From contig NZ_CP024901.1 in the NCBI RefSeq assembly GCF_003343245.1, positions 1,736,001 through 1,800,000 on the forward strand: a DNA stretch of 64,000 bases, written 5' to 3'. The stretch comes from Photorhabdus laumondii subsp. laumondii. GTDB taxonomy: Bacteria > Pseudomonadota > Gammaproteobacteria > Enterobacterales > Enterobacteriaceae. This document shows, piece by piece, positions 1 to 64,000 of the stretch. Every line of letters starts with the position of its first letter. Positions within the stretch are counted from its first letter, which is position 1. Under the pieces are notes generated by a model. It had not been told where the DNA came from and searched no databases. It saw only the letters and a program-made list of their open reading frames with translations. The position numbers were made by a program, and so were the translations under genes.

Positions 1-396
1 AAGCAAATAAGGAACAAAAGTACTTCTCTAAGCGATGTTATCGCTATTCAGGTCGCTTTTCTAATCTATCTAGGTTTATGTTTCACAGAACAGGCGGTCT
101 ATTTGATGCCGCTCGCGATTGTGAGTATCGGCTTGTTTCAAAGTTACTCAGGTATTTACTGGCGCACACTGCTACATAAACAGCTGCCATCTCACATGAT
201 AGGTAGGCTAAGTAGTATTAAGTATATCGTATCCTCAGTGCATATCGGGATTGTCGCCATGGTGGTCTCTTACGCACATGAATTAGGTTTCCAATACGCA
301 ATTGCAACCGCAGCTGTAATTACTATTGGCCAGATTTTATTTGTTGCAATCATCATAAAACAATCACTAGCCATTGAAAGCAAATCCTCATCTTAG
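1..396 (+). CDS. MFS transporter, C-terminal part (5' end outside window)
   Basis: The reading frame is open from base 1, so this is the 3' end of a longer gene and not a small gene starting at the internal TTG at 103. The 131 visible residues contain several hydrophobic helices and a short basic loop (RTLLHKQLP) like the last helices of major facilitator superfamily exporters. It ends 41 bp before the aminotransferase gene on the same strand and is probably in its operon, which would suggest export of whatever that cluster makes. The family call rests on the hydrophobic pattern and loops only; substrate unknown. Confidence 0.6.
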   Translation, partial: KQIRNKSTSLSDVIAIQVAFLIYLGLCFTEQAVYLMPLAIVSIGLFQSYSGIYWRTLLHKQLPSHMIGRLSSIKYIVSSVHIGIVAMVVSYAHELGFQYAIATAAVITIGQILFVAIIIKQSLAIESKSSS

Positions 397-437
397 ATGG
401 ACAAATGGCTAACTCTTAAAAGTTAGGGAAAAAATAA

Positions 438-1544
438 ATGTTCAATATACAAGCAGTAATCAAAGAGCATGTAGTTGAAAATAAAAGGGAAAGCTTATGG
501 AGCTATCTGGAAGAACGCCCCAATTACTTGATGCTAGATAAAAATGAGAATCACCATCCAATGGATGAAGATCTTTTTGAAGCGTTTCGAGCCTCATTAA
601 AACCAGAGCATTTGTGTAATTATCCGGTGCTAAATAACTTATATAAAAAAATAGCCAAACTGGTTGGCGTTGAAGAGCGCAACATCTACCTCGGCTCGGG
701 TTCAGACCTAGCGATAAAAGCATTATTTGATGCATGCTTAAGAGAGGGAGATCATGTGGTTTTACATAACCCTTGCTACTTTATGTTTGAAAACTACGCA
801 AAGTATGCTGGGGTATCAATCTCGTCAACACCGGTCACCGAAGATTGGAAACCTGATGTAGCGGCTATTATCGATGCAGTCAAAGAAAATACCAAATTAG
901 TGATTGTAGAAGATCCGAGTGGTTTTGTCGGCACGCGTTTATCTTATTCCCAAATGCATGGCTTGGCTGAAGCGCTTTATAGCAAGGGTGTGTTGCTGCT
1001 GATTGATGAAGCCTATCTATATGTAGAAGGAAAACAAAGCGCAAACCTGGATATCTTGCAGAAATTTCCGAACGTTATTTTGGCACAAACCCTTTCTAAA
1101 GCTCATGGATTGGCAGGAGCAAGAGTCGGCTTTTTGATCGGAGGGACAGAGTTAATCGGCCATATTTCAAATGTCAGACCGCTATATGAGATTAGTGCGT
1201 TATCGGCATGGGCTGCGGAATGGCAGCTAGATCATCCTGAAGTGCTTGAACGTTTTCAGGAGAAGATGAGGCAGACAAAAGCCTATATGAGAGAAGCTTT
1301 GACCGAAAGAAGACAGACTTTCAAAGATACTCACGGTAATTTCATGTTGGTACAGTTTGCCGGATACGATTCAAAAGAGATAGAGCAATTGTTTCAAGAG
1401 CAGGGTATTTTAATCAGACGTCCGTTTGAACAGAGTAATTTAAAAGGTTGGCTGAGAGTAACCATTTCACAGCTTGAACATTGCGAAAAATTTATTTCGG
1501 CACTTGATATCGTTGTAGACAAATTGAACTTCAAAAAAATTTGA
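438..1544 (+). CDS. PLP-dependent aminotransferase, histidinol-phosphate aminotransferase-like
   Basis: A 368-residue fold-type I class I/II aminotransferase. The PLP lysine is in TLSKAHGLAGARVGF (Lys about 221), preceded by the DEAYLY motif (Asp about 190) that binds the pyridine nitrogen; GSGSDLAIKAL near residue 86 fits the phosphate-binding loop. Where HisC usually has an NPNNPTG-type segment this protein has EDPSGFVGT, an unusual replacement around the Asn that contacts PLP. It is not next to his genes but between an exporter end and VOC and PaiB-like genes, so a specialised amino-acid-like substrate is more likely than histidine synthesis (inference). A purine-rich ribosome site (aggga) lies upstream of the ATG. 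Confidence 0.8.
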   Translation: MFNIQAVIKEHVVENKRESLWSYLEERPNYLMLDKNENHHPMDEDLFEAFRASLKPEHLCNYPVLNNLYKKIAKLVGVEERNIYLGSGSDLAIKALFDACLREGDHVVLHNPCYFMFENYAKYAGVSISSTPVTEDWKPDVAAIIDAVKENTKLVIVEDPSGFVGTRLSYSQMHGLAEALYSKGVLLLIDEAYLYVEGKQSANLDILQKFPNVILAQTLSKAHGLAGARVGFLIGGTELIGHISNVRPLYEISALSAWAAEWQLDHPEVLERFQEKMRQTKAYMREALTERRQTFKDTHGNFMLVQFAGYDSKEIEQLFQEQGILIRRPFEQSNLKGWLRVTISQLEHCEKFISALDIVVDKLNFKKI

Positions 1545-1557
1545 TGAAGAGGGAATC

Positions 1558-2022
1558 ATGACAGAGAAGGCCAGAGCCGTAGGGATCAACCATGTGTCTA
1601 TTGAAGTTGGTAACATTAATGAAGCAGTCGCATTTTATAGTGCGCTTATGCGCATTAAACCCGGGCTGTTATCAGAGACTGAGGGATCGATTGAACTGGG
1701 TGATCAGTTTGTTGCCTTTACTTGCAGCCAAGGAGAACAAGCTCACAAACCTGGTCATTTTGGGTTCGTTGTTGATGATAAAGAAAAGGTTCGTGAGGCA
1801 TTAAAGCAATTCGATATTGAACCTTTGCCTGGCCGATTTTTTGGTTTTCTGGATCCTTGGGGCAATCATATCGAAGTGGTCAGCTACGAGAATATTAAAT
1901 TTACTAAGTCTCCTGGTGTTCTCAATGGTATGGGATTAGCAGACTTGAAGAAAAACGATCGTGCACAACGGGAGCTTGAAGAACAAGGTTATAGTGAGCC
2001 TTTGTCTTCTTTGAACTCATAA
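1558..2022 (+). CDS. VOC (glyoxalase/dioxygenase fold) family protein
   Basis: A 154-residue single-subunit vicinal-oxygen-chelate protein. It shows the paired beta-alpha-beta-beta-beta layout: INHVSIEVGNINEAVAFYSALM at the N-terminus, HFGFVVDD in the middle and FLDPWGNHIEVVSY at the end of the second module. His and Glu residues at the expected metal positions (NHVSI, GHFGF, NHIEV) suggest a metal site. The substrate cannot be named; such proteins serve as lyases, dioxygenases, isomerases or drug-resistance factors. It starts 13 bp after the aminotransferase stop with a clear agaggg ribosome site, so the two are almost certainly co-transcribed. Confidence 0.8.
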   Translation: MTEKARAVGINHVSIEVGNINEAVAFYSALMRIKPGLLSETEGSIELGDQFVAFTCSQGEQAHKPGHFGFVVDDKEKVREALKQFDIEPLPGRFFGFLDPWGNHIEVVSYENIKFTKSPGVLNGMGLADLKKNDRAQRELEEQGYSEPLSSLNS

Positions 2023-2032
2023 GATTCAAGCA

Positions 2033-2671
2033 ATGTATATACAAAAAGTATTTGAAGAAAATCGAATCTCTGTTTTGCATGACTTGATAGAGCAAAACCC
2101 TCTGGGGACTTTGACCGTCTATGGCAGTTATGGATTGAGTGCTGATCATCTGCCTTTTACTTTAGATAGGCATGGTTTAGAGCTAGGCGTGCTGAAAACA
2201 CACATTGCACGCGGAAATCCTTTGCACAAAAGCGTGGTTGAAACTAATGAAGTGATGGTTATTTTCCAAGGACCAGACGCTTATATTTCACCTAGTTGGT
2301 TACCTAGACGACATATCAATGGTCGAGTTCAACCTAGTTGGGCTTACACGGCAGTTCATGCCATGTGTTCCATCAAGTTTATTGATGATGGCAGTTGGAT
2401 AAAGGCGCATTTTGAGCAATCCGTTAATTGTTTTGAAGCAGGATTACCGGATCCTTGGCAAGTCGCAGAAGCACCGAAAGATTTTATAGACGGCTTAAAA
2501 CAGCATGTCGTTGGGATCGAGCTGACTATTCACAATCTGCTGGGAAAAAGGCAGTTGATGCAGCAACGTAACATTGATGACCGCTTAGCAATTATAGAAG
2601 GCTTGCGTACTCAGTCCGATCCTAGAGCACATCAGGTCGCAAAACAAATAGCACAAGCCATTGAAAATTAA
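2033..2671 (+). CDS. FMN-binding PaiB-family protein
   Basis: A 212-residue protein of the PaiB/FMN-binding split-barrel family. Family hallmarks are an N-terminal Phe-Glu-Glu segment, HLPF near residue 39, ARGNPLHKSV, then MVIFQGPDAYISPSWLP and PSWAYTAVHA, and a C-terminal QRNIDDRLAIIEGL helix. PaiB of Bacillus is described as a negative regulator of sporulation and protease genes, but many homologues in biosynthetic clusters may be flavin-dependent enzymes. Here it follows the VOC gene by 10 bp inside a probable operon, which fits an enzymatic or tailoring role at least as well as regulation (inference). No strong ribosome site precedes the ATG, so translational coupling is possible. Confidence 0.85.
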   Translation: MYIQKVFEENRISVLHDLIEQNPLGTLTVYGSYGLSADHLPFTLDRHGLELGVLKTHIARGNPLHKSVVETNEVMVIFQGPDAYISPSWLPRRHINGRVQPSWAYTAVHAMCSIKFIDDGSWIKAHFEQSVNCFEAGLPDPWQVAEAPKDFIDGLKQHVVGIELTIHNLLGKRQLMQQRNIDDRLAIIEGLRTQSDPRAHQVAKQIAQAIEN

Positions 2672-2691
2672 AAAGGAAAGGTAAAAGCATT

Positions 2692-3066
2692 ATGAATAAT
2701 CCTACTATTAATGACTTATCTGAAACTTGTAGTGCAATTGTGTCGCAGCAGGCACCGCTTCACGTTGTAGAGGCGGCTTTACAAGCAGCTGAGACAGAAA
2801 ATAAAGAAATTGGTCAGCACTATGCTAAATATCTTTGCGACCGAGCAGTTATTACTACTATAGCCGAACCAAAACTTGAGGTGTTTGCTTCTTACATGAA
2901 ACAACACGGCTATACGGTATTAACTTATGACGAACTACAGCAATTGAAACAGCGTTACCCATATCACTGGTCTTTAGAGCTCAATCAGGATGGGTCGGGT
3001 GAAATTAAAGATCCTAAAGCCGATTTTCATAAATCATTTAAATTCGTTAAAGAACTGCTAGCATAG
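2692..3066 (+). CDS. hypothetical protein, last gene of accessory operon
   Basis: A 124-residue soluble protein that I do not recognise. It is acidic to neutral, largely helical at the N-terminus (residues 1-50), and ends in a lysine-rich segment. There is no signal peptide, membrane helix or recognisable motif. It begins 20 bp after the PaiB-like gene with a good ribosome site (aaaggaaagg) and appears to close the operon, since an inverted repeat and a convergent pseudogene follow. Confidence 0.6.
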   Translation: MNNPTINDLSETCSAIVSQQAPLHVVEAALQAAETENKEIGQHYAKYLCDRAVITTIAEPKLEVFASYMKQHGYTVLTYDELQQLKQRYPYHWSLELNQDGSGEIKDPKADFHKSFKFVKELLA

Positions 3067-3096
3067 CGCTTGAACGACGACTGCGTATTTTCGTCC

Positions 3097-3142
3097 ATGG
3101 AGATCACCCAATAACGGCGTTTTTCAAGGCAGTGATCTCCAT
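3097..3142. repeat. 11-bp inverted repeat between convergent genes
   Basis: The arms atggagatcac (3097-3107) and gtgatctccat (3132-3142) are perfectly complementary with a 24-bp loop. They lie between the convergent ends of the unknown gene and the leftward pseudogene, whose last codons occupy the right arm. No T-tract follows on either strand, so this is not a standard intrinsic terminator. Confidence 0.5.
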
Positions 3143-4220
3143 CGTGGTAATACGAAAGGGTTATTGGTATAAGAAAATATAACCGGAAATGCGTTATCAT
3201 CTTGCATTGTTATAACAGTAGCCTGTAAGTCTAGTAAATAGCTTTCGTTATTTTTCCAGTATATTGGTCAAAAATCAGCGTAACCTGTATTTTTAGAAAA
3301 ATCCCATGATAAATTTGTATTATTACCTTTGGCAGGATCATTATTGACTTTTGTATGTTTCCAAAATATACCTTCATCTATTCCTCTTACTTCACATGCT
3401 CCTCCAGTATTAAGACCAATTAGTGTCAGATTTGCCTCTGGTTTGATTCCCTGAAACGTTGTAGGTTTTCCTTTTTCATCAACCGCTATAGGGTTATTGA
3501 ATATAATATCACCTATTATTTCTAACTTGATTGTTGGATTACCGGGTGATGTTGGACCATAATCGCATTGACTAGGAGTTCTTGGTTCAGGATTTGCTCT
3601 ATTCAAGCAAACGATTACCGATTGCGTTTTTGGGTTCTTTACATGAGTTGGTGCATGGTTCTTCATTGTGTGAGGCTGAAAATATTGAAAAGGATTTTCA
3701 AGGTTTGTCAGTGTATTTGACTTAACTAATACTGGGCCAGTAGTGAGAGGTTTCCCGTTTTTTTCCCTTGGAAAGCAGCAACAGATTGAATAAATCCAAG
3801 TTTCTTCAAGTCAGCAAGATTATATTCCCCAGTGCTTATTGAAAAATCTCGTATTTCTGTGTCTCTTGCATTTCCATTTGTGCGTATGAGTGTTTTTTTG
3901 ATCTTCCCATTTTTGTCTGTGCTAAAAATGGAGAGGATCGATGTCTGTTTAGTCTCAGTTTTAATGGTATCGTTGCTTAAAGTAGTAAGAGGAGGAAAAT
4001 ATATGGAACTAAAAACTTGAGCTGAAACTAATTTAGAATCTTTGGAGAATGCTATTCTGGGAAGGCCAAAATAATTTGCTGGCTCTGTAGGCGAGTTTTC
4101 TAATTCAACCAGTTTTCTGATCTCAACTTTTAGCTTTTTCATAAGCTCGATATCTTTAAAAATATCAGAATGTTTCTGCTTTGTAGTACCATGTGAATGT
4201 AATAATGCGATATTGGTCAT
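3124..4220 (-). pseudogene. disrupted gene of unknown family (one frameshift, one in-frame TGA)
   Basis: Two leftward reading frames, 4220-3726 (164 codons) and 3666-3268 (132 codons), belong to one gene. The second frame stays open upstream of its ATG and reads GKPLTTGPVLVKSNTLTNLE, joining the first frame at a run of seven A (T run 3758-3764 on the plus strand). Past the TGA at 3268-3270 the same frame continues, protein-like (PIYWKNNESYLLDLQAT), to a stop at 3124-3126. The reconstructed product is about 365 residues, with no signal peptide and no motif I can name. The frame is also open upstream of the chosen ATG at 4220. Two independent lesions make a pseudogene most likely; slippage at A7 cannot be excluded for the first lesion. 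Confidence 0.65.
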
Positions 4221-4247
4221 TACTTGCTGGTACGCGCAGTTTTTCTG

Positions 4248-4270
4248 TTGTGTAAAATATTTTTACACAA
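4248..4270. promoter_or_regulatory. palindrome upstream of the pseudogene, operator-like
   Basis: Ten-bp perfect arms ttgtgtaaaa and ttttacacaa separated by 3 bp, 27 bp upstream of the start codon of the leftward pseudogene. The symmetry suggests a dimeric regulator site; the regulator is unknown. Confidence 0.35.
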
Positions 4271-4792
4271 TTATTGTTGGGCTGTGTAACTTAAGATACT
4301 AAGTCATTTCACTCAGTTTGAAGAGATCTGTCGTAAGAGGGAAGTTTAGTTCTTGAGCTGCGTGTCATTATGCTATCTGAATGACAGCCAAATGGTGGTG
4401 ATCTCACTGTTAATGCAAAGTTAATAATAATATTTTCTTAAGGATCAAAATAAAAAGTTAATTTTAAAAGTCATTTCACAGCAATATAGAAATCAATATT
4501 TATCTAAATAAACAAATAATTAACAATATGTCAACCAAAATGAAATAATAGACAAGATAATTAACACTAACCAGAAAAAGATAAATAAAATCAAATTATT
4601 ACTATAGTATTATTGCTTTCATTTGCTTAAATTGACTCTAATCAAATTAGTTCTTATTAAACAGCGGTTGCAATTCTTGACCTATATTCAGAATTCTAAT
4701 CTGAATCACGTAAAACCTATTTATTGTATGGGAATATAAGCGTACTATACTATTAGTCTAATTGGTTTTTAATTTACTTAGTAATGAGTTGT
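4271..4792. other. AT-rich intergenic region upstream of cydA, no gene seen
   Basis: Very AT-rich sequence without a credible reading frame. It probably holds the cydA promoters, since cyd promoters in enterics lie far upstream and respond to ArcA and Fnr. I cannot place those sites with confidence. Confidence 0.4.
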
Positions 4793-4918
4793 TATACCCA
4801 ATAGATTTCAAGATGCATCGCGACGGCAAGGGAGCGAATCCCCGGGAGCATAGGTAACTATGTGACTGGGGTGAGTGAGTGCAGCCAACAAAGAGGCAAC
4901 TTGAAAGATAACGGTATA
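4793..4918 (+). repeat. ERIC element, copy 1
   Basis: Enterobacterial repetitive intergenic consensus element. It starts tataccca, carries the internal ctggggtgagtgagtgcagc core and ends aacggtata, giving imperfect terminal inverted repeats. It sits about 130 bp upstream of cydA, probably inside its long leader or promoter region. Confidence 0.9.
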
Positions 4919-4958
4919 TTTTAAAGGCATTTATTGCTGGTAGTTACGAGGCTTCCGC

Positions 4959-5030
4959 ATGAGTACTTTGAGATTTGAGAAAAGGGCTTATATGAAGTCA
5001 GGTTGCCGCAAGTCGGTGTCTTCCTGCTAG
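4959..5030 (+). CDS. possible 23-residue leader peptide upstream of cydA
   Basis: A short frame starts at ATG 4959 after an acgagg sequence and ends at TAG 5028-5030, 15 bp before cydA. The peptide is basic and cysteine-containing (KSGCRKSVSSC at its end). Position and ribosome site would suit a translated leader, but it may be chance; low confidence. Confidence 0.25.
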   Translation: MSTLRFEKRAYMKSGCRKSVSSC

Positions 5031-5045
5031 GAGCAAGGAGTCAAG

Positions 5046-6614
5046 ATGTTTGATATTGTCGAACTGTCACGATTACAGTTTGCCTTAACTGCAATGTATC
5101 ACTTTCTATTCGTTCCGCTAACGCTCGGCATGGCGTTTTTGCTGGCGATCATGGAAACGGTATATGTGCTCTCCGGTAAACAAATTTATAAAGATATGAC
5201 AAAATTCTGGGGCAAGTTGTTTGGTATTAACTTTGCTCTGGGGGTTGCAACAGGGTTGACTATGGAGTTCCAGTTTGGGACTAACTGGTCATACTTTTCT
5301 CACTACGTCGGTGACATTTTTGGCGCACCTTTGGCGATTGAAGGGCTGATGGCGTTCTTCCTGGAGTCTACATTCGTAGGCTTGTTCTTCTTCGGTTGGG
5401 ATCGCCTCAGTAAGACACAACATCTGGCGGTAACTTGGTTGGTTGCATTAGGATCTAACTTCTCCGCACTTTGGATTCTGGTTGCTAACGGTTGGATGCA
5501 AAACCCAATTGCTTCTGATTTCAACTTTGAAACCATGCGTATGGAGATGGTAAGTTTTGCTGAACTGGTACTGAACCCAGTTGCTCAGGTGAAATTTGTG
5601 CATACCGTTGCCGCGGGTTATGTGACAGGAGCGATCTTTGTTCTCGGTGTCAGCTCTTACTACCTGCTTAAAGGCCGTGATATTCCATTTGCTAAGCGTT
5701 CATTTGCGATTGCTTCAAGTTTTGGTATCGCGGCTGTGCTGTCTGTTATTGTGCTGGGTGATGAATCTGGTTACGAAATGGGCGACGTACAAAAAACTAA
5801 GCTGGCCGCCATCGAAGCTGAATGGGAAACCCAGCCACCGCCGGCCGCTTTTACACTGATAGGTATCCCAGATCAGGATAAAATGGAAAACAAATATGCC
5901 ATTCAGATCCCTTATCTTATGGGGCTGATTGCTACCCGTTCTGTTGATACTCCGGTCATTGGTCTGCGTGATTTGATGGACCTGCATGAGCAGCGGATTC
6001 GTAATGGTATAAAGGCTTATCACCTGTTGGAAGAATTGCGTGCAGGTAACACCGACCCAACGGTTCGTACAGCATTCAATGAAAATAAACAAGATCTGGG
6101 TTATGGCATGTTGCTGAAACGCTATACCAGCAAAGTGACTGATGCCAGTGAAGAACAGATCAAAGCAGCCGCAAAAGATTCTATTCCTCGGGTTGCACCG
6201 CTCTATTTTGCATTCCGTATCATGGTTGCAGCAGGTTTCCTGATGTTACTGTTGATCGGTCTGGCGTTTTGGAGCGTTATCCGTGGCCGCATTGGTAAAC
6301 AAAAATGGTTGCTACGCGCAGCACTGTACAGTATTCCATTGCCGTGGATTGCCATCGAATCAGGCTGGTTTGTGGCGGAATATGGTCGTCAACCGTGGGC
6401 AATTGGTGAAGTTCTGCCAACTGCGGTGGCGAGTTCCAATTTAGCAGCCAGCGATATCTTGTTCTCTATGGCGCTGATTTGTGGCCTTTATACCTTATTC
6501 CTGATTGCGGAAATGTTTCTGATGTTCAAATTTGCTCGCCTTGGCCCAAGTAGCCTAAAAACGGGGCGTTACCATTTTGAACAGAAAACAACTTCAGCAC
6601 CTGAAGCTCAGTAA
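5046..6614 (+). CDS. cydA: cytochrome bd-I ubiquinol oxidase subunit I
   Basis: A 522-residue inner-membrane subunit that binds quinol and all three haems of the high-affinity terminal oxidase, coupling ubiquinol oxidation to O2 reduction. The haem ligand His19 is in TAMYHFLF, several helices follow, and a long periplasmic Q-loop region occupies about residues 250-390, with the [13 protein letters not shown] motif near the C-terminus. Length matches enterobacterial CydA. The start has the ribosome site caaggag. It is followed 14 bp later by cydB and then cydX, as in Escherichia coli. Confidence 0.98.
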
Positions 6615-6628
6615 ACAGGAGTCCACTT

Positions 6629-7768
6629 ATGTTTGATTATGAAGTACTACGATTTATATGGTGGCTACTGATTGGTGTATTGCTAATCGGTTTCGCGGTA
6701 ACTGATGGTTTTGATATGGGAGTCGGTATCCTGTTACGTATCATCGGCAAAAACGATACTGAGCGTCGCATCATGATTAACTCAGTGGCACCGCATTGGG
6801 ATGGTAATCAGGTTTGGCTGATTACCGCCGGTGGAGCGCTGTTCGCCGCATGGCCGATGGTCTATGCTGCGGCGTTCTCTGGCTTCTATGTTGCTATGAT
6901 CTTGGTGTTATCTGCGTTGTTCTTCCGTCCGGTTGGTTTTGATTACCGCTCCAAATTGGAAAACCGCAAGTGGCGTAACATGTGGGATTGGGGAATATTT
7001 GTCGGTAGCTTTGTTCCACCATTAGTTATCGGTGTGGCATTCGGTAATCTATTACAGGGGGTGCCGTTTAACGTCGATTCCCAACTCCGTCTGTTCTATA
7101 CCGGTTCCTTCTTCGGATTGCTCAATCCATATGGTTTGTTGGCGGGAATTATCAGCTTGATGATGATTGTGACTCAGGGGGCAACTTATTTGCAAATGCG
7201 TACTACGGGTGAGCTGCGCCTGCGTTCTCGTGCGGCAACTTATCTCTGTGCGCTGGTGACAATGGTGGCTTTCCTGTTGGCAGGTGTATGGCTGATTTAT
7301 GGTATTGATGGTTATATTGTGACTGGCGGCTTGGATACGGTGGCTCAGTCTAATCCATTACATAAAGAAGTCGCTCATCAGGCGGGTGCTTGGTTGACCA
7401 ACTTTAACAACTATCCGTGGTTGTGGGTACTACCGGCATTGGGTGTGGCTTCGCCTTTGCTGACGATGCTGATGACGCGTATGAATAAAGCTGGATGGGC
7501 ATTCCTGTTCTCTTCACTGACAATTGCTGGCATCATTCTGGCCTGCGGTGTAACGATGTTCCCATTTGTGATGCCTTCAATCACTGATCCTAATGTCAGT
7601 TTGACGATGTGGGATGCGACTTCAAGCCTGATGACGCTGCGTGTTATGTTTGTAGTTGCATTGATTTTTGTCCCAATCATTCTGGGATATACCATTTGGT
7701 GTTACTACAAAATGTTCGGGCGTTTGGATAAAAGTTTTATCGAAGATAACAAACATTCACTGTACTAA
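6629..7768 (+). CDS. cydB: cytochrome bd-I ubiquinol oxidase subunit II
   Basis: A 379-residue polytopic membrane protein that pairs with CydA and stabilises the haems. The N-terminal FDYEVLRFIWWLLIGVLLIG, the conserved DGFDMGVG segment and VAPHWDGNQVWLI are CydB signatures. Length equals the Escherichia coli protein. It is translated from an acaggag ribosome site 14 bp after cydA and lies directly before cydX in the same transcript. Confidence 0.98.
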   Translation: MFDYEVLRFIWWLLIGVLLIGFAVTDGFDMGVGILLRIIGKNDTERRIMINSVAPHWDGNQVWLITAGGALFAAWPMVYAAAFSGFYVAMILVLSALFFRPVGFDYRSKLENRKWRNMWDWGIFVGSFVPPLVIGVAFGNLLQGVPFNVDSQLRLFYTGSFFGLLNPYGLLAGIISLMMIVTQGATYLQMRTTGELRLRSRAATYLCALVTMVAFLLAGVWLIYGIDGYIVTGGLDTVAQSNPLHKEVAHQAGAWLTNFNNYPWLWVLPALGVASPLLTMLMTRMNKAGWAFLFSSLTIAGIILACGVTMFPFVMPSITDPNVSLTMWDATSSLMTLRVMFVVALIFVPIILGYTIWCYYKMFGRLDKSFIEDNKHSLY

Positions 7769-7780
7769 GGAACATAAAGC

Positions 7781-7903
7781 ATGTGGTATTTTGCTTGGAT
7801 TCTCGGAACGCTCTTGGCTTGTAGTTTCGCTATCATCGCAGCCTTAGCTCTTGAGCATAATGAAGAAGAAAAAGTCGCGAAAAATAGCGAGAAATCTTGT
7901 TGA
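7781..7903 (+). CDS. cydX: cytochrome bd-I accessory subunit CydX
   Basis: A 40-residue single-helix protein (MWYFAWILGTLLACSFAII, then an acidic-lysine-rich tail) starting 12 bp after cydB with an aaggaa ribosome site. CydX is required for stability and full activity of the bd oxidase. The MWYFAWILG start and the length agree well with enterobacterial CydX. Confidence 0.95.
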   Translation: MWYFAWILGTLLACSFAIIAALALEHNEEEKVAKNSEKSC

Positions 7904-7938
7904 TAGATAAATACTATCGGCATGGATACTAGATACTA

Positions 7939-8200
7939 ATGGATAAAGCCCCTGTGCGGGCTTTATCCTTATTGTGGCATTAATATTCGTTGCTTATGTA
8001 TTCTGGGACCCTGCTCGTTTTGCGGCTAACACCAGTTCATTACAGATATGGCAAAGTATTTTCTAATATGGTCTGTATGTACAGGTGTGACTTTCGGGAT
8101 GGGTTTTCAGCCAAGAAATATCGTCTGGCGTATCTTTTTCTCTCCCTTGCCGGCATGCTTGATTTTGATTTGGGGGCTGTGTCATTTCTTTATAAGTTAA
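7939..8200 (+). pseudogene. ybgE: ybgE remnant with two frameshifts
   Basis: Three consecutive frames together reproduce the YbgE family. MDKAPVRALSLL runs from ATG 7939. After a shift near 7974 the next frame reads VALIFVAYVFWDPARFAA, and after a second shift near 8063 the third reads LIWSVCTGVTFGMGFQPRN to a TAA at 8198-8200. Intact YbgE is a roughly 97-residue inner-membrane protein encoded after cydX in enterics, with no clear essential role. Flanking cydABX and ybgC are intact, so the decay is local. The overlapping 80-codon frame at 7990-8232 is not the native product. Confidence 0.75.
7941..7968 (+). terminator. strong hairpin after cydX, probable terminator
   Basis: Arms ggataaagccc and gggctttatcc (11 bp, perfect) flank a 6-nt loop. 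The hairpin lies 38 bp after the cydX stop and inside the start of the ybgE remnant. The trailing sequence is only weakly T-rich, so termination may be partial. Confidence 0.5.
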
Positions 8201-8313
8201 TTCTGTATGTTATTGGGGCATCTAACCCATAAATTTTTTATTTGCACATTATTCCAAAGCCGCATTGTCTTGAGTATAGTGGCAACGTTAATTCGCCTTA
8301 TGTAGGATTGAAA

Positions 8314-9410
<1,097 letters not shown>

Positions 9411-9424
9411 TAAGGGGAGAGGCT

Positions 9425-9850
9425 ATGGCACGCACTCGTAGTCGCAAGCGTGAGCTGAAATCCGAAATCAATATCGTTCCCTTACTGGACGTATTGCTGG
9501 TTCTGTTGCTGATTTTTATGGCAACAGCACCGATTATCACTCAAAGCGTAGAAGTTGATCTGCCGGATGCGGTAGATTCTAAAACGGTTTCCAACTCCGA
9601 TAATCCACCGGTAATCGTGGAGGTTTCTGGTGTTGGTCAGTACACCATGATAGTTAACCATGAACGGTTGGAATTATTGCCTGAGCCGCAGATTATTGTT
9701 GAAGCGCGGGCACAAATAGAAAAGAATCCAAAAACCGTTTTCTTGATTGGTGGTTCGAAGGAAGTGCCTTACGATGAGATTATTAAGGCACTCAATATGC
9801 TGCATCAGGCAGGTGTGAAATCCGTTGGTTTAATGACTCAGCCTATCTGA
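9425..9850 (+). CDS. tolR: Tol-Pal system subunit TolR
   Basis: A 141-residue ExbD-family protein with one N-terminal helix (about residues 17-37). The helix contains LLDVLLVLLLIF, including the conserved membrane Asp that takes part in proton flow. The periplasmic domain follows (VDLPDAVDSK onwards). It starts 14 bp after tolQ with an aaggggag ribosome site, and length agrees with the family. Confidence 0.97.
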   Translation: MARTRSRKRELKSEINIVPLLDVLLVLLLIFMATAPIITQSVEVDLPDAVDSKTVSNSDNPPVIVEVSGVGQYTMIVNHERLELLPEPQIIVEARAQIEKNPKTVFLIGGSKEVPYDEIIKALNMLHQAGVKSVGLMTQPI

Positions 9851-9895
9851 GTTTGGCCGACAGTTGCTGTTATTTGAAGATCTTGGATATCGAGC

Positions 9896-10966
9896 GTGGG
9901 AAAGACAAACGGGCAAAACAATAAATTAAATCGCGCTGTTATCGTTTCGGTTGTGTTGCATATTATTTTGATCGGGTTACTTATTTGGGGTTCCCTGACA
10001 CGAAAAACTGAAATGGGTGGCGGTGGTCAGGATGGTTCTGTTATTGATGCTGTTATGGTCGATCCGAATGCGGTAGTACAGCAGTACAATCAACAGCAAC
10101 AACAGCAGGCTGATGCTAAGCGTGCAGAGCAGTTACGAAACAAGAAAGCCGAACAGCAGGCCGCTGAATTAAGGGAAAAACAGGCTGAAGAGCAGGAACG
10201 TTTAAAAGCGGTAGAAGAAGAACGAATTAAAGCGCAACAGGCTGCGGAAGAACAGAAAAAGCAAGCTGTAGAAGCGGCAAACAAAGCCCGTGAAGAGCAA
10301 AAACAGGCAGAAGAAGCGGCGGCAAAAGCTAAAGCTGAAAAAGAAAAACTGATTAGAGAGCAGGCTGAGGCACAGAAGAAAGCCGAAGCGGAAGCTAAGA
10401 AAGAAGCTGAAGCCGTGGCTGCTAAACAAAAAGCCGCGGAAGAAGCGAAAGCCAAAGCAGACGCTGAGGCTAAAGCAAAAGCCAAGGCTGAAGCGGATGC
10501 TAAAGCCAAAACTGAGGCAGATGCAAAGGCTAAAGCCAAGGCCGAAGCTGACGCTAAGAAAAAAGCTGCTGCGCAAGCCGCTAAACAGGAAAGTGAAGTT
10601 GATGACTTACTGGGTGGCTTAACTTCCAATGCACCGAAACAGCAAGGAGGAGCTTCTGCTGCCGGTAAAGGTGGCGGCAAGAAAAGTGGCGCTTCAAATG
10701 CCGACATTAATAACTATCTGGGGCAGATCCAGATAGCGATACAGAATAAGTTTTACGATCCAAGCATGTATCGTGGGCGTACCTGTACATTACGGATTAA
10801 ACTTGCTCCTGATGGCTTATTAATTGATGTCAAGTCAGAGGGAGGAGACCAGGCGTTGTGCCAAGCGGCGGTAGCGGCGGCTAAACAAGCGAAAATTCCG
10901 AAACCACCAAGCAAGGAGGTTTATGAAGTGTTTAAAAACGCGCCGCTTGATTTCAACCCTCAATAA
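9896..10966 (+). CDS. tolA: cell envelope integrity protein TolA
   Basis: A 356-residue three-domain protein: an N-terminal inner-membrane helix (about residues 14-34), a long Ala/Lys/Glu-rich helical stalk (about 65-230), and a C-terminal globular domain (NNYLGQIQIAIQNKFYDPSM onwards) with two Cys that likely form the usual disulfide (TCTLRIKLAPDG and DQALCQAAV). It spans the periplasm and links TolQR to Pal. The stalk is shorter than that of Escherichia coli, as expected for repeat-length variation. The start is GTG at 9896. An ERIC separates it from tolB. Confidence 0.97.
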   Translation: MGKTNGQNNKLNRAVIVSVVLHIILIGLLIWGSLTRKTEMGGGGQDGSVIDAVMVDPNAVVQQYNQQQQQQADAKRAEQLRNKKAEQQAAELREKQAEEQERLKAVEEERIKAQQAAEEQKKQAVEAANKAREEQKQAEEAAAKAKAEKEKLIREQAEAQKKAEAEAKKEAEAVAAKQKAAEEAKAKADAEAKAKAKAEADAKAKTEADAKAKAKAEADAKKKAAAQAAKQESEVDDLLGGLTSNAPKQQGGASAAGKGGGKKSGASNADINNYLGQIQIAIQNKFYDPSMYRGRTCTLRIKLAPDGLLIDVKSEGGDQALCQAAVAAAKQAKIPKPPSKEVYEVFKNAPLDFNPQ

Positions 10967-10976
10967 AGTGGTTATT

Positions 10977-11103
10977 TATACCCTATGGATTTCAAAATGC
11001 ATCGCGACGGCAAGGGAGAGAATCCCCAGGAGAATAGCAAACTATGTGACCGGGGTGAGTGAGTGCAGCTAATAAAGGGGCAACTTGAAAGATAACGGGT
11101 ATA
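10977..11103 (+). repeat. ERIC element, copy 2
   Basis: Full-length ERIC between tolA and tolB, starting 11 bp after the tolA stop and ending 77 bp before the tolB start. It probably lies within the tolB promoter or the read-through transcript. Confidence 0.9.
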
Positions 11104-11179
11104 TCTGGTTTTGTTTGTTGACGTTTGTTAATATTCTGCGAATTATTGCGACCATTCCATCGTGATAAGGGAGAGATTA

Positions 11180-12472
11180 ATGAGGCAGGCTTTTAAAGTA
11201 GTACTAAGCATTTTAATGTTGTGGGTCACGGTTGCTCACGCAGAAGTTCGAATTGAGATCACCCAAGGTGTTGATTCTGCACGTCCTATTGGCGTTGTGC
11301 CCTTTAAATGGACTGGTGCGGGTAATGCACCGGAAGAGATAGGGGCGATCGTTGGGGCCGATCTTCGCAACAGCGGTAAATTTAACCCTATTGATATCAG
11401 CCGCATGCCACAGCAACCAACGACGACATCTGAGGTGACACCTGCTGCATGGTCGGCGTTGGGGATTGACGCTGTTGTTGTTGGTCAGATCCAACCAAGT
11501 GCGGATGGTGGTTTTTTAATCTCTTATCAATTGGTTGATACTGCGAGTGCTCCGGGTACGGTGCTTGCTCAGGATCAATTTAAAGTGACCAAACAGTGGT
11601 TACGTTATGCTGCACATACAGCCAGTGATCAAGTATTTGAAAAACTGACGGGCATCAAAGGCGCATTCCGTACTCGTCTGGCTTACATTGTAAAGACTAA
11701 TGGCGGTAAATATCCGTATGAACTGCGTGTATCTGATTACGATGGTTACAACCAGTTCACTGTTCACCGTTCGCCGGAACCGTTGATGTCACCGGCTTGG
11801 TCTCCTGATGGTGCCAAACTGGCTTATGTGACATTTGAAAGTGGTCGTTCTGCCTTGGTTATTCAAACCTTGGCGAGTGGTGAAGTACGCCAGGTTGCTT
11901 CCTTCCCACGTCATAACGGTGCACCTGCATTTTCCCCTGATGGCAGTAAATTGGCATTTGCGTTGTCTAAATCGGGTAGTTTGAATCTTTACGTGATGGA
12001 TTTGGGTTCAGCTCAGATCCGTCAGATTACAGATGGCCGCAGTAACAATACTGAGCCGAGTTGGATGCCGGATAACCAGACTTTGGTTTATACCTCTGAT
12101 CAGGGTGGTCGTCCACAGTTATACAAAACCGATATAAATGGCGGTGCTCCGCAACGCCTCACTTGGGAAGGCACACAAAACCAGGATGCTGATGTAAGTG
12201 CTGATGGTAATTTTGTGATGATGGTCAGCTCAGAGAGTGGTAAGCAGCACATAGCTAAACAAGATCTGGCAACGGGAGCCGTTCAAATTTTGACGGATAC
12301 GTTCCTGGATGAAACGCCGAGTATCGCACCTAACGGCACTATGGTGATTTATAGCTCCACCCAAGGGTTGGGGACTGTATTGCAGCTAGTTTCGACTGAC
12401 GGGCGTTTCAAAGCGCGTCTTCCGGCAACCGATGGACAGGTAAAATTTCCTGCCTGGTCGCCGTATCTGTGA
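11180..12472 (+). CDS. tolB: Tol-Pal system beta-propeller protein TolB
   Basis: A periplasmic protein of 430 residues starting at ATG 11180. The start is placed after agggagag and gives a clear signal peptide ([21 protein letters not shown]). An upstream in-frame GTG at 11162 would put the ribosome site inside the gene. After the N-terminal domain, six beta-propeller blades carry repeated SPDG-type motifs ([39 protein letters not shown]). TolB binds Pal and TolA. It is followed 42 bp later by pal. Confidence 0.97.
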
Positions 12473-12514
12473 TGCATAATAATATGTATGGCAAATTTTA
12501 AAAGGATCAAAGAG

Positions 12515-13015
12515 ATGCAACTGAACAAAGTGCTAAAAGGGCTGATGTTAGCTTTACCAGTTATGGCCGTAGCAGCGTGTAGTTCTAACAAGAATGCTGA
12601 TAACGATCAGACTGGTGTGGGCACTGTTAATGAAACTAATGCGGGTCTGTCAGCAGAGGAATTAGCTCGTCAGCAAATGCAAGAGCTACAAAACAACAAC
12701 ATCGTATATTTCGGTTTTGACAAATACGACATCAACTCAGATTTTACTCAGCTGCTAGACGCTCACGCGGCATTCCTGCGCAGCAACCCATCTTATAAAG
12801 TTGTTGTAGAAGGTCATGCTGACGAACGTGGTACTCCTGAGTACAACATCGCATTAGGTGAACGCCGTGCTAATGCAGTGAAAATGTACCTGCAAGGCAA
12901 AGGTGTTTCCGGTGAGCAAATCTCTATCGTCTCTTACGGTAAAGAGAAACCCGCTGTACTGGGTCACGACGAAGCCGCCTATGCTAAAAACCGTCGCGCA
13001 GTACTGGCATACTAA
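12515..13015 (+). CDS. pal: peptidoglycan-associated lipoprotein Pal
   Basis: A 166-residue outer-membrane lipoprotein. The start at 12515 (after aaaggatcaaagag) gives [20 protein letters not shown] with the lipobox AVAAC and acylated Cys near residue 21; the frame extends upstream to 12488 but without sense. The OmpA-like domain has [24 protein letters not shown] and [13 protein letters not shown], which bind meso-diaminopimelate of peptidoglycan. It lies in the order tolB-pal-cpoB. Confidence 0.98.
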
Positions 13016-13024
13016 GAGTAGTTC

Positions 13025-13801
13025 ATGAACAGTAACTTCAGACATCATTTTTTGGGTCTGTCGTTATTGGTTGGCGTAGCGGTTCCCTGGGCCGCTATTG
13101 CCCAAGCGCCAATCAGTAATGTCGGCTCGGGTTCTACCGATGAACGCCTTACCCAATTAGAGCGTATTTCCAATGCTCACAGTCAGCTATTAACTCAGCT
13201 CCAGCAGCAACTTGCTGATTCTCAACGTGATATTGACATGCTTCGAGGGCAGATTCAGGAGAATCAGTATCAGCTCAATCAGATTATAGAGCGGCAGAAG
13301 GATATTTATCAGCAACTGGAAGGTGCTACTAGTTCTGAGGGGAGTAAACCTGCTGCAAATACAGCTTCTTCAACGGCAAGTAATACAAAAAACAGTGGCA
13401 ATCAGGCATCATCATCTGTCAGTACAGGCAGCGAGAAGGGTGATTATGACGCTGCTGTTCATTTGGCAGTGAATACCAAAGAATATGATAAAGCGATTAT
13501 AGCCTTTCAGAGTTTCGTGAAGAGTTACCCAAAATCGAGTTACATGCCTAATGCTAATTATTGGTTAGGACAGCTTAATTACAACAAGGGTAAAAAAGAC
13601 GAAGCTGCGTATTACTTTGCTACGGTAGTAAAAGAGTACCCTAAGTCGCAGAAGAGTGGTGAATCGCTTTATAAAGTTGGTTTAATCATGCAAGACAAGG
13701 GCCAGAAAGATAAAGCGAGATCGGTTTATCAACAGGTCATGAAACAATATCCTGGTTCGAACGCAGCTAAACTGGCAGAGAAAAAGCTTTCTACGCTGTA
13801 A
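13025..13801 (+). CDS. cpoB: cell division coordinator CpoB (YbgF)
   Basis: A 258-residue periplasmic protein with a signal peptide (cleavage near AIAQA), an N-terminal trimerising coiled coil (about residues 38-95, Gln/Leu rich), a Ser/Thr/Asn-rich linker (about 100-135) and a C-terminal TPR domain (YDAAVHLAVNTKEYDKAI onwards, with YWLGQLNYNKGKKDEA). It couples Tol-Pal function to PBP1B during outer-membrane constriction. It starts 9 bp after pal and ends the cluster, just before the Lys tRNA genes. Confidence 0.95.
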   Translation: MNSNFRHHFLGLSLLVGVAVPWAAIAQAPISNVGSGSTDERLTQLERISNAHSQLLTQLQQQLADSQRDIDMLRGQIQENQYQLNQIIERQKDIYQQLEGATSSEGSKPAANTASSTASNTKNSGNQASSSVSTGSEKGDYDAAVHLAVNTKEYDKAIIAFQSFVKSYPKSSYMPNANYWLGQLNYNKGKKDEAAYYFATVVKEYPKSQKSGESLYKVGLIMQDKGQKDKARSVYQQVMKQYPGSNAAKLAEKKLSTL

Positions 13802-13889
13802 TTATTGGCCCCGGAAGGGTGTAATAATACATTTTCGGGGTTTGTTGAGTGCTTAGTAAGCATTTAAACGTAATTTGAAAAAATAATTA

Positions 13890-13917
13890 TTGCGTAGTGC
13901 AGAAAAATCAGTAATAT
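13890..13917 (+). promoter_or_regulatory. probable stable-RNA promoter for the Lys tRNA array
   Basis: TTGCGT, a 16-bp spacer and TAATAT resemble a sigma-70 promoter about 30 bp before the first tRNA. They are followed by the GC-rich stretch gccgccgttgccg, a discriminator-like feature of stringently controlled tRNA promoters. Confidence 0.4.
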
Positions 13918-13948
13918 ATGCCGCCGTTGCCGAGAGAAGTCACAAGAT

Positions 13949-14024
13949 GGGTCGTTAGCTCAGTCGGTAGAGCAGTTGACTTTTAATCAATTGGTCGCAG
14001 GTTCGAATCCTGCACGACCCACCA
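13949..14024 (+). tRNA. tRNA-Lys (anticodon TTT), copy 1, intact
   Basis: A 76-nt gene with encoded CCA. The acceptor GGGTCGT pairs with ACGACCC, the D-stem is GCTC/GAGC, the anticodon loop is CTTTTAA, and the T arm is GCAGG-TTCGAAT-CCTGC. All stems pair. It is the first unit of a tandem array downstream of cpoB, the position of the Lys/Val tRNA cluster in Escherichia coli. Confidence 0.97.
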
Positions 14025-14058
14025 TCTTAAAGCTTCATTCAAAACCAATTTCCCAGAT

Positions 14059-14134
14059 GGGTCGTTAGCTCAGTCGGTAGAGCAGTTGACTTTTAATCAA
14101 TTGGTCGCAGGTTCGAATCCTGCACGACCCACCA
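14059..14134 (+). tRNA. tRNA-Lys (anticodon TTT), copy 2, intact
   Basis: Identical to copy 1 in all 76 nt and separated from it by a 34-nt spacer (tcttaaagcttcattc...cccagat) that recurs with one or two changes after every later unit. All cloverleaf stems pair. Confidence 0.97.
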
Positions 14135-14168
14135 TCTTAGAGTTTCATTCAAAACCAATTTCCCAGAT

Positions 14169-14308
14169 GGGTCGTTAGCTCAGTCGGTAGCGCAGTTGAC
14201 TTTTAATCAATTGGTCGCAGGTTCGAGCCGAGCGAAGCGAGACAACAGCGCGTAAGCGCTGGCCCGAAGGGCGAGGCCGTAGGCCGAGTCATCCTGCACG
14301 ACCCACCA
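14169..14308 (+). tRNA. tRNA-Lys copy 3, T loop interrupted by a 64-nt insert
   Basis: The tRNA body is split after TTCGA of the T loop (between positions 58 and 59) by an insert at 14227-14290; the remainder ATCCTGC...CCA resumes directly. Removing the insert restores a 76-nt tRNA except for A23 to C, which leaves U12 opposite C23 in the D-stem. The insert folds into three short hairpins: AGCGC-GTAA-GCGCT (14247-14260), GCCC-GAA-GGGC (14262-14272) and GGCC-GTA-GGCC (14275-14285). Whether the transcript is processed or inert is unknown. Confidence 0.8.
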
Positions 14309-14342
14309 TCTTAGAGCTTCATTCAAAACCAATTTCCCAGAT

Positions 14343-14482
14343 AGGTCGTTAGCTCAGTCGGTAGAGCAGTTGACTTTTAATCAATTGGTCGCAGGTTCGA
14401 GCCGAGCGAAGCGAGACAACAGCGCGTAAGCGCTGGCCCGAAGGGCGAGGCCGTAGGCCGAGTCATCCTGCACGACCCACCA
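14343..14482 (+). tRNA. tRNA-Lys copy 4, interrupted (insert 14401-14464)
   Basis: Same insertion site and identical insert as copy 3. The D-stem is wild type (GAGC), but the first acceptor base is A instead of G, giving A1 opposite C72. That would also disturb RNase P cleavage and end pairing. Confidence 0.8.
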
Positions 14483-14516
14483 TCTTAGAGCTTCATTCAA
14501 AACCAATTTCCCAGAT

Positions 14517-14656
14517 AGGTCGTTAGCTCAGTCGGTAGAGTAGTTGACTTTTAATCAATTGGTCGCAGGTTCGAGCCGAGCGAAGCGAGACAACAGCGCG
14601 TAAGCGCTGGCCCGAAGGGCGAGGCCGTAGGCCGAGTCATCCTGCACGACCCACCA
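14517..14656 (+). tRNA. tRNA-Lys copy 5, interrupted (insert 14575-14638)
   Basis: Identical 64-nt insert at the same T-loop position. The body carries G1 to A and C25 to T (GAGT), so both the acceptor and D stems are weakened compared with copies 1-2. Confidence 0.8.
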
Positions 14657-14690
14657 TCTTAGAGTTTCATTCAAAACCAATTTCCCAGAT

Positions 14691-14830
14691 GGGTCGTTAG
14701 CTCAGTCGGTAGCGCAGTTGACTTTTAATCAATTGGTCGCAGGTTCGAGCCGAGCGAAGCGAGACAACAGCGCGTAAGCGCTGGCCCGAAGGGCGAGGCC
14801 GTAGGCCGAGTCATCCTGCACGACCCACCA
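14691..14830 (+). tRNA. tRNA-Lys copy 6, interrupted (insert 14749-14812)
   Basis: Identical 64-nt insert at the same T-loop position. The body matches copy 3, including the A23 to C change in the D-stem; the acceptor end is wild type. Confidence 0.8.
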
Positions 14831-14864
14831 TCTTAGAGTTTCATTCAAAACCAATTTCCCAGAT

Positions 14865-15004
14865 GGGTCGTTAGCTCAGTCGGTAGCGCAGTTGACTTTT
14901 AATCAATTGGTCGCAGGTTCGAGCCGAGCGAAGCGAGACAACAGCGCGTAAGCGCTGGCCCGAAGGGCGAGGCCGTAGGCCGAGTCATCCTGCACGACCC
15001 ACCA
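14865..15004 (+). tRNA. tRNA-Lys copy 7, interrupted (insert 14923-14986)
   Basis: Identical 64-nt insert at the same T-loop position, with the A23 to C D-stem change. The whole unit equals copy 6, indicating recent duplication or conversion. Confidence 0.8.
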
Positions 15005-15038
15005 TCTTAGAGTTTCATTCAAAACCAATTTCCCAGAT

Positions 15039-15178
15039 GGGTCGTTAGCTCAGTCGGTAGCGCAGTTGACTTTTAATCAATTGGTCGCAGGTTCGAGCCG
15101 AGCGAAGCGAGACAACAGCGCGTAAGCGCTGGCCCGAAGGGCGAGGCCGTAGGCCGAGTCATCCTGCACGACCCACCA
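15039..15178 (+). tRNA. tRNA-Lys copy 8, interrupted (insert 15097-15160)
   Basis: Last complete unit of the array. It has the identical 64-nt insert and the A23 to C change; only the following spacer differs slightly (agcttc instead of agtttc). Confidence 0.8.
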
Positions 15179-15212
15179 TCTTAGAGCTTCATTCAAAACC
15201 AATTTCCCAGAT

Positions 15213-15287
15213 GGATCGTTAGCTCAGTCGGTAGCGCAGTTGACTTTTAATCAATTGGTCGCAGGTTCGAGCCGAGCGAAGCGAGAC
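15213..15287 (+). pseudogene. tRNA-Lys copy 9, truncated inside the insert
   Basis: Contains the 5' 58 nt of the tRNA, with G3 to A (ggatcg) and A23 to C, plus only the first 17 nt of the insert. The sequence then changes abruptly to unrelated DNA at 15288, so the T-arm 3' half, the acceptor 3' strand and CCA are missing. It marks the junction between the tRNA array and the accessory island. Confidence 0.9.
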
Positions 15288-15405
15288 TGACTGACATTTC
15301 GACGAGTGGTACCGGGTCGCTTTGTTCCATATTCTCTTCATCGTTCTGCTGAATAATTACTTCCTTGATCGTAACTGTATGAGAAGAGTCCTTTTGCATT
15401 TTCAT
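15247..15405 (-). CDS. 52-residue truncated frame reading into the tRNA array
   Basis: Starts at ATG 15405 after a gaggaaac ribosome site and encodes a polar, acidic N-terminus (MKMQKDSSHTVTIKEVIIQQ). From about residue 41 it runs across the junction at 15287 into antisense tRNA and insert sequence (LASLGSNLRPID) and stops at 15247. The native 3' end of this gene was evidently lost at the junction. It lies 80 bp downstream of the nucleotidyltransferase gene on the same strand. I do not recognise the family. Confidence 0.4.
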   Translation of the reverse strand: MKMQKDSSHTVTIKEVIIQQNDEENMEQSDPVPLVEMSVSLASLGSNLRPID

Positions 15406-15484
15406 TTTTTTCTAGTTTCCTCATTGAACTGTTTCGTTTGACTTTTGATTACACTTACAGGTTTTTTGTGGTGTTCGAGATTAT

Positions 15485-16336
15485 TTAACCATAACAAACT
15501 TGCATAATATGCTTCCTGACTTTACTGGGTAGCTCACTATCGAACTCAAACCCCTTCATTTCTGCCACTTCAGCAGAAATCTCCGAATAAAGCTCTGTGG
15601 TTTCCAGCAATGCTCGTATCGCTTCTTCTTTGCCATAACTGCTAAAAATCCCTTGAATATGTTTGCTGAACTTCTCAGGCAGCCATTCATGCAAATGATG
15701 GCCGTTGTACCAGACATCCGTCTTTCCATCACTTTTTATCGAGACGTACCACTCCATCATTGCCAGCAATAAGTCTTTCATCTCATTATCCCTCATTCTT
15801 GCATGCCATAAATCACCACGAGTGATATAAACAGGTACTTGTGTTGCCTCGAACCAGAACTCGCGCAGGTTTTCATTAAACTCTGTTGATGATGGAATAT
15901 ACGATTTAGTCAATTGGTGAGTAATTTCAGGAAGTCCGTTTGTAAGGCCCGTCTTATCAAGGAGGACCTTATAGCCGCGTTGATAAAGTTCATCCAAGCC
16001 TCTTTGTTTCATATCTTTCAGGCGTTTAACACTTGCCAGTGTGAAATCCACCTTACGACCGCCGTTAAAAACGACCAGACAAGTTGGCCAATCTGGTTCA
16101 TCCTCTTTTTCATTAGCCAGATGCAATGCAACCATAACGTCACCCAACTGCTTAAACCATAAATCGTTGCCTATTAATTCATCTGTTCCTGAACCAATCA
16201 GTTCTATATCTAGATCTGAGAATTTATCTACACGTGCATTTCTGGCACGGGAACCTGTTTGGATAACTGTATCAATACGGGGATCGTTATGGGCAAAAGT
16301 CAGGATTTTTTCCAGAAGGATTACCGGGTCTTCCAT
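15485..16336 (-). CDS. aminoglycoside 6-adenylyltransferase-like nucleotidyltransferase
   Basis: A 283-residue protein of the streptomycin adenylyltransferase (AadE/AadK, ANT(6)) family. The nucleotidyltransferase core is at the N-terminus: GSRARN (residues 28-33), SDLDIEL (40-46, two catalytic Asp) and KVDFTL near residue 95 as the third carboxylate. The C-terminal helical region includes LREFWFEATQVPVYITRGDLWHAR-like sequence (about 160-185), typical of the family. Family enzymes transfer AMP to streptomycin, but chromosomal homologues may have other substrates, so resistance is inference. It is transcribed toward the tRNA array from the edge of an accessory island. Confidence 0.85.
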   Translation of the reverse strand: MEDPVILLEKILTFAHNDPRIDTVIQTGSRARNARVDKFSDLDIELIGSGTDELIGNDLWFKQLGDVMVALHLANEKEDEPDWPTCLVVFNGGRKVDFTLASVKRLKDMKQRGLDELYQRGYKVLLDKTGLTNGLPEITHQLTKSYIPSSTEFNENLREFWFEATQVPVYITRGDLWHARMRDNEMKDLLLAMMEWYVSIKSDGKTDVWYNGHHLHEWLPEKFSKHIQGIFSSYGKEEAIRALLETTELYSEISAEVAEMKGFEFDSELPSKVRKHIMQVCYG

Positions 16337-16418
16337 TATATGAAGTTCCTATTTAACTTTAGTAATGATTGATGAGTGAGCCTAATCTCATAAATTAGCA
16401 GGTAATGTAATAACTTAT

Positions 16419-16502
16419 AACAGGTAAAATACTCCGCGACAAATTGTTATAAATTGGTTACTTTGTTTAGTATATAAAACAAAATTGTGTGGATTTTTTG
16501 AT
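16419..16502 (+). repeat. diverged copy of the nadA upstream region, with NadR-like box
   Basis: Aligns with 25165-25250 upstream of nadA over about 80 bp: shared ataaattgXtXactttgtttagtatat-type sequence and the motif TGTTTA-N6-AAAACA at 16464-16481, versus the perfect TGTTTA-N6-TAAACA before nadA. No NAD gene follows here, so it looks like the left relic of a promoter duplication that brackets the island. Confidence 0.55.
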
Positions 16503-16746
16503 AAGTAGTCGGTTCCATGAGGCATTTTTTGCCTCGTCAAACTAAGCCTTTAGTGGTTGTTTTGCATCTGGGTGTTTTTCTCAGAACGTTTTCGATGATG
16601 CAATGGATATTATTTTCATCACAGTCACCTTAATCCCGTCATGGGACTGTGGCAAGTATTATATCGCTTAACTGTAGTTGTTTTATGGGTGAAATATATC
16701 AACTGTAATATCACAAGCTATAGAGTAGGTATGGGATGAGGTGTGT
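16503..16746. other. intergenic stretch with a small hairpin, no gene seen
   Basis: Contains the inverted repeat gaggc...gcctc at 16519-16535 around a T-rich loop. No other credible feature is visible up to the short relic frame at 16747. Confidence 0.3.
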
Positions 16747-16893
16747 ATGATGGTATCTCAGCACTTGCATTTATCGACACGTTTTCAGAACTGGCAACTT
16801 AAGGGTATCGATAATAACAATGCGCGTGTTTTCTACAAAGATAGGGAATCCTATGATATTCCTGAGCATTACCGCTTAGATGTTTTTGTCTAA
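16747..16893 (+). pseudogene. 48-codon relic related to sequence following the fibre genes
   Basis: A short frame ending YKDRESYDIPEHYRLDVFV, followed at the stop by an overlapping ATGCCAGAAGATTC frame. Recognisable parts of the same sequence occur at 18262-18348 and 20595-20690, downstream of fibre genes 1 and 2. The common ancestor was probably a small gene accompanying each fibre gene, now decayed. I cannot name its family. Confidence 0.4.
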
Positions 16894-17139
16894 ATGCCAG
16901 AAGATTCAGTTTGAAATTTAAAACAGAAAAAGTTACGGGATGAAATAGAAAGAATAAGAGAAAAATAATTTCCAGATGTTAAATGTAAATTTTTAAGGTA
17001 TATTTTCGATTCCAAAATATTGAACTATATTATTTTTCTGAACTAGACTTTAATTGGAGTGAATTGCAGGAGAGTTATTTTTAAAATAATTCAATATATT
17101 GATTATAAAATAATATTATTTAATTTAAGGAGAAAGTAC

Positions 17140-18042
17140 ATGAGTCATAAGAATGATTTTAAAGCTTTTTCTATTAGTGATAATGCAAATGTGGTTAGTC
17201 AAGAAAAATATGAAGAAAACCAAAGTTTGCAGACTGGATTTCCATCGGGTAATGTTACCACTCACTTGTTAAATAAGGTATTACGTCAGTCATCAACCAT
17301 ATCATCTGTCGTCGCTGATTTTATCGCGACACAATCTGGCAATGATATTCTGGATGATGGAAATGTAGCTAAACTCACCGCTCAATTAAATAAAGCGATA
17401 GCACAAAAAATTACAACAGATATGCCCAATGCTTCATTAACACAAAAAGGTGTTGTTCAGCTTACAAATGTGATTGGCAATAGTGATACATTGGCAGTGA
17501 CGCAAAAGCTTGTTCAGCAAGAAATAAACTCATTACGTGAGCATACTTATACCCGCGAAGAGATAGATAACCGGATTAAAACAGTCGGTGAAATTCCTGT
17601 TGGTTCTCCTATTCCCTGGCCGTTGCCCTATCCACCTGTTGGTTATCTCACTTGCAACGGCTCAGCTTTTAATAAATTACAGTACCCAAAGTTAGCAGAA
17701 GCTTATCCTGACGGTAGGCTACCTGATTTAAGGGGCGAATTTATTCGTGGTTGGGATGATGGACGCGGTGTGGACATGGGACGCACAATGCTGTCGTGGC
17801 AGGGGGATGCGATGCAGCGAATGACAGGTTTTTTAGAAGCTGGTAACGGCATTGGTTTGATGACGCGTCCACATGATTCCACATCCGGAGTTTTTCTAGA
17901 GGGTGACTTGAGAACAATATCTCATGTGACACAAAATGGAACATCGTACGCAGTTAGTTTCGATTCATCACGTGTCGCACGTACTGCAAATGAAACTCGC
18001 CCTCGTAACATTGCATTTAACTACGTTGTAAGGGCAGCATAA
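17140..18042 (+). CDS. phage-type tail fibre/collar protein, paralogue 1
   Basis: A 300-residue protein starting at ATG 17140 after aaggagaaag; the frame extends upstream to 17059, but that extension is not shared by the paralogues. The N-terminal region (MSHKNDFKAFSIS...) contains helical segments (residues 40-150). A tail-collar domain follows, with PVGSPIPWP, GYLTCNGSAFN, YPKLAEAYP and GRLPDLRGEFIRGWDDGRG (about residues 153-212), then a variable tip and the conserved end RPRNIAFNYVVRAA. Collar proteins form receptor-binding fibre tips in phage tails and tail-derived particles. There are no other tail genes nearby, so it may supply alternative tips to a distant particle (inference). Confidence 0.85.
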   Translation: MSHKNDFKAFSISDNANVVSQEKYEENQSLQTGFPSGNVTTHLLNKVLRQSSTISSVVADFIATQSGNDILDDGNVAKLTAQLNKAIAQKITTDMPNASLTQKGVVQLTNVIGNSDTLAVTQKLVQQEINSLREHTYTREEIDNRIKTVGEIPVGSPIPWPLPYPPVGYLTCNGSAFNKLQYPKLAEAYPDGRLPDLRGEFIRGWDDGRGVDMGRTMLSWQGDAMQRMTGFLEAGNGIGLMTRPHDSTSGVFLEGDLRTISHVTQNGTSYAVSFDSSRVARTANETRPRNIAFNYVVRAA

Positions 18043-18071
18043 TTCTAGTGGCCGGAGCAGATTGAAGTAAG

Positions 18072-18103
18072 AATAAAGCCGGTTAGTCTGGCTTTATTTT
18101 TTT
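18072..18103 (+). terminator. intrinsic terminator after fibre gene 1
   Basis: aataaagcc...ggctttatt arms with a short loop followed by an eight-T run. The same hairpin follows each of the three fibre genes and the immunity gene. Confidence 0.8.
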
Positions 18104-18142
18104 TCTGAAAACAGAAAAAGGGTAATGTGCCGTATTCTTGTG

Positions 18143-18170
18143 TAATGCCTAATGCCTAATGCCTAATGCC
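18143..18170 (+). repeat. four tandem copies of taatgcc
   Basis: A 7-bp unit repeated four times without mismatch, in non-coding DNA between fibre gene 1 and the effector gene. It is likely slippage-prone and has no evident function. Confidence 0.8.
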
Positions 18171-18261
18171 GAAAGCGATTTTGGATTATATCAACCAGCG
18201 TGCCTACATATGCCGTAGAACACGGAAGTGAAAATCTTTAATACCAGATATTCGTGTCCAT

Positions 18262-18348
18262 ATGTCAGAAGATTCAGTTTGGAACTGGAAGCAAAAAAAG
18301 TTACAGGAAAATATGGAGAATAAATCCAGTTATTTTAGTAATGTATGA
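18262..18348 (+). pseudogene. relic frame (28 codons) downstream of fibre gene 1
   Basis: Reads MSEDSVWNWKQKKLQENMEN onwards. It is homologous to MPEDSILNLKQKKLQEGM at 20634-20690 and to the sequence after 16890. No convincing start context, so treated as a decayed piece of a repeated fibre-associated gene. Confidence 0.35.
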
Positions 18349-18451
18349 GAACTATTCAGATATGTTATTGTCTAATTGATGAGCTATATGGGTTTTATTT
18401 AATTTGTAGAAATGAAACTTAGTATTAATAATTCAAGTAGAGGCATGCACT

Positions 18452-18808
18452 ATGACGTGGATTTATCAACAATACAGTGGTGAAATTTATCACGATACGA
18501 AGCTAATTGGCCACGGTTGGAGTGGTCAGGGTATACATAAGAATAATCCTGCATCAGAAGGTATAAAAAACTTAGGTCCTATACCCAGAGGTTATTATAA
18601 AATAACCGGTGAAAATAGCTCAAAAGGCCCCATGACTATTATCCTTGACCCATGTAGTTATAATGATATGCATGGCCGTAGTGCTTTTAGAATTCACGGT
18701 GCTAGCAGAAAAGATCCTGAACATTCATCAGAAGGTTGTATAATTCTTAATAGAGATATACGACGTGAGATATTGCTCTCGCACGATATGGATTTGGTTG
18801 TCGAATGA
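18452..18808 (+). CDS. DUF2778/Tlde1-like L,D-transpeptidase-fold effector
   Basis: A 118-residue protein with the YkuD-like catalytic pattern His82 in FRIHGASRK and Cys96 in SSEGCIIL, preceded by GHGWSGQGIHKNNP and LGPIPRGYYKI, which are typical of DUF2778. Members such as Salmonella Tlde1 are type VI secretion effectors that cleave or exchange peptidoglycan tetrapeptides in the target periplasm. There is no signal peptide, as expected for a secreted effector. Its stop overlaps the next gene (ATGA), which encodes a secreted protein fit to be its immunity partner. Delivery by the T6SS is inference; the window also encodes VgrG and PAAR at 52-58 kb. Confidence 0.8.
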   Translation: MTWIYQQYSGEIYHDTKLIGHGWSGQGIHKNNPASEGIKNLGPIPRGYYKITGENSSKGPMTIILDPCSYNDMHGRSAFRIHGASRKDPEHSSEGCIILNRDIRREILLSHDMDLVVE

Positions 18809-19188
18809 AAAGACTAATATTGATATTAACTGCGATGCTTTTTACTGCTAACGCTGTGGCGGGAACAAGATCTGATGATTGTGCAGATATTAACGGTTGG
18901 AATGTTCAGCAAGTAATACAGAAAGCTGAACAAAAAGGTATTATTAAGTCTGATAATGTTGATATTTCAAAGAGTGCTAGCATTCTGTTAAATGAATTTC
19001 CTCTGAAACACAATGGTAGGATAATTACGTTAAATGATGGAGTGGAAGGGGAAAAACTCTCTACTGAGGTGATAAAGGTTTCTTTGTTTGATAAATCAAG
19101 AAACTCGACAGTAAATATTATTGCTGTCACCCTAGTATCAAACATCGAATGTTCGTTAACAGATCCTAGTGTTATAGTCATTCCATAA
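18805..19188 (+). CDS. putative periplasmic immunity protein for the Tlde1-like effector
   Basis: A 127-residue protein with a cleavable signal peptide (MKRLILILTAMLFTANAVAG) and a small mature domain with two Cys (DDCADINGW and SNIECSLTD). Gene overlap with the effector (ATGA), its size and its periplasmic location match Tldi1-type immunity proteins. The sequence itself has no motif I recognise, so the role comes from context. A strong terminator follows. Confidence 0.65.
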   Translation: MKRLILILTAMLFTANAVAGTRSDDCADINGWNVQQVIQKAEQKGIIKSDNVDISKSASILLNEFPLKHNGRIITLNDGVEGEKLSTEVIKVSLFDKSRNSTVNIIAVTLVSNIECSLTDPSVIVIP

Positions 19189-19221
19189 ACCTATTCTATC
19201 AAGCAACGGAATAGATAAGGA

Positions 19222-19253
19222 AATAAAGCCGGGTAACCGGCTTTATTTTTTTA
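19222..19253 (+). terminator. intrinsic terminator after the immunity gene
   Basis: The arms of aataaagccgg/ccggctttatt form a near-perfect hairpin followed by a T-tract. It is closely related to the terminators after the fibre genes. Confidence 0.85.
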
Positions 19254-19593
19254 TTCTGAAAACAGAAAAAGGGTAATGTGCCATATTTTTGCGGTAAAAT
19301 TTCATAATAGCATCGATGGGGTTTCAATATGTACTCGCAACAAATGTACATATCGACACACCATCGAGATATTTTCTTAATTTCCATTTCTTGCAAAGCC
19401 GAAAGCGACTCCAAAATATTGAACTACTTATTGCTGCCAATGATACAAAAACGGTTAAGCTTATAAGTAATAAGAACACAGTGTTATTTTTTTCTTGAAC
19501 TAGACTTTGATTAGCCTGAATTACAGGGGATTATTTTTACAATAATTCAAGATGTTGATTATTAAATAACATTATTTAATTTAAGGAAAATAT
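19254..19593. other. intergenic region before fibre gene 2, shared cassette leader
   Basis: Contains segments also found before fibre genes 1 and 3, such as ccaaaatattgaact and ctgaactagacttt-type sequence and the AT-rich run into the ribosome site. A 60-codon frame here (19316-19498) has no supporting features and is not called. Confidence 0.4.
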
Positions 19594-20508
19594 ATGAGTC
19601 ACAAGAATGATTTTAAGGCTTTTTCTATTAGTAGTAATGCAAATGTCATTAGTCAAGCAAAATATGAACAAAACTTGGGTTTGCAGGTGGGATTTTCTCC
19701 GGATAATGTTCCCACTCATTTGTTAAATAAGGTATTACGTCAGTCATCAACTATATCATCTGTCGTCGCTGATTTTATCGCGACACAATCTGGCAATGAT
19801 ATTCTGGATGATGGAAATGTAGCTAAACTCACCGCTCAATTAAATAAAGCGATAGCACAAAAAATTACAACAGATATGCCCAATGCTTCATTAACACAAA
19901 AAGGTGTTGTTCAGCTTACAAATGTGATTGGCAATAGTGATACATTGGCAGTGACGCAAAAGCTTGTTCAGCAAGAAATAAACTCATTACGTGAGCATAC
20001 TTATACCCGCGAAGAGATAGATAACCGGATTAAAACAGTCGGTGAAATTCCTGTTGGTTCTCCTATTCCCTGGCCGTTACTCTATCCACCTTTCGGTTAT
20101 TTTATTTGTAATGGCTCACCTTTTAATAAATCACAGTATCCGAAGTTGGCGGAGGCTTATCCTAGCGGTAGATTACCTGATTTAAGAGGAGAATTTATCC
20201 GCGGATGGGATGATAATCGTGGTGTTGATAGTGGTCGTGGGCTTTTGTCTTGGCAGGGAGATGCAATTAGAAATATTACAGGGACAACTCAAATGATACA
20301 TGCTCAGATGGGCGGTGCTCCCCAGACGCCTGTTGTGAGTGGGGTTATGGCATCGTCGCGATATGCTACGGCAGATACACGTTCAGCAAATAGCGGCGGT
20401 AGTACTGATCTTACATATTTTGACATTGATGCATCAAGACAAGTCCCAACCGCTAACGAAAATAGACCCCGTAACGTGGCATTTAACTACATCGTAAAGG
20501 CGGCATAA
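19594..20508 (+). CDS. phage-type tail fibre/collar protein, paralogue 2
   Basis: A 304-residue paralogue of the fibre at 17140, with the same N-terminal domain and collar motifs (PVGSPIPWPLLYPPFGYFIC, GRLPDLRGEFIRGWDDNRG) but an unrelated tip between about residues 225 and 285 (TQMIHAQMGGAPQTP region). The central roughly 330 bp are almost identical in nucleotide sequence to gene 1, while both ends differ, pointing to recent gene conversion or recombination. It starts at ATG 19594 after aaggaaa. Confidence 0.85.
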   Translation: MSHKNDFKAFSISSNANVISQAKYEQNLGLQVGFSPDNVPTHLLNKVLRQSSTISSVVADFIATQSGNDILDDGNVAKLTAQLNKAIAQKITTDMPNASLTQKGVVQLTNVIGNSDTLAVTQKLVQQEINSLREHTYTREEIDNRIKTVGEIPVGSPIPWPLLYPPFGYFICNGSPFNKSQYPKLAEAYPSGRLPDLRGEFIRGWDDNRGVDSGRGLLSWQGDAIRNITGTTQMIHAQMGGAPQTPVVSGVMASSRYATADTRSANSGGSTDLTYFDIDASRQVPTANENRPRNVAFNYIVKAA

Positions 20509-20537
20509 TTCTAGTGGCTGGAGCAGCTTGCAGTAAG

Positions 20538-20569
20538 AATAAAGTCGGTTAGTCCGGCTTTATTTTTTT
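20538..20569 (+). terminator. intrinsic terminator after fibre gene 2
   Basis: Hairpin aataaagtcgg...ccggctttatt (one G-U pair) followed by a seven-T run. Confidence 0.8.
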
Positions 20570-20594
20570 ATTCTTAAAATAGAGAAAGTTGTGT

Positions 20595-20690
20595 GACATT
20601 CCAGAACACTGTCGCTTAGATATTCGTGTCTAAATGCCAGAAGATTCTATTTTGAATTTAAAACAGAAGAAGTTACAGGAAGGAATGTAA
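20595..20690 (+). pseudogene. relic frames downstream of fibre gene 2
   Basis: Reads DIPEHCRLDIRV to a stop at 20631-20633, then MPEDSILNLKQKKLQEGM to a stop at 20688-20690. It corresponds to the C-terminal relics at 16747-16893 and 18262-18348 and to no intact gene in the window. Confidence 0.35.
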
Positions 20691-20924
20691 AAAATAATTT
20701 CAGAGATTAAATATAAATTTTGAGGGGATATATTTTCGATTAAAAAATGTTGAGATATTTATTGCTGCCAATTATATAAAAATGATTAACCTCATAAGTA
20801 ATAAGAACGCTCCATTGTGATTTTTCTGAACTAGACTGTTATTTATGTAAATTACGATAAATCGTTTTTACAATAGTTTAATATGTTTCTTATGAAAGAA
20901 TATTATTTGATTCAAGAGGTATGT

Positions 20925-21743
20925 ATGAGTCCTAAAAATGATTTTAAGGCTTTTTCTATTAGTGATAATGCGAATGTGGTCAGTCAAGAAAAATATGAAG
21001 AAAACCAGGGTTTGCAGACTGGCTTTCCCCCAGATAATGTTCCTACGCACGTGTTAAATAAGGTATTACGTCAAGTATCAACGGTATCATCTGTGGTGGC
21101 TGATTTTATTGCGGCACAATCTGGCAATGATGTTCTGGATGATGGAAATATAGCTAAACTCACAGATCAATTGAATAAAGCGTTAGAACAAAAAATTACA
21201 ACAGATATTCCCAGTGCTTCGTTAACACAAAAAGGTGTTGTCCAGTTGACAAATGTGATGGGTAATAGCGACACATTGGCAGTGACACAAAAGCTTGTTC
21301 AGGAAGTAATAAATGCATTACGTGCAGATATTACTATACCTGTGGGTTCACCTATACCGTGGCCGTTGCCTAATCCCCCTACCGGTTATTTTATTTGTAA
21401 TGGTTCAGCTTTTAATTCATTACAGTACCCGCAATTAGCTGAAGCTTATCCTAGTGGTAGATTACCTGATTTAAGAGGTGAGTTTATCCGGGGATGGGAT
21501 GATGGGCGTGGGGTTGATCTGGGGAGGGCGCTATTGACTTGGCAAGAAAGCACTTCATTGGCGGAATACCTTGGTCATTTCCCAAGAGGGGGAGGGCAAC
21601 AGATAGTAAACTACGACGGTATTGCAAGTAGTGCGGCAGGATATTTAAAATACAACGTAACATCACCAACAACCACTGGGGTTAATTTCTTACGATTTCG
21701 ACCACGCAATGTCGCATTTAACTACATTGTCAGGGCGGCATAA
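20925..21743 (+). CDS. phage-type tail fibre/collar protein, paralogue 3
   Basis: A 272-residue paralogue starting at ATG 20925 after ttcaagagg; the frame extends to 20883, but the ribosome site and the conserved MSPKNDFKAFSIS start favour 20925. It lacks the short EHTYTREEIDNRIKTVGE-type segment present in paralogues 1 and 2 and goes directly into PVGSPIPWPLPNPPTGYFIC. The tip is different again (STSLAEYLGHFPRGGGQQI), with the end RPRNVAFNYIVRAA retained. Nucleotide divergence from genes 1-2 is larger than between those two. Confidence 0.85.
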   Translation: MSPKNDFKAFSISDNANVVSQEKYEENQGLQTGFPPDNVPTHVLNKVLRQVSTVSSVVADFIAAQSGNDVLDDGNIAKLTDQLNKALEQKITTDIPSASLTQKGVVQLTNVMGNSDTLAVTQKLVQEVINALRADITIPVGSPIPWPLPNPPTGYFICNGSAFNSLQYPQLAEAYPSGRLPDLRGEFIRGWDDGRGVDLGRALLTWQESTSLAEYLGHFPRGGGQQIVNYDGIASSAAGYLKYNVTSPTTTGVNFLRFRPRNVAFNYIVRAA

Positions 21744-21771
21744 TTTTAGTGGCGGAAGCAGCGTGCAGCAA

Positions 21772-21804
21772 GAATAAAGCCGGTTAGTCCGGCTTTATTT
21801 TTTT
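21772..21804 (+). terminator. intrinsic terminator after fibre gene 3
   Basis: aataaagccggttagtccgg followed by ctttatt and a T-run, the same hairpin family as after the other fibre genes. Confidence 0.85.
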
Positions 21805-21900
21805 GGTTATTTAAAATAAATCTAAGGAATTACCAACTTTACTTGAATTAGAATGTGAACTATAGCTTACTGAAATAATTTCCAATTTCATTACGTTTCC

Positions 21901-22677
21901 TCACGTTATATATTTCGAATACCTTTTGACACCAATATCAAAAACCAATTTCGCTATAAAAATTAAAATCAATGTGACCAGAGTTTGAATAAAAAACCAT
22001 TTCATACTCATTATTCCACTTGCTACTGAAGCTGGAACACCAGTTATAAATAGACACGGAAGTATGAACATTAAAATAAAACGAACTACACCATGAAAAG
22101 ATTGTTCAGGTCTCACCAATACTTTAAAACAAGGATTTGAGTTCTTAATACTAACTAATGAAGCTGTCCAAAATATTGTTGTTCTTATTATCCATGTAAT
22201 TGAAGTAAGTATTAAGACTCCTTCTAATGCCATTATCAAATGTAAAAAAACCAACAAAATATTAGTACCAAGGTAAATATGTACAGTAAAAAATAATACT
22301 AAAGATAGGAATGACAATAAAAAATGCTCAAATACAATATTTGTAGTGACATATAAAAATTGAGTATTTATAGGTAACGTTAAATGAGGTTCTAACTTTA
22401 ATGACTTGACTTTTTTAACTAGCAAGAAGCTTCCTTTACCAAATAAAAAAAGATAAAAATTATCGACTAAACATACCGTAGTGAAAAATATAATAACAAA
22501 ATCATCAGATAAAATATAACTTGAAGATTGTGAATTTAAAATAGCATACCAAAAAAAAGCTTGTGCTATATAGTAACTAAAATTAACAAAAGCGGATAAC
22601 CAAAAATTTAATGGGCTTCTTTTTGCTTCTGATAATCCACTTTTAAAACCAATAAATATAACTCTAAGCATTACCAT
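21901..22677 (-). CDS. ABC-2 type permease (DUF990-like), second subunit
   Basis: A 258-residue membrane protein with about six hydrophobic helices. The arrangement resembles the DUF990/ABC-2 permease pairs that accompany a single ATPase: NFWLSAFVNFSYYIAQAFF near the N-terminus, then a basic loop (LVKKVKSLKLEPHLTLPINT) and further helices. It overlaps the first permease gene by 14 bp and belongs to the leftward ATPase-permease-permease operon. The DNA is strikingly AT-rich, suggesting acquisition. Substrate unknown. Confidence 0.75.
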   Translation of the reverse strand: MVMLRVIFIGFKSGLSEAKRSPLNFWLSAFVNFSYYIAQAFFWYAILNSQSSSYILSDDFVIIFFTTVCLVDNFYLFLFGKGSFLLVKKVKSLKLEPHLTLPINTQFLYVTTNIVFEHFLLSFLSLVLFFTVHIYLGTNILLVFLHLIMALEGVLILTSITWIIRTTIFWTASLVSIKNSNPCFKVLVRPEQSFHGVVRFILMFILPCLFITGVPASVASGIMSMKWFFIQTLVTLILIFIAKLVFDIGVKRYSKYIT

Positions 22678-23541
22678 TATATCCTTGATTGTATTTTAAC
22701 ATATAATTCCAAATAAAATTAAAAATCATCATTAAACACATCATGACTAAGAATCCATTAAATATAAAATAAATAGATATTGAATTTGTTGCAAATTTAA
22801 CTGGAATATAGGTAATATATTGAAACGGAATATAATTAAATATTGATTTTAAAGAGTCACCAAACACATCTAATGGTATCAACGCACCTGAAAGGACCCA
22901 TGACAAAGTATCCTTAATAATGATAAAAGAGTACGAGCCTCTAAATTTGAATGCCATACATGACAATATCATTGTTAAGTACAAATTGATAAATAACCCT
23001 ATACATAACGAAATAAATAGATATATAATATTAGGAATGTCTTTTTGGTATATAATTATGAATGAAATTAATGGTGACATTATAAATAATCTAGCTAATA
23101 TCTGTCCGAAAGCATATTCTGAATAATATAATAGTATGGATTTTGGTATTATAATTAGTCTATCTATACTACCATCTTCAATATGGAACGATAAATTTTC
23201 TGGAAATCCGGTAATACTTGTCAATTGAAATATAATAACAGACCATAATATATAAACTATTATCTCATCATGCGTATATACCCGTCATCTTTCAAGTTGC
23301 CTCTTTGTTGGCTGCACTCACTCACCCCGGTCACATAGTTATCTATGCTCCCGGGGATTCGCTCCCTTGCCGTCGCGATGCTTCTTGAAATCCATAGGGT
23401 ATAGTTAACAAAACCATTTGATTTTGTCATGGTATCCCAAAAAGATAGTTCAACCGCATATAATGTTACAATTATAAATAAGTAACCAAATATTATATTC
23501 TTAGCCCTAATGGTTTCAATAAAAGAAAATTTAATTATCAC
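22664..23541 (-). pseudogene. ABC-2 type permease (DUF990-like), first subunit, broken by an ERIC
   Basis: The N-terminal part (23541 to about 23404) reads MIIKFSFIETIRAKNIIFGY to GFVNY. It then runs into an ERIC (23277-23403) and stops at 23260. The rest resumes in another frame after the ERIC (HDEIIVYILWSVIIFQLTSI) and continues intact to 22664 with the WVLSGALIPLDVFG and YIPFQYITYIP motifs of DUF990 permeases. Deleting the ERIC and one TA copy restores GFVNYTHDEIIVYIL, one continuous frame of about 250 residues. The start overlaps the ATPase stop, indicating an original operon. The exporter is probably non-functional unless the downstream ATG at 23224 gives a working half. Confidence 0.85.
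23277..23403 (-). repeat. ERIC element, copy 3, inside a permease gene
   Basis: Full-length ERIC in reverse orientation, with ends tataccc and gggtata, flanked by the permease frame on both sides. The target was a TATA sequence, consistent with insertion at TA with duplication of the dinucleotide. Confidence 0.95.
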
Positions 23542-24295
23542 AGAAAAGCCTCTCTAGATATAGCGCATTCTTTTCTTTCGAATTATTTTTATTTAGATGT
23601 ATTTTTGATATTTCACCATCCTTCAAGAAGATAATATCTTTGCAAACATCCGCAATATCTATCATATTATGTGAGGTAATTAGTATTTTACTTTCATTAT
23701 TTTGAGCATAATCTTTTAAAATATTTCGTAATAGAATTTGTGACTCTATATCTAATCCGATTGTTGGTTCATCCAATATCAGTAATTTTGGCCTATTAAG
23801 AAAGTGTATTAATAAGTTAGATTTTACAGATTGACCTAAAGAGCACGTTTTTGCAGGTTTTTTTGCTATGCTATTCAGGTTCAACATTTCTATCATATTT
23901 TCAACACTATTCTTATCATAATTACGTTTATATATCTTAGAAAAAAACTCAATATTTTCATAGAGAGATAACTCATCCCAAAGCATTGACTTATTGCCAA
24001 AAACGATACCAAGATTAGATAAAAGATTAAGAGGTCTTCCATTTGAATCAATACCAAAAACAGTAATATTTCCAGAATTTGGAGTTAAAATACCGGAAAT
24101 CAGCTTTATTAAAGTTGTTTTTCCGGCGCCATTCCTCCCCAGTAATCCTATAATCTTGCTATCGTCAAATATTTCAATATTTATATTTTCAAATAAAACT
24201 ATTTCGATTTCATTTAATGAAAATATATTTTTAAAAATATTTTTTTTAATTTCTCTACTTTTATAACTAAAGCATAAATCAGTAATTTTTATCAT
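23531..24295 (-). CDS. ABC transporter ATP-binding protein
   Basis: A 254-residue ATPase. Walker A is GLLGRNGAGKTTL (about residues 50-62), the signature is a variant CSLGQSVKSN, Walker B is LLILDEPTIGLD, and the H-loop is LITSHN. A longer than usual N-terminal segment (IFKNIFSLNEIEIVLFENIN) is like that of DUF990-linked ATPases. It is the first gene of the leftward operon with two permeases, the first of which is broken by an ERIC. The DNA is very AT-rich. Confidence 0.88.
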   Translation of the reverse strand: MIKITDLCFSYKSREIKKNIFKNIFSLNEIEIVLFENINIEIFDDSKIIGLLGRNGAGKTTLIKLISGILTPNSGNITVFGIDSNGRPLNLLSNLGIVFGNKSMLWDELSLYENIEFFSKIYKRNYDKNSVENMIEMLNLNSIAKKPAKTCSLGQSVKSNLLIHFLNRPKLLILDEPTIGLDIESQILLRNILKDYAQNNESKILITSHNMIDIADVCKDIIFLKDGEISKIHLNKNNSKEKNALYLERLFCDN

Positions 24296-24296
24296 T

Positions 24297-24506
24297 TTAA
24301 TTCACTATTTTTGTAAGTAATATGTCATTGTCATGCATGATATATTCTTTTACTTTACTATTTTCACCATAAACAATAAATTCTTCTTTATCTAGATTCA
24401 TTATTCTTTTCGCATAATCTTGATCCTAAAATAACCTATTTAATACTTCACCAGTTTCTAAATGCCAACTTAAAATATAGCAACTGTAACTTAATTTATA
24501 GTAAAA
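24297..24506 (-). pseudogene. C-terminal relic of a beta-propeller/WD-like protein gene
   Basis: Directly upstream of the ATPase start, one leftward frame reads SYSCYILSWHLETGEVLNRL, then an in-frame TAG, then DQDYAKRIMNLDKEEFIVYG and on to TAA at 24297-24299, one base before the ATPase ATG. The W-x-LETGEVL pattern and spacing resemble WD40 or quinoprotein repeats. No 5' part exists upstream. I infer the remains of a gene that once preceded the ABC operon. Confidence 0.35.
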
Positions 24507-24689
24507 TTAATATTTGTTGTCAAATTAGAAAACCTGTTTGTTAACAAAAATGTTGAATCACATCACAAAGCTGACTCCTTATTAGATGCTATATTTACTC
24601 TTTTATGTAAAATGTTAAAACCACCGGCTTCGAGATAAAGATAGTTTGTCTTTCAAAGTCGAAATGGTATATCGTGTTTTATATTTAAA
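24507..24689. other. AT-rich intergenic sequence, no gene seen
   Basis: No credible frame, hairpin or repeat recognised; it separates the ABC locus relic from the dispersed repeat. Confidence 0.3.
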
Positions 24690-25010
24690 AAACATTAATC
24701 ATACCCGATTTTTATCTTTATTAATGCGGTATTACTGGCAGTTTTGAGTCGTTTTTATCAGTCGCTACCCTTTATGTTTTTTAGGATAATCAAGCTTTTT
24801 TCAGAGATTAAATCTTGCCACATTAACTGTTTTGTCCGCTTTTTTATTTTGTTATCTTTTATGTCTTTGTTCATGAAATAACGGCGAGAAAACGCTTAAA
24901 TACCAGTTATTCGGATAATATTTTTTTGTGTTCTAATTTCTTTTTAACTCATTGCTAATGGTTAATGGACTTCGATTAAATTCAATTAACTATTTTTTTA
25001 AAAGTGCATT
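24690..25010. repeat. AT-rich dispersed repeat, copy A
   Basis: Non-coding sequence upstream of nadA aligning by eye with 58270-58404 plus 59560-59810. Shared stretches include attaatcatacccgattt, atgttttttaggataa and gttaatggacttcgattaaa, with roughly two-thirds identity overall. Copy B is split by an IS630-family element. Function unknown. Confidence 0.45.
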
Positions 25011-25214
25011 TATTATTGATTTTAATTCGTTATTAAAAAGAGGGTAAGCCGGTAAAACGATTCTCATGCTTGGGATTTCCTTATTTTTTAATTAAAAAAT
25101 AATTTAATAAATAGCTTTAATAAAACAGCTTTTATAAATATAATAATGTTTTCTGTTTAGCCATCCTATCATAGATAAAATATCTCGCGATAAATTACTA
25201 TAAATTGATCATTT

Positions 25215-25232
25215 TGTTTAGTATATTAAACA
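25215..25232 (+). promoter_or_regulatory. NadR operator upstream of nadA
   Basis: TGTTTA-N6-TAAACA, a perfect match to the known enterobacterial NadR box, 77 bp before the nadA start. NadR represses nadA (and linked pnuC) when NAD is plentiful. The arms extend to 8 bp (tttgttta/taaacaaa). Confidence 0.85.
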
Positions 25233-25308
25233 AATCTGGGCAAATTTTCGGACTGAAAACCAAAATTATCGCTTTTTAAAACCATATACTAAACAGAGAG
25301 TCAAAGTA

Positions 25309-26349
25309 ATGAACCAGTATATTGATTTTAATTCAACCATTTATCCATTCCCACCTAAACCTGCCTTTCTCAGTAAGGATGAAAAAAAACATTACCGTGA
25401 AAAAATTAAACGCCTTCTAAAACAGCAGGATGCCGTTATGGTCGCACATTATTACACCGACCCTGAGATCCAAGCTTTAGCTGAAGAGACAGGAGGGTGT
25501 GTTGCCGATTCATTGGAAATGGCACGTTTTGGTAATAATCATCCGGCCTCTACTTTATTAGTTGCCGGTGTGCGGTTTATGGGAGAAACCGCCAAAATTC
25601 TCAACCCGGAAAAGCGTGTTTTAATGCCAACGCTGGAAGCTGAGTGTTCGCTAGATCTTGGTTGCCCTGAAAAAGAGTTCACCCAGTTTTGTGATGACCA
25701 TCCTGATCGTACCGTTGTGGTTTATGCAAATACATCAGCAGCCGTTAAAGCACGAGCAGATTGGGTTGTGACTTCAAGTATTGCTGTTGAACTGATCGAT
25801 TATCTGGATAGTCAGGGAAAGAAGATAATTTGGGCACCCGACCGCCACTTGGGGAATTATGTCCGTAAACAAACAGGAGCCGATATTCTGTGTTGGCAGG
25901 GGGCTTGTATTGTTCATGATGAATTTAAAACTCAGGCTTTAATAAGGGTAAAAGGTCTGCATCCCGATGCTGCGGTATTGGTTCATCCTGAATCACCGCA
26001 AGCGGTTATTGATCTGGCTGATGCTGTTGGTTCGACCAGCCAATTAATCAAATCAGCGCAATCTTTGCCACATCAGAAACTGATTGTGGCAACGGATAAA
26101 GGCATCTTTTATAAAATGCAGCAAGCATGTCCTGAGAAGCAGTTATTTGCAGCACCTACGGCTGGAGAAGGGGCGAGTTGCCGTAGTTGTGCTCATTGTC
26201 CGTGGATGGCAATGAATGGTTTGCAAGCCATCGTTCAGGGGTTGGAGCAGGGAGGGGGTCAACATGAGATATTGGTTGAAAAAGAGTTACGGGAAAAGGC
26301 GCTTGTTCCTTTAAATAGGATGCTTGATTTTGCAGCTCAGCTAAAATAG
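25309..26349 (+). CDS. nadA: quinolinate synthase NadA
   Basis: A 346-residue 4Fe-4S enzyme that condenses iminoaspartate with dihydroxyacetone phosphate to quinolinate in de novo NAD synthesis. Visible features are [18 protein letters not shown] at the N-terminus, three cluster-region cysteines ([37 protein letters not shown]) and the triplicated fold. Length equals that of Escherichia coli NadA. The NadR box lies upstream, and pnuC follows after an ERIC. Confidence 0.97.
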
Positions 26350-26380
26350 AAAATTGAATAATGAAGGTAATATTTTGTTG

Positions 26381-26507
26381 TATACCCAATGGATTTCAAG
26401 ATGGATCGCGACGGTAAGGGAGCGAATCTCCGGGAGCAGAGATAACGATGTGAGCGGGGTGAGTGAGTGCAGCCAACAAAGAAGCAACTTGAAAGATGAC
26501 GGGTATA
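26381..26507 (+). repeat. ERIC element, copy 4
   Basis: Full-length ERIC between nadA and pnuC, 31 bp after the nadA stop and 18 bp before the pnuC ATG. If nadA-pnuC is one transcript, this ERIC is in its intercistronic region. Confidence 0.9.
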
Positions 26508-26525
26508 GATAATAGGATATAACAG

Positions 26526-27251
26526 ATGAATTTTTTCAGCATTAACAACATATTAGTCAATATCCCTCTGGGAAAAGGAGGATATGATTTATCGTGGATT
26601 GAAGCGGTAGGGACGATCGCTGGCTTGTTATGTATTTGGTTTGCCAGTCAGGAGAAGATAATTAACTATTTGTTTGGGCTAATTAATGTCACATTATTTG
26701 CTGTGATTTTCTTCCAAATTCAACTTTATGCCAGTTTATTGCTGCAATTATTCTTCTTTGCGGCAAATATTTATGGTTGGTATGCCTGGAGCAGGGTTAA
26801 TGATCAGCAGCAGATTGAACTTAAAATACGTTGGTTAAGTTTGAATAAGGCGGTAATAATTAGTCTGATTTCTGTGCTATTGATCGCCATTATGACTTTT
26901 AATATTGATCGAGTCTTTGGCTATCTGACTCAGATTGCCGTTACGATTATGCAAAAATTTGGCTTTAATGTTCAGATGCCGATATTGGAGCCTGATGCCT
27001 TCCCATTCTGGGATTCGACAATGACGGTGCTATCTATTGTGGCAATGGTTTTGATGACTCGTAAATATGTCGAAAACTGGCTGGTATGGATGGTCATCAA
27101 TGTGATAAGCGTTGTTATCTATTTCCATCAAGGCGTGCTGGCAATGTCGTTGCAGTATGTGATTCTCTTGGGCATTGCATTTAATGGTTCCCGTTTGTGG
27201 ATTCAGGCAGCTAAGGAGAACCATTCTTTGCCATTATCTCATGTGAAATAG
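26526..27251 (+). CDS. pnuC: nicotinamide riboside transporter PnuC
   Basis: A 241-residue polytopic membrane protein of the PnuC/SWEET-like fold. It has WIEAVGTIAGLLCIWFAS and YGWYAW at the expected places, NVISVVIYFHQGVLAMSLQY near the C-terminus, and the typical Trp-rich helices. It carries nicotinamide riboside inward by facilitated diffusion for NAD salvage. It follows nadA, as in other enterics, and would share NadR control if co-transcribed through the ERIC. Ribosome site agga upstream. Confidence 0.95.
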   Translation: MNFFSINNILVNIPLGKGGYDLSWIEAVGTIAGLLCIWFASQEKIINYLFGLINVTLFAVIFFQIQLYASLLLQLFFFAANIYGWYAWSRVNDQQQIELKIRWLSLNKAVIISLISVLLIAIMTFNIDRVFGYLTQIAVTIMQKFGFNVQMPILEPDAFPFWDSTMTVLSIVAMVLMTRKYVENWLVWMVINVISVVIYFHQGVLAMSLQYVILLGIAFNGSRLWIQAAKENHSLPLSHVK

Positions 27252-27490
27252 TTTGCTAACTATGCCAGAGAATTGTTTTGTCGATTTCTGGCATATTTTT
27301 AGGTATTTACTTTAATAATTTTCATTTCTAAAGATATTTCAACTATAAGAATGGAATTAACCACATTTGACTATATCATCTTGCTATGTCTTGAGTTCAT
27401 CAGCATTGATTTATTTATTCTCTACAAAGAATATTTACAGTTTGGCTTCTAACAGTTAGATTAAAATCACGAGATTGCTTTAATTAAATA
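27252..27490. other. intergenic region between pnuC and the aroG ERIC, no gene seen
   Basis: AT-rich sequence expected to contain the aroG promoter. I could not find a convincing TyrR box by eye. Confidence 0.3.
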
Positions 27491-27617
27491 TATACCCAAT
27501 AGATTTCAAGATGCATCGCGACGGCAAGGGAGCGAATCCCCGGGAGCATAGGTAACTATGTGACTGGGGTGAGAGAGTGCAGCCAACAAAGAGGCAACTT
27601 GAAAGATGACGGATATA
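27491..27617 (+). repeat. ERIC element, copy 5
   Basis: Full-length ERIC 25 bp upstream of the aroG start codon, so any aroG promoter must lie within it, in the short gap, or upstream of it. Confidence 0.9.
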
Positions 27618-27642
27618 CAAAGATGTTAGATGAGAGAGGGTT

Positions 27643-28695
27643 ATGAATTACCAGAATGACGATATAAGAATTAAAGAGATAAAAGAATTATTACCTCCTG
27701 TGGCACTACTTGAAAAATTTCCAGCAACTGAAAAGGCTGCATTGACAGTATGTAAGGCGCGTAAAACGATTCATCAAATTCTGACGGGTGAAGATGAGCG
27801 TCTGTTGGTGGTGATTGGGCCATGTTCTATTCATGATCCTAAAGCAGCAATGGAATATGCCGGGCGGTTGAATGAATTGCGTGAAGAGCTGAAAGAGGAT
27901 CTGGAAGTTGTCATGCGAGTTTATTTTGAAAAACCGCGCACAACTATTGGCTGGAAAGGGTTAATTAATGACCCTCATATGAATCACAGTTTTGATATTA
28001 ATGATGGTTTGCGTTTAGCTCGTCAGTTGTTACGGGATATTAATGATATGGGGCTACCGGCTGCGGGTGAATATCTGGATATGATTTCTCCACAGTATTT
28101 AGCCGATTTGATGAGTTGGGGAGCAATTGGCGCTCGTACAACGGAATCTCAGGTCCATCGTGAGTTGGCTTCTGGTCTTTCCTGTCCGGTTGGTTTTAAA
28201 AATGGTACTGATGGTGCGATAAAAGTTGCCATTGATGCGATTAATGCAGCGGGTTCCCCTCACAGTTTCCTTTCTGTCACTAAGTGGGGACATTCTGCGA
28301 TTGTAAATACCAGCGGAAACAACGATTGTCATATTATCCTGCGTGGCGGTAAAGAGCCGAATTACAGTTCTGAACATGTTGCTGTCGTGAAGCAAAACTT
28401 GGAAAAAGCAGGTTTACCGGCAAGAATTATGATTGATTTCAGTCATGCCAATAGTTCTAAGCAATTTAAAAAGCAGATGGATGTGTGTTCAGATGTGAGC
28501 CGGCAGCTTATTGCTGGGGAGAAAGCGATTATTGGTGTCATGGTAGAAAGTCATTTGGAAGAGGGAAATCAGAACCCGGATAGCGGTCTGCCATTGGTAT
28601 ATGGCAAAAGTATTACTGATGCTTGCATTGGTTGGGCTGACACTGAAATTTTGTTACGTCAATTGTCGTCGGCAATAAAAGCGCGTCGTGGCTGA
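27643..28695 (+). CDS. aroG: 3-deoxy-7-phosphoheptulonate synthase (DAHP synthase, AroG type)
   Basis: A 350-residue class I DAHP synthase that condenses PEP and erythrose 4-phosphate, the first step of the shikimate pathway. Key motifs are VIGPCSIHDPKAA, RVYFEKPRTTIGWKG, GARTTESQVHRELAS and MIDFSHANSSK. The N-terminal feedback segment (MNYQNDDIRIKEIKELLPP) matches the phenylalanine-sensitive AroG type. Neighbours pnuC and gpmA match Escherichia coli order. The ribosome site gagagagg lies just after an ERIC. Confidence 0.96.
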   Translation: MNYQNDDIRIKEIKELLPPVALLEKFPATEKAALTVCKARKTIHQILTGEDERLLVVIGPCSIHDPKAAMEYAGRLNELREELKEDLEVVMRVYFEKPRTTIGWKGLINDPHMNHSFDINDGLRLARQLLRDINDMGLPAAGEYLDMISPQYLADLMSWGAIGARTTESQVHRELASGLSCPVGFKNGTDGAIKVAIDAINAAGSPHSFLSVTKWGHSAIVNTSGNNDCHIILRGGKEPNYSSEHVAVVKQNLEKAGLPARIMIDFSHANSSKQFKKQMDVCSDVSRQLIAGEKAIIGVMVESHLEEGNQNPDSGLPLVYGKSITDACIGWADTEILLRQLSSAIKARRG

Positions 28696-28712
28696 TAACA
28701 TTTTTCCGATGT

Positions 28713-28745
28713 AAAAAAACCGGAATCGACAACTCCGGTTTTTTA
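28713..28745 (+). terminator. bidirectional terminator between aroG and gpmA
   Basis: aaaaaaccgga/tccggtttttt arms around a 9-nt loop, A-rich on the left and T-rich on the right, between the convergent aroG and gpmA genes. Confidence 0.85.
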
Positions 28746-28791
28746 TGTTCGCTGGAAAATAGGGTGTCAGCAATTTTTTATCGGCAATGAA

Positions 28792-29544
28792 TTATTTTGC
28801 CTTACCTTGGTTTGCTACCGCCGCGGCTTTTGCTGCGATTTCATCAGCGTTACCCAGATAGTAATGTTTGATTGGTTTCATGTTTTCGTCGAATTCATAA
28901 ACCAAAGGTACTGCTGTTGGGATATTCAGCTCAAGAATGGTTTCTTCGCTCATATTATCCAGATATTTAACCAAAGCACGCAAAGAATTACCGTGCGCTG
29001 CGATAATCACTTTCTCACCTTGAGCAACGCGCGGTTTGATCACTTCTTCCCAGTAAGGGATCACGCGTTCAATCGTTGTTGCCAGGCTTTCAGTCACGGG
29101 TAACTCTTCTGGCTTCAAATTTGCATAACGCGGATCATGGCCTGGGAAACGTTCATCATCTTTAGTTAAATCTGGTGGGGTGATAGCAAAACCACGACGC
29201 CACAGTTTAACCTGATCATCACCGTATTTAGCTGCGGTTTCTGCTTTGTCCAAACCTTGCAGAGCGCCATAATGACGTTCATTTAGTTTCCAGCTTTTTT
29301 CAACAGGTAACCACTGTTGATCAACCTGATCCAGAATGTTCCACAGCGTATGGATAGCGCGTTTTAGCACGGAGGTGTAGGCAAAATCAAAAACAAAACC
29401 TTCTTCTTTCAACAGTTGCCCTGCTTGTTGAGCTTCGGCGCGACCTTTTTCAGATAACGCGACGTCAGTCCAGCCAGTGAAACGGTTCTCTCTGTTCCAC
29501 TCGCTTTCGCCATGTCTTACCAGAACCAGTTTAGTGACAGCCAT
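28792..29544 (-). CDS. gpmA: 2,3-bisphosphoglycerate-dependent phosphoglycerate mutase
   Basis: A 250-residue cofactor-dependent mutase interconverting 3- and 2-phosphoglycerate. The phosphohistidine motif [12 protein letters not shown] is at residues 6-17, with ERHYGALQG, the RRGFAITPP segment and [10 protein letters not shown] holding the second catalytic His. The length matches Escherichia coli GpmA, and the order aroG-gpmA is conserved. A ribosome site (aaggag) precedes the ATG on the minus strand. Confidence 0.98.
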
Positions 29545-29703
29545 AGCTTAAACTCCTTAAAAATCAAACTTAATAATAACTAAGCGCATTATATTGCCCT
29601 ATGCACCAGAACAGCAATCAATAGTCTTGTTTCAAACTTTATTTGGTTTAAGGTTTGCATCTTTTGCAGATTGCTGAATATATACTGGGCAAGTTTGACA
29701 CGT

Positions 29704-30531
29704 TTATAACGCAGTCACCAACTTGATTGGATAAGTAAAGAACAACAAATGAACCAAATTGAGCACGAAATGGAACCCAACAGAAACCCACAGACGGCCA
29801 CTCCACATCCATGCCAGCCCATATATTAATCCGGCAAGTGCAGCAAATATCATCAGTAATGGGCCGCCAGCGAAGTGTGCGCCACCAAAAATCAAAGCAG
29901 TGATGATCAGGGCAAAATAGGGGTTAATCCACTGACTCAATCTCTGTTGGATATAACCTCGGAATAGCGCTTCTTCTGCCAGAGAAATGAAGAAAATATT
30001 GGCCAATATAAACATCGGTAACCATTGTGGCATGTGCAATTCAACTGCGAGCCCTCCGAGAGCCGTTGCTATGCTTAACAATACAGGAATAGCAATAGCT
30101 AAGATTATCCATGCATAAGGCCGAATTTTGGTCAGTGGCTTTGTTGTAAATAGGCTAGGCATGCAACATAACAGCAGGAAAGGAATGAGGGCTTTGTCAA
30201 AGTTGAAATACATTGAGAATGGGGCACTGTGAGGGCCTGCCTGAACTTTATCGAGATATTTCAGGTTATTAAAACCGGGGAGCAGATGTAGGAATAATGC
30301 CACCGCAAAGGCGAGTAATAGCAGTTCAGTTGTGATTTTAATGATGTTATTTTGTTGAAAATGAATACGTAGCGCACCTAACAAAAAAATAATCGCAATA
30401 GTGGCGACTGCCGGATAAATCACAGTTTGTGTGACAAATCCGGTAATAACTGCGGCCAGTAGAACAATCAGTGCAGTAGTGCGGTGTATAGCTAATAACG
30501 CTAGTGATGTAGTAAGTAAACCCCAAATCAT
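29704..30531 (-). CDS. CPBP family intramembrane metalloprotease
   Basis: A 275-residue protein with about eight hydrophobic helices and the CAAX-protease/bacteriocin-processing (CPBP, ABI) motifs: EEALFRGYIQQRL (the Glu-Glu and Arg motif), FGGAHFAGG, and FHFVLNLVHLLFF near the C-terminus with the conserved His. Substrates of bacterial CPBP proteases are mostly unknown; some confer bacteriocin self-immunity or process membrane proteins. It stands alone between gpmA and modF, transcribed leftward. Confidence 0.85.
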   Translation of the reverse strand: MIWGLLTTSLALLAIHRTTALIVLLAAVITGFVTQTVIYPAVATIAIIFLLGALRIHFQQNNIIKITTELLLLAFAVALFLHLLPGFNNLKYLDKVQAGPHSAPFSMYFNFDKALIPFLLLCCMPSLFTTKPLTKIRPYAWIILAIAIPVLLSIATALGGLAVELHMPQWLPMFILANIFFISLAEEALFRGYIQQRLSQWINPYFALIITALIFGGAHFAGGPLLMIFAALAGLIYGLAWMWSGRLWVSVGFHFVLNLVHLLFFTYPIKLVTAL

Positions 30532-30768
30532 ATATTTCCCTTTATTTTTAACAAATTAAAAAAGGCTCTGAAAAGCAGACCAAAAATTAATGATAGATGT
30601 TATTTAGTGAGCAAAAATAATAATGCATGATAACTAAATTGCGATGTTTTTTTCACTGGTCGGAGAAGTTTTTATGCTGGTAATCATCGTTCCTTAATTC
30701 AGACTCTTTGGTCAAGGATTAATCACCTTATTAAGGTACTAATAGAAATGGCCGTGATGAAAATTGGC

Positions 30769-30895
30769 TATACCCGTTATCCTTCAAGTTGCCTCTTTGT
30801 TGGCTGCACTCGCTCACCCCGGTCACATCGTTATCTATGCTCCCGGGGATTCACCCCCTTGCCGTCGCGATGCATCTTGAAATCCATAGGGTATA
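30769..30895 (-). repeat. ERIC element, copy 6
   Basis: Full-length ERIC in reverse orientation downstream of the modF stop, in the gap between modF and the CPBP gene. Confidence 0.9.
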
Positions 30896-30935
30896 GACTC
30901 ATTAAGATCCCCGCATAACGGGGAACTATCAGAAA

Positions 30936-32411
30936 TCAATCAGAAACTTTCTCTGTTTTGTAGCAGTATAGATCACCATCAGGGATAAATATTAGTCGGT
31001 GAGTAATGCATTGCGGCGCATCTTCTTGATGATGAGAAACAAACAGTAGCTGAGTATCACCGTCAGCGATCATGACATCAATAAAACGTAATACTAACTG
31101 GCGGTTGAGTGGATCAAGCCCTTGGAGAGGTTCATCAAGGATTAATAAAGCCGGATGTTTAACCAGTGCGCGAGCTATCAGAACAAGTCGTTGTTGTCCC
31201 CATGAAAGGCGGTGAAACGGGCCGTTGGCAATCTGAGCAGATAAGCCCAGTAAAGCCAGCCATTCATCAGCAAGTTGCTGCTGGCGATCTGATACTGTCT
31301 GATAAAGACCAATTGAATCGAAGAAACCGGACAGAATCACATTACGAACGCTGATACTGACACGATATTCCAGATGAATGCTGTTGCTAATATAGCCAAT
31401 ATGGCGTTTGATATCCCAAATGGTTTCGCCGCTACCGCGTTGACGGCCAAACAGGATCAGCTTATTACTGTAGCCTTGAGGATGATCTCCGGTAATCAAA
31501 CTCAGAAGCGTTGATTTTCCGGCACCATTTGGGCCAATAATTTGCCAATGTTCACCTGAATTCACTTGCCAATCTAGCCCATGCAAAATTGGCTGATCAT
31601 TATACTGAACGATACCATTACGTAGAATAATCAGCGGTTGATCGGGCGGTAGCTGATTATCGACAGGAAATTCATCTGTTTCAGGTAAATGAATACCGTT
31701 CAGTTTTTCACTGTGTGCCAGTTGAGCCACCAAGGAATCTGCCATCACTTTTTCTTTGGTGCCAATAGAGGTTAGCTGGCAATCTGCTAGTACGCCAATC
31801 TGATCAACAAAATCTGGGATTTCACTGAACCGGTTAAGGATAAGTACCAAAACGATTCCTTTTGATGACAATTTTTCCAGTAATTCAGTGAATTGACCAC
31901 GGGAAAATAGATCAAGGCCATTAAAAGGTTCATCAAGAATCAGCAAATCAGGTGAAGTCATCAGTGCCTGGCAAAGTAATGTCTTGTGGGTTTCACCAGT
32001 AGAAAGATATTTAAAACGACGGGAAAGTAAATCCATAATACCGAACTGTTTTGCCAGTTCCAGGCAAAGTTCATTATCTTTATGATAAAGCTGGATAATT
32101 TCTGCCGCAGTGCGGCCGGTATCATCTTCATCATCACTGAGCATATCACTATTATTACGTTGCCACTCTTCTTCCGTCAGTTTTTGTAATTGTTCTAGAG
32201 AGACGCGGGCGCACTTGCGAAATGAGCAATTTCGTTCGCCGGAAAGCAGGACTAATTCATTTGAAAGCGCACGGGCCAATGATGATTTTCCGCTACCATT
32301 TGCACCAATAAAAGCCCAATTTTCGCCGGAGGCTATTTTTAGTGATGATAACTGCAAGGTACGGGTATCACTTAAACGGAAACAGCCTTGCGTTATTTGC
32401 AATTCAGACAT
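30936..32411 (-). CDS. modF: ModF, double ABC-domain ATP-binding protein
   Basis: A 491-residue cytoplasmic protein with two ABC ATPase domains. Domain 1 has GANGSGKSSLA, LSTGETHK and LLILDEPFNGLD; domain 2 has GPNGAGKSTLL, LSWGQQRLVLIA and LLILDEPLQGLD. Size and domain order match ModF (PhrA), encoded with modE; its exact role in molybdate or DNA metabolism is unsettled. It lies 176 bp downstream of modE on the same strand, as in Escherichia coli. Confidence 0.95.
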   Translation of the reverse strand: MSELQITQGCFRLSDTRTLQLSSLKIASGENWAFIGANGSGKSSLARALSNELVLLSGERNCSFRKCARVSLEQLQKLTEEEWQRNNSDMLSDDEDDTGRTAAEIIQLYHKDNELCLELAKQFGIMDLLSRRFKYLSTGETHKTLLCQALMTSPDLLILDEPFNGLDLFSRGQFTELLEKLSSKGIVLVLILNRFSEIPDFVDQIGVLADCQLTSIGTKEKVMADSLVAQLAHSEKLNGIHLPETDEFPVDNQLPPDQPLIILRNGIVQYNDQPILHGLDWQVNSGEHWQIIGPNGAGKSTLLSLITGDHPQGYSNKLILFGRQRGSGETIWDIKRHIGYISNSIHLEYRVSISVRNVILSGFFDSIGLYQTVSDRQQQLADEWLALLGLSAQIANGPFHRLSWGQQRLVLIARALVKHPALLILDEPLQGLDPLNRQLVLRFIDVMIADGDTQLLFVSHHQEDAPQCITHRLIFIPDGDLYCYKTEKVSD

Positions 32412-32587
32412 CTTTTATTCCTTTTTAAGCAACGCAAATATTTTTCCACAAATAAGCGGAATGGCGCGGAATGTCAATATTAACTTTTAATTAACATTTA
32501 ATATTGGACACTAGGGGAGGTGTAAGGTACGTAACACCATAATATTCCTGGATATTCCGAATTGTTCAGTGATAATAGAGTCAATTC

Positions 32588-33379
32588 TTAACACAGAGTT
32601 GCAATAATCACCTGGTCAGCATTAAAAAGTGCAGTGATTTTATCTCCAGAATGTAGTTTCAGGTTATTTGCTTCTTGATTGGGCAGAGTAGAACAGAGGA
32701 TTTCACCGCCATCAAGAACAATGATAATTTCGGTGTTCTCTTCGCTGGTTTCAATATTACTGATCTGCCCTGTCAGGGCATTGTCGAAATGACCGATAGA
32801 GAATGGCTCTTTAGTGAGCTTCACCCAAGGTGCTTTAATGAGCGCCAATACCTCCTTACCTTTTACCAAGCCAAGACGGTTAGCGCTTTGTTCTGTTAAT
32901 GCCGCATTCAGTGATGTTTGACCATCTGTCAGCAAGATGCGGATATGTTGCTGGACCTGATTATGGTTACGGTCAGTAATTGTGCCAAAGAATTGGTTGC
33001 GGGCGCTGGTTTGCAGAGAAAAACGGCAAATGGCCGCTAACAGACTGTCGAGGGGAAGTTGGTCATCTTTTAGCATATCAAAGGCTTTTTGCTGAATTTG
33101 TGTCAGTAGATCGTAAAGTTGCAATAGACGTTCGCCATAATGGGTAAGATTTGTCCCGCCGCCTCCTTTACCTCCTGTAGCACGCTCTACCAGTATTTCG
33201 TCTGCCAGTTGATTCATTTCGTTAATTGCGTCCCAGGCGCTTTTATAACTGATACCGGCCTGTTTGGCTCCCTGACTGATAGAACCCGTTGCTTTAATCT
33301 GTTTTAGTAATAATATTCGCCGTGGATCGGCGAATAACCGTTGTTGTAATTTCAGTGTCAGTAGAATTTCGGCTTGCAT
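32588..33379 (-). CDS. modE: molybdate-responsive transcriptional regulator ModE
   Basis: A 263-residue regulator. The N-terminal winged helix has GSISQGAKQAGISYKSAWDA and GGKGGGGTNLTHYGERLL. Two C-terminal Mop-like molybdate-binding domains follow (SARNQFFGTITDRN about residue 126; NRLGLVKGKEVLALIKAPWV about 190). Molybdate-bound ModE represses modABC and activates moa and molybdoenzyme genes. It is divergent from acrZ and modABC, as in Escherichia coli. Confidence 0.96.
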   Translation of the reverse strand: MQAEILLTLKLQQRLFADPRRILLLKQIKATGSISQGAKQAGISYKSAWDAINEMNQLADEILVERATGGKGGGGTNLTHYGERLLQLYDLLTQIQQKAFDMLKDDQLPLDSLLAAICRFSLQTSARNQFFGTITDRNHNQVQQHIRILLTDGQTSLNAALTEQSANRLGLVKGKEVLALIKAPWVKLTKEPFSIGHFDNALTGQISNIETSEENTEIIIVLDGGEILCSTLPNQEANNLKLHSGDKITALFNADQVIIATLC

Positions 33380-33561
33380 GATAGTTTTTTTTAGTAAATA
33401 TAATCGTAAATTTTTATAGGCTAACCAGAAAAACGCACGTTTAGCCGGTTACAGTTGTCTGTCTTTGTCTAGAATGGTACTAATTATAGCGGTATTACCC
33501 GCTATGGTTAAAAATGTGTTATGTTGCGGGCTCATTAAATGAGCCATTGTGTGAGGCTACC

Positions 33562-33696
33562 ATGTTTGAGTTGATTAAAAGTATGGCTTTCGCCCTGGTC
33601 ATGGTACCGGTAGTGACGGTCGGAATTTTAGGTTTAATTTATGGTCTTGGGGAACTGTTTAATATCGTTTCCCGTATTGGTCGTTCTGAAAAGTAA
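33562..33696 (+). CDS. acrZ: AcrAB-TolC efflux pump accessory small protein AcrZ
   Basis: A 44-residue one-helix membrane protein ([20 protein letters not shown], then [13 protein letters not shown]) strongly resembling AcrZ (YbhT), which binds AcrB and alters pump substrate range. The start at ATG 33562 after gtgagg gives the family N-terminus; the frame also extends upstream to 33514 without support. Location between modE and modA is the same as in Escherichia coli. A terminator follows. Confidence 0.93.
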
Positions 33697-33730
33697 AACT
33701 AATATTTCTTTTACACCAGATGCTATTCTG

Positions 33731-33760
33731 ATTACCCGGTGATTAACCGGGTAATTTGTC
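33731..33760 (+). terminator. intrinsic terminator after acrZ
   Basis: attacccggt and accgggtaat form a 10-bp perfect stem with a 5-nt loop, followed by ttgtctt, 34 bp after the acrZ stop. Confidence 0.8.
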
Positions 33761-33894
33761 TTAATTAATCATAATCAATTCCATTTTATTCATTTGGTTT
33801 TCCTATTACAGTATTTTACTTCGAATTAAATTAGACAGTAAAAATTGCTTACAATTTGCCGATTAATATTGGAATACTCTTCCAATTGACGTTA

Positions 33895-34021
33895 TATATC
33901 CTATGGATTTCAAGATGGATCGCGACGGCAAGGGAGTGAATCCCCGGGAGCATAGCAAACTATGTGACCGGGGTGAGCGAGTGCAGCCAACAAAGAGGCA
34001 ACTTGAAAGATGACGGATATA
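33895..34021 (+). repeat. ERIC element, copy 7, in the modA promoter region
   Basis: Full-length ERIC 48 bp upstream of the modA ATG. The sequence immediately before and overlapping its left end is CGTTATATA, which resembles one half of a ModE operator, so the element may have split or displaced the operator. Confidence 0.9.
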
Positions 34022-34069
34022 TCTTGCTATACACGACGAACTAATAGGTAAGAAACAGGTGGAAAACAA

Positions 34070-34840
34070 ATGAAAAAGAGTTTTGGCAAACTGCTAGTCG
34101 GCGTTGTCGTTTCTTTTGCTTTGACGTGGCAAGCGTGGGCTACCGAAAAAGTCACGTTATTCGCTGCTGCCTCGTTGACTAATGCACTTGATGATATTGC
34201 GGCGCTGTATAAGCGAGAGAAAAAAGGTGAAGTGGTGGCTTCTTATGCTGCATCTTCCATTTTGGCTCGCCAGATTGAGCAAGGTGCGCCGGCAGATATT
34301 TTTATTTCCGCTGATCAACAGTGGATGGATTATGTTGCCGGGAAGAAACTGATTATTGATGAAACTCGGTTGACTATGTTGGGAAATCAACTCGTTCTGA
34401 TTGCACCGAAAGCGAGTAGACTCAATAAAGTTGATATTAATAAAGAAACCAAATGGAAATCCTTATTAGAGGATGGGCGTCTTGCTGTTGGTGACCCAGA
34501 TCATGTTCCTGTGGGCATTTACGCTAAAGAGTCTCTGCAATATTTGGGGGCATGGGAGAGGGTTAATCCTCTGCTGGCGCGTACCAGTAATGTGCGCAGT
34601 GGTTTGGCGCTGGTGGAGCGTGCTGAAGTTCCATTGGGCATTGTTTATGGCTCGGATGCCGTTGCCAGTGATAAAGTCAAAGTGGTGGGGGTTTTCCCGG
34701 AAGAGAGCCACAAACCTATTGAGTACCCAATGGCGATTATCAAAGATCATAGTAATCTCACCGTTCTCGATTTTTATGAATATTTGAAAACCCCTAAAGC
34801 CGTTGAAATTTTTAAACGTTATGGTTTTCACCCACGTTAG
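34070..34840 (+). CDS. modA: molybdate ABC transporter substrate-binding protein ModA
   Basis: A 256-residue periplasmic binding protein with a signal peptide (MKKSFGKLLVGVVVSFALTW, cleavage near AWA-TEK). The mature start VTLFAAASLTNALDDIAALY and the ligand-loop motifs YAASSILARQIEQGAPADIF and GDPDHVPVGIYAKESL are typical of ModA, which captures molybdate or tungstate with Ser and Tyr contacts. First gene of modABC. Confidence 0.97.
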   Translation: MKKSFGKLLVGVVVSFALTWQAWATEKVTLFAAASLTNALDDIAALYKREKKGEVVASYAASSILARQIEQGAPADIFISADQQWMDYVAGKKLIIDETRLTMLGNQLVLIAPKASRLNKVDINKETKWKSLLEDGRLAVGDPDHVPVGIYAKESLQYLGAWERVNPLLARTSNVRSGLALVERAEVPLGIVYGSDAVASDKVKVVGVFPEESHKPIEYPMAIIKDHSNLTVLDFYEYLKTPKAVEIFKRYGFHPR

Positions 34841-34843
34841 GAA

Positions 34844-34970
34844 TATACCCTATGGATTTCAAGCTGCATCGCGACGGCAAGGGAACGAATCCCCGGGAGC
34901 ATAGCAAACTATGTGACCGGGGTGAGAGAGTGCAGCCAACAAAGAGGCAACTTGAAAGATGACGGGTATA
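34844..34970 (+). repeat. ERIC element, copy 8, between modA and modB
   Basis: Full-length ERIC starting 3 bp after the modA stop and ending 12 bp before the likely modB ATG (34983). It contains an in-frame ATG (34959) that could extend ModB by eight residues. It occupies the place where the modB ribosome site would normally be. Confidence 0.92.
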
Positions 34971-34982
34971 GATTTTTTGGCG

Positions 34983-35675
34983 ATGTTGAGTGAATACGAA
35001 TGGCAAGCCATCATCCTGAGTCTGAAAGTGTCCGGTATGGCAGTGTTACTTAGTCTGCCATTTGGGATCTTGATGGCATGGATTCTTGCTCGTTTCCAGT
35101 TTCCCGGTAAATCATTACTTGACAGCATTATCCATCTGCCGCTGGTGTTACCACCCGTGGTAGTGGGTTATTTGCTGCTGATCAGTATGGGACGTCGTGG
35201 ATTTATCGGTGAATGGTTATATGACTGGTTTGGCATCAGCTTTGCATTTAGTTGGCGTGGTGCTGCACTGGCTTCTGCTATTGTTGCTTTTCCGTTGATG
35301 GTCAGGGCGATACGTCTGGCGCTGGAAGGTGTTGATCGGCGGCTGGAACAGGCTGCTCGTACCTTGGGCGCGAATCCGTTTAAGGTATTTTTTACTATCA
35401 CATTGCCGCTCTCTTTGCCTGGGGTTATTGTGGGTACTGTGTTGGCATTTGCCCGTTCATTGGGTGAATTTGGCGCAACTATCACTTTTGTATCCAATAT
35501 TCCAGGCGAAACGCGGACGATCCCTCTGGCAATGTATACCTTGATTGAAACACCTGGAGCAGAAACGGCTGCGGCTCGTTTGTGCATCATTGCCATTATT
35601 CTAGCGTTGATGTCACTGATGGTTTCTGAATGGTTAACCCGTTGGGGCAGGAGACGTTTGGGAGCAACATGTTAG
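34983..35675 (+). CDS. modB: molybdate ABC transporter permease ModB
   Basis: A 230-residue inner-membrane permease. I prefer ATG 34983 ([20 protein letters not shown]), which matches the Escherichia coli start context; an in-frame ATG at 34959 lies inside an ERIC and adds MTGIDFLA. The EAA-type cytoplasmic loop is [20 protein letters not shown], and the family segment [15 protein letters not shown] is present. No good ribosome site precedes either start, probably because the ERIC replaced the original leader. Its stop overlaps modC. Confidence 0.95.
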
Positions 35676-36733
35676 AGCTGGATTTTGAGCAACAACTTGG
35701 TGATCTTTATTTACAGGTCAATACACAGCTACCCACTGAGGGGATCACGGCTGTTTTTGGCCTTTCAGGTGCCGGGAAAACTTCACTGATAAATGTTATC
35801 GCTGGTTTGATACGCCCACGGAAAGGGCGGATTGTCCTTAATGATCATGTGTTGGTTGATATTGAAAAAGGTATCTGCTTGTCACCAGAGCAGCGTCGTA
35901 TAGGCTATGTTTTTCAGGATGCCCGGCTTTTTCCGCATTATCGAGTAAAGGGTAATCTGCAATACGGGATGTCGCCGGAGATGAAGCCAGAATTTGATAG
36001 CATTGTTAGTTTGCTTGGAATTGAGCACTTACTATCTCGTTTTCCTCTTACCTTGTCCGGCGGTGAAAAGCAGCGGGTTGCTATCGGTCGTGCTTTATTG
36101 ACGGCACCGGATCTGTTGTTAATGGATGAACCGTTGGCATCGCTGGATCTCCCTCGTAAAAGAGAACTACTGCCTTATCTTGAAAAGCTTTCTGGAGAGG
36201 TCAACATCCCGATTTTATATGTCAGCCATAATCTGGATGAGATTCTTCGTCTGGCAGAAAATGTACTCGTCGTGGATAACGGAAAAGTCAGGGCAACGGG
36301 AAAATTGGAAGAGGTTTGGTCCAGTAGTGCATTACGTCTTTGGTTACAAAAAGAGACGCTTAGCAGTATTCTGAATGTTTCAATGGTTGAACATCATAAT
36401 CGTTATGAAATGACCGCGGTGGCACTCGCTGACCAGGCTTTATGGTTGCCGAAAATGGATGTTCAACCGGGAACTGATTTGCGTATCAGAATAGATGCGT
36501 CAGATGTTTCATTAGTACTGGAACCTCCTCGCGGCAGTAGTATCCGTAATATTTTAGCGGTAAAAGTGGTTGAATTCTTTGATGATAATGGACACGTTGA
36601 TGTCAAATTGGTGTTGAGTGGCCACTATTTATGGGCAAGGATCACTCCGTGGGCAAGGGATGAACTTAATTTGCGGTCTGGGCAGTGGCTTTATGCCCAG
36701 ATAAAAAGTGTTTCTTTTCATCGGCAACTGTAG
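35669..36733 (+). CDS. modC: molybdate ABC transporter ATP-binding protein ModC
   Basis: A 354-residue ATPase. Start ATG 35669 ([12 protein letters not shown]) after gggag matches the family; the frame extends to 35630 inside modB but without support. Walker A is [11 protein letters not shown], the signature [15 protein letters not shown], Walker [13 protein letters not shown], and the C-terminal Mop-type regulatory domain lies at about residues 285-354 ([12 protein letters not shown]). It overlaps the modB stop by 7 bp. It energises molybdate uptake, repressed by ModE. Confidence 0.97.
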
Positions 36734-36809
36734 TCTCTGCTATAAATAGCAAAGGAAAAGGGGAGCTTATCGGAAGGTTCCCCGCACAGTAATCTTGTCA
36801 GACAAGCAA

Positions 36810-37628
36810 TTAAAGAACATACTTGCGAATAACTTCGGCAATACCTGGCTGAGTATTATCCAGCGTCACCAAATCGGCTTGTTCTTTAATCGCATCCACA
36901 CTGTTACCCATAGCGACACCGAGTCCGGCGGCTTTCAGCATGCTCAGATCATTAAAGTTATCACCAAAAGCAATAACATCTTTCATCTTCATTCCCTGTG
37001 ATTCAACCCACTGTTTCAAACGCATACCTTTGCTGTTACCTTTCTTGGCAATATCCACCTGATCGAACCATGACCATTCACACGAAAGACCTGTGTCATT
37101 TGCGATTTGTGCAGTCACTTCCCGCAGTTTTACTAAATCAGGAGAACAGGTTGTAAATTTCCAGATAGATTGTACTTCGTCAATAGCATGTTGAAAGCTA
37201 TTAACATGTCGCACAGTTGGGCGTTGAGATTCAGGTAGGGTTTCAGACCATTTTATGGTACGGACAACTGTGTCATACGGTTCTTCATATAACATGGCAT
37301 CATCTACATACATCAGACGGTGAATATCTGTGTTTTTTAAGTGGCTGAGAACTTTTATAGCTTCTTGAGTTGACAGTGGATCTGAGGTTAAAACGCTCTT
37401 TTCATGGTAATCATACAGATAAGTACCATTACAGCAGATGGCAGGCGTGTCGAGCTGCAAAGTCTGATAAAAAGGGTGGATAGCAACATGATGACGGCCA
37501 GTAGCAATTAGCACCTTAATACCAGCTTTACGTGCTTCGTTTAGTACAATGAGTGATTCGGGTAGGATATTTTTTTGAGGATCGAGTAGTGTACCATCCA
37601 GATCCAGTGCAATGATGCGATATGACAT
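36810..37628 (-). CDS. ybhA: HAD-superfamily pyridoxal phosphatase YbhA
   Basis: A 272-residue Cof-type HAD phosphatase. Motif I is ALDLDGTLLDPQK (nucleophile Asp near residue 9), motif II is LIATGRHH, motif III includes a Lys near SKGMRLKQW, and motif IV is IAFGDNFNDLSML. The cap is type C2B. YbhA of Escherichia coli acts on pyridoxal phosphate and sugar phosphates. It is convergent with modC and divergent from pgl, the same order as in Escherichia coli. Confidence 0.92.
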   Translation of the reverse strand: MSYRIIALDLDGTLLDPQKNILPESLIVLNEARKAGIKVLIATGRHHVAIHPFYQTLQLDTPAICCNGTYLYDYHEKSVLTSDPLSTQEAIKVLSHLKNTDIHRLMYVDDAMLYEEPYDTVVRTIKWSETLPESQRPTVRHVNSFQHAIDEVQSIWKFTTCSPDLVKLREVTAQIANDTGLSCEWSWFDQVDIAKKGNSKGMRLKQWVESQGMKMKDVIAFGDNFNDLSMLKAAGLGVAMGNSVDAIKEQADLVTLDNTQPGIAEVIRKYVL

Positions 37629-37773
37629 AAATTAGCCTCATAACTATATATAATGTAAGGATATTACATTGAAACTGAATAAAGCTACACCAATTGTGCG
37701 GTGAGTTTAACCGATAAAACCAATCGAGTCGTTACAGCACAATAAAATGGTCATGGATAATTAAGGAGTGAAG

Positions 37774-38760
37774 ATGAAACAAGTGGTTTATACGGCGAGT
37801 CCAAACAGTTGTCAGATTCATGTTTGGAGCCTGAATAATGAAGGTGAGTTATCACTGATTCAGACAGTTGATGTACCGGGGGAAGTACAACCAATGGTGG
37901 TTAGCCCGGATCGTAAACATCTTTATGTTGGCATCCGGCCACAATTCAGTATTGTCACTTACCAGATTGGCTCTAGAGGGGAACTGGCACAACAGGGGAT
38001 TTCATCAATACCGGGTAGCCCGACTCATATCTCTACTGATAAACAGGGCCGTTTTCTATTCTCTGCCTCCTATAGTTATAACAATTTGAGTGTCAGCCTA
38101 ATTGATGATCAAGGTATTGTGGGTGAACCTGTTCAGGTTATTGCCGGTTTGCAAGCACCGCATTCGGCTAATATTGACTGGGATAATAAACAACTATTGG
38201 TTCCTTGTCTGAAAGAAGATCGCGTCCGTATTTTTGAGATGGCAAAAGAGGGTTATCTGACAGAAAAACGTGCTGAGGAAATCACTACCGCAATGGGTGC
38301 GGGCCCTCGTCATATGGCATTTCATCCAAATCAGCAGGTGATTTATTGTATTAATGAACTGGATTCTACAGTGGATGTTTATCGCAAGTGGGAAAAATAT
38401 CGGACTGTTCAGACGGTTGATTCATTGCCGGCAGATTTAGCGGGAGTTCGTTGGTCTGCGGATATTCATATTACACCGGATGGTCGTCACCTTTATACCA
38501 GTGAACGGACTTCAAGTTTGATCAGCCATTTTGTTATTTCGCAAGATGGTTCTAATTTGACGCTGGCAGGACACTATAAAACTGAAATTCAGCCGCGTGG
38601 TTTTGCTATCGATCACAGTGGAAAATATCTGATTGCATCCGGTCAAAAGTCTGACCATATTTCAGTCTCTTCTATTGATAAATATACCGGTAAATTGACT
38701 GAATTGACGCGCTATCCAGTAGGTAAAGGCCCAATGTGGGTAACGGTGCTGGCCCTGTGA
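37774..38760 (+). CDS. pgl: 6-phosphogluconolactonase (Pgl, beta-propeller type)
   Basis: A 328-residue seven-bladed propeller lactonase of the pentose phosphate pathway, hydrolysing 6-phosphogluconolactone. Start ATG 37774 after ttaaggag gives [18 protein letters not shown], in register with Escherichia coli Pgl; an in-frame GTG at 37768 is unsupported. Motifs include [34 protein letters not shown] and [15 protein letters not shown]. Confidence 0.95.
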
Positions 38761-38988
38761 ATTTGATAAGATTGTTGGATGTTAATGGTGATCGTGTGTG
38801 CTGGTTTACGGTTTAATTTGATAGGCATTGATGCAAATAACCGGTAGGCACCAGATCAAGTTTGAGCTAATGCAACACCAAATCTTGCAGTTATTCAACC
38901 GGACAGATGCAAAAATGGTTTTCTATGTCTGCCCGGTTTCACTAAACTCATCCAGTGATTATTTCCCGCCTGCTGTAACGTGATGGCG
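38761..38988. other. intergenic sequence after pgl, no gene seen
   Basis: No credible frame on either strand; it ends at the TnpB-like remnant. Confidence 0.3.
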
Positions 38989-39252
38989 TCACATACCTTG
39001 AGCAGAGGCGTATTTGCGTGATTTTTTCGCGACCGCTAGTAGCGGTTTGAGGTCTTTGCGCGGATTTAAACTCACATCGTGACTTCTATAAGCATGCTTT
39101 TTGATGTGCAGCGCCTTGTTATACGCAAAACGGACCGCGCCGAACGGGTTGTGCATGTGATATTCACGACAAAATCCCGTTGAAAGCGCTTTGATGGAAG
39201 CCTCGTGTGATGCAATTACACCAATCCTTGTACTTTTAACAAATACGCAATA
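38989..39252 (-). pseudogene. remnant resembling the N-terminal region of IS605-type OrfB/TnpB
   Basis: A leftward frame (ATG at 39156) reads NPFGAVRFAYNKALHIKKHA followed by YRSHDVSLNPRKDLKPLLAV and ends at TGA 38989-38991. The pattern G-x-x-RF-x-YN-x-AL is characteristic of the helix-turn-helix N-terminal domain of OrfB/TnpB. The catalytic RuvC-like part is absent, so only a fragment remains. It lies beside a toxin-antitoxin pair in an accessory spot between pgl and bioA. Confidence 0.45.
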
Positions 39253-39312
39253 TCATCCATATAACGAAAATACGCAAAATACGAACTCAAACAGATGCAG
39301 TAGGGAGGCAGT

Positions 39313-39987
39313 ATGATGACTAAATCGCAATCCAAATCGGAGAATGTTAGCTTTGACTTTCTTTCAATTGAGTTATCAAATGACAAGGATGTTGCCAAAC
39401 ATATCAATTTGTCTGAAATTCCCGCTGATGAGGCAGATCAGTATGTGGTAATAAAGTTGCCAAAAGCAATTGATTATCATGATATTAAGTTGGCAATAGC
39501 TAGTGCAGTAACCGCTGTCACTACATTCAATAAGAATAAACATCGGTCTGTTATGACCGAACCATCTTCAAAAATTGGATTTGCTTCCCGTAATGAAGCA
39601 CGCCTTGAAAAATTAAAAAATCAGATCATTACTGATTCAGAGTGGCTGACTGCAAGTGAACTTAGCAAATTGGCCGGATCTAAATCAATGAATTCCAGCG
39701 CTGCGGCAAATCGTTTGAAAAAGTCGAAAAAAATATTCGCATTGCCAATTAATGGCAAAGACCTATTCCCATTGTATGCTCTAGACGAAGGCGGCCAACC
39801 GTTACCAGTGATAAAGAAAACTATTGCGCTGTTTGGAGACAAAAAGACCCCTTGGTCAATGGCTATTTGGTTCGGCACACCAAATAGCTGGCTTGGTAAT
39901 AAAAAACCAAAGGACCTTGTATTAACTCAACCTGATGATGTTTATATGGCAGCCAAAGAAGAAGCTGAAGGGCCGCGTCATGGTTGA
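39313..39987 (+). CDS. putative Xre/ParS-type antitoxin of a RES module
   Basis: A 224-residue protein in front of a RES-domain toxin. The C-terminal part (WSMAIWFGTPNSWLGNKKPK then DLVLTQPDDVYMAAKEEAE) matches the MbcA/ParS/Xre antitoxin toxin-binding domain pattern (W...TPN.WLG...P..L....D.V..AA). The middle contains SEWLTASELSKLAGS, a helix-turn-helix-like segment that could bind the operator. It is longer than most Xre-family antitoxins because of a polar N-terminal 90 residues. Ribosome site ggagg; overlaps the toxin gene by 8 bp. Confidence 0.7.
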   Translation: MMTKSQSKSENVSFDFLSIELSNDKDVAKHINLSEIPADEADQYVVIKLPKAIDYHDIKLAIASAVTAVTTFNKNKHRSVMTEPSSKIGFASRNEARLEKLKNQIITDSEWLTASELSKLAGSKSMNSSAAANRLKKSKKIFALPINGKDLFPLYALDEGGQPLPVIKKTIALFGDKKTPWSMAIWFGTPNSWLGNKKPKDLVLTQPDDVYMAAKEEAEGPRHG

Positions 39988-40645
39988 TGATAAAAAAGAA
40001 TTTCAAGAAGATATACCGCTTCCCCCAGAGAATACAGCAGCCAAAATCCAAAAGTGGAAAGCGGGTACACCTATTGAACGTATTCATAAAGCCGAGTTTA
40101 AAGGCGCTGAATTTAATCCTGGTGTTGGTAATGCCCGTTTTAGCCCGTTCAAAAATAATGGAATCTTTGTTCCAACACTCTATGGAGGTGAAAACGTAGG
40201 AGTCGCTATTATGGAGACGATTTTGCATGATATTCCACTAAATTGCGCCGGTATACCTGTTGAACTGAGTAAACTAGATGATTTAGCGTATAGCCAAATT
40301 ACGCCAAAAAAAGACATCAAGTATGTGGATATCAACCCACGAATATTGAAGAAATGGGGGATTATTCAAGGTCAACTAGTAGAATCAGAAGCATCGGATT
40401 ATCATATTACTCAGCTCTGGGCAGCAAAAATTTATCATGACAATCCTGATGCTCAAGCAATTCGATGGCCCTCTAAGCAGCACGGCGGTAAAGCAATAAT
40501 AATTTTTGGAGATCGGGTGGAAGAAAAAGATTTGCATGTGTCTCTTGAATCAGAGTCCGCCGCTACTTCTAAAGAGGTTAACGAAAAACTTAGAGAGCTT
40601 GCAGATGAAATGGAATTGGTTTTGGTACCTACAGATATGACATGA
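39980..40645 (+). CDS. RES-domain toxin (putative NAD-degrading)
   Basis: A 221-residue protein starting at ATG 39980 within the end of the antitoxin gene. RES features are IERIHKAEF, FNPGVGNARFSPF (the R-x-S/F-type motif), an ETILHD segment, QLWAAKIYHDNPDAQAIRWP near residue 145 and a conserved Arg-Glu-Ser-type active region. RES toxins such as MbcT and Res act as NAD phosphorylases or glycohydrolases and are neutralised by ParS-fold antitoxins. The pairing and overlap support a type II toxin-antitoxin system. The precise reaction is inferred from the family. Confidence 0.75.
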   Translation: MVDDKKEFQEDIPLPPENTAAKIQKWKAGTPIERIHKAEFKGAEFNPGVGNARFSPFKNNGIFVPTLYGGENVGVAIMETILHDIPLNCAGIPVELSKLDDLAYSQITPKKDIKYVDINPRILKKWGIIQGQLVESEASDYHITQLWAAKIYHDNPDAQAIRWPSKQHGGKAIIIFGDRVEEKDLHVSLESESAATSKEVNEKLRELADEMELVLVPTDMT

Positions 40646-40658
40646 AGGAAAGGCCATA

Positions 40659-40783
40659 TATACCCGTCATCTTTCGAGTTGCCTCTTTGTTGGTTGCACT
40701 CGCTCACCCCAGCCACATAGTTATATGTTCCCGGGGATTCACTCCCTTGTCGTCGCGATGCATCTTGAAATCCATAGGGTATA
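40659..40783 (-). repeat. ERIC element, copy 9
   Basis: Full-length ERIC (slightly shortened core) 13 bp downstream of the RES toxin stop, in reverse orientation. Confidence 0.9.
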
Positions 40784-40856
40784 AGTACAGAATGAAACTT
40801 AGCTCTATTAACTGCTCAGCAATAAATTCAGCAGAATTTATTTAATACAAGAAAAA

Positions 40857-42128
40857 TTACAAATTAATTGCGCCAGAAACGGCCTTTGTCAGGCGTGAAA
40901 GCTGCTCTGGCTGAATAATATAAGGCGGCATCAAATAAATCAGCTTGCCAAATGGTCTTATCCAGACACTTTGAGAAACAAAATAGTGTTGTAGCACCGC
41001 CATATTCACGGGTTGATTCATTTCCACGACGCCAATTGCACCTAATACCCGAACATCAGCCACTTTTGCATGATGTTTTAGTGGCATCAACTCACTCTTT
41101 AATTGGTTTTCAATTGATTTAATACGTTGTTGCCAAGGGCTTTGTAATAATAAGTTCAAACTGGCTTTTGCTACGGCACAAGCTAATGGATTGCCCATAA
41201 ACGTTGGGCCATGCATAAAACAGCCTGCTTCACCATTGCTAATTGTTTCAGCTACCTTACGGGTTGTCAGTGTTGCTGATAGTGTCATATAGCCGCCTGT
41301 CAGCGCTTTCCCTACACATAAAATATCTGGCTCAATTTCAGCATGTTCACAAGCAAACAATTTTCCTGTGCGGCCAAAGCCGGTGGCAATTTCATCTGCA
41401 ATTAATAGGATCTGATGCTGATCGCAAAGCATTCTGACCTGACGCAGATATTCAGGATGATAAATTCGCATTCCGCCGGCACCCTGTACGATAGGTTCAA
41501 GGATCACTGCGGCAATATCACCGGAATGCTGCTCCAGCAAAGTACGAAATGGCATGATATCCCGTGGATCCCATTGCGAATCAAATCCGCACTGAGGCGA
41601 TTCAGCAAACAGATGAGTGGGCAGATAGCCTTTGTAGAGATTATGCATTGAATTGTCGGGATCACAGACAGACATAGCGCCGAATGTGTCACCGTGGTAA
41701 CCGTGGCGTAATGTCAAAATACGCTGACGTTTTTCACCTTTTGCTTGCCAGTATTGCAACGCCATTTTTAACGCCACTTCCACTGCGACAGAACCTGAAT
41801 CCGCTAGAAAGACACATTCCAGTGATAGCGGGGAGATTGCTATTAATTGTCTGCAAAGTGCGATGGCGGGCGGATGGGTAATTCCACCAAACATGACATG
41901 GGACATCTGATCAAGCTGAATTTTAGCGGCTTGGTTCAGTACCGGATGGTTATATCCATGAATGGCGGCCCACCAGGAAGACATACCATCCACCAGCTTA
42001 CGGCCATCAGCCAACTCCAGTTCCACCCCAGAAGCGCCAACGACAGGGTAAACTGGAAGAGGGTTGGTCATGGAGGTGTAGGGGTGCCAAATATGGCGTA
42101 GATCAAATTCAATATCGGAAGGGGTCAT
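40857..42128 (-). CDS. bioA: adenosylmethionine-8-amino-7-oxononanoate aminotransferase
   Basis: A 423-residue class III PLP aminotransferase that converts KAPA to DAPA using S-adenosylmethionine as amino donor. Features are [20 protein letters not shown] at the N-terminus, [48 protein letters not shown] and the PLP lysine in [17 protein letters not shown]. It is transcribed divergently from bioBFCD across a shared BirA operator. Confidence 0.97.
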
Positions 42129-42138
42129 AAGGCTTGAC

Positions 42139-42168
42139 GTAAACCAATTTTATTAAAATTGGTTGACA
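42139..42168. promoter_or_regulatory. BirA-type biotin operator between bioA and bioB
   Basis: GTAAACC-N15-GGTTGACA, close to the enterobacterial TTGTAAACC-N16-GGTTTACAA operator, embedded in the perfect palindrome aaccaattttattaaaattggtt without its last three bases counted. It lies between the divergent bioA and bioB starts. Holo-BirA (biotinyl-AMP form) is expected to repress both directions. Confidence 0.8.
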
Positions 42169-42222
42169 GTATAACGGCATTATTTAAACTGACTAGACTT
42201 TTTTCACATTGGAGATGTTATT

Positions 42223-43260
42223 GTGATTGAGCGTAAGCAATGGACAATTAAGCAGGCGCAAGAGCTGTTTGATAAACCTTTTTTCGAATTATTATTTCAA
42301 GCACAGCAGGTTCATCGTATTTACTTTGACCCACAGCAAGTACAGGTCAGTACACTACTTTCCATCAAAACCGGGGCTTGCCCGGAAGATTGCAAATATT
42401 GCCCGCAAAGCTCCCGTTACAAAACAGGTCTTGAAAAAGAGCGGTTGATGGAAGTGGAACAGGTGATTGATTCTGCTCGTAAGGCTAAAAATGCGGGTTC
42501 AACACGTTTTTGTATGGGTGCCGCGTGGAAAAATCCCCATGAGAGGGATATGCCTTATCTGGAGAAAATGGTTAAGGAAGTCAAAGCATTGGGAATGGAA
42601 ACCTGCATGACACTGGGCATGCTCAATGGCTTACAAGCACAGCGGTTGGCGGATGCAGGGTTAGATTACTACAACCACAACCTGGATACCTCCCCGGAAT
42701 TTTATGGCAACATCATTACAACTCGGACCTATCAGGACAGATTGGATACCCTGGATAAAGTACGGGAGGCCGGAATAAAAGTGTGTTCTGGTGGTATTGT
42801 TGGTCTGGGTGAGGCGATACGTGATCGGGCCGCATTATTGGTACAACTGGCAAATCTGCCAAAACCGCCGGAGAGTGTACCCATCAACATGTTGGTTAAA
42901 GTCAAAGGTACGCCATTGGCTGAGAACGAAGATGTAGATCCTTTCGATTTTATCCGCACGATTGCTGTTGCCAGGATCATGATGCCGTCTTCTCATGTTC
43001 GGTTATCCGCAGGTCGTGAACAGATGAACGAGCAGACACAGGCAATGTGTTTTATGGCTGGCGCTAATTCTATTTTCTATGGCTGTAAGTTGCTCACTAC
43101 ACCTAACCCGGCGGAAGATAAAGATTTACAACTATTTCGCAAGTTGGGCATTAATCTTCAGCAGACTCAGACAGCATTTGGTGATAATCAGCAACAGCAG
43201 CATTTGGCGGAAGCCATTATCAATGCGGATAACGAACAATTTTATAATGCGGCATTATAA
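42223..43260 (+). CDS. bioB: biotin synthase
   Basis: A 345-residue radical SAM enzyme inserting sulfur into dethiobiotin. The SAM cluster motif is [10 protein letters not shown] (Cys about residues 53, 57, 60). [13 protein letters not shown] and [10 protein letters not shown] are BioB signatures, and an Arg region near [10 protein letters not shown] contacts the auxiliary 2Fe-2S cluster. First gene of bioBFCD; its TAA overlaps the bioF ATG (taatg). Confidence 0.98.
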
Positions 43261-44411
43261 TGGACTGGTCATCTTATCTTTCCCGACAGTTGTCTGAGCG
43301 TCGGAGCACTTCGCTATGGCGTCAGCGGCAGGTCAATCAGAAATCAGATGGGCGTTTCCTGTATGCCGCTGATGGCAAATATCTTAATTTTTCCAGTAAT
43401 GATTACCTTGGGTTAAGTGCAAATCCCGCAATTATTTCCGCATGGCAGCGGGGAGCTGAACAATATGGTGTTGGTAGTGGAGGTTCAGGTCATATTACGG
43501 GTTATACAAAGGCTCATCAGCTATTGGAACAACAATTGGCTGACTGGTTGGGCTATCCAAAAGCATTACTGTTTATTTCGGGGTATTCTGCTAATCAGGG
43601 GGTCATTGCCGCGTTAATGACGGAACAGGATCGGATTATTGCTGATCGTCTGAGTCATGCTTCATTAATGGAAGCGGCGATGCATTCCCCCGCTCAGCTA
43701 CGGCGTTTTCTGCATAATCAACCTGAATCACTTGCAAATTTACTGGCAACGCCTTGTGTTGGAAAGACGCTGGTGGTAACCGAAGGTGTATTCAGCATGG
43801 ATGGTGACTGCGCACCGCTAGCCGATATTCATCAGCAAACCAGAATTTCTGGCAACTGGTTAATGGTGGATGATGCTCACGGTATTGGTGTTTGTGGTGA
43901 GCAGGGAAGGGGAAGCTGCTGGCAACAGAAAGTAAAACCAGAAATCCTGATTGTCACTTTTGGCAAAGCATTTGGGTTGAGTGGTGCGGCGGTGCTTTGT
44001 GATGAGCAGACAGCAGAATACCTAATTCAGTATGCCCGTCATCTGATCTACAGCACCTCTATGCCTCCGGCACAGGCTCAGGCGCTTTCTGAAGCTGTTC
44101 GGCAGATACAATCTGGTGATGAATTGCGCCAACGATTACAGCAGAATATCAATTACTTCCGCCGGCAAGCTCAGAAACTGCCGTTCAATCTGACAGATTC
44201 AACCACCGCAATTCAGCCATTGATTGTGAGTGATAATGAGTTGAGTGTGTCCTTGTCTCAGTCTCTGCAACAAAAAGGGATTTGGGTTAAAGCGATCCGT
44301 CCACCAACAGTACCGCCGGGCAGCGCCAGATTACGTATTACTTTGACGGCCAGCCATATGCCACAGGATATTGATATGTTGATGGAGGCGTTGCATGGGT
44401 TCCGTAGCTGA
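43260..44411 (+). CDS. bioF: 8-amino-7-oxononanoate synthase
   Basis: A 383-residue alpha-oxoamine synthase joining pimeloyl-ACP/CoA and alanine. Motifs are [50 protein letters not shown] and the PLP lysine in [15 protein letters not shown]. It overlaps bioB by one base and bioC by 17 bp, indicating tight translational coupling. Confidence 0.97.
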
Positions 44412-45162
44412 ATTTGCCAATAAACAGGCGATTGCGGGAGCGTTTGGACGAGCGGCCGCCAATTATGATGTGGTAGCGAAATTACAGCAGCAAACCGGTG
44501 AATTCCTCATGCAACAAGTTGGTGAGCATTCCGGCAAATTAGTATTGGATGCAGGTTGCGGTACCGGTTTTTTTAGTCACCGCTGGCGACAACAGGGGAA
44601 GCAGGTTATTGGGCTGGATTTGGCATCAGGCATGTTAGCTCATGCCCGTAAGCAATTGGCGGCTGACTATTATTTACAAGCGGATATTGAACATTTAGGG
44701 CTTGCTGACAACAGTGTTGATATCTGTTTCAGTAATCTGGTTGTTCAGTGGTGTGATGATTTATCCAGTGCTTTAAGAGAACTTTATCGGGTAACCCGTC
44801 CTGGTGGATTAATTCTATTTTCCACCTTAGCTAAAGGTTCATTGTATGAATTGAAGCAAGCTTGGAGTGTGGTTGATAACTACCAGCATATTAATCAGTT
44901 CCTGCCGCAACAGACAATTAAAGATGCCTGTCAAGGGTTCCGGCATTGTCTTATTAGTCAGGTTTATCGCCAGCAATATTCTCATATATTGCCGCTATTG
45001 GGTTCTCTGAAAGGGATTGGTGCGACTCACCTTCATGATGGGCGACAGCAAGGACTGATGACGCGTGGACGACTGATTGCTCTGGAACAGGCTTATCCAC
45101 GAGAAAACGAACAGTTACCTCTTAGCTATCAGGTGGTTTTTGGAGTGATTCATCGTGACTAA
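44395..45162 (+). CDS. bioC: malonyl-ACP O-methyltransferase BioC
   Basis: A 255-residue SAM-dependent methyltransferase that methylates malonyl-ACP to start pimelate synthesis. The N-terminus [19 protein letters not shown] matches BioC. SAM motif I is [15 protein letters not shown], and the later segment [14 protein letters not shown] follows the family. It sits between bioF and bioD with overlaps on both sides. Confidence 0.96.
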
Positions 45163-45835
45163 GCGCTGGTTTTTGACGGGTACAGATACCGAAGTGGGGA
45201 AAACAGTTGTAAGTTGCGCTTTGTTACAAGCGGCAACTAAAGCAGGATATAAAACAGCAGGTTATAAACCCGTTGCTTCTGGTAGTGAAATAACACCGGC
45301 AGGTGTTCGTAATGCTGATGCAGTGGCATTGCTGGCAAATAGTTCTGTATCTTTGCAATATGAAGAAGTGAATCCGTTAGTATTTGTTGAAGCAACATCA
45401 CCCCATATTGCCAGTGATGATTCGAATCAACCTATTGATTTTACTGTTATGTCTATGGGGTTACATCAGTTAGAAAAGAAAGCAGACTGGGTTTTAGTTG
45501 AGGGCGCGGGTGGTTGGTATACCCCTTTATCAGAATCGGTGACTTTTGCTGACTGGGTGGTTAAAGAGCAACTGCCGGTTATTTTGGCAGTGGGAGTGAA
45601 GTTGGGCTGTATTAATCATGCGATACTTACCGTGGAGGCTATTATAGGTTCAGGATTACATTTTGCAGGCTGGATAGCTAATGAGGTTGAACCCGCAGGC
45701 AAACGTCAGCAAGAATATTTGGCGACATTAGAGCGGATGTTACCGGCTCCTTTATTAGGTACGATTCCTCATTTAACGCAAGAATATTTTAATCATTTAG
45801 GGGAATATATAGATTTAAAATTACTGAATAATTAA
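45155..45835 (+). CDS. bioD: dethiobiotin synthetase
   Basis: A 226-residue ATP-dependent carboxylase closing the ureido ring of dethiobiotin. The P-loop-like motif is GTDTEVGKTVVS, followed by GYKPVASGSE, and VEGAGGWYTPLSES lies later in the chain. The GTG start overlaps bioC by 8 bp; last gene of the bio operon. Confidence 0.97.
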   Translation: MTKRWFLTGTDTEVGKTVVSCALLQAATKAGYKTAGYKPVASGSEITPAGVRNADAVALLANSSVSLQYEEVNPLVFVEATSPHIASDDSNQPIDFTVMSMGLHQLEKKADWVLVEGAGGWYTPLSESVTFADWVVKEQLPVILAVGVKLGCINHAILTVEAIIGSGLHFAGWIANEVEPAGKRQQEYLATLERMLPAPLLGTIPHLTQEYFNHLGEYIDLKLLNN

Positions 45836-45919
45836 TTTGAAAATTTAATCTGGTAGAATATTCTTTCAATGTCATGATGAATGATTACATTATTCATATC
45901 TATGTTTTACTGTTGATGA

Positions 45920-46046
45920 TATACCCGTCATCTTTCAAGTTGCTTCTTTGTTGGCTGCACTCACTCACCCCGGTCACATAGTTCTCTATGCTCCCGGGGA
46001 TTTGCTCCCTTGCCGCCGCGATGCATTTTGAAATCCATAGGGTATA
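45920..46046 (-). repeat. ERIC element, copy 10
   Basis: Full-length ERIC in reverse orientation between the convergent bioD and VUT-transporter genes. Confidence 0.9.
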
Positions 46047-46151
46047 GATATATAAAGGGTTATTTTAGCACAATATGCCGGAATAACATTCCGGCATAAA
46101 AATGATACTTTTCAACGACTTTTCTCTATTCTGACAAAACGTTATCTCTAT

Positions 46152-47045
46152 TTATACTTCAGCGAGTTTTTTATTCACTGGTGTATCTTCTGGTCGATTT
46201 ATATAATTTCTGAATATCTTCCTTACCAGATAAATAGGGCCTACACCCAGGATAGAATAAGCCACTTTAATGAGGAACTGGGCGATAATCATTTCTTTTA
46301 TGATGTCTATGCCGAGAACACCATAGAAAGCGATTGAACAGAATATTATACTGTCGAATGCTGAAGCGATAACAGTACTGGTTATTACTCGCAGGAAAAG
46401 ATACTTTGAGTTTGTGAGAGATTTTATTTTGCAGAGGAGATACGAGTTTATATTCTCAGAGATAAAATAAGCAAGAGATGATGCCAGTAATACAGATACG
46501 ATACTATTCACTATTCCATTATAAGTCGCACCAAATTCCCATCCAGGAACACCCGGCATCAGTGCGGTTCCCCAAAGCCCTAGAACAAATAATAAGTTCG
46601 CAGCAAAAGAGATAATAATCGTTCTTCTTGCCAGACGTAATCCATAGAATTCGTTTAGAATATCGACCAGTAAGAAAGTTATAGGGTAAATAAAAACCCC
46701 AGGAGGCGTGACAATATTAAGGATCGGGATATGAATGGGTTTCACACCACATATGGTAGAGAAAATATAGATAACACTGAGTGCGATGCTAATGAGTAAA
46801 TAGGCTTGCCATGAACGTTCATGACGGTCCCCAAGTTCATAAGCGGTTACGATATTACTGTGGCTGTATAGTTTCCGGTATATCGTACTGAGCTCATGTC
46901 TGCTCAGATCTTCTGAAATATCACTGTCAACGAGCTCTTTTAACCCCATAGTAATGGTCTTACCTGTCGCTAGCACCATGACATTTGCCGATAATTTACC
47001 ATACCTTGAAAATCCCAGTAACTTAAACTTTTGATTTGCTGTCAT
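46152..47045 (-). CDS. VUT/YhhQ-family transporter with extra N-terminal region
   Basis: A 297-residue membrane protein. Residues about 78-290 contain six or so helices with the VUT family (queuosine precursor transporter, YhhQ) motifs TPPGVFIYPITFLLVDILNE, FYGLRLARR and the C-terminal IAQFLIKVAYSILGVGPIY. Typical YhhQ is about 220 residues. Here a polar N-terminal extension of about 75 residues (MTANQKFKLLGFSRYGKLSA onwards) precedes the first helix. Substrate is assumed to be a 7-deazaguanine base from the family, not proven. It follows the HTH regulator by less than one codon and is probably its target or partner. Confidence 0.8.
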   Translation of the reverse strand: MTANQKFKLLGFSRYGKLSANVMVLATGKTITMGLKELVDSDISEDLSRHELSTIYRKLYSHSNIVTAYELGDRHERSWQAYLLISIALSVIYIFSTICGVKPIHIPILNIVTPPGVFIYPITFLLVDILNEFYGLRLARRTIIISFAANLLFVLGLWGTALMPGVPGWEFGATYNGIVNSIVSVLLASSLAYFISENINSYLLCKIKSLTNSKYLFLRVITSTVIASAFDSIIFCSIAFYGVLGIDIIKEMIIAQFLIKVAYSILGVGPIYLVRKIFRNYINRPEDTPVNKKLAEV

Positions 47046-47660
47046 TTATAGTCTTTCTCCTACAATATAGCCCAAAAAATGAGCATTTCTGTAGGGTTTC
47101 CTATCGAGGCTGTCATCATTTTTCTCTTGCCGGATAAAGAACCCAATTTCCTTAGCGTAATACAATAATGGCGTATTGGTGACTAATGCGGGGGGACGTT
47201 TTATGATGATCACCTCACCGGGTATGAATGTATCTTCTATTGCCGATTCGACTTTAAGAGCCAACATGTTTGATTCATCACCAAAGAAATAGGTCAGCGG
47301 ATACTCGGTAACAAGCTGACCTATTTTTTTCTCAGAAACGGCTAAAAATTCAGATTGGGGAACGATAGGGATAGCCGAAGGATTTTTATTGCCTTCGGTT
47401 GAAAGTGTTTCATTGAGGCGCTCTAATTGTTCAAGGTCATAATATTCTATTTCTTCACAGGAGACACCGAAAAAATCGGAAATCCGAAGAACAGTAGATT
47501 GTTGAACGTTATTGACTTGTCCTTCCAGGATTTTATAAATGGTGGTACGGGTCAATCCTGTTCGATTGGAAAAAGAGCTCTTGGTTTCTCCACGGGTACG
47601 TATCAAATATTCTATATTTTTAATGATATTTGTTTTTCGCTGTGCATTAGACGTTTTCAT
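47046..47660 (-). CDS. Xre-family HTH regulator with S24-like C-terminal domain
   Basis: A 204-residue regulator. The N-terminal helix-turn-helix (about residues 28-72) includes SFSNRTGLTRTTIYKILEGQ, typical of the phage Cro/CI (Xre) family. From about residue 95 the C-terminal domain (FFGDESNMLALKVESAIE, FIPGEVIIIKRPP) resembles the LexA/CI S24 fold, but a catalytic Ser-Lys pair is not evident, so it may be a dimerisation or sensing domain. It lies immediately upstream of the VUT transporter on the same strand and may control it (inference). Confidence 0.75.
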   Translation of the reverse strand: MKTSNAQRKTNIIKNIEYLIRTRGETKSSFSNRTGLTRTTIYKILEGQVNNVQQSTVLRISDFFGVSCEEIEYYDLEQLERLNETLSTEGNKNPSAIPIVPQSEFLAVSEKKIGQLVTEYPLTYFFGDESNMLALKVESAIEDTFIPGEVIIIKRPPALVTNTPLLYYAKEIGFFIRQEKNDDSLDRKPYRNAHFLGYIVGERL

Positions 47661-48476
47661 GAGAATCCTTTATATAAAGATAACAGCATTACTATATATT
47701 ACTTGATGGTATTGTCCAGTGTGAAAAAACCACCCATTGTGATAATTTATTGATTTTACTTTTAATATCTTATTTTTATGATTATCTATATTAGCACATC
47801 CTATATCAGAAAAGGCTCATGGATTTACCTTTATATTCTAAAAACGAAAGTTAAATCATGGAATTAAGTGAAATTCATTATAAAGTTTACACAAAACTGA
47901 ACTTTATGTTTATTTTTGTGTTGACTTTATGGATTTTATTATAATAATGTTAAGTTGTGTTGATGTGTTTTTGGTTTATCAGATAGCATCAAACAAAATA
48001 TTATTCTTATTATAAATCTCTCGGGGAAGAGCTACTTTATCCTTCGAGTTTGGAAGTGGGTTATTTTTTTAGCACTAGGGAATATTCAAGAAAATAGAGG
48101 AAGTTAAATAAACATTAGGACTGAAATTAGTAAATTAATAAAATGATAACACGGTTAAAACACCAGGAAATGGCAGTATAAAGATGCTTTGGAACAGCAA
48201 TCGATTGAAATTGTGAATGATAGATACAAAGTAAGTTTTTCGATCGAAAATAGCCAGCAGAATATTGGACGTTTTACGAAGGCTATGTCGATTTGATATT
48301 TATGTATCTATCATTTTTTTTGAGCGGTCGCGATGGAGCTCATTTTGTAAAATAGAGGATATGTTGATGTGAATTCATTAATTTATCAAGGACATATATT
48401 AATGTCCTAATTAAAAATCGGGTTTTACTCACGCCAATTAAGCTAGTTTTTTTGGGTAAATATTTATCGGTATAAT

Positions 48477-48521
48477 TTATATCGGCATTGTTTATATCGG
48501 TATTGCTTATATCGGCATAGT
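48477..48521 (+). repeat. three 15-bp tandem repeats encoding YIGI-type peptide
   Basis: Units ttatatcggcattgt, ttatatcggtattgc and ttatatcggcatagt. In one frame they read YIGIVYIGIAYIGIV and continue KNAIDDLEPAIAESRASYF to a TGA at about 48610, but the frame has no start codon (TAA just upstream). Probably a relic. Confidence 0.6.
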
Positions 48522-48960
48522 CAAAAATGCTATTGATGATCTTGAGCCTGCTATTGCTGAAAGTAGAGCATCCTATTTCCGCTTAGGTAAAACACGACTC
48601 CCCTCTTGAAGAACAGATTTCATACGGAAACTGTTCACTGGCTACTTCTTATTGAATAAAAATTCTAATCTAATCCATATTGTTTACTGTTGTTTGGTGC
48701 AGAAAAGACAGTTTTTTTCGCTCAGTCTACAGAAAAAATAGACAATTATCTATCTTTAATGCGGGTAATATTGAACGAATATAATTTATTGATATTTAAT
48801 TTCTATGAGAAAATTCTTACTTTTTCAGCAAATTTATTCATTTTTTTGAGAGGAAGTATTGAGATAAAGGTTAAAAAAATAGTAAAAATTTTTATCGGTA
48901 GAGGATACCTATTTTGTGGCATGATGTTGCAACCTCGTACAGTTAATAGGGTTTGTAGAG

Positions 48961-48983
48961 TTATCCACTATTCCTGTGGATAA
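48961..48983. promoter_or_regulatory. pair of inverted DnaA boxes upstream of uvrB
   Basis: TTATCCACT (48961-48969) and TGTGGATAA (48975-48983), facing each other 5 bp apart. The second is a perfect consensus DnaA box and the first has one mismatch. DnaA binding upstream of uvrB has been described in Escherichia coli, so a regulatory role is plausible. Confidence 0.55.
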
Positions 48984-49262
48984 CCTTGTGTATTAGACTT
49001 AGAAAAGTTACGCGACGCAAGAAAGTACGCGGCTTTCGTCAAGGTTGATGTTATTCTCGTCTTTGTTTTAATTGTATTAAATATCAATAAGATAACTAAA
49101 ATCAAGACCTGCCTGACCTGTGATGATGTCCCATGTTGTCACCTTTCAGCCAATCATATAGAAAATAGAAAAATCAAGATAATTTTGGGGATAAAATGGG
49201 ATTTATTTTGATATCAACGAATGTTTAATTGATAGGGAAGTGACCTATTTGAGTCCGTTTTT

Positions 49263-49289
49263 ATAAAACCAACTTGAAGCTGGTTTTAT
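49263..49289 (+). other. 9-bp-stem hairpin before uvrB
   Basis: ataaaacca/tggttttat arms with a 9-nt loop 45 bp before the uvrB start. There is no T-tract, so it may be an operator or leader hairpin. I found no LexA box of the CTGT-N8-ACAG type in the upstream 300 bp. Confidence 0.35.
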
Positions 49290-49333
49290 ATCCAGTATTA
49301 TATGTGAATCAATGTTAGGAAAGTGAGATACCG

Positions 49334-51343
49334 ATGAGTAAGGTGTTCAAATTACATTCTGACTTCCAACCGGGGGGTGATCAACCAGAGGCCATCCGTC
49401 AATTACAAGAAGGCTTAGAAGATGGGCTTGCCCACCAGACTTTGCTAGGGGTCACGGGGTCGGGTAAGACATTTACTGTCGCTAATGTGATAGCTAATTT
49501 AAACCGACCAACGATGGTACTTGCTCCGAACAAGACACTGGCGGCTCAACTTTACAGCGAAATGAAGGACTTTTTCCCAGAAAATTCCGTAGAGTACTTT
49601 GTTTCCTATTACGATTATTACCAGCCGGAAGCTTATGTGCCGAGTTCCGATACTTTTATCGAAAAAGATGCTTCCGTGAACGAACATATTGAGCAAATGC
49701 GCCTGTCCGCGACAAAAGCTTTGCTGGAGCGGCGAGATGTGATTGTCGTTGCGTCTGTATCGGCTATTTATGGTTTGGGTGATCCTGATAGTTACCTGAA
49801 AATGATGCTCCACCTGACCAACGGTATGATGATTGATCAACGCTCTATTCTGCGGCGTTTAGCTGAATTGCAATATACTCGTAATGATCAGGCATTCCAG
49901 CGAGGGACATTTAGGGTTCGTGGTGAAGTGATTGATATCTTTCCGGCTGAATCTGATGAGCATGCCCTGCGGGTTGAACTATTTGATGATGAAGTAGAAC
50001 GGTTATCACTGTTTGATCCGCTAACAGGGCAGGTTCAATATCATGTTCCACGATACACCGTTTATCCGAAAACCCACTATGTTACTCCGCGTGAGCGTAT
50101 TATTCAGGCAATGGAAGCGATTAAAATTGAGCTTGAGCAGCGGCGTAAGGTATTGCTGGCAAATGGTAAGCTGCTGGAAGAACAGCGTATTACGCAGCGT
50201 ACTCAATTTGATTTGGAAATGATGAATGAATTGGGTTATTGCTCCGGCATTGAAAATTATTCCCGTTACCTCTCTGGCCGCACTGAAGGGGAACCGCCGC
50301 CGACACTGTTTGATTATCTCCCTGCTGATGGTTTGCTGGTAGTGGATGAATCGCACGTTACCATCCCGCAAATTGGTGGGATGTATCGAGGGGATCGTTC
50401 TCGCAAAGAGACGCTGGTGGAATATGGTTTCCGTATGCCTTCTGCACTGGATAATCGCCCACTTCGGTTTGAAGAATTTGAAGCACTGGCTCCACAGACC
50501 ATTTATATTTCGGCTACGCCGGGCAAATATGAATTGGAAAAATCCAGTGGCGATGTGGTGGAACAGGTGGTGCGTCCTACTGGTTTGCTTGATCCGGAAG
50601 TGGAGGTGCGTCCTGTAGCGACACAGGTTGATGACTTACTGTCTGAAATCCGTATTCGGGCGGTGAAAAATGAACGGGTGCTGGTTACCACGTTGACTAA
50701 GCGAATGGCAGAGGACTTAACGGAGTATTTGGAAGAACACGGTGAGCGGGTTCGCTATTTGCATTCGGATATCGATACTGTCGAACGTGTGGAAATTATT
50801 CGGGATCTTCGTTTAGGTGAGTTTGATGTATTAGTGGGAATTAACTTGCTGAGGGAAGGGCTGGATATGCCAGAAGTTTCTCTGGTGGCTATTCTTGATG
50901 CGGATAAAGAAGGTTTCTTGCGGTCTGAACGTTCATTAATTCAGACGATTGGGCGTGCTGCCCGTAACCTGCATGGTAAAGCGATCCTTTATGGCGATAA
51001 GATCACTGATTCAATGGCAAAAGCTATTGGTGAAACGGAACGCCGGCGTGCTAAACAGCAGATATTTAATGAAAAACACGGTATTGTTCCAAAAGGTCTG
51101 AATAAGAAAATTAATGATATTCTGCAAATTGGGCAGCCAGCGGGTGGTAAAAGAAAGGGCAGAGGTAAAGCGGTTGCCACAGCGGAAACATTCAGCAACC
51201 TGTCTGCCAAAGAGCTGGAAAGCAAAATCCGCGAGCTGGAAGCGAAGATGTACCAGCATGCGCAGGATCTTGAATTCGAACAGGCGGCTAGTGTTCGGGA
51301 TCAGGTTCAGGCATTGCGTGAGCAATTTATTGCCAATTTTTAA
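49334..51343 (+). CDS. uvrB: excinuclease ABC subunit B
   Basis: A 669-residue nucleotide excision repair helicase-like protein. Walker A is [14 protein letters not shown] (about residue 38). The beta-hairpin follows ([20 protein letters not shown]), with helicase motifs [20 protein letters not shown] and QTIGRAARN. The UVR domain at the C-terminus ([20 protein letters not shown]) binds UvrC. Length matches the family. It starts after aggaaagtg at ATG 49334. Confidence 0.98.
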
Positions 51344-51434
51344 CAATTGTCCCGTAAATCCTTGCCCAGTGCGAGGATGTCGCAAAAGGCCAGCATTGAA
51401 AATAAACCCGCAGAGATTTATTGCCTGTTATTGG
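51337..51434 (+). repeat. 98-bp direct repeat, left copy, at the 3' end of uvrB
   Basis: Begins in the uvrB stop region (tttttaacaattg) and ends cctgttattgg. It matches 60031-60128 over 98 bp with six substitutions and no gaps. Together the copies bracket the VgrG island; a duplication of the uvrB downstream region during island entry is likely. Confidence 0.85.
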
Positions 51435-51474
51435 GGCTGACAACCCATAACAGGCTAAATATCGAACTTCAATA

Positions 51475-51597
51475 TATACCCGTCATCTTTCAAGTTGCCT
51501 CTTTGTTGGCTGTACTCACCCTGGTCACATAGTTCTCTATGCTCCCAGGGATTCTCTCCCTTGCCGCCGCGATGCATCTTGAAATCCATAGGGTATA
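51475..51597 (-). repeat. ERIC element, copy 11
   Basis: Full ERIC ends (tataccc/gggtata) with a 4-bp deletion in the core, in reverse orientation just inside the left direct repeat. Confidence 0.9.
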
Positions 51598-51992
51598 ACC
51601 TAAATTTTTCGATTGAAAAAGGAGCGATTAGGCGATGTATTAATTAAAGAATTCAATATGAAAAATCGGAATTAATAGCGATTAATTAGCCATTTCATGT
51701 GACATTAATCACATTCTTTTCATATTCATCTGATAAATATCGTGCTCTTGTGGTCATAATACTTAGAGAGCGAAATTCTCTGTTATTTGTCTCCACTCCA
51801 TCCTACTTAGCTGGAAGCGGTCTATTGTTCTCTCTAACGCCACGTATTAAATGATGGCTATTTTACGCTGTCATTTTTTTACCACGGAACAGACCGGCGC
51901 TATTTAAAAGAGCCGCATGTAATGACTCGCTTAATAGCCTCTTGCGTTATCCCCGTTGCAGGATAATGGTTCAATTATGTAGGGTTTCAAAT
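51598..51992. other. leader region of the VgrG island, no gene seen
   Basis: AT-rich at first, then rising in GC toward vgrG; it probably contains the island promoter. The frame extending upstream of vgrG to 51942 has no ribosome site and is not used. Confidence 0.35.
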
Positions 51993-54107
51993 ATGGATGG
52001 ATTAGTTTTCACCTGCCGAATTGGCGTACTGCCCCAAACCACCTTTCAGGTAGCGCAATTTACTTTACAGGAAGAACTGTCGCAGCTTTATCGCCTGACG
52101 TTAAAGGTGGTGAGCTCACGTGATGACATTCCCCTGAATGAACAGCTGGGGGACAGCGCGTCACTGACCATTACCCGCAATGGCGTCACCGAACGGACCA
52201 TTAATGGCATGATAACCGGCGCTGAACAGGGTAATACCGATGGCCGCAGCACTTTTTATATTTTCACTGTCCGCCCCAAAATGTGGTTGATGACGCTTAA
52301 TCAGGATAGCCGTATTTTCCATCGGAAGTCTGTACCGGAAATCTTAACGATCCTGCTTAAAGAGCATTATATTTTCTTTGCCCGCGATACGCTCTATAAA
52401 CGCCATGTCGAACGGGAATACACCACGCAAAAACGCGAATCCGCCTATGATTTCTGGTGCCGGCTGGCGGCGGAAGAGGGCATTATCTTCTGGTTTGAGG
52501 AAGAACAGACGTTGTTCTGTGATTGCCGCCTGGGCATGCAGGCGGACATCGATCTGACTTACAATACGCATCCTGAAACGGACGAGACCGATACCACGGC
52601 GTACCAGTGGAGTTATGGCGAATACCTGTGTTCGAATGGCACGATCCAGAAAGACCATAACTTTCTTAACCCCAAATATTCTCTTGAGCATCAGAAGCAA
52701 TCCGACGATAGCGGGCACCATTCGGTGTTTGAAAGTTACGGGCGTTTCCAGTGGGACGAGGAAGGAAAACCTTTTACCCAACTGCGGCTGGAACAGTTAC
52801 GAAACTACAGCAAAGTCGGCACCGCCAAAACCAATTGTATCCGGCTTCGGCCGGGCAAAATTTTTACCCTGCAATCCCATCCCATAGAGGCCATGAACGC
52901 CCGCTGGCAGGTGATCTCTGTCACGCATCATGGGTGGCAACCTGTCGCGTCAAACGACGGAGGCGAAGGGACAACACTGACCAACGAGGTCGCCTTTATT
53001 CCCGGAAACCAGGACTGGCGGCCCCCTTACCGCTACAAACCCCTGGCGGACGGTGATGAAGTTGCCACGGTGGTCGGGGTGGGAAGCGAAGAGATTTATG
53101 TGAACGAACACGGCGCGATACGGATTCATTTCCACTGGAACCGTTACGATAAAGCGGACGACAACGCGTCTTGTTGGGTACGGGTGGCACAAGGCTGGAA
53201 CGGCAACGGTTTCGGTTTTATGGCGATACCGCGCGTCGGGCAGGAGGTGATCGTCAGCTATCTCAACGGCGATATCGACCGTCCGATTGTGACGGGGTGT
53301 ACCTATAACGGCCTCAACCGTCCGCCTCTTGATTTACCGCGGGAGAAAACCCGTACCACTTTTAAAACCCGGACTCTTGGAGGGCAGGGATTTAATGAAC
53401 TGCGCTTTGAGGATAACAAAGGAAGAGAGGAAGTGTTTATTCATGCTCAGCGGGATATGAATAGCCAGATTCTCCGGGATAAAACCACGCAGATAGGCCA
53501 TGACCAGCAAACAGAAGTGGCGCATAACCGCACGGCGATAATTAAAAACGATGATGATGAAGCCGTACAGGGCGGCCAGACGCTTGAAGTCGGTCAGAAT
53601 CAAACGGTGACTATTAAAGGTCAGCAAGCCATTTCCATTGGTAAAAGCCATCAATTAAACGTCGCCGATAACCAGCAAATTACCGTGGGTAAACATATCA
53701 CGGTGCACTCTGAAAGCGGGCAAATCATCATTGGGAACGCAGGCGGGCAGATAGTTATTGACCCGATGGGCAATATCCGTATCGAAGGGGTCAGCATCAC
53801 CATGACTGACCATATTACCGGCAAGAAATCCGCCGGTGCGCTGTTTGACTACTCCGCCCGCTATACCCTGCTCAGTGAACAGAGCGGTAAGCCGCTGGCG
53901 CATACCCGCTATACCATTACCACTGCTGGCGGTCAGACCCTTTCCGGTAAAACCGATGCGCAGGGCAGAACGGTGACTGTACAGAGTGAGGCGGAAGAAA
54001 ATCTGCAACTGAGTTCACCGGAAGCCTCACCGAAACCGAAGAAAACCTTATGCGAAGTCGGTGATAACACGCCGGTAGAGTATGTGATGGAATTTATGGA
54101 GGAATAA
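51993..54107 (+). CDS. vgrG: type VI secretion tip protein VgrG (TssI) with C-terminal extension
   Basis: A 704-residue spike protein starting at ATG 51993 (MDGLVFTCRIGVLPQTTFQV) after taggg. The N-terminal gp27-like part carries VREYTTQKRESAYDFWCRLA-type sequence. The OB-fold is around FHWNRYDKADDNASCWVRVA and GNGFGFMAIPRVGQEVIVSY, and the gp5-like beta-helix follows with IGHDQQTEVAHNRT repeats to about residue 615. The last 90 residues (YTLLSEQSGKPLAHTRYTIT) form an additional transthyretin or adaptor-type domain, which in evolved VgrGs loads effectors. The gene is GC-richer than its surroundings, suggesting transfer. It heads the effector operon. Confidence 0.95.
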   Translation: MDGLVFTCRIGVLPQTTFQVAQFTLQEELSQLYRLTLKVVSSRDDIPLNEQLGDSASLTITRNGVTERTINGMITGAEQGNTDGRSTFYIFTVRPKMWLMTLNQDSRIFHRKSVPEILTILLKEHYIFFARDTLYKRHVEREYTTQKRESAYDFWCRLAAEEGIIFWFEEEQTLFCDCRLGMQADIDLTYNTHPETDETDTTAYQWSYGEYLCSNGTIQKDHNFLNPKYSLEHQKQSDDSGHHSVFESYGRFQWDEEGKPFTQLRLEQLRNYSKVGTAKTNCIRLRPGKIFTLQSHPIEAMNARWQVISVTHHGWQPVASNDGGEGTTLTNEVAFIPGNQDWRPPYRYKPLADGDEVATVVGVGSEEIYVNEHGAIRIHFHWNRYDKADDNASCWVRVAQGWNGNGFGFMAIPRVGQEVIVSYLNGDIDRPIVTGCTYNGLNRPPLDLPREKTRTTFKTRTLGGQGFNELRFEDNKGREEVFIHAQRDMNSQILRDKTTQIGHDQQTEVAHNRTAIIKNDDDEAVQGGQTLEVGQNQTVTIKGQQAISIGKSHQLNVADNQQITVGKHITVHSESGQIIIGNAGGQIVIDPMGNIRIEGVSITMTDHITGKKSAGALFDYSARYTLLSEQSGKPLAHTRYTITTAGGQTLSGKTDAQGRTVTVQSEAEENLQLSSPEASPKPKKTLCEVGDNTPVEYVMEFMEE

Positions 54108-54109
54108 GT

Positions 54110-55468
54110 ATGACGATATCCAACAGCGGCAAGATGTGCCCGGCCGTGACCTCAATTAACTGTACGATGGAAATAGGGGTCTTTCCTGCCGATGAAGATC
54201 CCTGTTATCTGGCGAGAAAAGCCGAATACGCTCTGCGCCTGCCGGCAATGATTATCACCAAACTGGGCGCTATTCGCTTTCTTAATCAAGTCATTATGAG
54301 TGGGTTGATTAAGGTTGAGGAGCTTAAGCATGACTTCCTGTGGCCCTATAAAGCAGAAGTGGTGTTTGCTATCCGAGGGCCTAAAGATGTACCTCTGCCC
54401 ATGCTGGCGACCAGTCTGGCCTCTAAACAGCGTTATAGTGATAACTTACCGCAATCCAGTAACCCATTTGCCCGGCCTTCTGCCGACGATGTAGAAAAAT
54501 TTGGTGTTAAACGTATCCGTCGGCCCGATATTATTTTGGTTAAAGACGAAGTTCTCCGTTGGCCAGGTAGAAATGCTACTTACTTTGATGGCTCCGTACA
54601 CCCCGATAACCTAAAAATGTTGATTGAGGTGAAATTTCCGGGGGATAAGCTTAGTGAGGATCAAGAAAAAGATTATATCCGGATTGCGACCCGCTCTCGC
54701 TTCGGGGTGATGCGTGTCGACGATAACCGCACAGAAGAGCAAAAGCAGTATGATGAAGCATGGCGAAAACTTTATCAGCCCAGTTCCCAACACTATAAAA
54801 ATCCGATCCCACTGGCCCCGCTGCTGCCCGGTTCGCCTCCTGATGATGAAGCTTTACCCGCTCCTCCCGCAGAGGGTATGCCGGGGACTATTCCGCAGCC
54901 GTTGACAAAAAAACTCCCGCTGGTCAGTACTTCTCCCTGGTCTTTTTTACCCAGCTATGAAGACTGGGTTATCCTCGGGCAGGAGGTGGCTGGCCTAACA
55001 GAACAAGGGTTGGATTATATCCGCGACAGTACCCGCGAACTCCTTGCTCAATTTGGAGCATGGTTAAATCAAGCTGGGAAGTGGGTGTGTGAAGAGATTA
55101 TTGACCCGATAAGCCATCAGGCCAGCTATGCGTTTTCCTGGGTCAGTGCACAAACGGGAAAAATCGTGACCTGGACGGAGAGTGAGATAAAAGCCCGGTG
55201 GCAGACTGTGCAACAGGGTTCGGACATCACCCTGGAAGAGCTAAAAAACATTAGCTGGATGCAGATATTAAAAGAGGTGGGTGAAGGAATGCTGGAAATG
55301 GTAGTGATTATTGCCGGTGTTGCCATTGTTATCCTTGTCACCCTTGCCGTCGCTGCCGCGCTGATTGCACTGGTGGAAATTTTAGCCGCTGCTGCTGCGG
55401 TAAGCGCCGCTGCATTGGCCACCGTCTTGGCAATATTGGCGAGTGTGACATTTGCCACCGCTTCATAA
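54110..55468 (+). CDS. VRR-NUC-type nuclease effector, probable T6SS cargo
   Basis: A 452-residue protein starting 2 bp after vgrG. It has the PD-(D/E)XK/VRR-NUC core: RRPDIILVKD (PD at 139-140) and MLIEVKFPGDKLSEDQ (E-x-K at 173-175, Gln 185). Similar domains occur in T6SS DNase effectors of the TseV type. A Pro-rich linker follows (about 225-265), then helical sequence, and a very hydrophobic Ala/Val/Ile/Leu-rich end (about 396-452) that may be a transmembrane or translocation segment. Two DUF3396 genes follow as likely immunity proteins. DNase activity and delivery are inferred from family and context. Confidence 0.75.
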   Translation: MTISNSGKMCPAVTSINCTMEIGVFPADEDPCYLARKAEYALRLPAMIITKLGAIRFLNQVIMSGLIKVEELKHDFLWPYKAEVVFAIRGPKDVPLPMLATSLASKQRYSDNLPQSSNPFARPSADDVEKFGVKRIRRPDIILVKDEVLRWPGRNATYFDGSVHPDNLKMLIEVKFPGDKLSEDQEKDYIRIATRSRFGVMRVDDNRTEEQKQYDEAWRKLYQPSSQHYKNPIPLAPLLPGSPPDDEALPAPPAEGMPGTIPQPLTKKLPLVSTSPWSFLPSYEDWVILGQEVAGLTEQGLDYIRDSTRELLAQFGAWLNQAGKWVCEEIIDPISHQASYAFSWVSAQTGKIVTWTESEIKARWQTVQQGSDITLEELKNISWMQILKEVGEGMLEMVVIIAGVAIVILVTLAVAAALIALVEILAAAAAVSAAALATVLAILASVTFATAS

Positions 55469-55482
55469 TTAACGGAGAAAAT

Positions 55483-56628
55483 ATGGAAACTGTAGATTAC
55501 TTTGCCCAACTGAGATCACAACTGACCTCTTTTCTTTTTCTCAATGGCGATGGACTGACTGTTTCCCGCCTGGGTCTCTCGATAACCCTGTTTTTTAAAC
55601 AGGGTTATACCCAGGAGAAAAAACAGCGCATTCTGGCCTGTTATCACCGCTTTCGCGAAGAGTTTGGTACTCATCTGCGTTTTCACAGTCATTCACTGAA
55701 AGGGTTAAGCAAATATTCACCGGAAAATATTATTAAGGTAGAGGAAGGCATTCTCGCCAGGAAAAAAAATCAGCCTTGTGGTTGGGTCGTCAGTGATGCT
55801 AAAAACGAAGATGAAGCGCCTCGTTATCTGATGCGTTATCTGGATTCTGATGAGGATGATGGTGACGATAGTAGCGCCTACCTGAGTCTAGTGCTGCCCT
55901 GGGATTACCTGAAAGAACAAGAAGGCATGGCTCGTTTTATGGCCTGGCTGGATTTTCTGTGTGAACAGCTTGAACCTGACTGGGGAGATTGTGGTTACTG
56001 TCTGGTCTTACCCAAAGACTACTATGATTATTTTCCCCTGGAGTACCAACTGGCCCTGCGCTACCCTTCCCTGCAAGTCAATTCCACTGTTCACACCACA
56101 CTGGACGATTATGCCCATTCCATACGAAGCATGAATTGGATCACCCTGCTGTCCAAACGATTTGTAAACCGACTGGGTGGAGAATATTGGATACGCTGCA
56201 CGCTGGCACGCTACCCGGATGTGGTGATCAGTTCTTACTCCAATGGTCTGATAATCCGCGCAGGCAAATACCCTGACTTAACGCCACTACCGGGTAGTGT
56301 CCCGGAGAGTTATTTTGCCATTAACCAGTTGATACGCCCGATACGTTTTGTTCCGGGAGAAGGTGATTCACTGCATTTTTATGGAGAAGGTCATTTTGAT
56401 GATATTTCCACACTGGCTTGGTATGCCCGTTATGACCGGGGACCGCTGCATGTAACCCCTTTGAGAGGTGATCATCCGGCACTGGTCAGCGGGATCTGGC
56501 AAACCGAGAGCCTGCCGGGCAAGCAGTACTTCTTTGCTCAGGGGGCGATGGCTTTTGATGTTGAAGGTGCAGAGACAGGTACAACTATCTGGCATCTGAT
56601 ACGGGAAGCGGCAAATATGTGGGAATAA
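55483..56628 (+). CDS. DUF3396-type immunity protein, copy 1
   Basis: A 381-residue cytoplasmic protein with DUF3396-like segments YLMRYLDSDEDDGDDSSAYL, LPWDYLKEQEGMARFMAWLD and YFPLEYQLALRYPSLQVNST. DUF3396 proteins occur with T6SS effectors (annotated as type VI immunity family). It starts 14 bp after the nuclease gene with ggag. It is closely similar over its whole length to the next gene. No signal peptide, which fits protection against a nuclease acting in the cytoplasm. Confidence 0.75.
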   Translation: METVDYFAQLRSQLTSFLFLNGDGLTVSRLGLSITLFFKQGYTQEKKQRILACYHRFREEFGTHLRFHSHSLKGLSKYSPENIIKVEEGILARKKNQPCGWVVSDAKNEDEAPRYLMRYLDSDEDDGDDSSAYLSLVLPWDYLKEQEGMARFMAWLDFLCEQLEPDWGDCGYCLVLPKDYYDYFPLEYQLALRYPSLQVNSTVHTTLDDYAHSIRSMNWITLLSKRFVNRLGGEYWIRCTLARYPDVVISSYSNGLIIRAGKYPDLTPLPGSVPESYFAINQLIRPIRFVPGEGDSLHFYGEGHFDDISTLAWYARYDRGPLHVTPLRGDHPALVSGIWQTESLPGKQYFFAQGAMAFDVEGAETGTTIWHLIREAANMWE

Positions 56629-56662
56629 CAGATTATCCACCGACTCATCACTTACGGAGAAA

Positions 56663-57811
56663 ATGATGGAAACTGTAGATGACTTTGCCCAGTTGAAATC
56701 ACAACTGGCCGCGTTTACCTTCCTCAATGGCGATGGGCTGACCGTTTCTCGTCTTGGGATTTCTATCACCTTGTTTTTTAAACAAGGCTATACTCAGGAG
56801 AAAAAACAGCGCATTCTGGCCTGCTACCGCCGCTTTCGCGAAGAATTTGGTACTCATCTGCGTTTTCACAGTCATGAGCTGGAAGGACTAAAAAAATATT
56901 CCCCGGAAAATATTGCCAAAGTGGAAGAGGCCATTCTTAATCAGAAAAAGAATCAGCCCTCTAGTTGGGTAGTCAGTGATGCTAAAAATATCTATGAAGC
57001 CCCTCGTTATCTGATGCGTTATCTGGATTCTGATGAGGATGATGGTGACGATGATAGCTCTTACCTAAGCCTGACACTGCCTTGGGATTATCTAAAAGAA
57101 CAAGACGGCATGGCTCGTTTTATGGCCTGGCTGGATTTTCTGTGTGAACAACTCGAACCGGACAGTGGTGACTGTGGCTACAGCTTGGCCCTACCCAGAG
57201 ATTACCATGACTACTTTCCTTTAGAGTACCAGCTAGCGCAACGTTACCCCTCCCTGCAAGTCAATTCTACGGTTCATACTGCGGTATTACAGTATGAACA
57301 CTCCATCCGTGGCATTAATTGGATCACCCTGCTGTCCAAACGCTTTGTAAACCGACTGGGTGGAGAATTCTGGATACGTCAGGTGCTGCGCCCCTACCGG
57401 GATGTGGTGATTACTTCTTACCGTGATGGCCTGATTATCCAGGCCGGTCAATACCCGGACTTAACGCCACTCCCGGGCAGTGTCCCGGAGAGTTATTTTG
57501 CCATTAACCAACTGATACGTCCGATACGGGTGATACCTCGTGAAGGCCATTCATTGCACTTCTATGGTGAAGGGCATTTTAATTCAACTTCTACCCTGGC
57601 CTGGTATGCCCGTTATGACCGGGGACCGCTGCATGTAACCCCGTTGAGAGGTGATCATCCGGCACTGGTCAGCGGGATCTGGCAAACCGAGAGCCTGCCG
57701 GGCAAGCAGTACTTCTTTGCTCAGGGGGCGATGGCTTTTGATGTTGAAGGTGCAGAACCGGGCACAACTGCATGGCATTTAATACGAGAAACGGAAAATA
57801 CAACGGAGTAA
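56663..57811 (+). CDS. DUF3396-type immunity protein, copy 2
   Basis: A 382-residue paralogue of the preceding gene, about four-fifths identical by eye, with long stretches identical in DNA (for example near 56460-56570 versus 57615-57745). Differences concentrate in the middle (ALPRDYHDYFPLEYQ, VLRPYRDVVITSYRDGL). Tandem duplication may allow protection against effector variants. It starts after acggag at ATGATG (56663). Confidence 0.75.
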   Translation: MMETVDDFAQLKSQLAAFTFLNGDGLTVSRLGISITLFFKQGYTQEKKQRILACYRRFREEFGTHLRFHSHELEGLKKYSPENIAKVEEAILNQKKNQPSSWVVSDAKNIYEAPRYLMRYLDSDEDDGDDDSSYLSLTLPWDYLKEQDGMARFMAWLDFLCEQLEPDSGDCGYSLALPRDYHDYFPLEYQLAQRYPSLQVNSTVHTAVLQYEHSIRGINWITLLSKRFVNRLGGEFWIRQVLRPYRDVVITSYRDGLIIQAGQYPDLTPLPGSVPESYFAINQLIRPIRVIPREGHSLHFYGEGHFNSTSTLAWYARYDRGPLHVTPLRGDHPALVSGIWQTESLPGKQYFFAQGAMAFDVEGAEPGTTAWHLIRETENTTE

Positions 57812-57814
57812 ATA

Positions 57815-58087
57815 ATGCGCAGTGTAGTGGAAAGTAAAAAAGTTATCCTTAAAGGTGATACCACAACAACCGGAGGTGAGGTTTTAAAGGGTTCCGATTT
57901 GGTAAATCAACAACTATCGGTTGCCTGTAAAGGTGACCCGGTGTTTTGTCCCGCCTGTAAACAAACTGGCGCTGTTGCGGAAGGTTCTAACTTGTTTAAT
58001 ATACAAGGAATACCTGTCGCGCTGGAGGGGCATCTTGTTAATTGTGGTTGCCCGACCGGCGCTTGTCGATTAAAGGTACGGTCATAA
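57815..58087 (+). CDS. PAAR-domain spike protein
   Basis: A 90-residue PAAR protein that would sharpen the VgrG spike. It shows a Thr-rich beta region (ILKGDTTTTGGEVLKGSDLV), the Cys pair CPACKQTG and the C-terminal GHLVNCGCPTGACRLK zinc-ligand region. It starts 3 bp after the second immunity gene, so the operon is vgrG-nuclease-immunity-immunity-PAAR. No fused effector domain. Confidence 0.85.
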   Translation: MRSVVESKKVILKGDTTTTGGEVLKGSDLVNQQLSVACKGDPVFCPACKQTGAVAEGSNLFNIQGIPVALEGHLVNCGCPTGACRLKVRS

Positions 58088-58269
58088 CTATCAAATGCTA
58101 AAGCCTTTAATTGAAATACCCATAAAACCGGAGCAGGTTTTAAACTGTGATTAAAAGTTATTTTTTTAACCTATGATTTTAATCGGTATCTGGTTTTAAT
58201 CTTTTTTTATCTTTTGGATATTCGATTTTTGCTAAATTTAAACATTATGATATATCGTGGTTTAACGTT
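58088..58269. other. intergenic sequence after the PAAR gene, no gene seen
   Basis: AT-rich, without a clear intrinsic terminator or frame. Confidence 0.3.
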
Positions 58270-58404
58270 TAAACGAACGTTAATCATATCCGATTTATTT
58301 TTACTGGCACTGTTTTACCGACATTGTTTTACTGACAATTCTGTGGGTTTTTATAGAACATCACCCTTTGTTTTTTCTTTATTAAATCACTAATAAATAG
58401 TTTT
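58270..58404. repeat. AT-rich dispersed repeat, copy B, left part
   Basis: Aligns with the 24690-24790 part of copy A (shared gttaatcatatccgattt-type and caccctttgttttttc-type sequence). The repeat continues after the IS at 59560. The IS630-family insertion therefore split a pre-existing repeat copy. Confidence 0.45.
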
Positions 58405-58407
58405 CTA

Positions 58408-59556
58408 AATAACTTTTCAAAATAGTAGAACACTTGGAGGGAACTCAGTCCAATTTTTGCAATCTGATCAATTGTAGATAATCCCAAACCACTAAACGGA
58501 CTGAGTTATGCCTATCATAGCACCTATACCCCGCAATGAACGACGCCAGATGAAAAAAATTATCCAGAACACCCGAGATAAAGATTATGCTCGCAGGCTC
58601 ATGGCCATATTGATGCTGCATCGAGGCGAGTCTGTCTCTCTGGTCGCCAAAACCCTTTGCGCCAGTCGTTCTTCTGTCTATCGCTGGATAAACTGGTTGA
58701 CTTTATATGGTCTGGAAGGACTCAAAAGCCTGCCTGTGGGCAGACCCGCTGTCTGGAATTTAATCCCGCTTTATCCTTTACTGTCTTTTTTATTGCAATA
58801 TTCTCCCCAGCAATTGGGCTGCCTGCGTTCTCGCTGGAGTCTTGAGTTTTTTATAATTAAAATCAATGAATTATTAAACATAAAATTATCCATCAGTACC
58901 TTCTATCGTTACTTACATAAAATGGGTATCGTGTGGCGAAGGGCAGCCCCGACGCTTAAATTACCCGATCCCGAGTACCATGAAAAAATGGCGAAAATTA
59001 CCGAGGCATTGTCAACGTGTTCAGAAAAACATCCCGTTTTTTATGAAGATGAAGTCGACATCGAGCTGAATCCAAAAATCGGGGCTGACTGGTATTTAAA
59101 AGGGCAACAGAAACGTATAGTGACACCAGGAAAAAACCAAAAACATTATTTTGCAGGTTGCCTGAATGTTCAAACGGGAAAAGTGACTTATGCTGACGGG
59201 TTAAATAAGAATTCTCAGTTATTTATCAATGTATTGGAAGAACTTGAACGCCAGTATTGTCATGCTGAAACCCTCACTTTGATTTTGGATAATTACAGTA
59301 TCCATAAAAGCCGACGGGTCAGAGATTGGCTGGCTTGTCATCCTAAATTTAATCTGTTGTTTTTACCTGTTTATTCACCCTGGCTGAATAAAATTGAGCG
59401 TCTGTGGCAATCCTTACATGAAACGGTGACACGAAATCATGGCTGTCAGTATATGTGGCAATTGCTTGAGAAAGTGAAAACGTTTTTAAATTCATGTCCC
59501 TACAGGAATAGCAGAGAATAAAAAGAGTGAGTGTATTATAATTATGAAAAGTTATT
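58408..59556 (+). mobile_element. IS630-family insertion sequence
   Basis: 1149-bp element with terminal inverted repeats aataacttttca and tgaaaagttatt, flanked by TA dinucleotides (58406-58407 and 59557-59558), as expected for the TA target duplication of IS630/Tc1. It contains one transposase gene. It lies at the right end of the VgrG island, inside a dispersed repeat. Confidence 0.8.
58508..59521 (+). CDS. IS630-family transposase
   Basis: A 337-residue DDE transposase. The N-terminal helix-turn-helix is VSLVAKTLCASRSSVYRWIN; the catalytic motifs are FYEDEVDIEL, LILDNYSIHKS and YSPWLNKIERLW (D, D, E pattern). Length is near full size for the family and there is no internal stop, so it may be active. 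The start at 58508 follows the sequence actgagtt; the inverted repeats flank it at about 90 and 25 bp. Confidence 0.9.
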   Translation: MPIIAPIPRNERRQMKKIIQNTRDKDYARRLMAILMLHRGESVSLVAKTLCASRSSVYRWINWLTLYGLEGLKSLPVGRPAVWNLIPLYPLLSFLLQYSPQQLGCLRSRWSLEFFIIKINELLNIKLSISTFYRYLHKMGIVWRRAAPTLKLPDPEYHEKMAKITEALSTCSEKHPVFYEDEVDIELNPKIGADWYLKGQQKRIVTPGKNQKHYFAGCLNVQTGKVTYADGLNKNSQLFINVLEELERQYCHAETLTLILDNYSIHKSRRVRDWLACHPKFNLLFLPVYSPWLNKIERLWQSLHETVTRNHGCQYMWQLLEKVKTFLNSCPYRNSRE

Positions 59557-59559
59557 TAG

Positions 59560-59810
59560 TATAGAGATACCATTAATGTTTTTTTAGGATAAATCCTTTT
59601 TAGTGCTTAAATTCAGCTAAATTAATCGTTTTATCTCTTCTTTAATCGCATTTTTATTGATTGCTTCGTAAAATGATAGTGAGAAAATACTTAAATGTCA
59701 GTTTATTCTATTGATGTTATTTCACGTTATTATTGCTTTTCAACTCTCGGTTAATGATTAGTAAATTTCGATTAAATGTCATTAATCACGCTACTGAAAA
59801 ATTTGATTCA
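59560..59810. repeat. AT-rich dispersed repeat, copy B, right part
   Basis: Aligns with 24770-25000 (atgttttttaggataaatcc, gagaaaatacttaaatgtca, ggttaatgattagtaaattt). Non-coding. Confidence 0.45.
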
Positions 59811-59929
59811 TTGTGTTAAATCAGTCTGTTGAATGAAGTATTTAACCTCTCCCTGTTTGTGTTTTTAAATAGTCATGGTTGGTTAAGTAAATATAAAATA
59901 AGTGAAGGGCAGTATTACTGATTTACCGA

Positions 59930-59952
59930 TATACCCGTCATCTTTCAAGTTA
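59930..59952 (-). repeat. ERIC end fragment
   Basis: Only the terminal tatacccgtcatctttcaag segment of an ERIC remains; the sequence departs from the element at ttacgttttc. Confidence 0.75.
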
Positions 59953-60030
59953 CGTTTTCTCTTCCAATGTCAGCATGACATCGGACTTTTTACCCGCTTT
60001 TAAAACCACGCTGATAGATAAAAAAGGCTT

Positions 60031-60128
60031 TTTTTAACAATTGCCTCGTAAATCCTGGCCTAATGCGAGGGTGTCGCAAAAGGCCAGCATTGAAAATAAA
60101 CCCGCAGAGATTTATTGCCTGTTATTGG
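60031..60128 (+). repeat. 98-bp direct repeat, right copy
   Basis: Partner of 51337-51434 in the same orientation, with six substitutions and no gaps. It marks the right boundary of the VgrG island. Confidence 0.85.
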
Positions 60129-60345
60129 AACTCCAGTCTCTGGATGCTACGTAAGGCAGAAAATGCCGCTCTTTCTCCGCATGATAAATAAACCGCAATT
60201 TTGGGTAGATTTTTCTGACATCCGGTGTGAATGGAAAGCATCAGTTGTCGTAAATGTCGTCATGAAGGAACCGCGTTTGGAATGGGAGCCTCAATCTTAG
60301 CTGATAAAGGAGAGCTTTTGCGGTACCTTCTTTACGGAGGGAACG
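60129..60345. other. region between the direct repeat and ybhK, no confident gene
   Basis: Contains small frames on both strands. One leftward frame (about 60240-60120, with CGERAAFSALRSIQRLEF) reads into the direct repeat but lacks support. Likely decayed sequence. Confidence 0.3.
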
Positions 60346-61254
60346 TCACCCAAGGTTTTGCAGGGTATTCTCTAACGCCTGATGCAATAATTCACGGTCG
60401 TGGCGATAGGGAACATCCTGTGCTTCGAGTATTTGCTGAGTAATAATCCGGTCGTTAAGCTCGCTGATATTTGTGCACGGGCCAACAATTACCGCATCAA
60501 TTATCCGGCTGCCAATTTTGTTTTCCATTATTTCCAGCTTATCTTTCAGTGTCAGTTCAGCGGCCGCGGCACTGAGTTCTTTGCCAAGGTTACCGATATA
60601 AATCATATTGGCGTTGCTACGGCGCAGTGCTTGGGTGAGATCTTCAAGCAGAAGCAATGGCATCAGACTGGTGAAGAAGCTGCCAGGGCCGATAATAATC
60701 AGATCTGCTTGAGTGATAGCATCCAATGCCTCTTTTGTTGCGGCCGCAGGTGGATAAAGCATCAACTCCTGAGGAATACAATTCAATTGATCAACATTAA
60801 CTTCGCCATAAATGGTGTTGCCTTGATCATCTATCGCCATCAGGTCAACGGGCTGCTCAGACATTGGAATAAGATGAGCATTAACTTTCAACAAACTGCG
60901 GATTAAATTAATTGCCTCAAGGGGTCTGACACTTAGATGATCTAACGCTTTAAGCATCAGATTCCCCAGATTATGCCCTGCCAGTTCGCCATTGCCACTG
61001 AAACGGTATTCGAACATTGCCGACGCGACACTGGGTTCGGTAATAAGCTGATTTAAACAATTGCGGGTATCACCCCAGGCAATACCACCTTCTGAACGCC
61101 GGATCCTGCCGGTTGAGCCGCCATTATCTGTCGTGGTGACAATGCCTGTTAGGCGAGAGCCTAGTGATGAAAGAGAGGACATAACGCGTCCAAGGCCATG
61201 ACCTCCGCCTAAGGCAACTACCCGATCTAAATCGGCTAATGTGCGGTTTCGCAT
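60346..61254 (-). CDS. ybhK: YvcK/YbhK family protein (gluconeogenesis factor-like)
   Basis: A 302-residue CofD-like protein binding a UDP-sugar or nucleotide. The N-terminal [17 protein letters not shown] and [12 protein letters not shown] loops, [21 protein letters not shown] and [20 protein letters not shown] are family hallmarks. YvcK binds UDP-GlcNAc and influences envelope and carbon metabolism in Bacillus; in enterics YbhK is of unclear function. Location between uvrB and moaA is conserved with Escherichia coli, apart from the inserted island. Confidence 0.93.
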
Positions 61255-61384
61255 AGAATTCCTATTACTGACTGAGCATATATTCGCTGAATAATTTTAG
61301 CGTAATTTATTATAAAACACGATTAACCGAACAAACGTTATGATTGGGTACAATGTTTTAACTGATCACAAATAGAAATTGTCC

Positions 61385-61436
61385 TTGGATTTGCTCCCTT
61401 GCTGTCGCGATGCATCTTGAAATCCATAAGGTATAT
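61385..61436 (-). repeat. partial ERIC element
   Basis: The right half of a reverse ERIC (gctcccttgctgtcgcgatg to ataaggtata) without the left half. Confidence 0.8.
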
Positions 61437-61525
61437 ATTCAATTATATAACGAAAGTAGGTATTCGCATTTTTCTTTGTTAAGCGCTAAAATCCATATCA
61501 CAGAAGGTCGTTTTACATTAAATCA

Positions 61526-61538
61526 TATACCCTATGGA
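61526..61538 (+). repeat. ERIC end fragment abutting the Moco leader
   Basis: tataccctatgga matches an ERIC left end and is followed directly by the Moco riboswitch sequence. It may be chance or the remains of an insertion. Confidence 0.35.
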
Positions 61539-61540
61539 AT

Positions 61541-61661
61541 TAACTCCTAGCCTCTGCATCTAAGTCACTTTTTACACAGCGATATGATGTTTTGGCCGTG
61601 ACCACTGAGTCACCAGGATGTGAGGCAGAAATGCCCACGTCTCCCATGTTTGGAAAGGTGT
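61541..61661 (+). promoter_or_regulatory. Moco riboswitch (moaA leader RNA)
   Basis: The 5' leader of moaA contains the conserved Moco RNA elements ctcctagcctctgcatc, ggccgtgacca, caccagg, a pairing helix gtgaggcag/cgtctccca and tttggaaaggtgtt running up to the ATG. The order and sequence strongly resemble the Escherichia coli moaA Moco RNA motif, which represses moaABCDE translation when molybdenum cofactor is bound. The terminal part overlaps the ribosome site (ggaaagg). Confidence 0.85.
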
Positions 61662-61662
61662 T

Positions 61663-62646
61663 ATGGTGAAACAACTCACAGATGCTTTTGCCCGCAAATT
61701 TTACTATTTGCGGCTATCAATCACCGATGTATGTAATTTTCGGTGCACTTATTGTTTGCCGGATGGTTATAAACCCCGTGGACATCACTCCTTTTTGACA
61801 TTACCCGAAATCCGTCTTGTTGGCCGGGCATTTGCCGATCTGGGTACCGAGAAAATCCGTTTGACGGGGGGTGAACCGACCATGCGCCGCGATTTCACCG
61901 ATATTATTTCCGTCATACGTGAAAATAAGTTGATTAAAACCCTCGCGGTAACCACTAACGGTTATCGAATGGAGCGAGATATTGCTAAGTGGAAAGAGGC
62001 GGGTTTAACCGCAGTGAATGTCAGTATGGATTCGCTTGATCCCCGCCAATTTCATGCGATTACCGGGCAGGACAAATTTTTTCAGGTGATGCGTGGTATT
62101 GATGCAGCATTTGCGGTGGGTTTTAGTAAAGTGAAAGTCAACGTGGTGCTGATGAAAAATGTTAACGATATCAGCCTGTCGGCTTTCCTGCATTGGATAA
62201 AAGATCGTCCGATTCAACTAAGATTTATCGAATTGATGGAAACGGGTGACGGTGGTGAAATGTTTCGCCAATACCACATTTCGGGGGAAATTATCCGGGA
62301 ACGCCTGCTGCTCGATGGCTGGCATTTGCTTCAACGTTCACGCAGTGATGGCCCTGCACAGGTTTTTAGCCATCCTGATTATCAGGGAGAAGTGGGTTTA
62401 ATTATGCCTTATGAGAAAAATTTTTGTCAGAGTTGTAATCGATTACGTGTTTCTTCAATAGGTCATCTTCATTTATGCCTGTTTGGTGAACAGGGGATAC
62501 CACTGCGTGACTTATTGGCGAGTGAAAAACAACTCGATGATCTGAAATTGCGTATTCAGGATGGATTGCGGCATAAACGGGAAACCCATTTTCTTCATCA
62601 AGGTGACAGCGGTATCACGCCAAATCTTTCCGTCATCGGCGGTTAA
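61663..62646 (+). CDS. moaA: GTP 3',8-cyclase MoaA
   Basis: A 327-residue radical SAM enzyme for the first step of molybdenum cofactor synthesis (GTP to 3',8-cyclo-GTP). The SAM cluster is in [23 protein letters not shown] and [17 protein letters not shown] follow; the second cluster is at [12 protein letters not shown] and HLHLCLFG; and the essential C-terminal GG is present (SVIGG). Downstream of a Moco riboswitch; first gene of moaACDE. moaB is absent, which is common. Confidence 0.98.
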
Positions 62647-62685
62647 TTTACCGTCTGGATATTGTTGTTTTTTCAGGAGCTGAGA

Positions 62686-63165
62686 ATGTCTCAATTAACC
62701 CACATCAATTCTACCGGTGAAGCGCATATGGTTGATGTTTCTGCTAAAGCTGAAACATCACGCGAGGCACGGGCAGAAGCGTTTGTTGGAATGAAGCCGG
62801 AAACACTGGCGATGATTATTGAAGGTCGCCATCACAAAGGTGATGTATTTGCCACCGCGAGGATTGCGGGTATCCAAGCAGCCAAGCGCACATGGGAATT
62901 AATTCCGCTGTGTCATCCATTACTGCTCACTAAAGTAGAAGTCCAGTTGGAAGCTCAGACAAAATATAACCGGGTCAGAATTGAATCCTGTTGTCGTCTG
63001 ACTGGGAAAACCGGTGTTGAAATGGAGGCCCTGACAGCGGCGTCAGTCGCGGCTTTGACAATTTACGATATGTGTAAAGCGGTACAGAAAGATATGGTCA
63101 TTGGGCCAGTGCGTTTACTGGAGAAAATCGGTGGTAAATTAGGCCATTTTAAGGTGGAGCAATGA
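62686..63165 (+). CDS. moaC: cyclic pyranopterin monophosphate synthase MoaC
   Basis: A 159-residue enzyme that rearranges cyclo-GTP to cPMP with MoaA. The start at ATG 62686 after caggag gives [20 protein letters not shown], the family N-terminus; the frame extends to 62662 without support. Catalytic regions are [12 protein letters not shown] and [20 protein letters not shown], with Asp-Met-Cys-Lys (DMCKA). Its stop overlaps moaD (ATGA). Confidence 0.97.
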
Positions 63166-63407
63166 TTAAAGTCCTGTTTTTTGCTCAGGTACGTGAGCTG
63201 GTAGGTACTGATTCACTGGATCTCGATAATCGTTACACAACCGTTGACAGTTTGAGAATGGCGTTAATATCAAAGGGAGAACGTTGGGCTTTGGCATTGG
63301 AAAATGGAAAATTGTTGTCAGCGGTAAACCAATCTCTGGTTCATGGCGGGCACCGATTACAGGATGGCGATGAAGTGGCCTTTTTCCCGCCGGTGACTGG
63401 GGGATAA
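63162..63407 (+). CDS. moaD: molybdopterin synthase sulfur carrier subunit MoaD
   Basis: An 81-residue ubiquitin-like protein ([20 protein letters not shown]) ending in the required Gly-Gly (FFPPVTGG), which is thiocarboxylated and inserts into MoaE. It overlaps moaC by 4 bp and is followed 3 bp later by moaE. Confidence 0.97.
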
Positions 63408-63410
63408 TAA

Positions 63411-63863
63411 ATGGAAAACACCCGCATTTTCGTTGGGCCGAAGAATTTCAAGCTAGGGGATGAATATCAATGGCTTGCTCAATGTGATGAAGATGGTGCT
63501 ATTGTCACTTTCACCGGCAAAGTCCGCAATCATAATTTGGGAGATAATGTCGGGGCGCTGAGATTGGAACACTATCCGGGAATGACGGAAAAAACATTAC
63601 GGCGTATTGTCACCGAAGCACGCAGTCGCTGGCCGTTGCAGCGAATCAGTGTTGTCCATCGGGTTGGTACATTGTATCCGGGTGATGAGATCGTGTTTGT
63701 GGGTGTGACCGGTGCTCATCGTCATATGGCTTTTGAAGCGGCTGAATTTATTATGGATTTTTTGAAAACGCAGGCACCTTTCTGGAAAAAGGAGTTCTTG
63801 CCTGATGGTGAACGTTGGGTTGAATCCCGAGAGAGCGATCAGGAAGCCGTGAAACGCTGGTAA
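63411..63863 (+). CDS. moaE: molybdopterin synthase catalytic subunit MoaE
   Basis: A 150-residue enzyme that converts cPMP to molybdopterin with MoaD. Features are DGAIVTFTGKVRNHNLGD, LEHYPGMTEK, VHRVGTLYPGDEIVFVGV and the Lys-bearing LKTQAPFWKKE with GERWVESR near the end. Length matches Escherichia coli MoaE. Last gene of the operon in this window. Confidence 0.97.
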   Translation: MENTRIFVGPKNFKLGDEYQWLAQCDEDGAIVTFTGKVRNHNLGDNVGALRLEHYPGMTEKTLRRIVTEARSRWPLQRISVVHRVGTLYPGDEIVFVGVTGAHRHMAFEAAEFIMDFLKTQAPFWKKEFLPDGERWVESRESDQEAVKRW

Positions 63864-64000
63864 TGAAAGTATTGGTTAAATTCTGCGAAACGCTTCGAAA
63901 AAGGATTGAATAAAAGGATTACTATATGAGTAATTATTGAATAGTGAATTGTTTTGTTTATATTCTATGATAATGTATAAAACTTGAGTGGGTTGTTGGT
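63864..64000. other. sequence after moaE, no gene seen
   Basis: AT-rich, without a clear terminator or frame before the window ends. Confidence 0.3.

Follow-up and report, generated by a model that had tools for sequence, protein, structure and literature searches.

The tRNA-Lys(UUU) array carried by the window, as we call the whole 64,000-nucleotide stretch of Photorhabdus laumondii DNA analysed here, is best explained as a row of fused tRNA-linked repeats (TLRs). The 64-nt segment that seems to split six of its genes in the T loop is, with near certainty, the core of a TLR, the RNA family named RtT in Rfam, and in each insert-bearing unit the 5' half of tRNA-Lys has probably taken the place of the usual TLR 5' arm. 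TLRs, also in tandem, have been described before; the fused, amplified form appears to be new.

The organisation of the array corresponds to what the first-pass annotation had described: two intact tRNA-Lys genes, detected by ARAGORN, six units with an insert and a truncated ninth (Table 1). In each of the six full 174-bp units, an identical 64-nt core lies between bases A58 and A59 of the T loop, as had been noticed, and is directly followed by the 18-nt tRNA 3' end ATCCTGCACGACCCACCA. TRF detected a period of 174 with 6.7 copies and 98% matches, and a 74-base core query gave six 100% matches in the genome, which is a single 5.69-Mb contig. Spacers are nearly alike behind intact and interrupted tRNA-Lys units, which indicates that whole units were amplified. 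The concern that the array might be an assembly artefact is answered by the other genomes of the genus, as the array is not peculiar to one assembly: a core match was present in 11 of the 12 (in G011 over 31 of 74 bases only), and one locus, L039, contains 14 full units and one truncated.

Table 1. Features of the tRNA-Lys array (window coordinates; RtT, RF00391).
Feature	Position	Strand	Remarks
Likely -10/discriminator of the tRNA-Lys operon promoter	13912..13928	+	TAATATATGCCGCCGTT; putative, same element before tRNA-Lys in other genera
Intact tRNA-Lys(UUU), copy 1	13949..14024	+	ARAGORN; RF00005 79.2 bits
Intact tRNA-Lys(UUU), copy 2	14059..14134	+	ARAGORN; RF00005 79.2 bits
Unit 3	14169..14308	+	5' half 14169-14226, core 14227-14290, 3' end 14291-14308; C23 against T12 breaks pair 12-23; RtT 90.4 bits at 14176-14308
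Unit 4	14343..14482	+	5' half 14343-14400, core 14401-14464, 3' end 14465-14482; A1 against C72 breaks pair 1-72; RtT 91.9 bits
Unit 5	14517..14656	+	5' half 14517-14574, core 14575-14638, 3' end 14639-14656; A1 against C72 breaks pair 1-72; RtT 90.3 bits
Unit 6	14691..14830	+	5' half 14691-14748, core 14749-14812, 3' end 14813-14830; C23 against T12 breaks pair 12-23; RtT 90.4 bits
Unit 7	14865..15004	+	5' half 14865-14922, core 14923-14986, 3' end 14987-15004; C23 against T12 breaks pair 12-23; RtT 90.4 bits
Unit 8	15039..15178	+	5' half 15039-15096, core 15097-15160, 3' end 15161-15178; C23 against T12 breaks pair 12-23; RtT 90.4 bits
Unit 9, truncated	15213..15287	+	5' half 15213-15270; core 15271-15287 (17 nt), beyond which the sequence is unrelated

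The array is preceded by ORFs which we take to be tol-pal-cpoB. Directly behind it, an ORF at 15485-16336 (minus strand) matches Adenyl_transf (PF04439, E 3.9e-72), a family named after streptomycin adenylyltransferase; the ORFs at 17059-18042, 19594-20508 and 20883-21743 have a large part of their N-terminal region in common and look, by eye, like repeated tail-fibre-type genes. At a second lysine locus of the same genome (L032:1548-2510; G000:C1, about 1684547-1685509), a TLR core is interrupted by ~850 bp containing a helix-turn-helix ORF (1698-1994, minus strand; PF01381) and two short ORFs, one of which partly matches PF06296 RelE. From its sequence, this insert looks like a broken toxin-antitoxin-like pair, and in L040 and L048 its start again follows the core at this position.

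The identity of the core was established by the Rfam model RF00391 (RtT), which matched the six full units at 90.3-91.9 bits, the gathering cut-off being 45 bits. TLRs belong to tRNA or rRNA operons, and their last 18-19 bp repeat the 3' end of the upstream gene exactly (PMC8144298); in each of the six units, 18 of 18 bases are identical to the 3' end of the upstream tRNA-Lys. The structurally conserved multi-hairpin core that goes with the class was also observed (139 distinct cores). The 5' arm of the Rfam consensus, complementary to the host 3' end, is missing from the Lys units of the genus; since TLRs are defined in print by their 3' end, the array was filed as a TLR variant despite this missing arm. 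The geometry first read from the sequence is correct, and the segment itself is a known RNA rather than a novel one.

TLRs were first described in 1978, and their function was still called unknown in 2021 by a paper that counts 22 members of the class in E. coli and gives as founding papers Egan and Landy 1978, Bosl and Kersten 1991 and 1994, and Rudd 1999 (PMC8144298). In the tyrT-tyrV region of E. coli K-12, four RtT matches were obtained, three behind tyrV and one between tyrT and tyrV, and the core is likewise flanked by GGTTCGA (or GGTTCGG) and ATCC. There is no annotated feature at three of these matches (L031:1864-1995, 1389-1520 and 1211-1342, minus strand), and the fourth overlaps rttR. 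The E. coli TLRs share with the array the core sequence and its hairpins, the T-arm strand before the core, the 18-nt copy of the host 3' end after it and tandem repetition in a tRNA operon. However, they possess an arm complementary to the host 3' end at the place where the window array has a complete tRNA-Lys 5' half, and it is due to this half that the core is located in the T loop of a tRNA gene.

Other relatives have been described. RrA, RrB and RrF belong to the same class by their 3'-end copy; unlike the array, they are found in the rRNA operons of E. coli, and they bind CsrA in vitro, whereas a low CsrA score is predicted for the TLRs of tRNA operons (PMC8144298). In Actinobacillus pleuropneumoniae, the northern-blot-positive RtT sRNAs Arrc20 and Arrc21 lie beside tRNA-Asn and tRNA-Lys; they are placed upstream of the tRNA genes, and the passages on them mention no fused or amplified form in a paper that still cites a stringent-response role for RtT (PMC4986893). 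Candidate attenuators containing BIME resemble rtT (PMC2965389), and a 175-bp VNTR lies within an rtT RNA of Salmonella (PMC2658671). In the open-licence literature, founding papers excepted, no description was found of a TLR core joined to the 5' half of a tRNA, nor of arrays built from such units. The initial remark that no description of such an array was known stands within that literature, except that the core itself has long been known.

RF00391 was detected in 68 of 119 sampled genomes of the family, the present one included (66 over the cut-off), in 17 of 99 genomes of the order (13 over the cut-off) and, among 14 well-known control genomes, in E. coli only. Plasmid and phage collections gave only partial matches, at 75-88% and 77-80% identity, respectively, with no annotated feature beneath them. 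The fused form was searched for by patterns covering tRNA-Lys and tRNA-Tyr hosts. The Lys pattern was present in 15 of 392 family genomes and 8 of 154 genera, own genus included; as it spans only the region from the anticodon loop to the core, these counts include partial 5' halves. The Tyr pattern was present in 3 of 159 family genomes, namely this one and two of other genera (G119, G107). A scan of genome contigs returned 27 stretches (17 Photorhabdus, 4 Xenorhabdus, 2 Pectobacterium, 2 Chimaeribacter, 1 Brenneria and 1 Candidatus Symbiopectobacterium), the two Pectobacterium records being tRNA-like only from about the anticodon arm onwards. The fused form extends beyond lysine: the genome studied here has one at tRNA-Tyr (L218), plus a usual TLR at tRNA-Ser (L219, 51 bits). 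At L218 (G000:C1:2950269-2950429), the fused TLR is upstream of the intact tRNA-Tyr; in the Lys array, the intact genes come first. In the genus, Lys loci contain from 1 to 14 full units, and a truncated core ends 12 of 19 of them. In one set of 11 loci, four (L161, L164, L167, L168) are on the opposite strand and were scored by Rfam only.

The usual and the fused forms were compared on their 5' side, in a set including 80 RtT loci of other genera (taken from the best listed hits, hence not sampled at random), E. coli tyrT and 18 stretches from the genus. Further copies of the last 18 bases of each tRNA were searched for near the RtT loci; 18 of the 203 end matches had no recognisable core and were dropped, and no end match was obtained for 5 of the 80 other-genus loci (L112, L118, L138, L145, L155) and for L050. 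Units with a recognisable core numbered 67 at tRNA-Tyr, 33 at tRNA-Pro and 23 at tRNA-Lys in other genera, 4 in E. coli and 58 at tRNA-Lys in the genus, the window array standing outside this last count. Among the best listed loci of other genera, a GAGAA arm was present in 104 of 123 units (58/67 Tyr, 19/23 Lys, 27/33 Pro), whereas none of the 58 Lys units of the genus contained it. Identity of the 5' side to the tRNA half had a median of 95% in the latter units, with a single one (L041) below 70%, and reached at most 44% in other genera. The 5' side of TLRs is therefore bimodal, either arm or tRNA half.

In the usual form, the arm is complementary to the 3' end of its own host. The mean longest helix between arm and host 3' end was 9.0 for Tyr (63 distinct), compared to 5.4-5.6 when hosts were swapped, 7.7 against 4.7-5.2 for Lys (18 distinct) and 6.9 against 5.1-6.0 for Pro (28 distinct), where the contrast is small. 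Furthermore, the 5' strand of the host T arm (..AGGTTCGA) is repeated just before the usual TLR core, with a median identical run of 9 bases.

Two pairs of loci point to the way in which the fused form would have been generated. The tRNA-Tyr locus was searched for in 11 genomes of the genus, and the arms were read by eye from the sequence letters. The fused form is present in five genomes (L220-L224), where 59-65 of 67 5'-side bases agree with tRNA-Tyr, and the usual form in three (L225, L226, L228), where 20-22 of 67 agree, both with the same core type; only the tRNA part was found in G006 and G011, and G009 (L227) was counted as neither form. The second pair comes from tRNA-Lys in another genus, where the cores of the usual L122 and the fused L175 are one base apart and have the same defective 3' end; to judge from these sequences, they are likely one locus. 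In both pairs, the two forms diverge at the 8-9-bp T-arm repeat AGGTTCGA common to tRNA and TLR, so that a deletion between repeats, with tandem amplification, explains the apparent T-loop insert. In a single step, a deletion reaching from the T arm of an intact tRNA gene to the T-arm copy in the following TLR would have taken out the tRNA 3' end together with the spacer and the arm of the TLR, so that the tRNA 5' half, the core and the 3' end were left; unequal recombination would afterwards have amplified the unit together with its spacer. As judged from these end products, fusion by deletion is very probable. The direction could also have been the opposite one, with the fused form older than the usual one; in a related reading, which we regard as unlikely, all TLRs would have begun as T-loop fusions and acquired their host-complementary arm later.

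The capacity of the units to encode a tRNA was examined on 78 core-bearing units from 19 loci of the genus, window included. Fourteen units without 3' end and one whose half was too diverged were set aside, the 3' end being present in 64 units and 63 being testable without gaps. A stem pair of the cloverleaf is broken in 39 of the 63 units and in none of 37 uninterrupted copies; the remaining 24 units have no broken pair. The breaks are mostly A-C at acceptor positions 1-3 or concern pair 12-23, and they affect all six full units of the window. In the window, removal of the insert leaves a sequence of tRNA length, as had been proposed, but one with a broken stem pair in each of these six units. 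At tRNA-Tyr, a break in the acceptor, anticodon or T stem was seen in 5 of 6 distinct full fused units. The anticodon TTT is kept in 74 of 76 units, and all 19 loci contain at least one intact tRNA-Lys gene. With most units broken, tRNA function is not what is generally kept.

The changes observed in the fused 5' halves are concentrated in two places, namely positions 1-3, where most are G to A, and the variable loop, where T44G is present in 40 of 76 units; across the genus loci, the anticodon arm hardly varies. Positions 1-3 account for 26 of 100 locus-level changes, which 0 of 20000 uniform draws reach; this excess is a lead only, as the genus loci share descent and uniform draws overstate their independence.

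Variation within loci was measured at 12 loci with at least two full units, that is, on 189 pairs, about half of them from the 14-unit L039. The pooled pairwise difference was 0.144 for the spacer, 0.107 for the acceptor 5' strand and 0.094 for the variable loop; it was 0.030 for the D arm, 0.029 for the anticodon arm, 0.025 for the T-arm strand, 0.024 for the core stems, 0.051 for the unpaired core and 0.021 for the 3' end. Per-locus means followed the same trend (0.082, 0.070 and 0.090 for spacer, acceptor and variable loop versus 0.012-0.028). A mere relic does not account for the low variation of the D and anticodon arms, and conversion by the intact genes should have homogenised the acceptor strand too.

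The hairpins of the core are conserved. Over 139 distinct cores, 89.7% of cells are paired, compared to 25-36% when the partners were slid, and H2 and H4 display two-sided, compensatory changes. The core hairpins are therefore kept by compensatory changes, covariation being unable to separate RNA from DNA hairpins. The closing pairs 17-62 (54/139) and 15-64 (83/138) pair poorly over all hosts and are weak outside the genus. For the cores of the fused form, 32 sequences of the genus were compared; 97.4% of their cells are paired, and G-C/C-G swaps occur at 51-57. For fused units, mean predicted pair probabilities were 0.90 for H2, 0.66 for H3, 0.74 for H4 and 0.59 for the acceptor, versus 0.17-0.21 for the D, anticodon and T stems, and the full cloverleaf was absent from the RNAalifold consensus of 53 distinct fused units. 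An alternative pairing of the D/anticodon region with the 3' end, which formed an outer helix in a single MFE fold, was also considered and rejected; it was more stable than the cloverleaf with the hairpins in 15 of the 53 distinct units, and RNAalifold chose otherwise.

Among the options listed by the first-pass annotation, a structured, possibly regulatory RNA fits best with these sequence data. The element TAATAT..GCCGCC before the first tRNA-Lys recurs in other genera, and the array would be read through from this putative lysine tRNA promoter. By analogy with the 3'-end copy of RrB, proposed as an RNase E signal (PMC8144298), the 3'-end copy of each unit could act as a processing signal. 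The units would then release structured RtT-type RNAs, not lysine tRNA, and, as a first guess, these might serve as decoys or sponges of proteins that process tRNA or bind RNA. We give even chances to the units producing an RNA that is of use to the cell. A bolder proposal, which we regard as unlikely, is that each fused unit is an independent gene for a hybrid RNA, in which the D, anticodon and T arms of tRNA-Lys form the 5' domain and the TLR core forms the 3' domain; this RNA would have been selected as a multi-copy partner of tRNA-Lys (decoy or sponge), with a freed acceptor strand that keeps it from acting as a tRNA.

The array could also be an inert leftover, that is, fused TLRs forming only the tandem-repeat expansion of a relic, silent or degraded and useless. 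The copy number ranging from 1 to 14, the frequent truncated ends and the decay of the tRNA halves speak for this, as do the loss of the host-complementary arm by deletion and a scan of 13800-15600 for the sigma-70 consensus and terminators, in which nothing was scored, the element at 13912..13928 included. However, the core stems, T arm, 3' end, D arm and anticodon arm are several times less variable than the spacer, acceptor strand and variable loop, and the core hairpins of the fused form keep their pairing through base swaps. We consider inertness rather unlikely.

Palindromic elements enter tRNA genes in Rickettsia, and a selfish palindrome inserting into T loops had been among the possibilities raised. 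The same junction is indeed used in Lys, Tyr and Pro hosts, and the core is a row of short hairpins. Nevertheless, when one core per locus was compared (73 of the 80 loci), 70 of 73 loci had their nearest core beside the same host tRNA, and only 5 of 73 had it in the same genome; this grouping by host was reached by 0 of 2000 label shuffles. Copies within a genome are not closer than copies at the same host: beside different hosts, the core distance was 0.304 in one genome, nearly the 0.339 of different genomes. Furthermore, by inspection, no target-site duplication flanks the core (TTCGA / core / ATCC), and the usual arms fit the 3' end of their own host best. TLRs thus seem to have been settled in their tRNA operons for a long time and not to move freely as palindromes, and a mobile element is very improbable here.

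Group I introns and archaeal introns also interrupt tRNA genes, as the core does. Excision of the core and rejoining of the halves into a working tRNA-Lys, the first option of the initial reading, would agree with an insertion exactly between bases 58 and 59, with the unbroken units and with the conserved anticodon, but it is scarcely credible, because most genus units and all window units are broken while uninterrupted copies are not, intact genes adjoin at every genus locus, the same core is elsewhere a separate element with its own arm behind tRNA genes, and none of the 21 Rfam matches obtained for 13400-16000 (E up to 1) is a group I intron. The array thus differs from these introns by a known RNA domain and by cloverleafs that are often broken.

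The fusion of a TLR to its host gene accounts for tRNA genes that appear interrupted in their T loop, so that no novel type of intron has to be postulated. In addition, the fused arrays constitute natural test material: within one genus, the tRNA-Tyr locus occurs in the usual as well as in the fused form, as many as 14 full units stand in a row, and the marker bases specific to each unit let small-RNA sequencing distinguish splicing, processing and silence.
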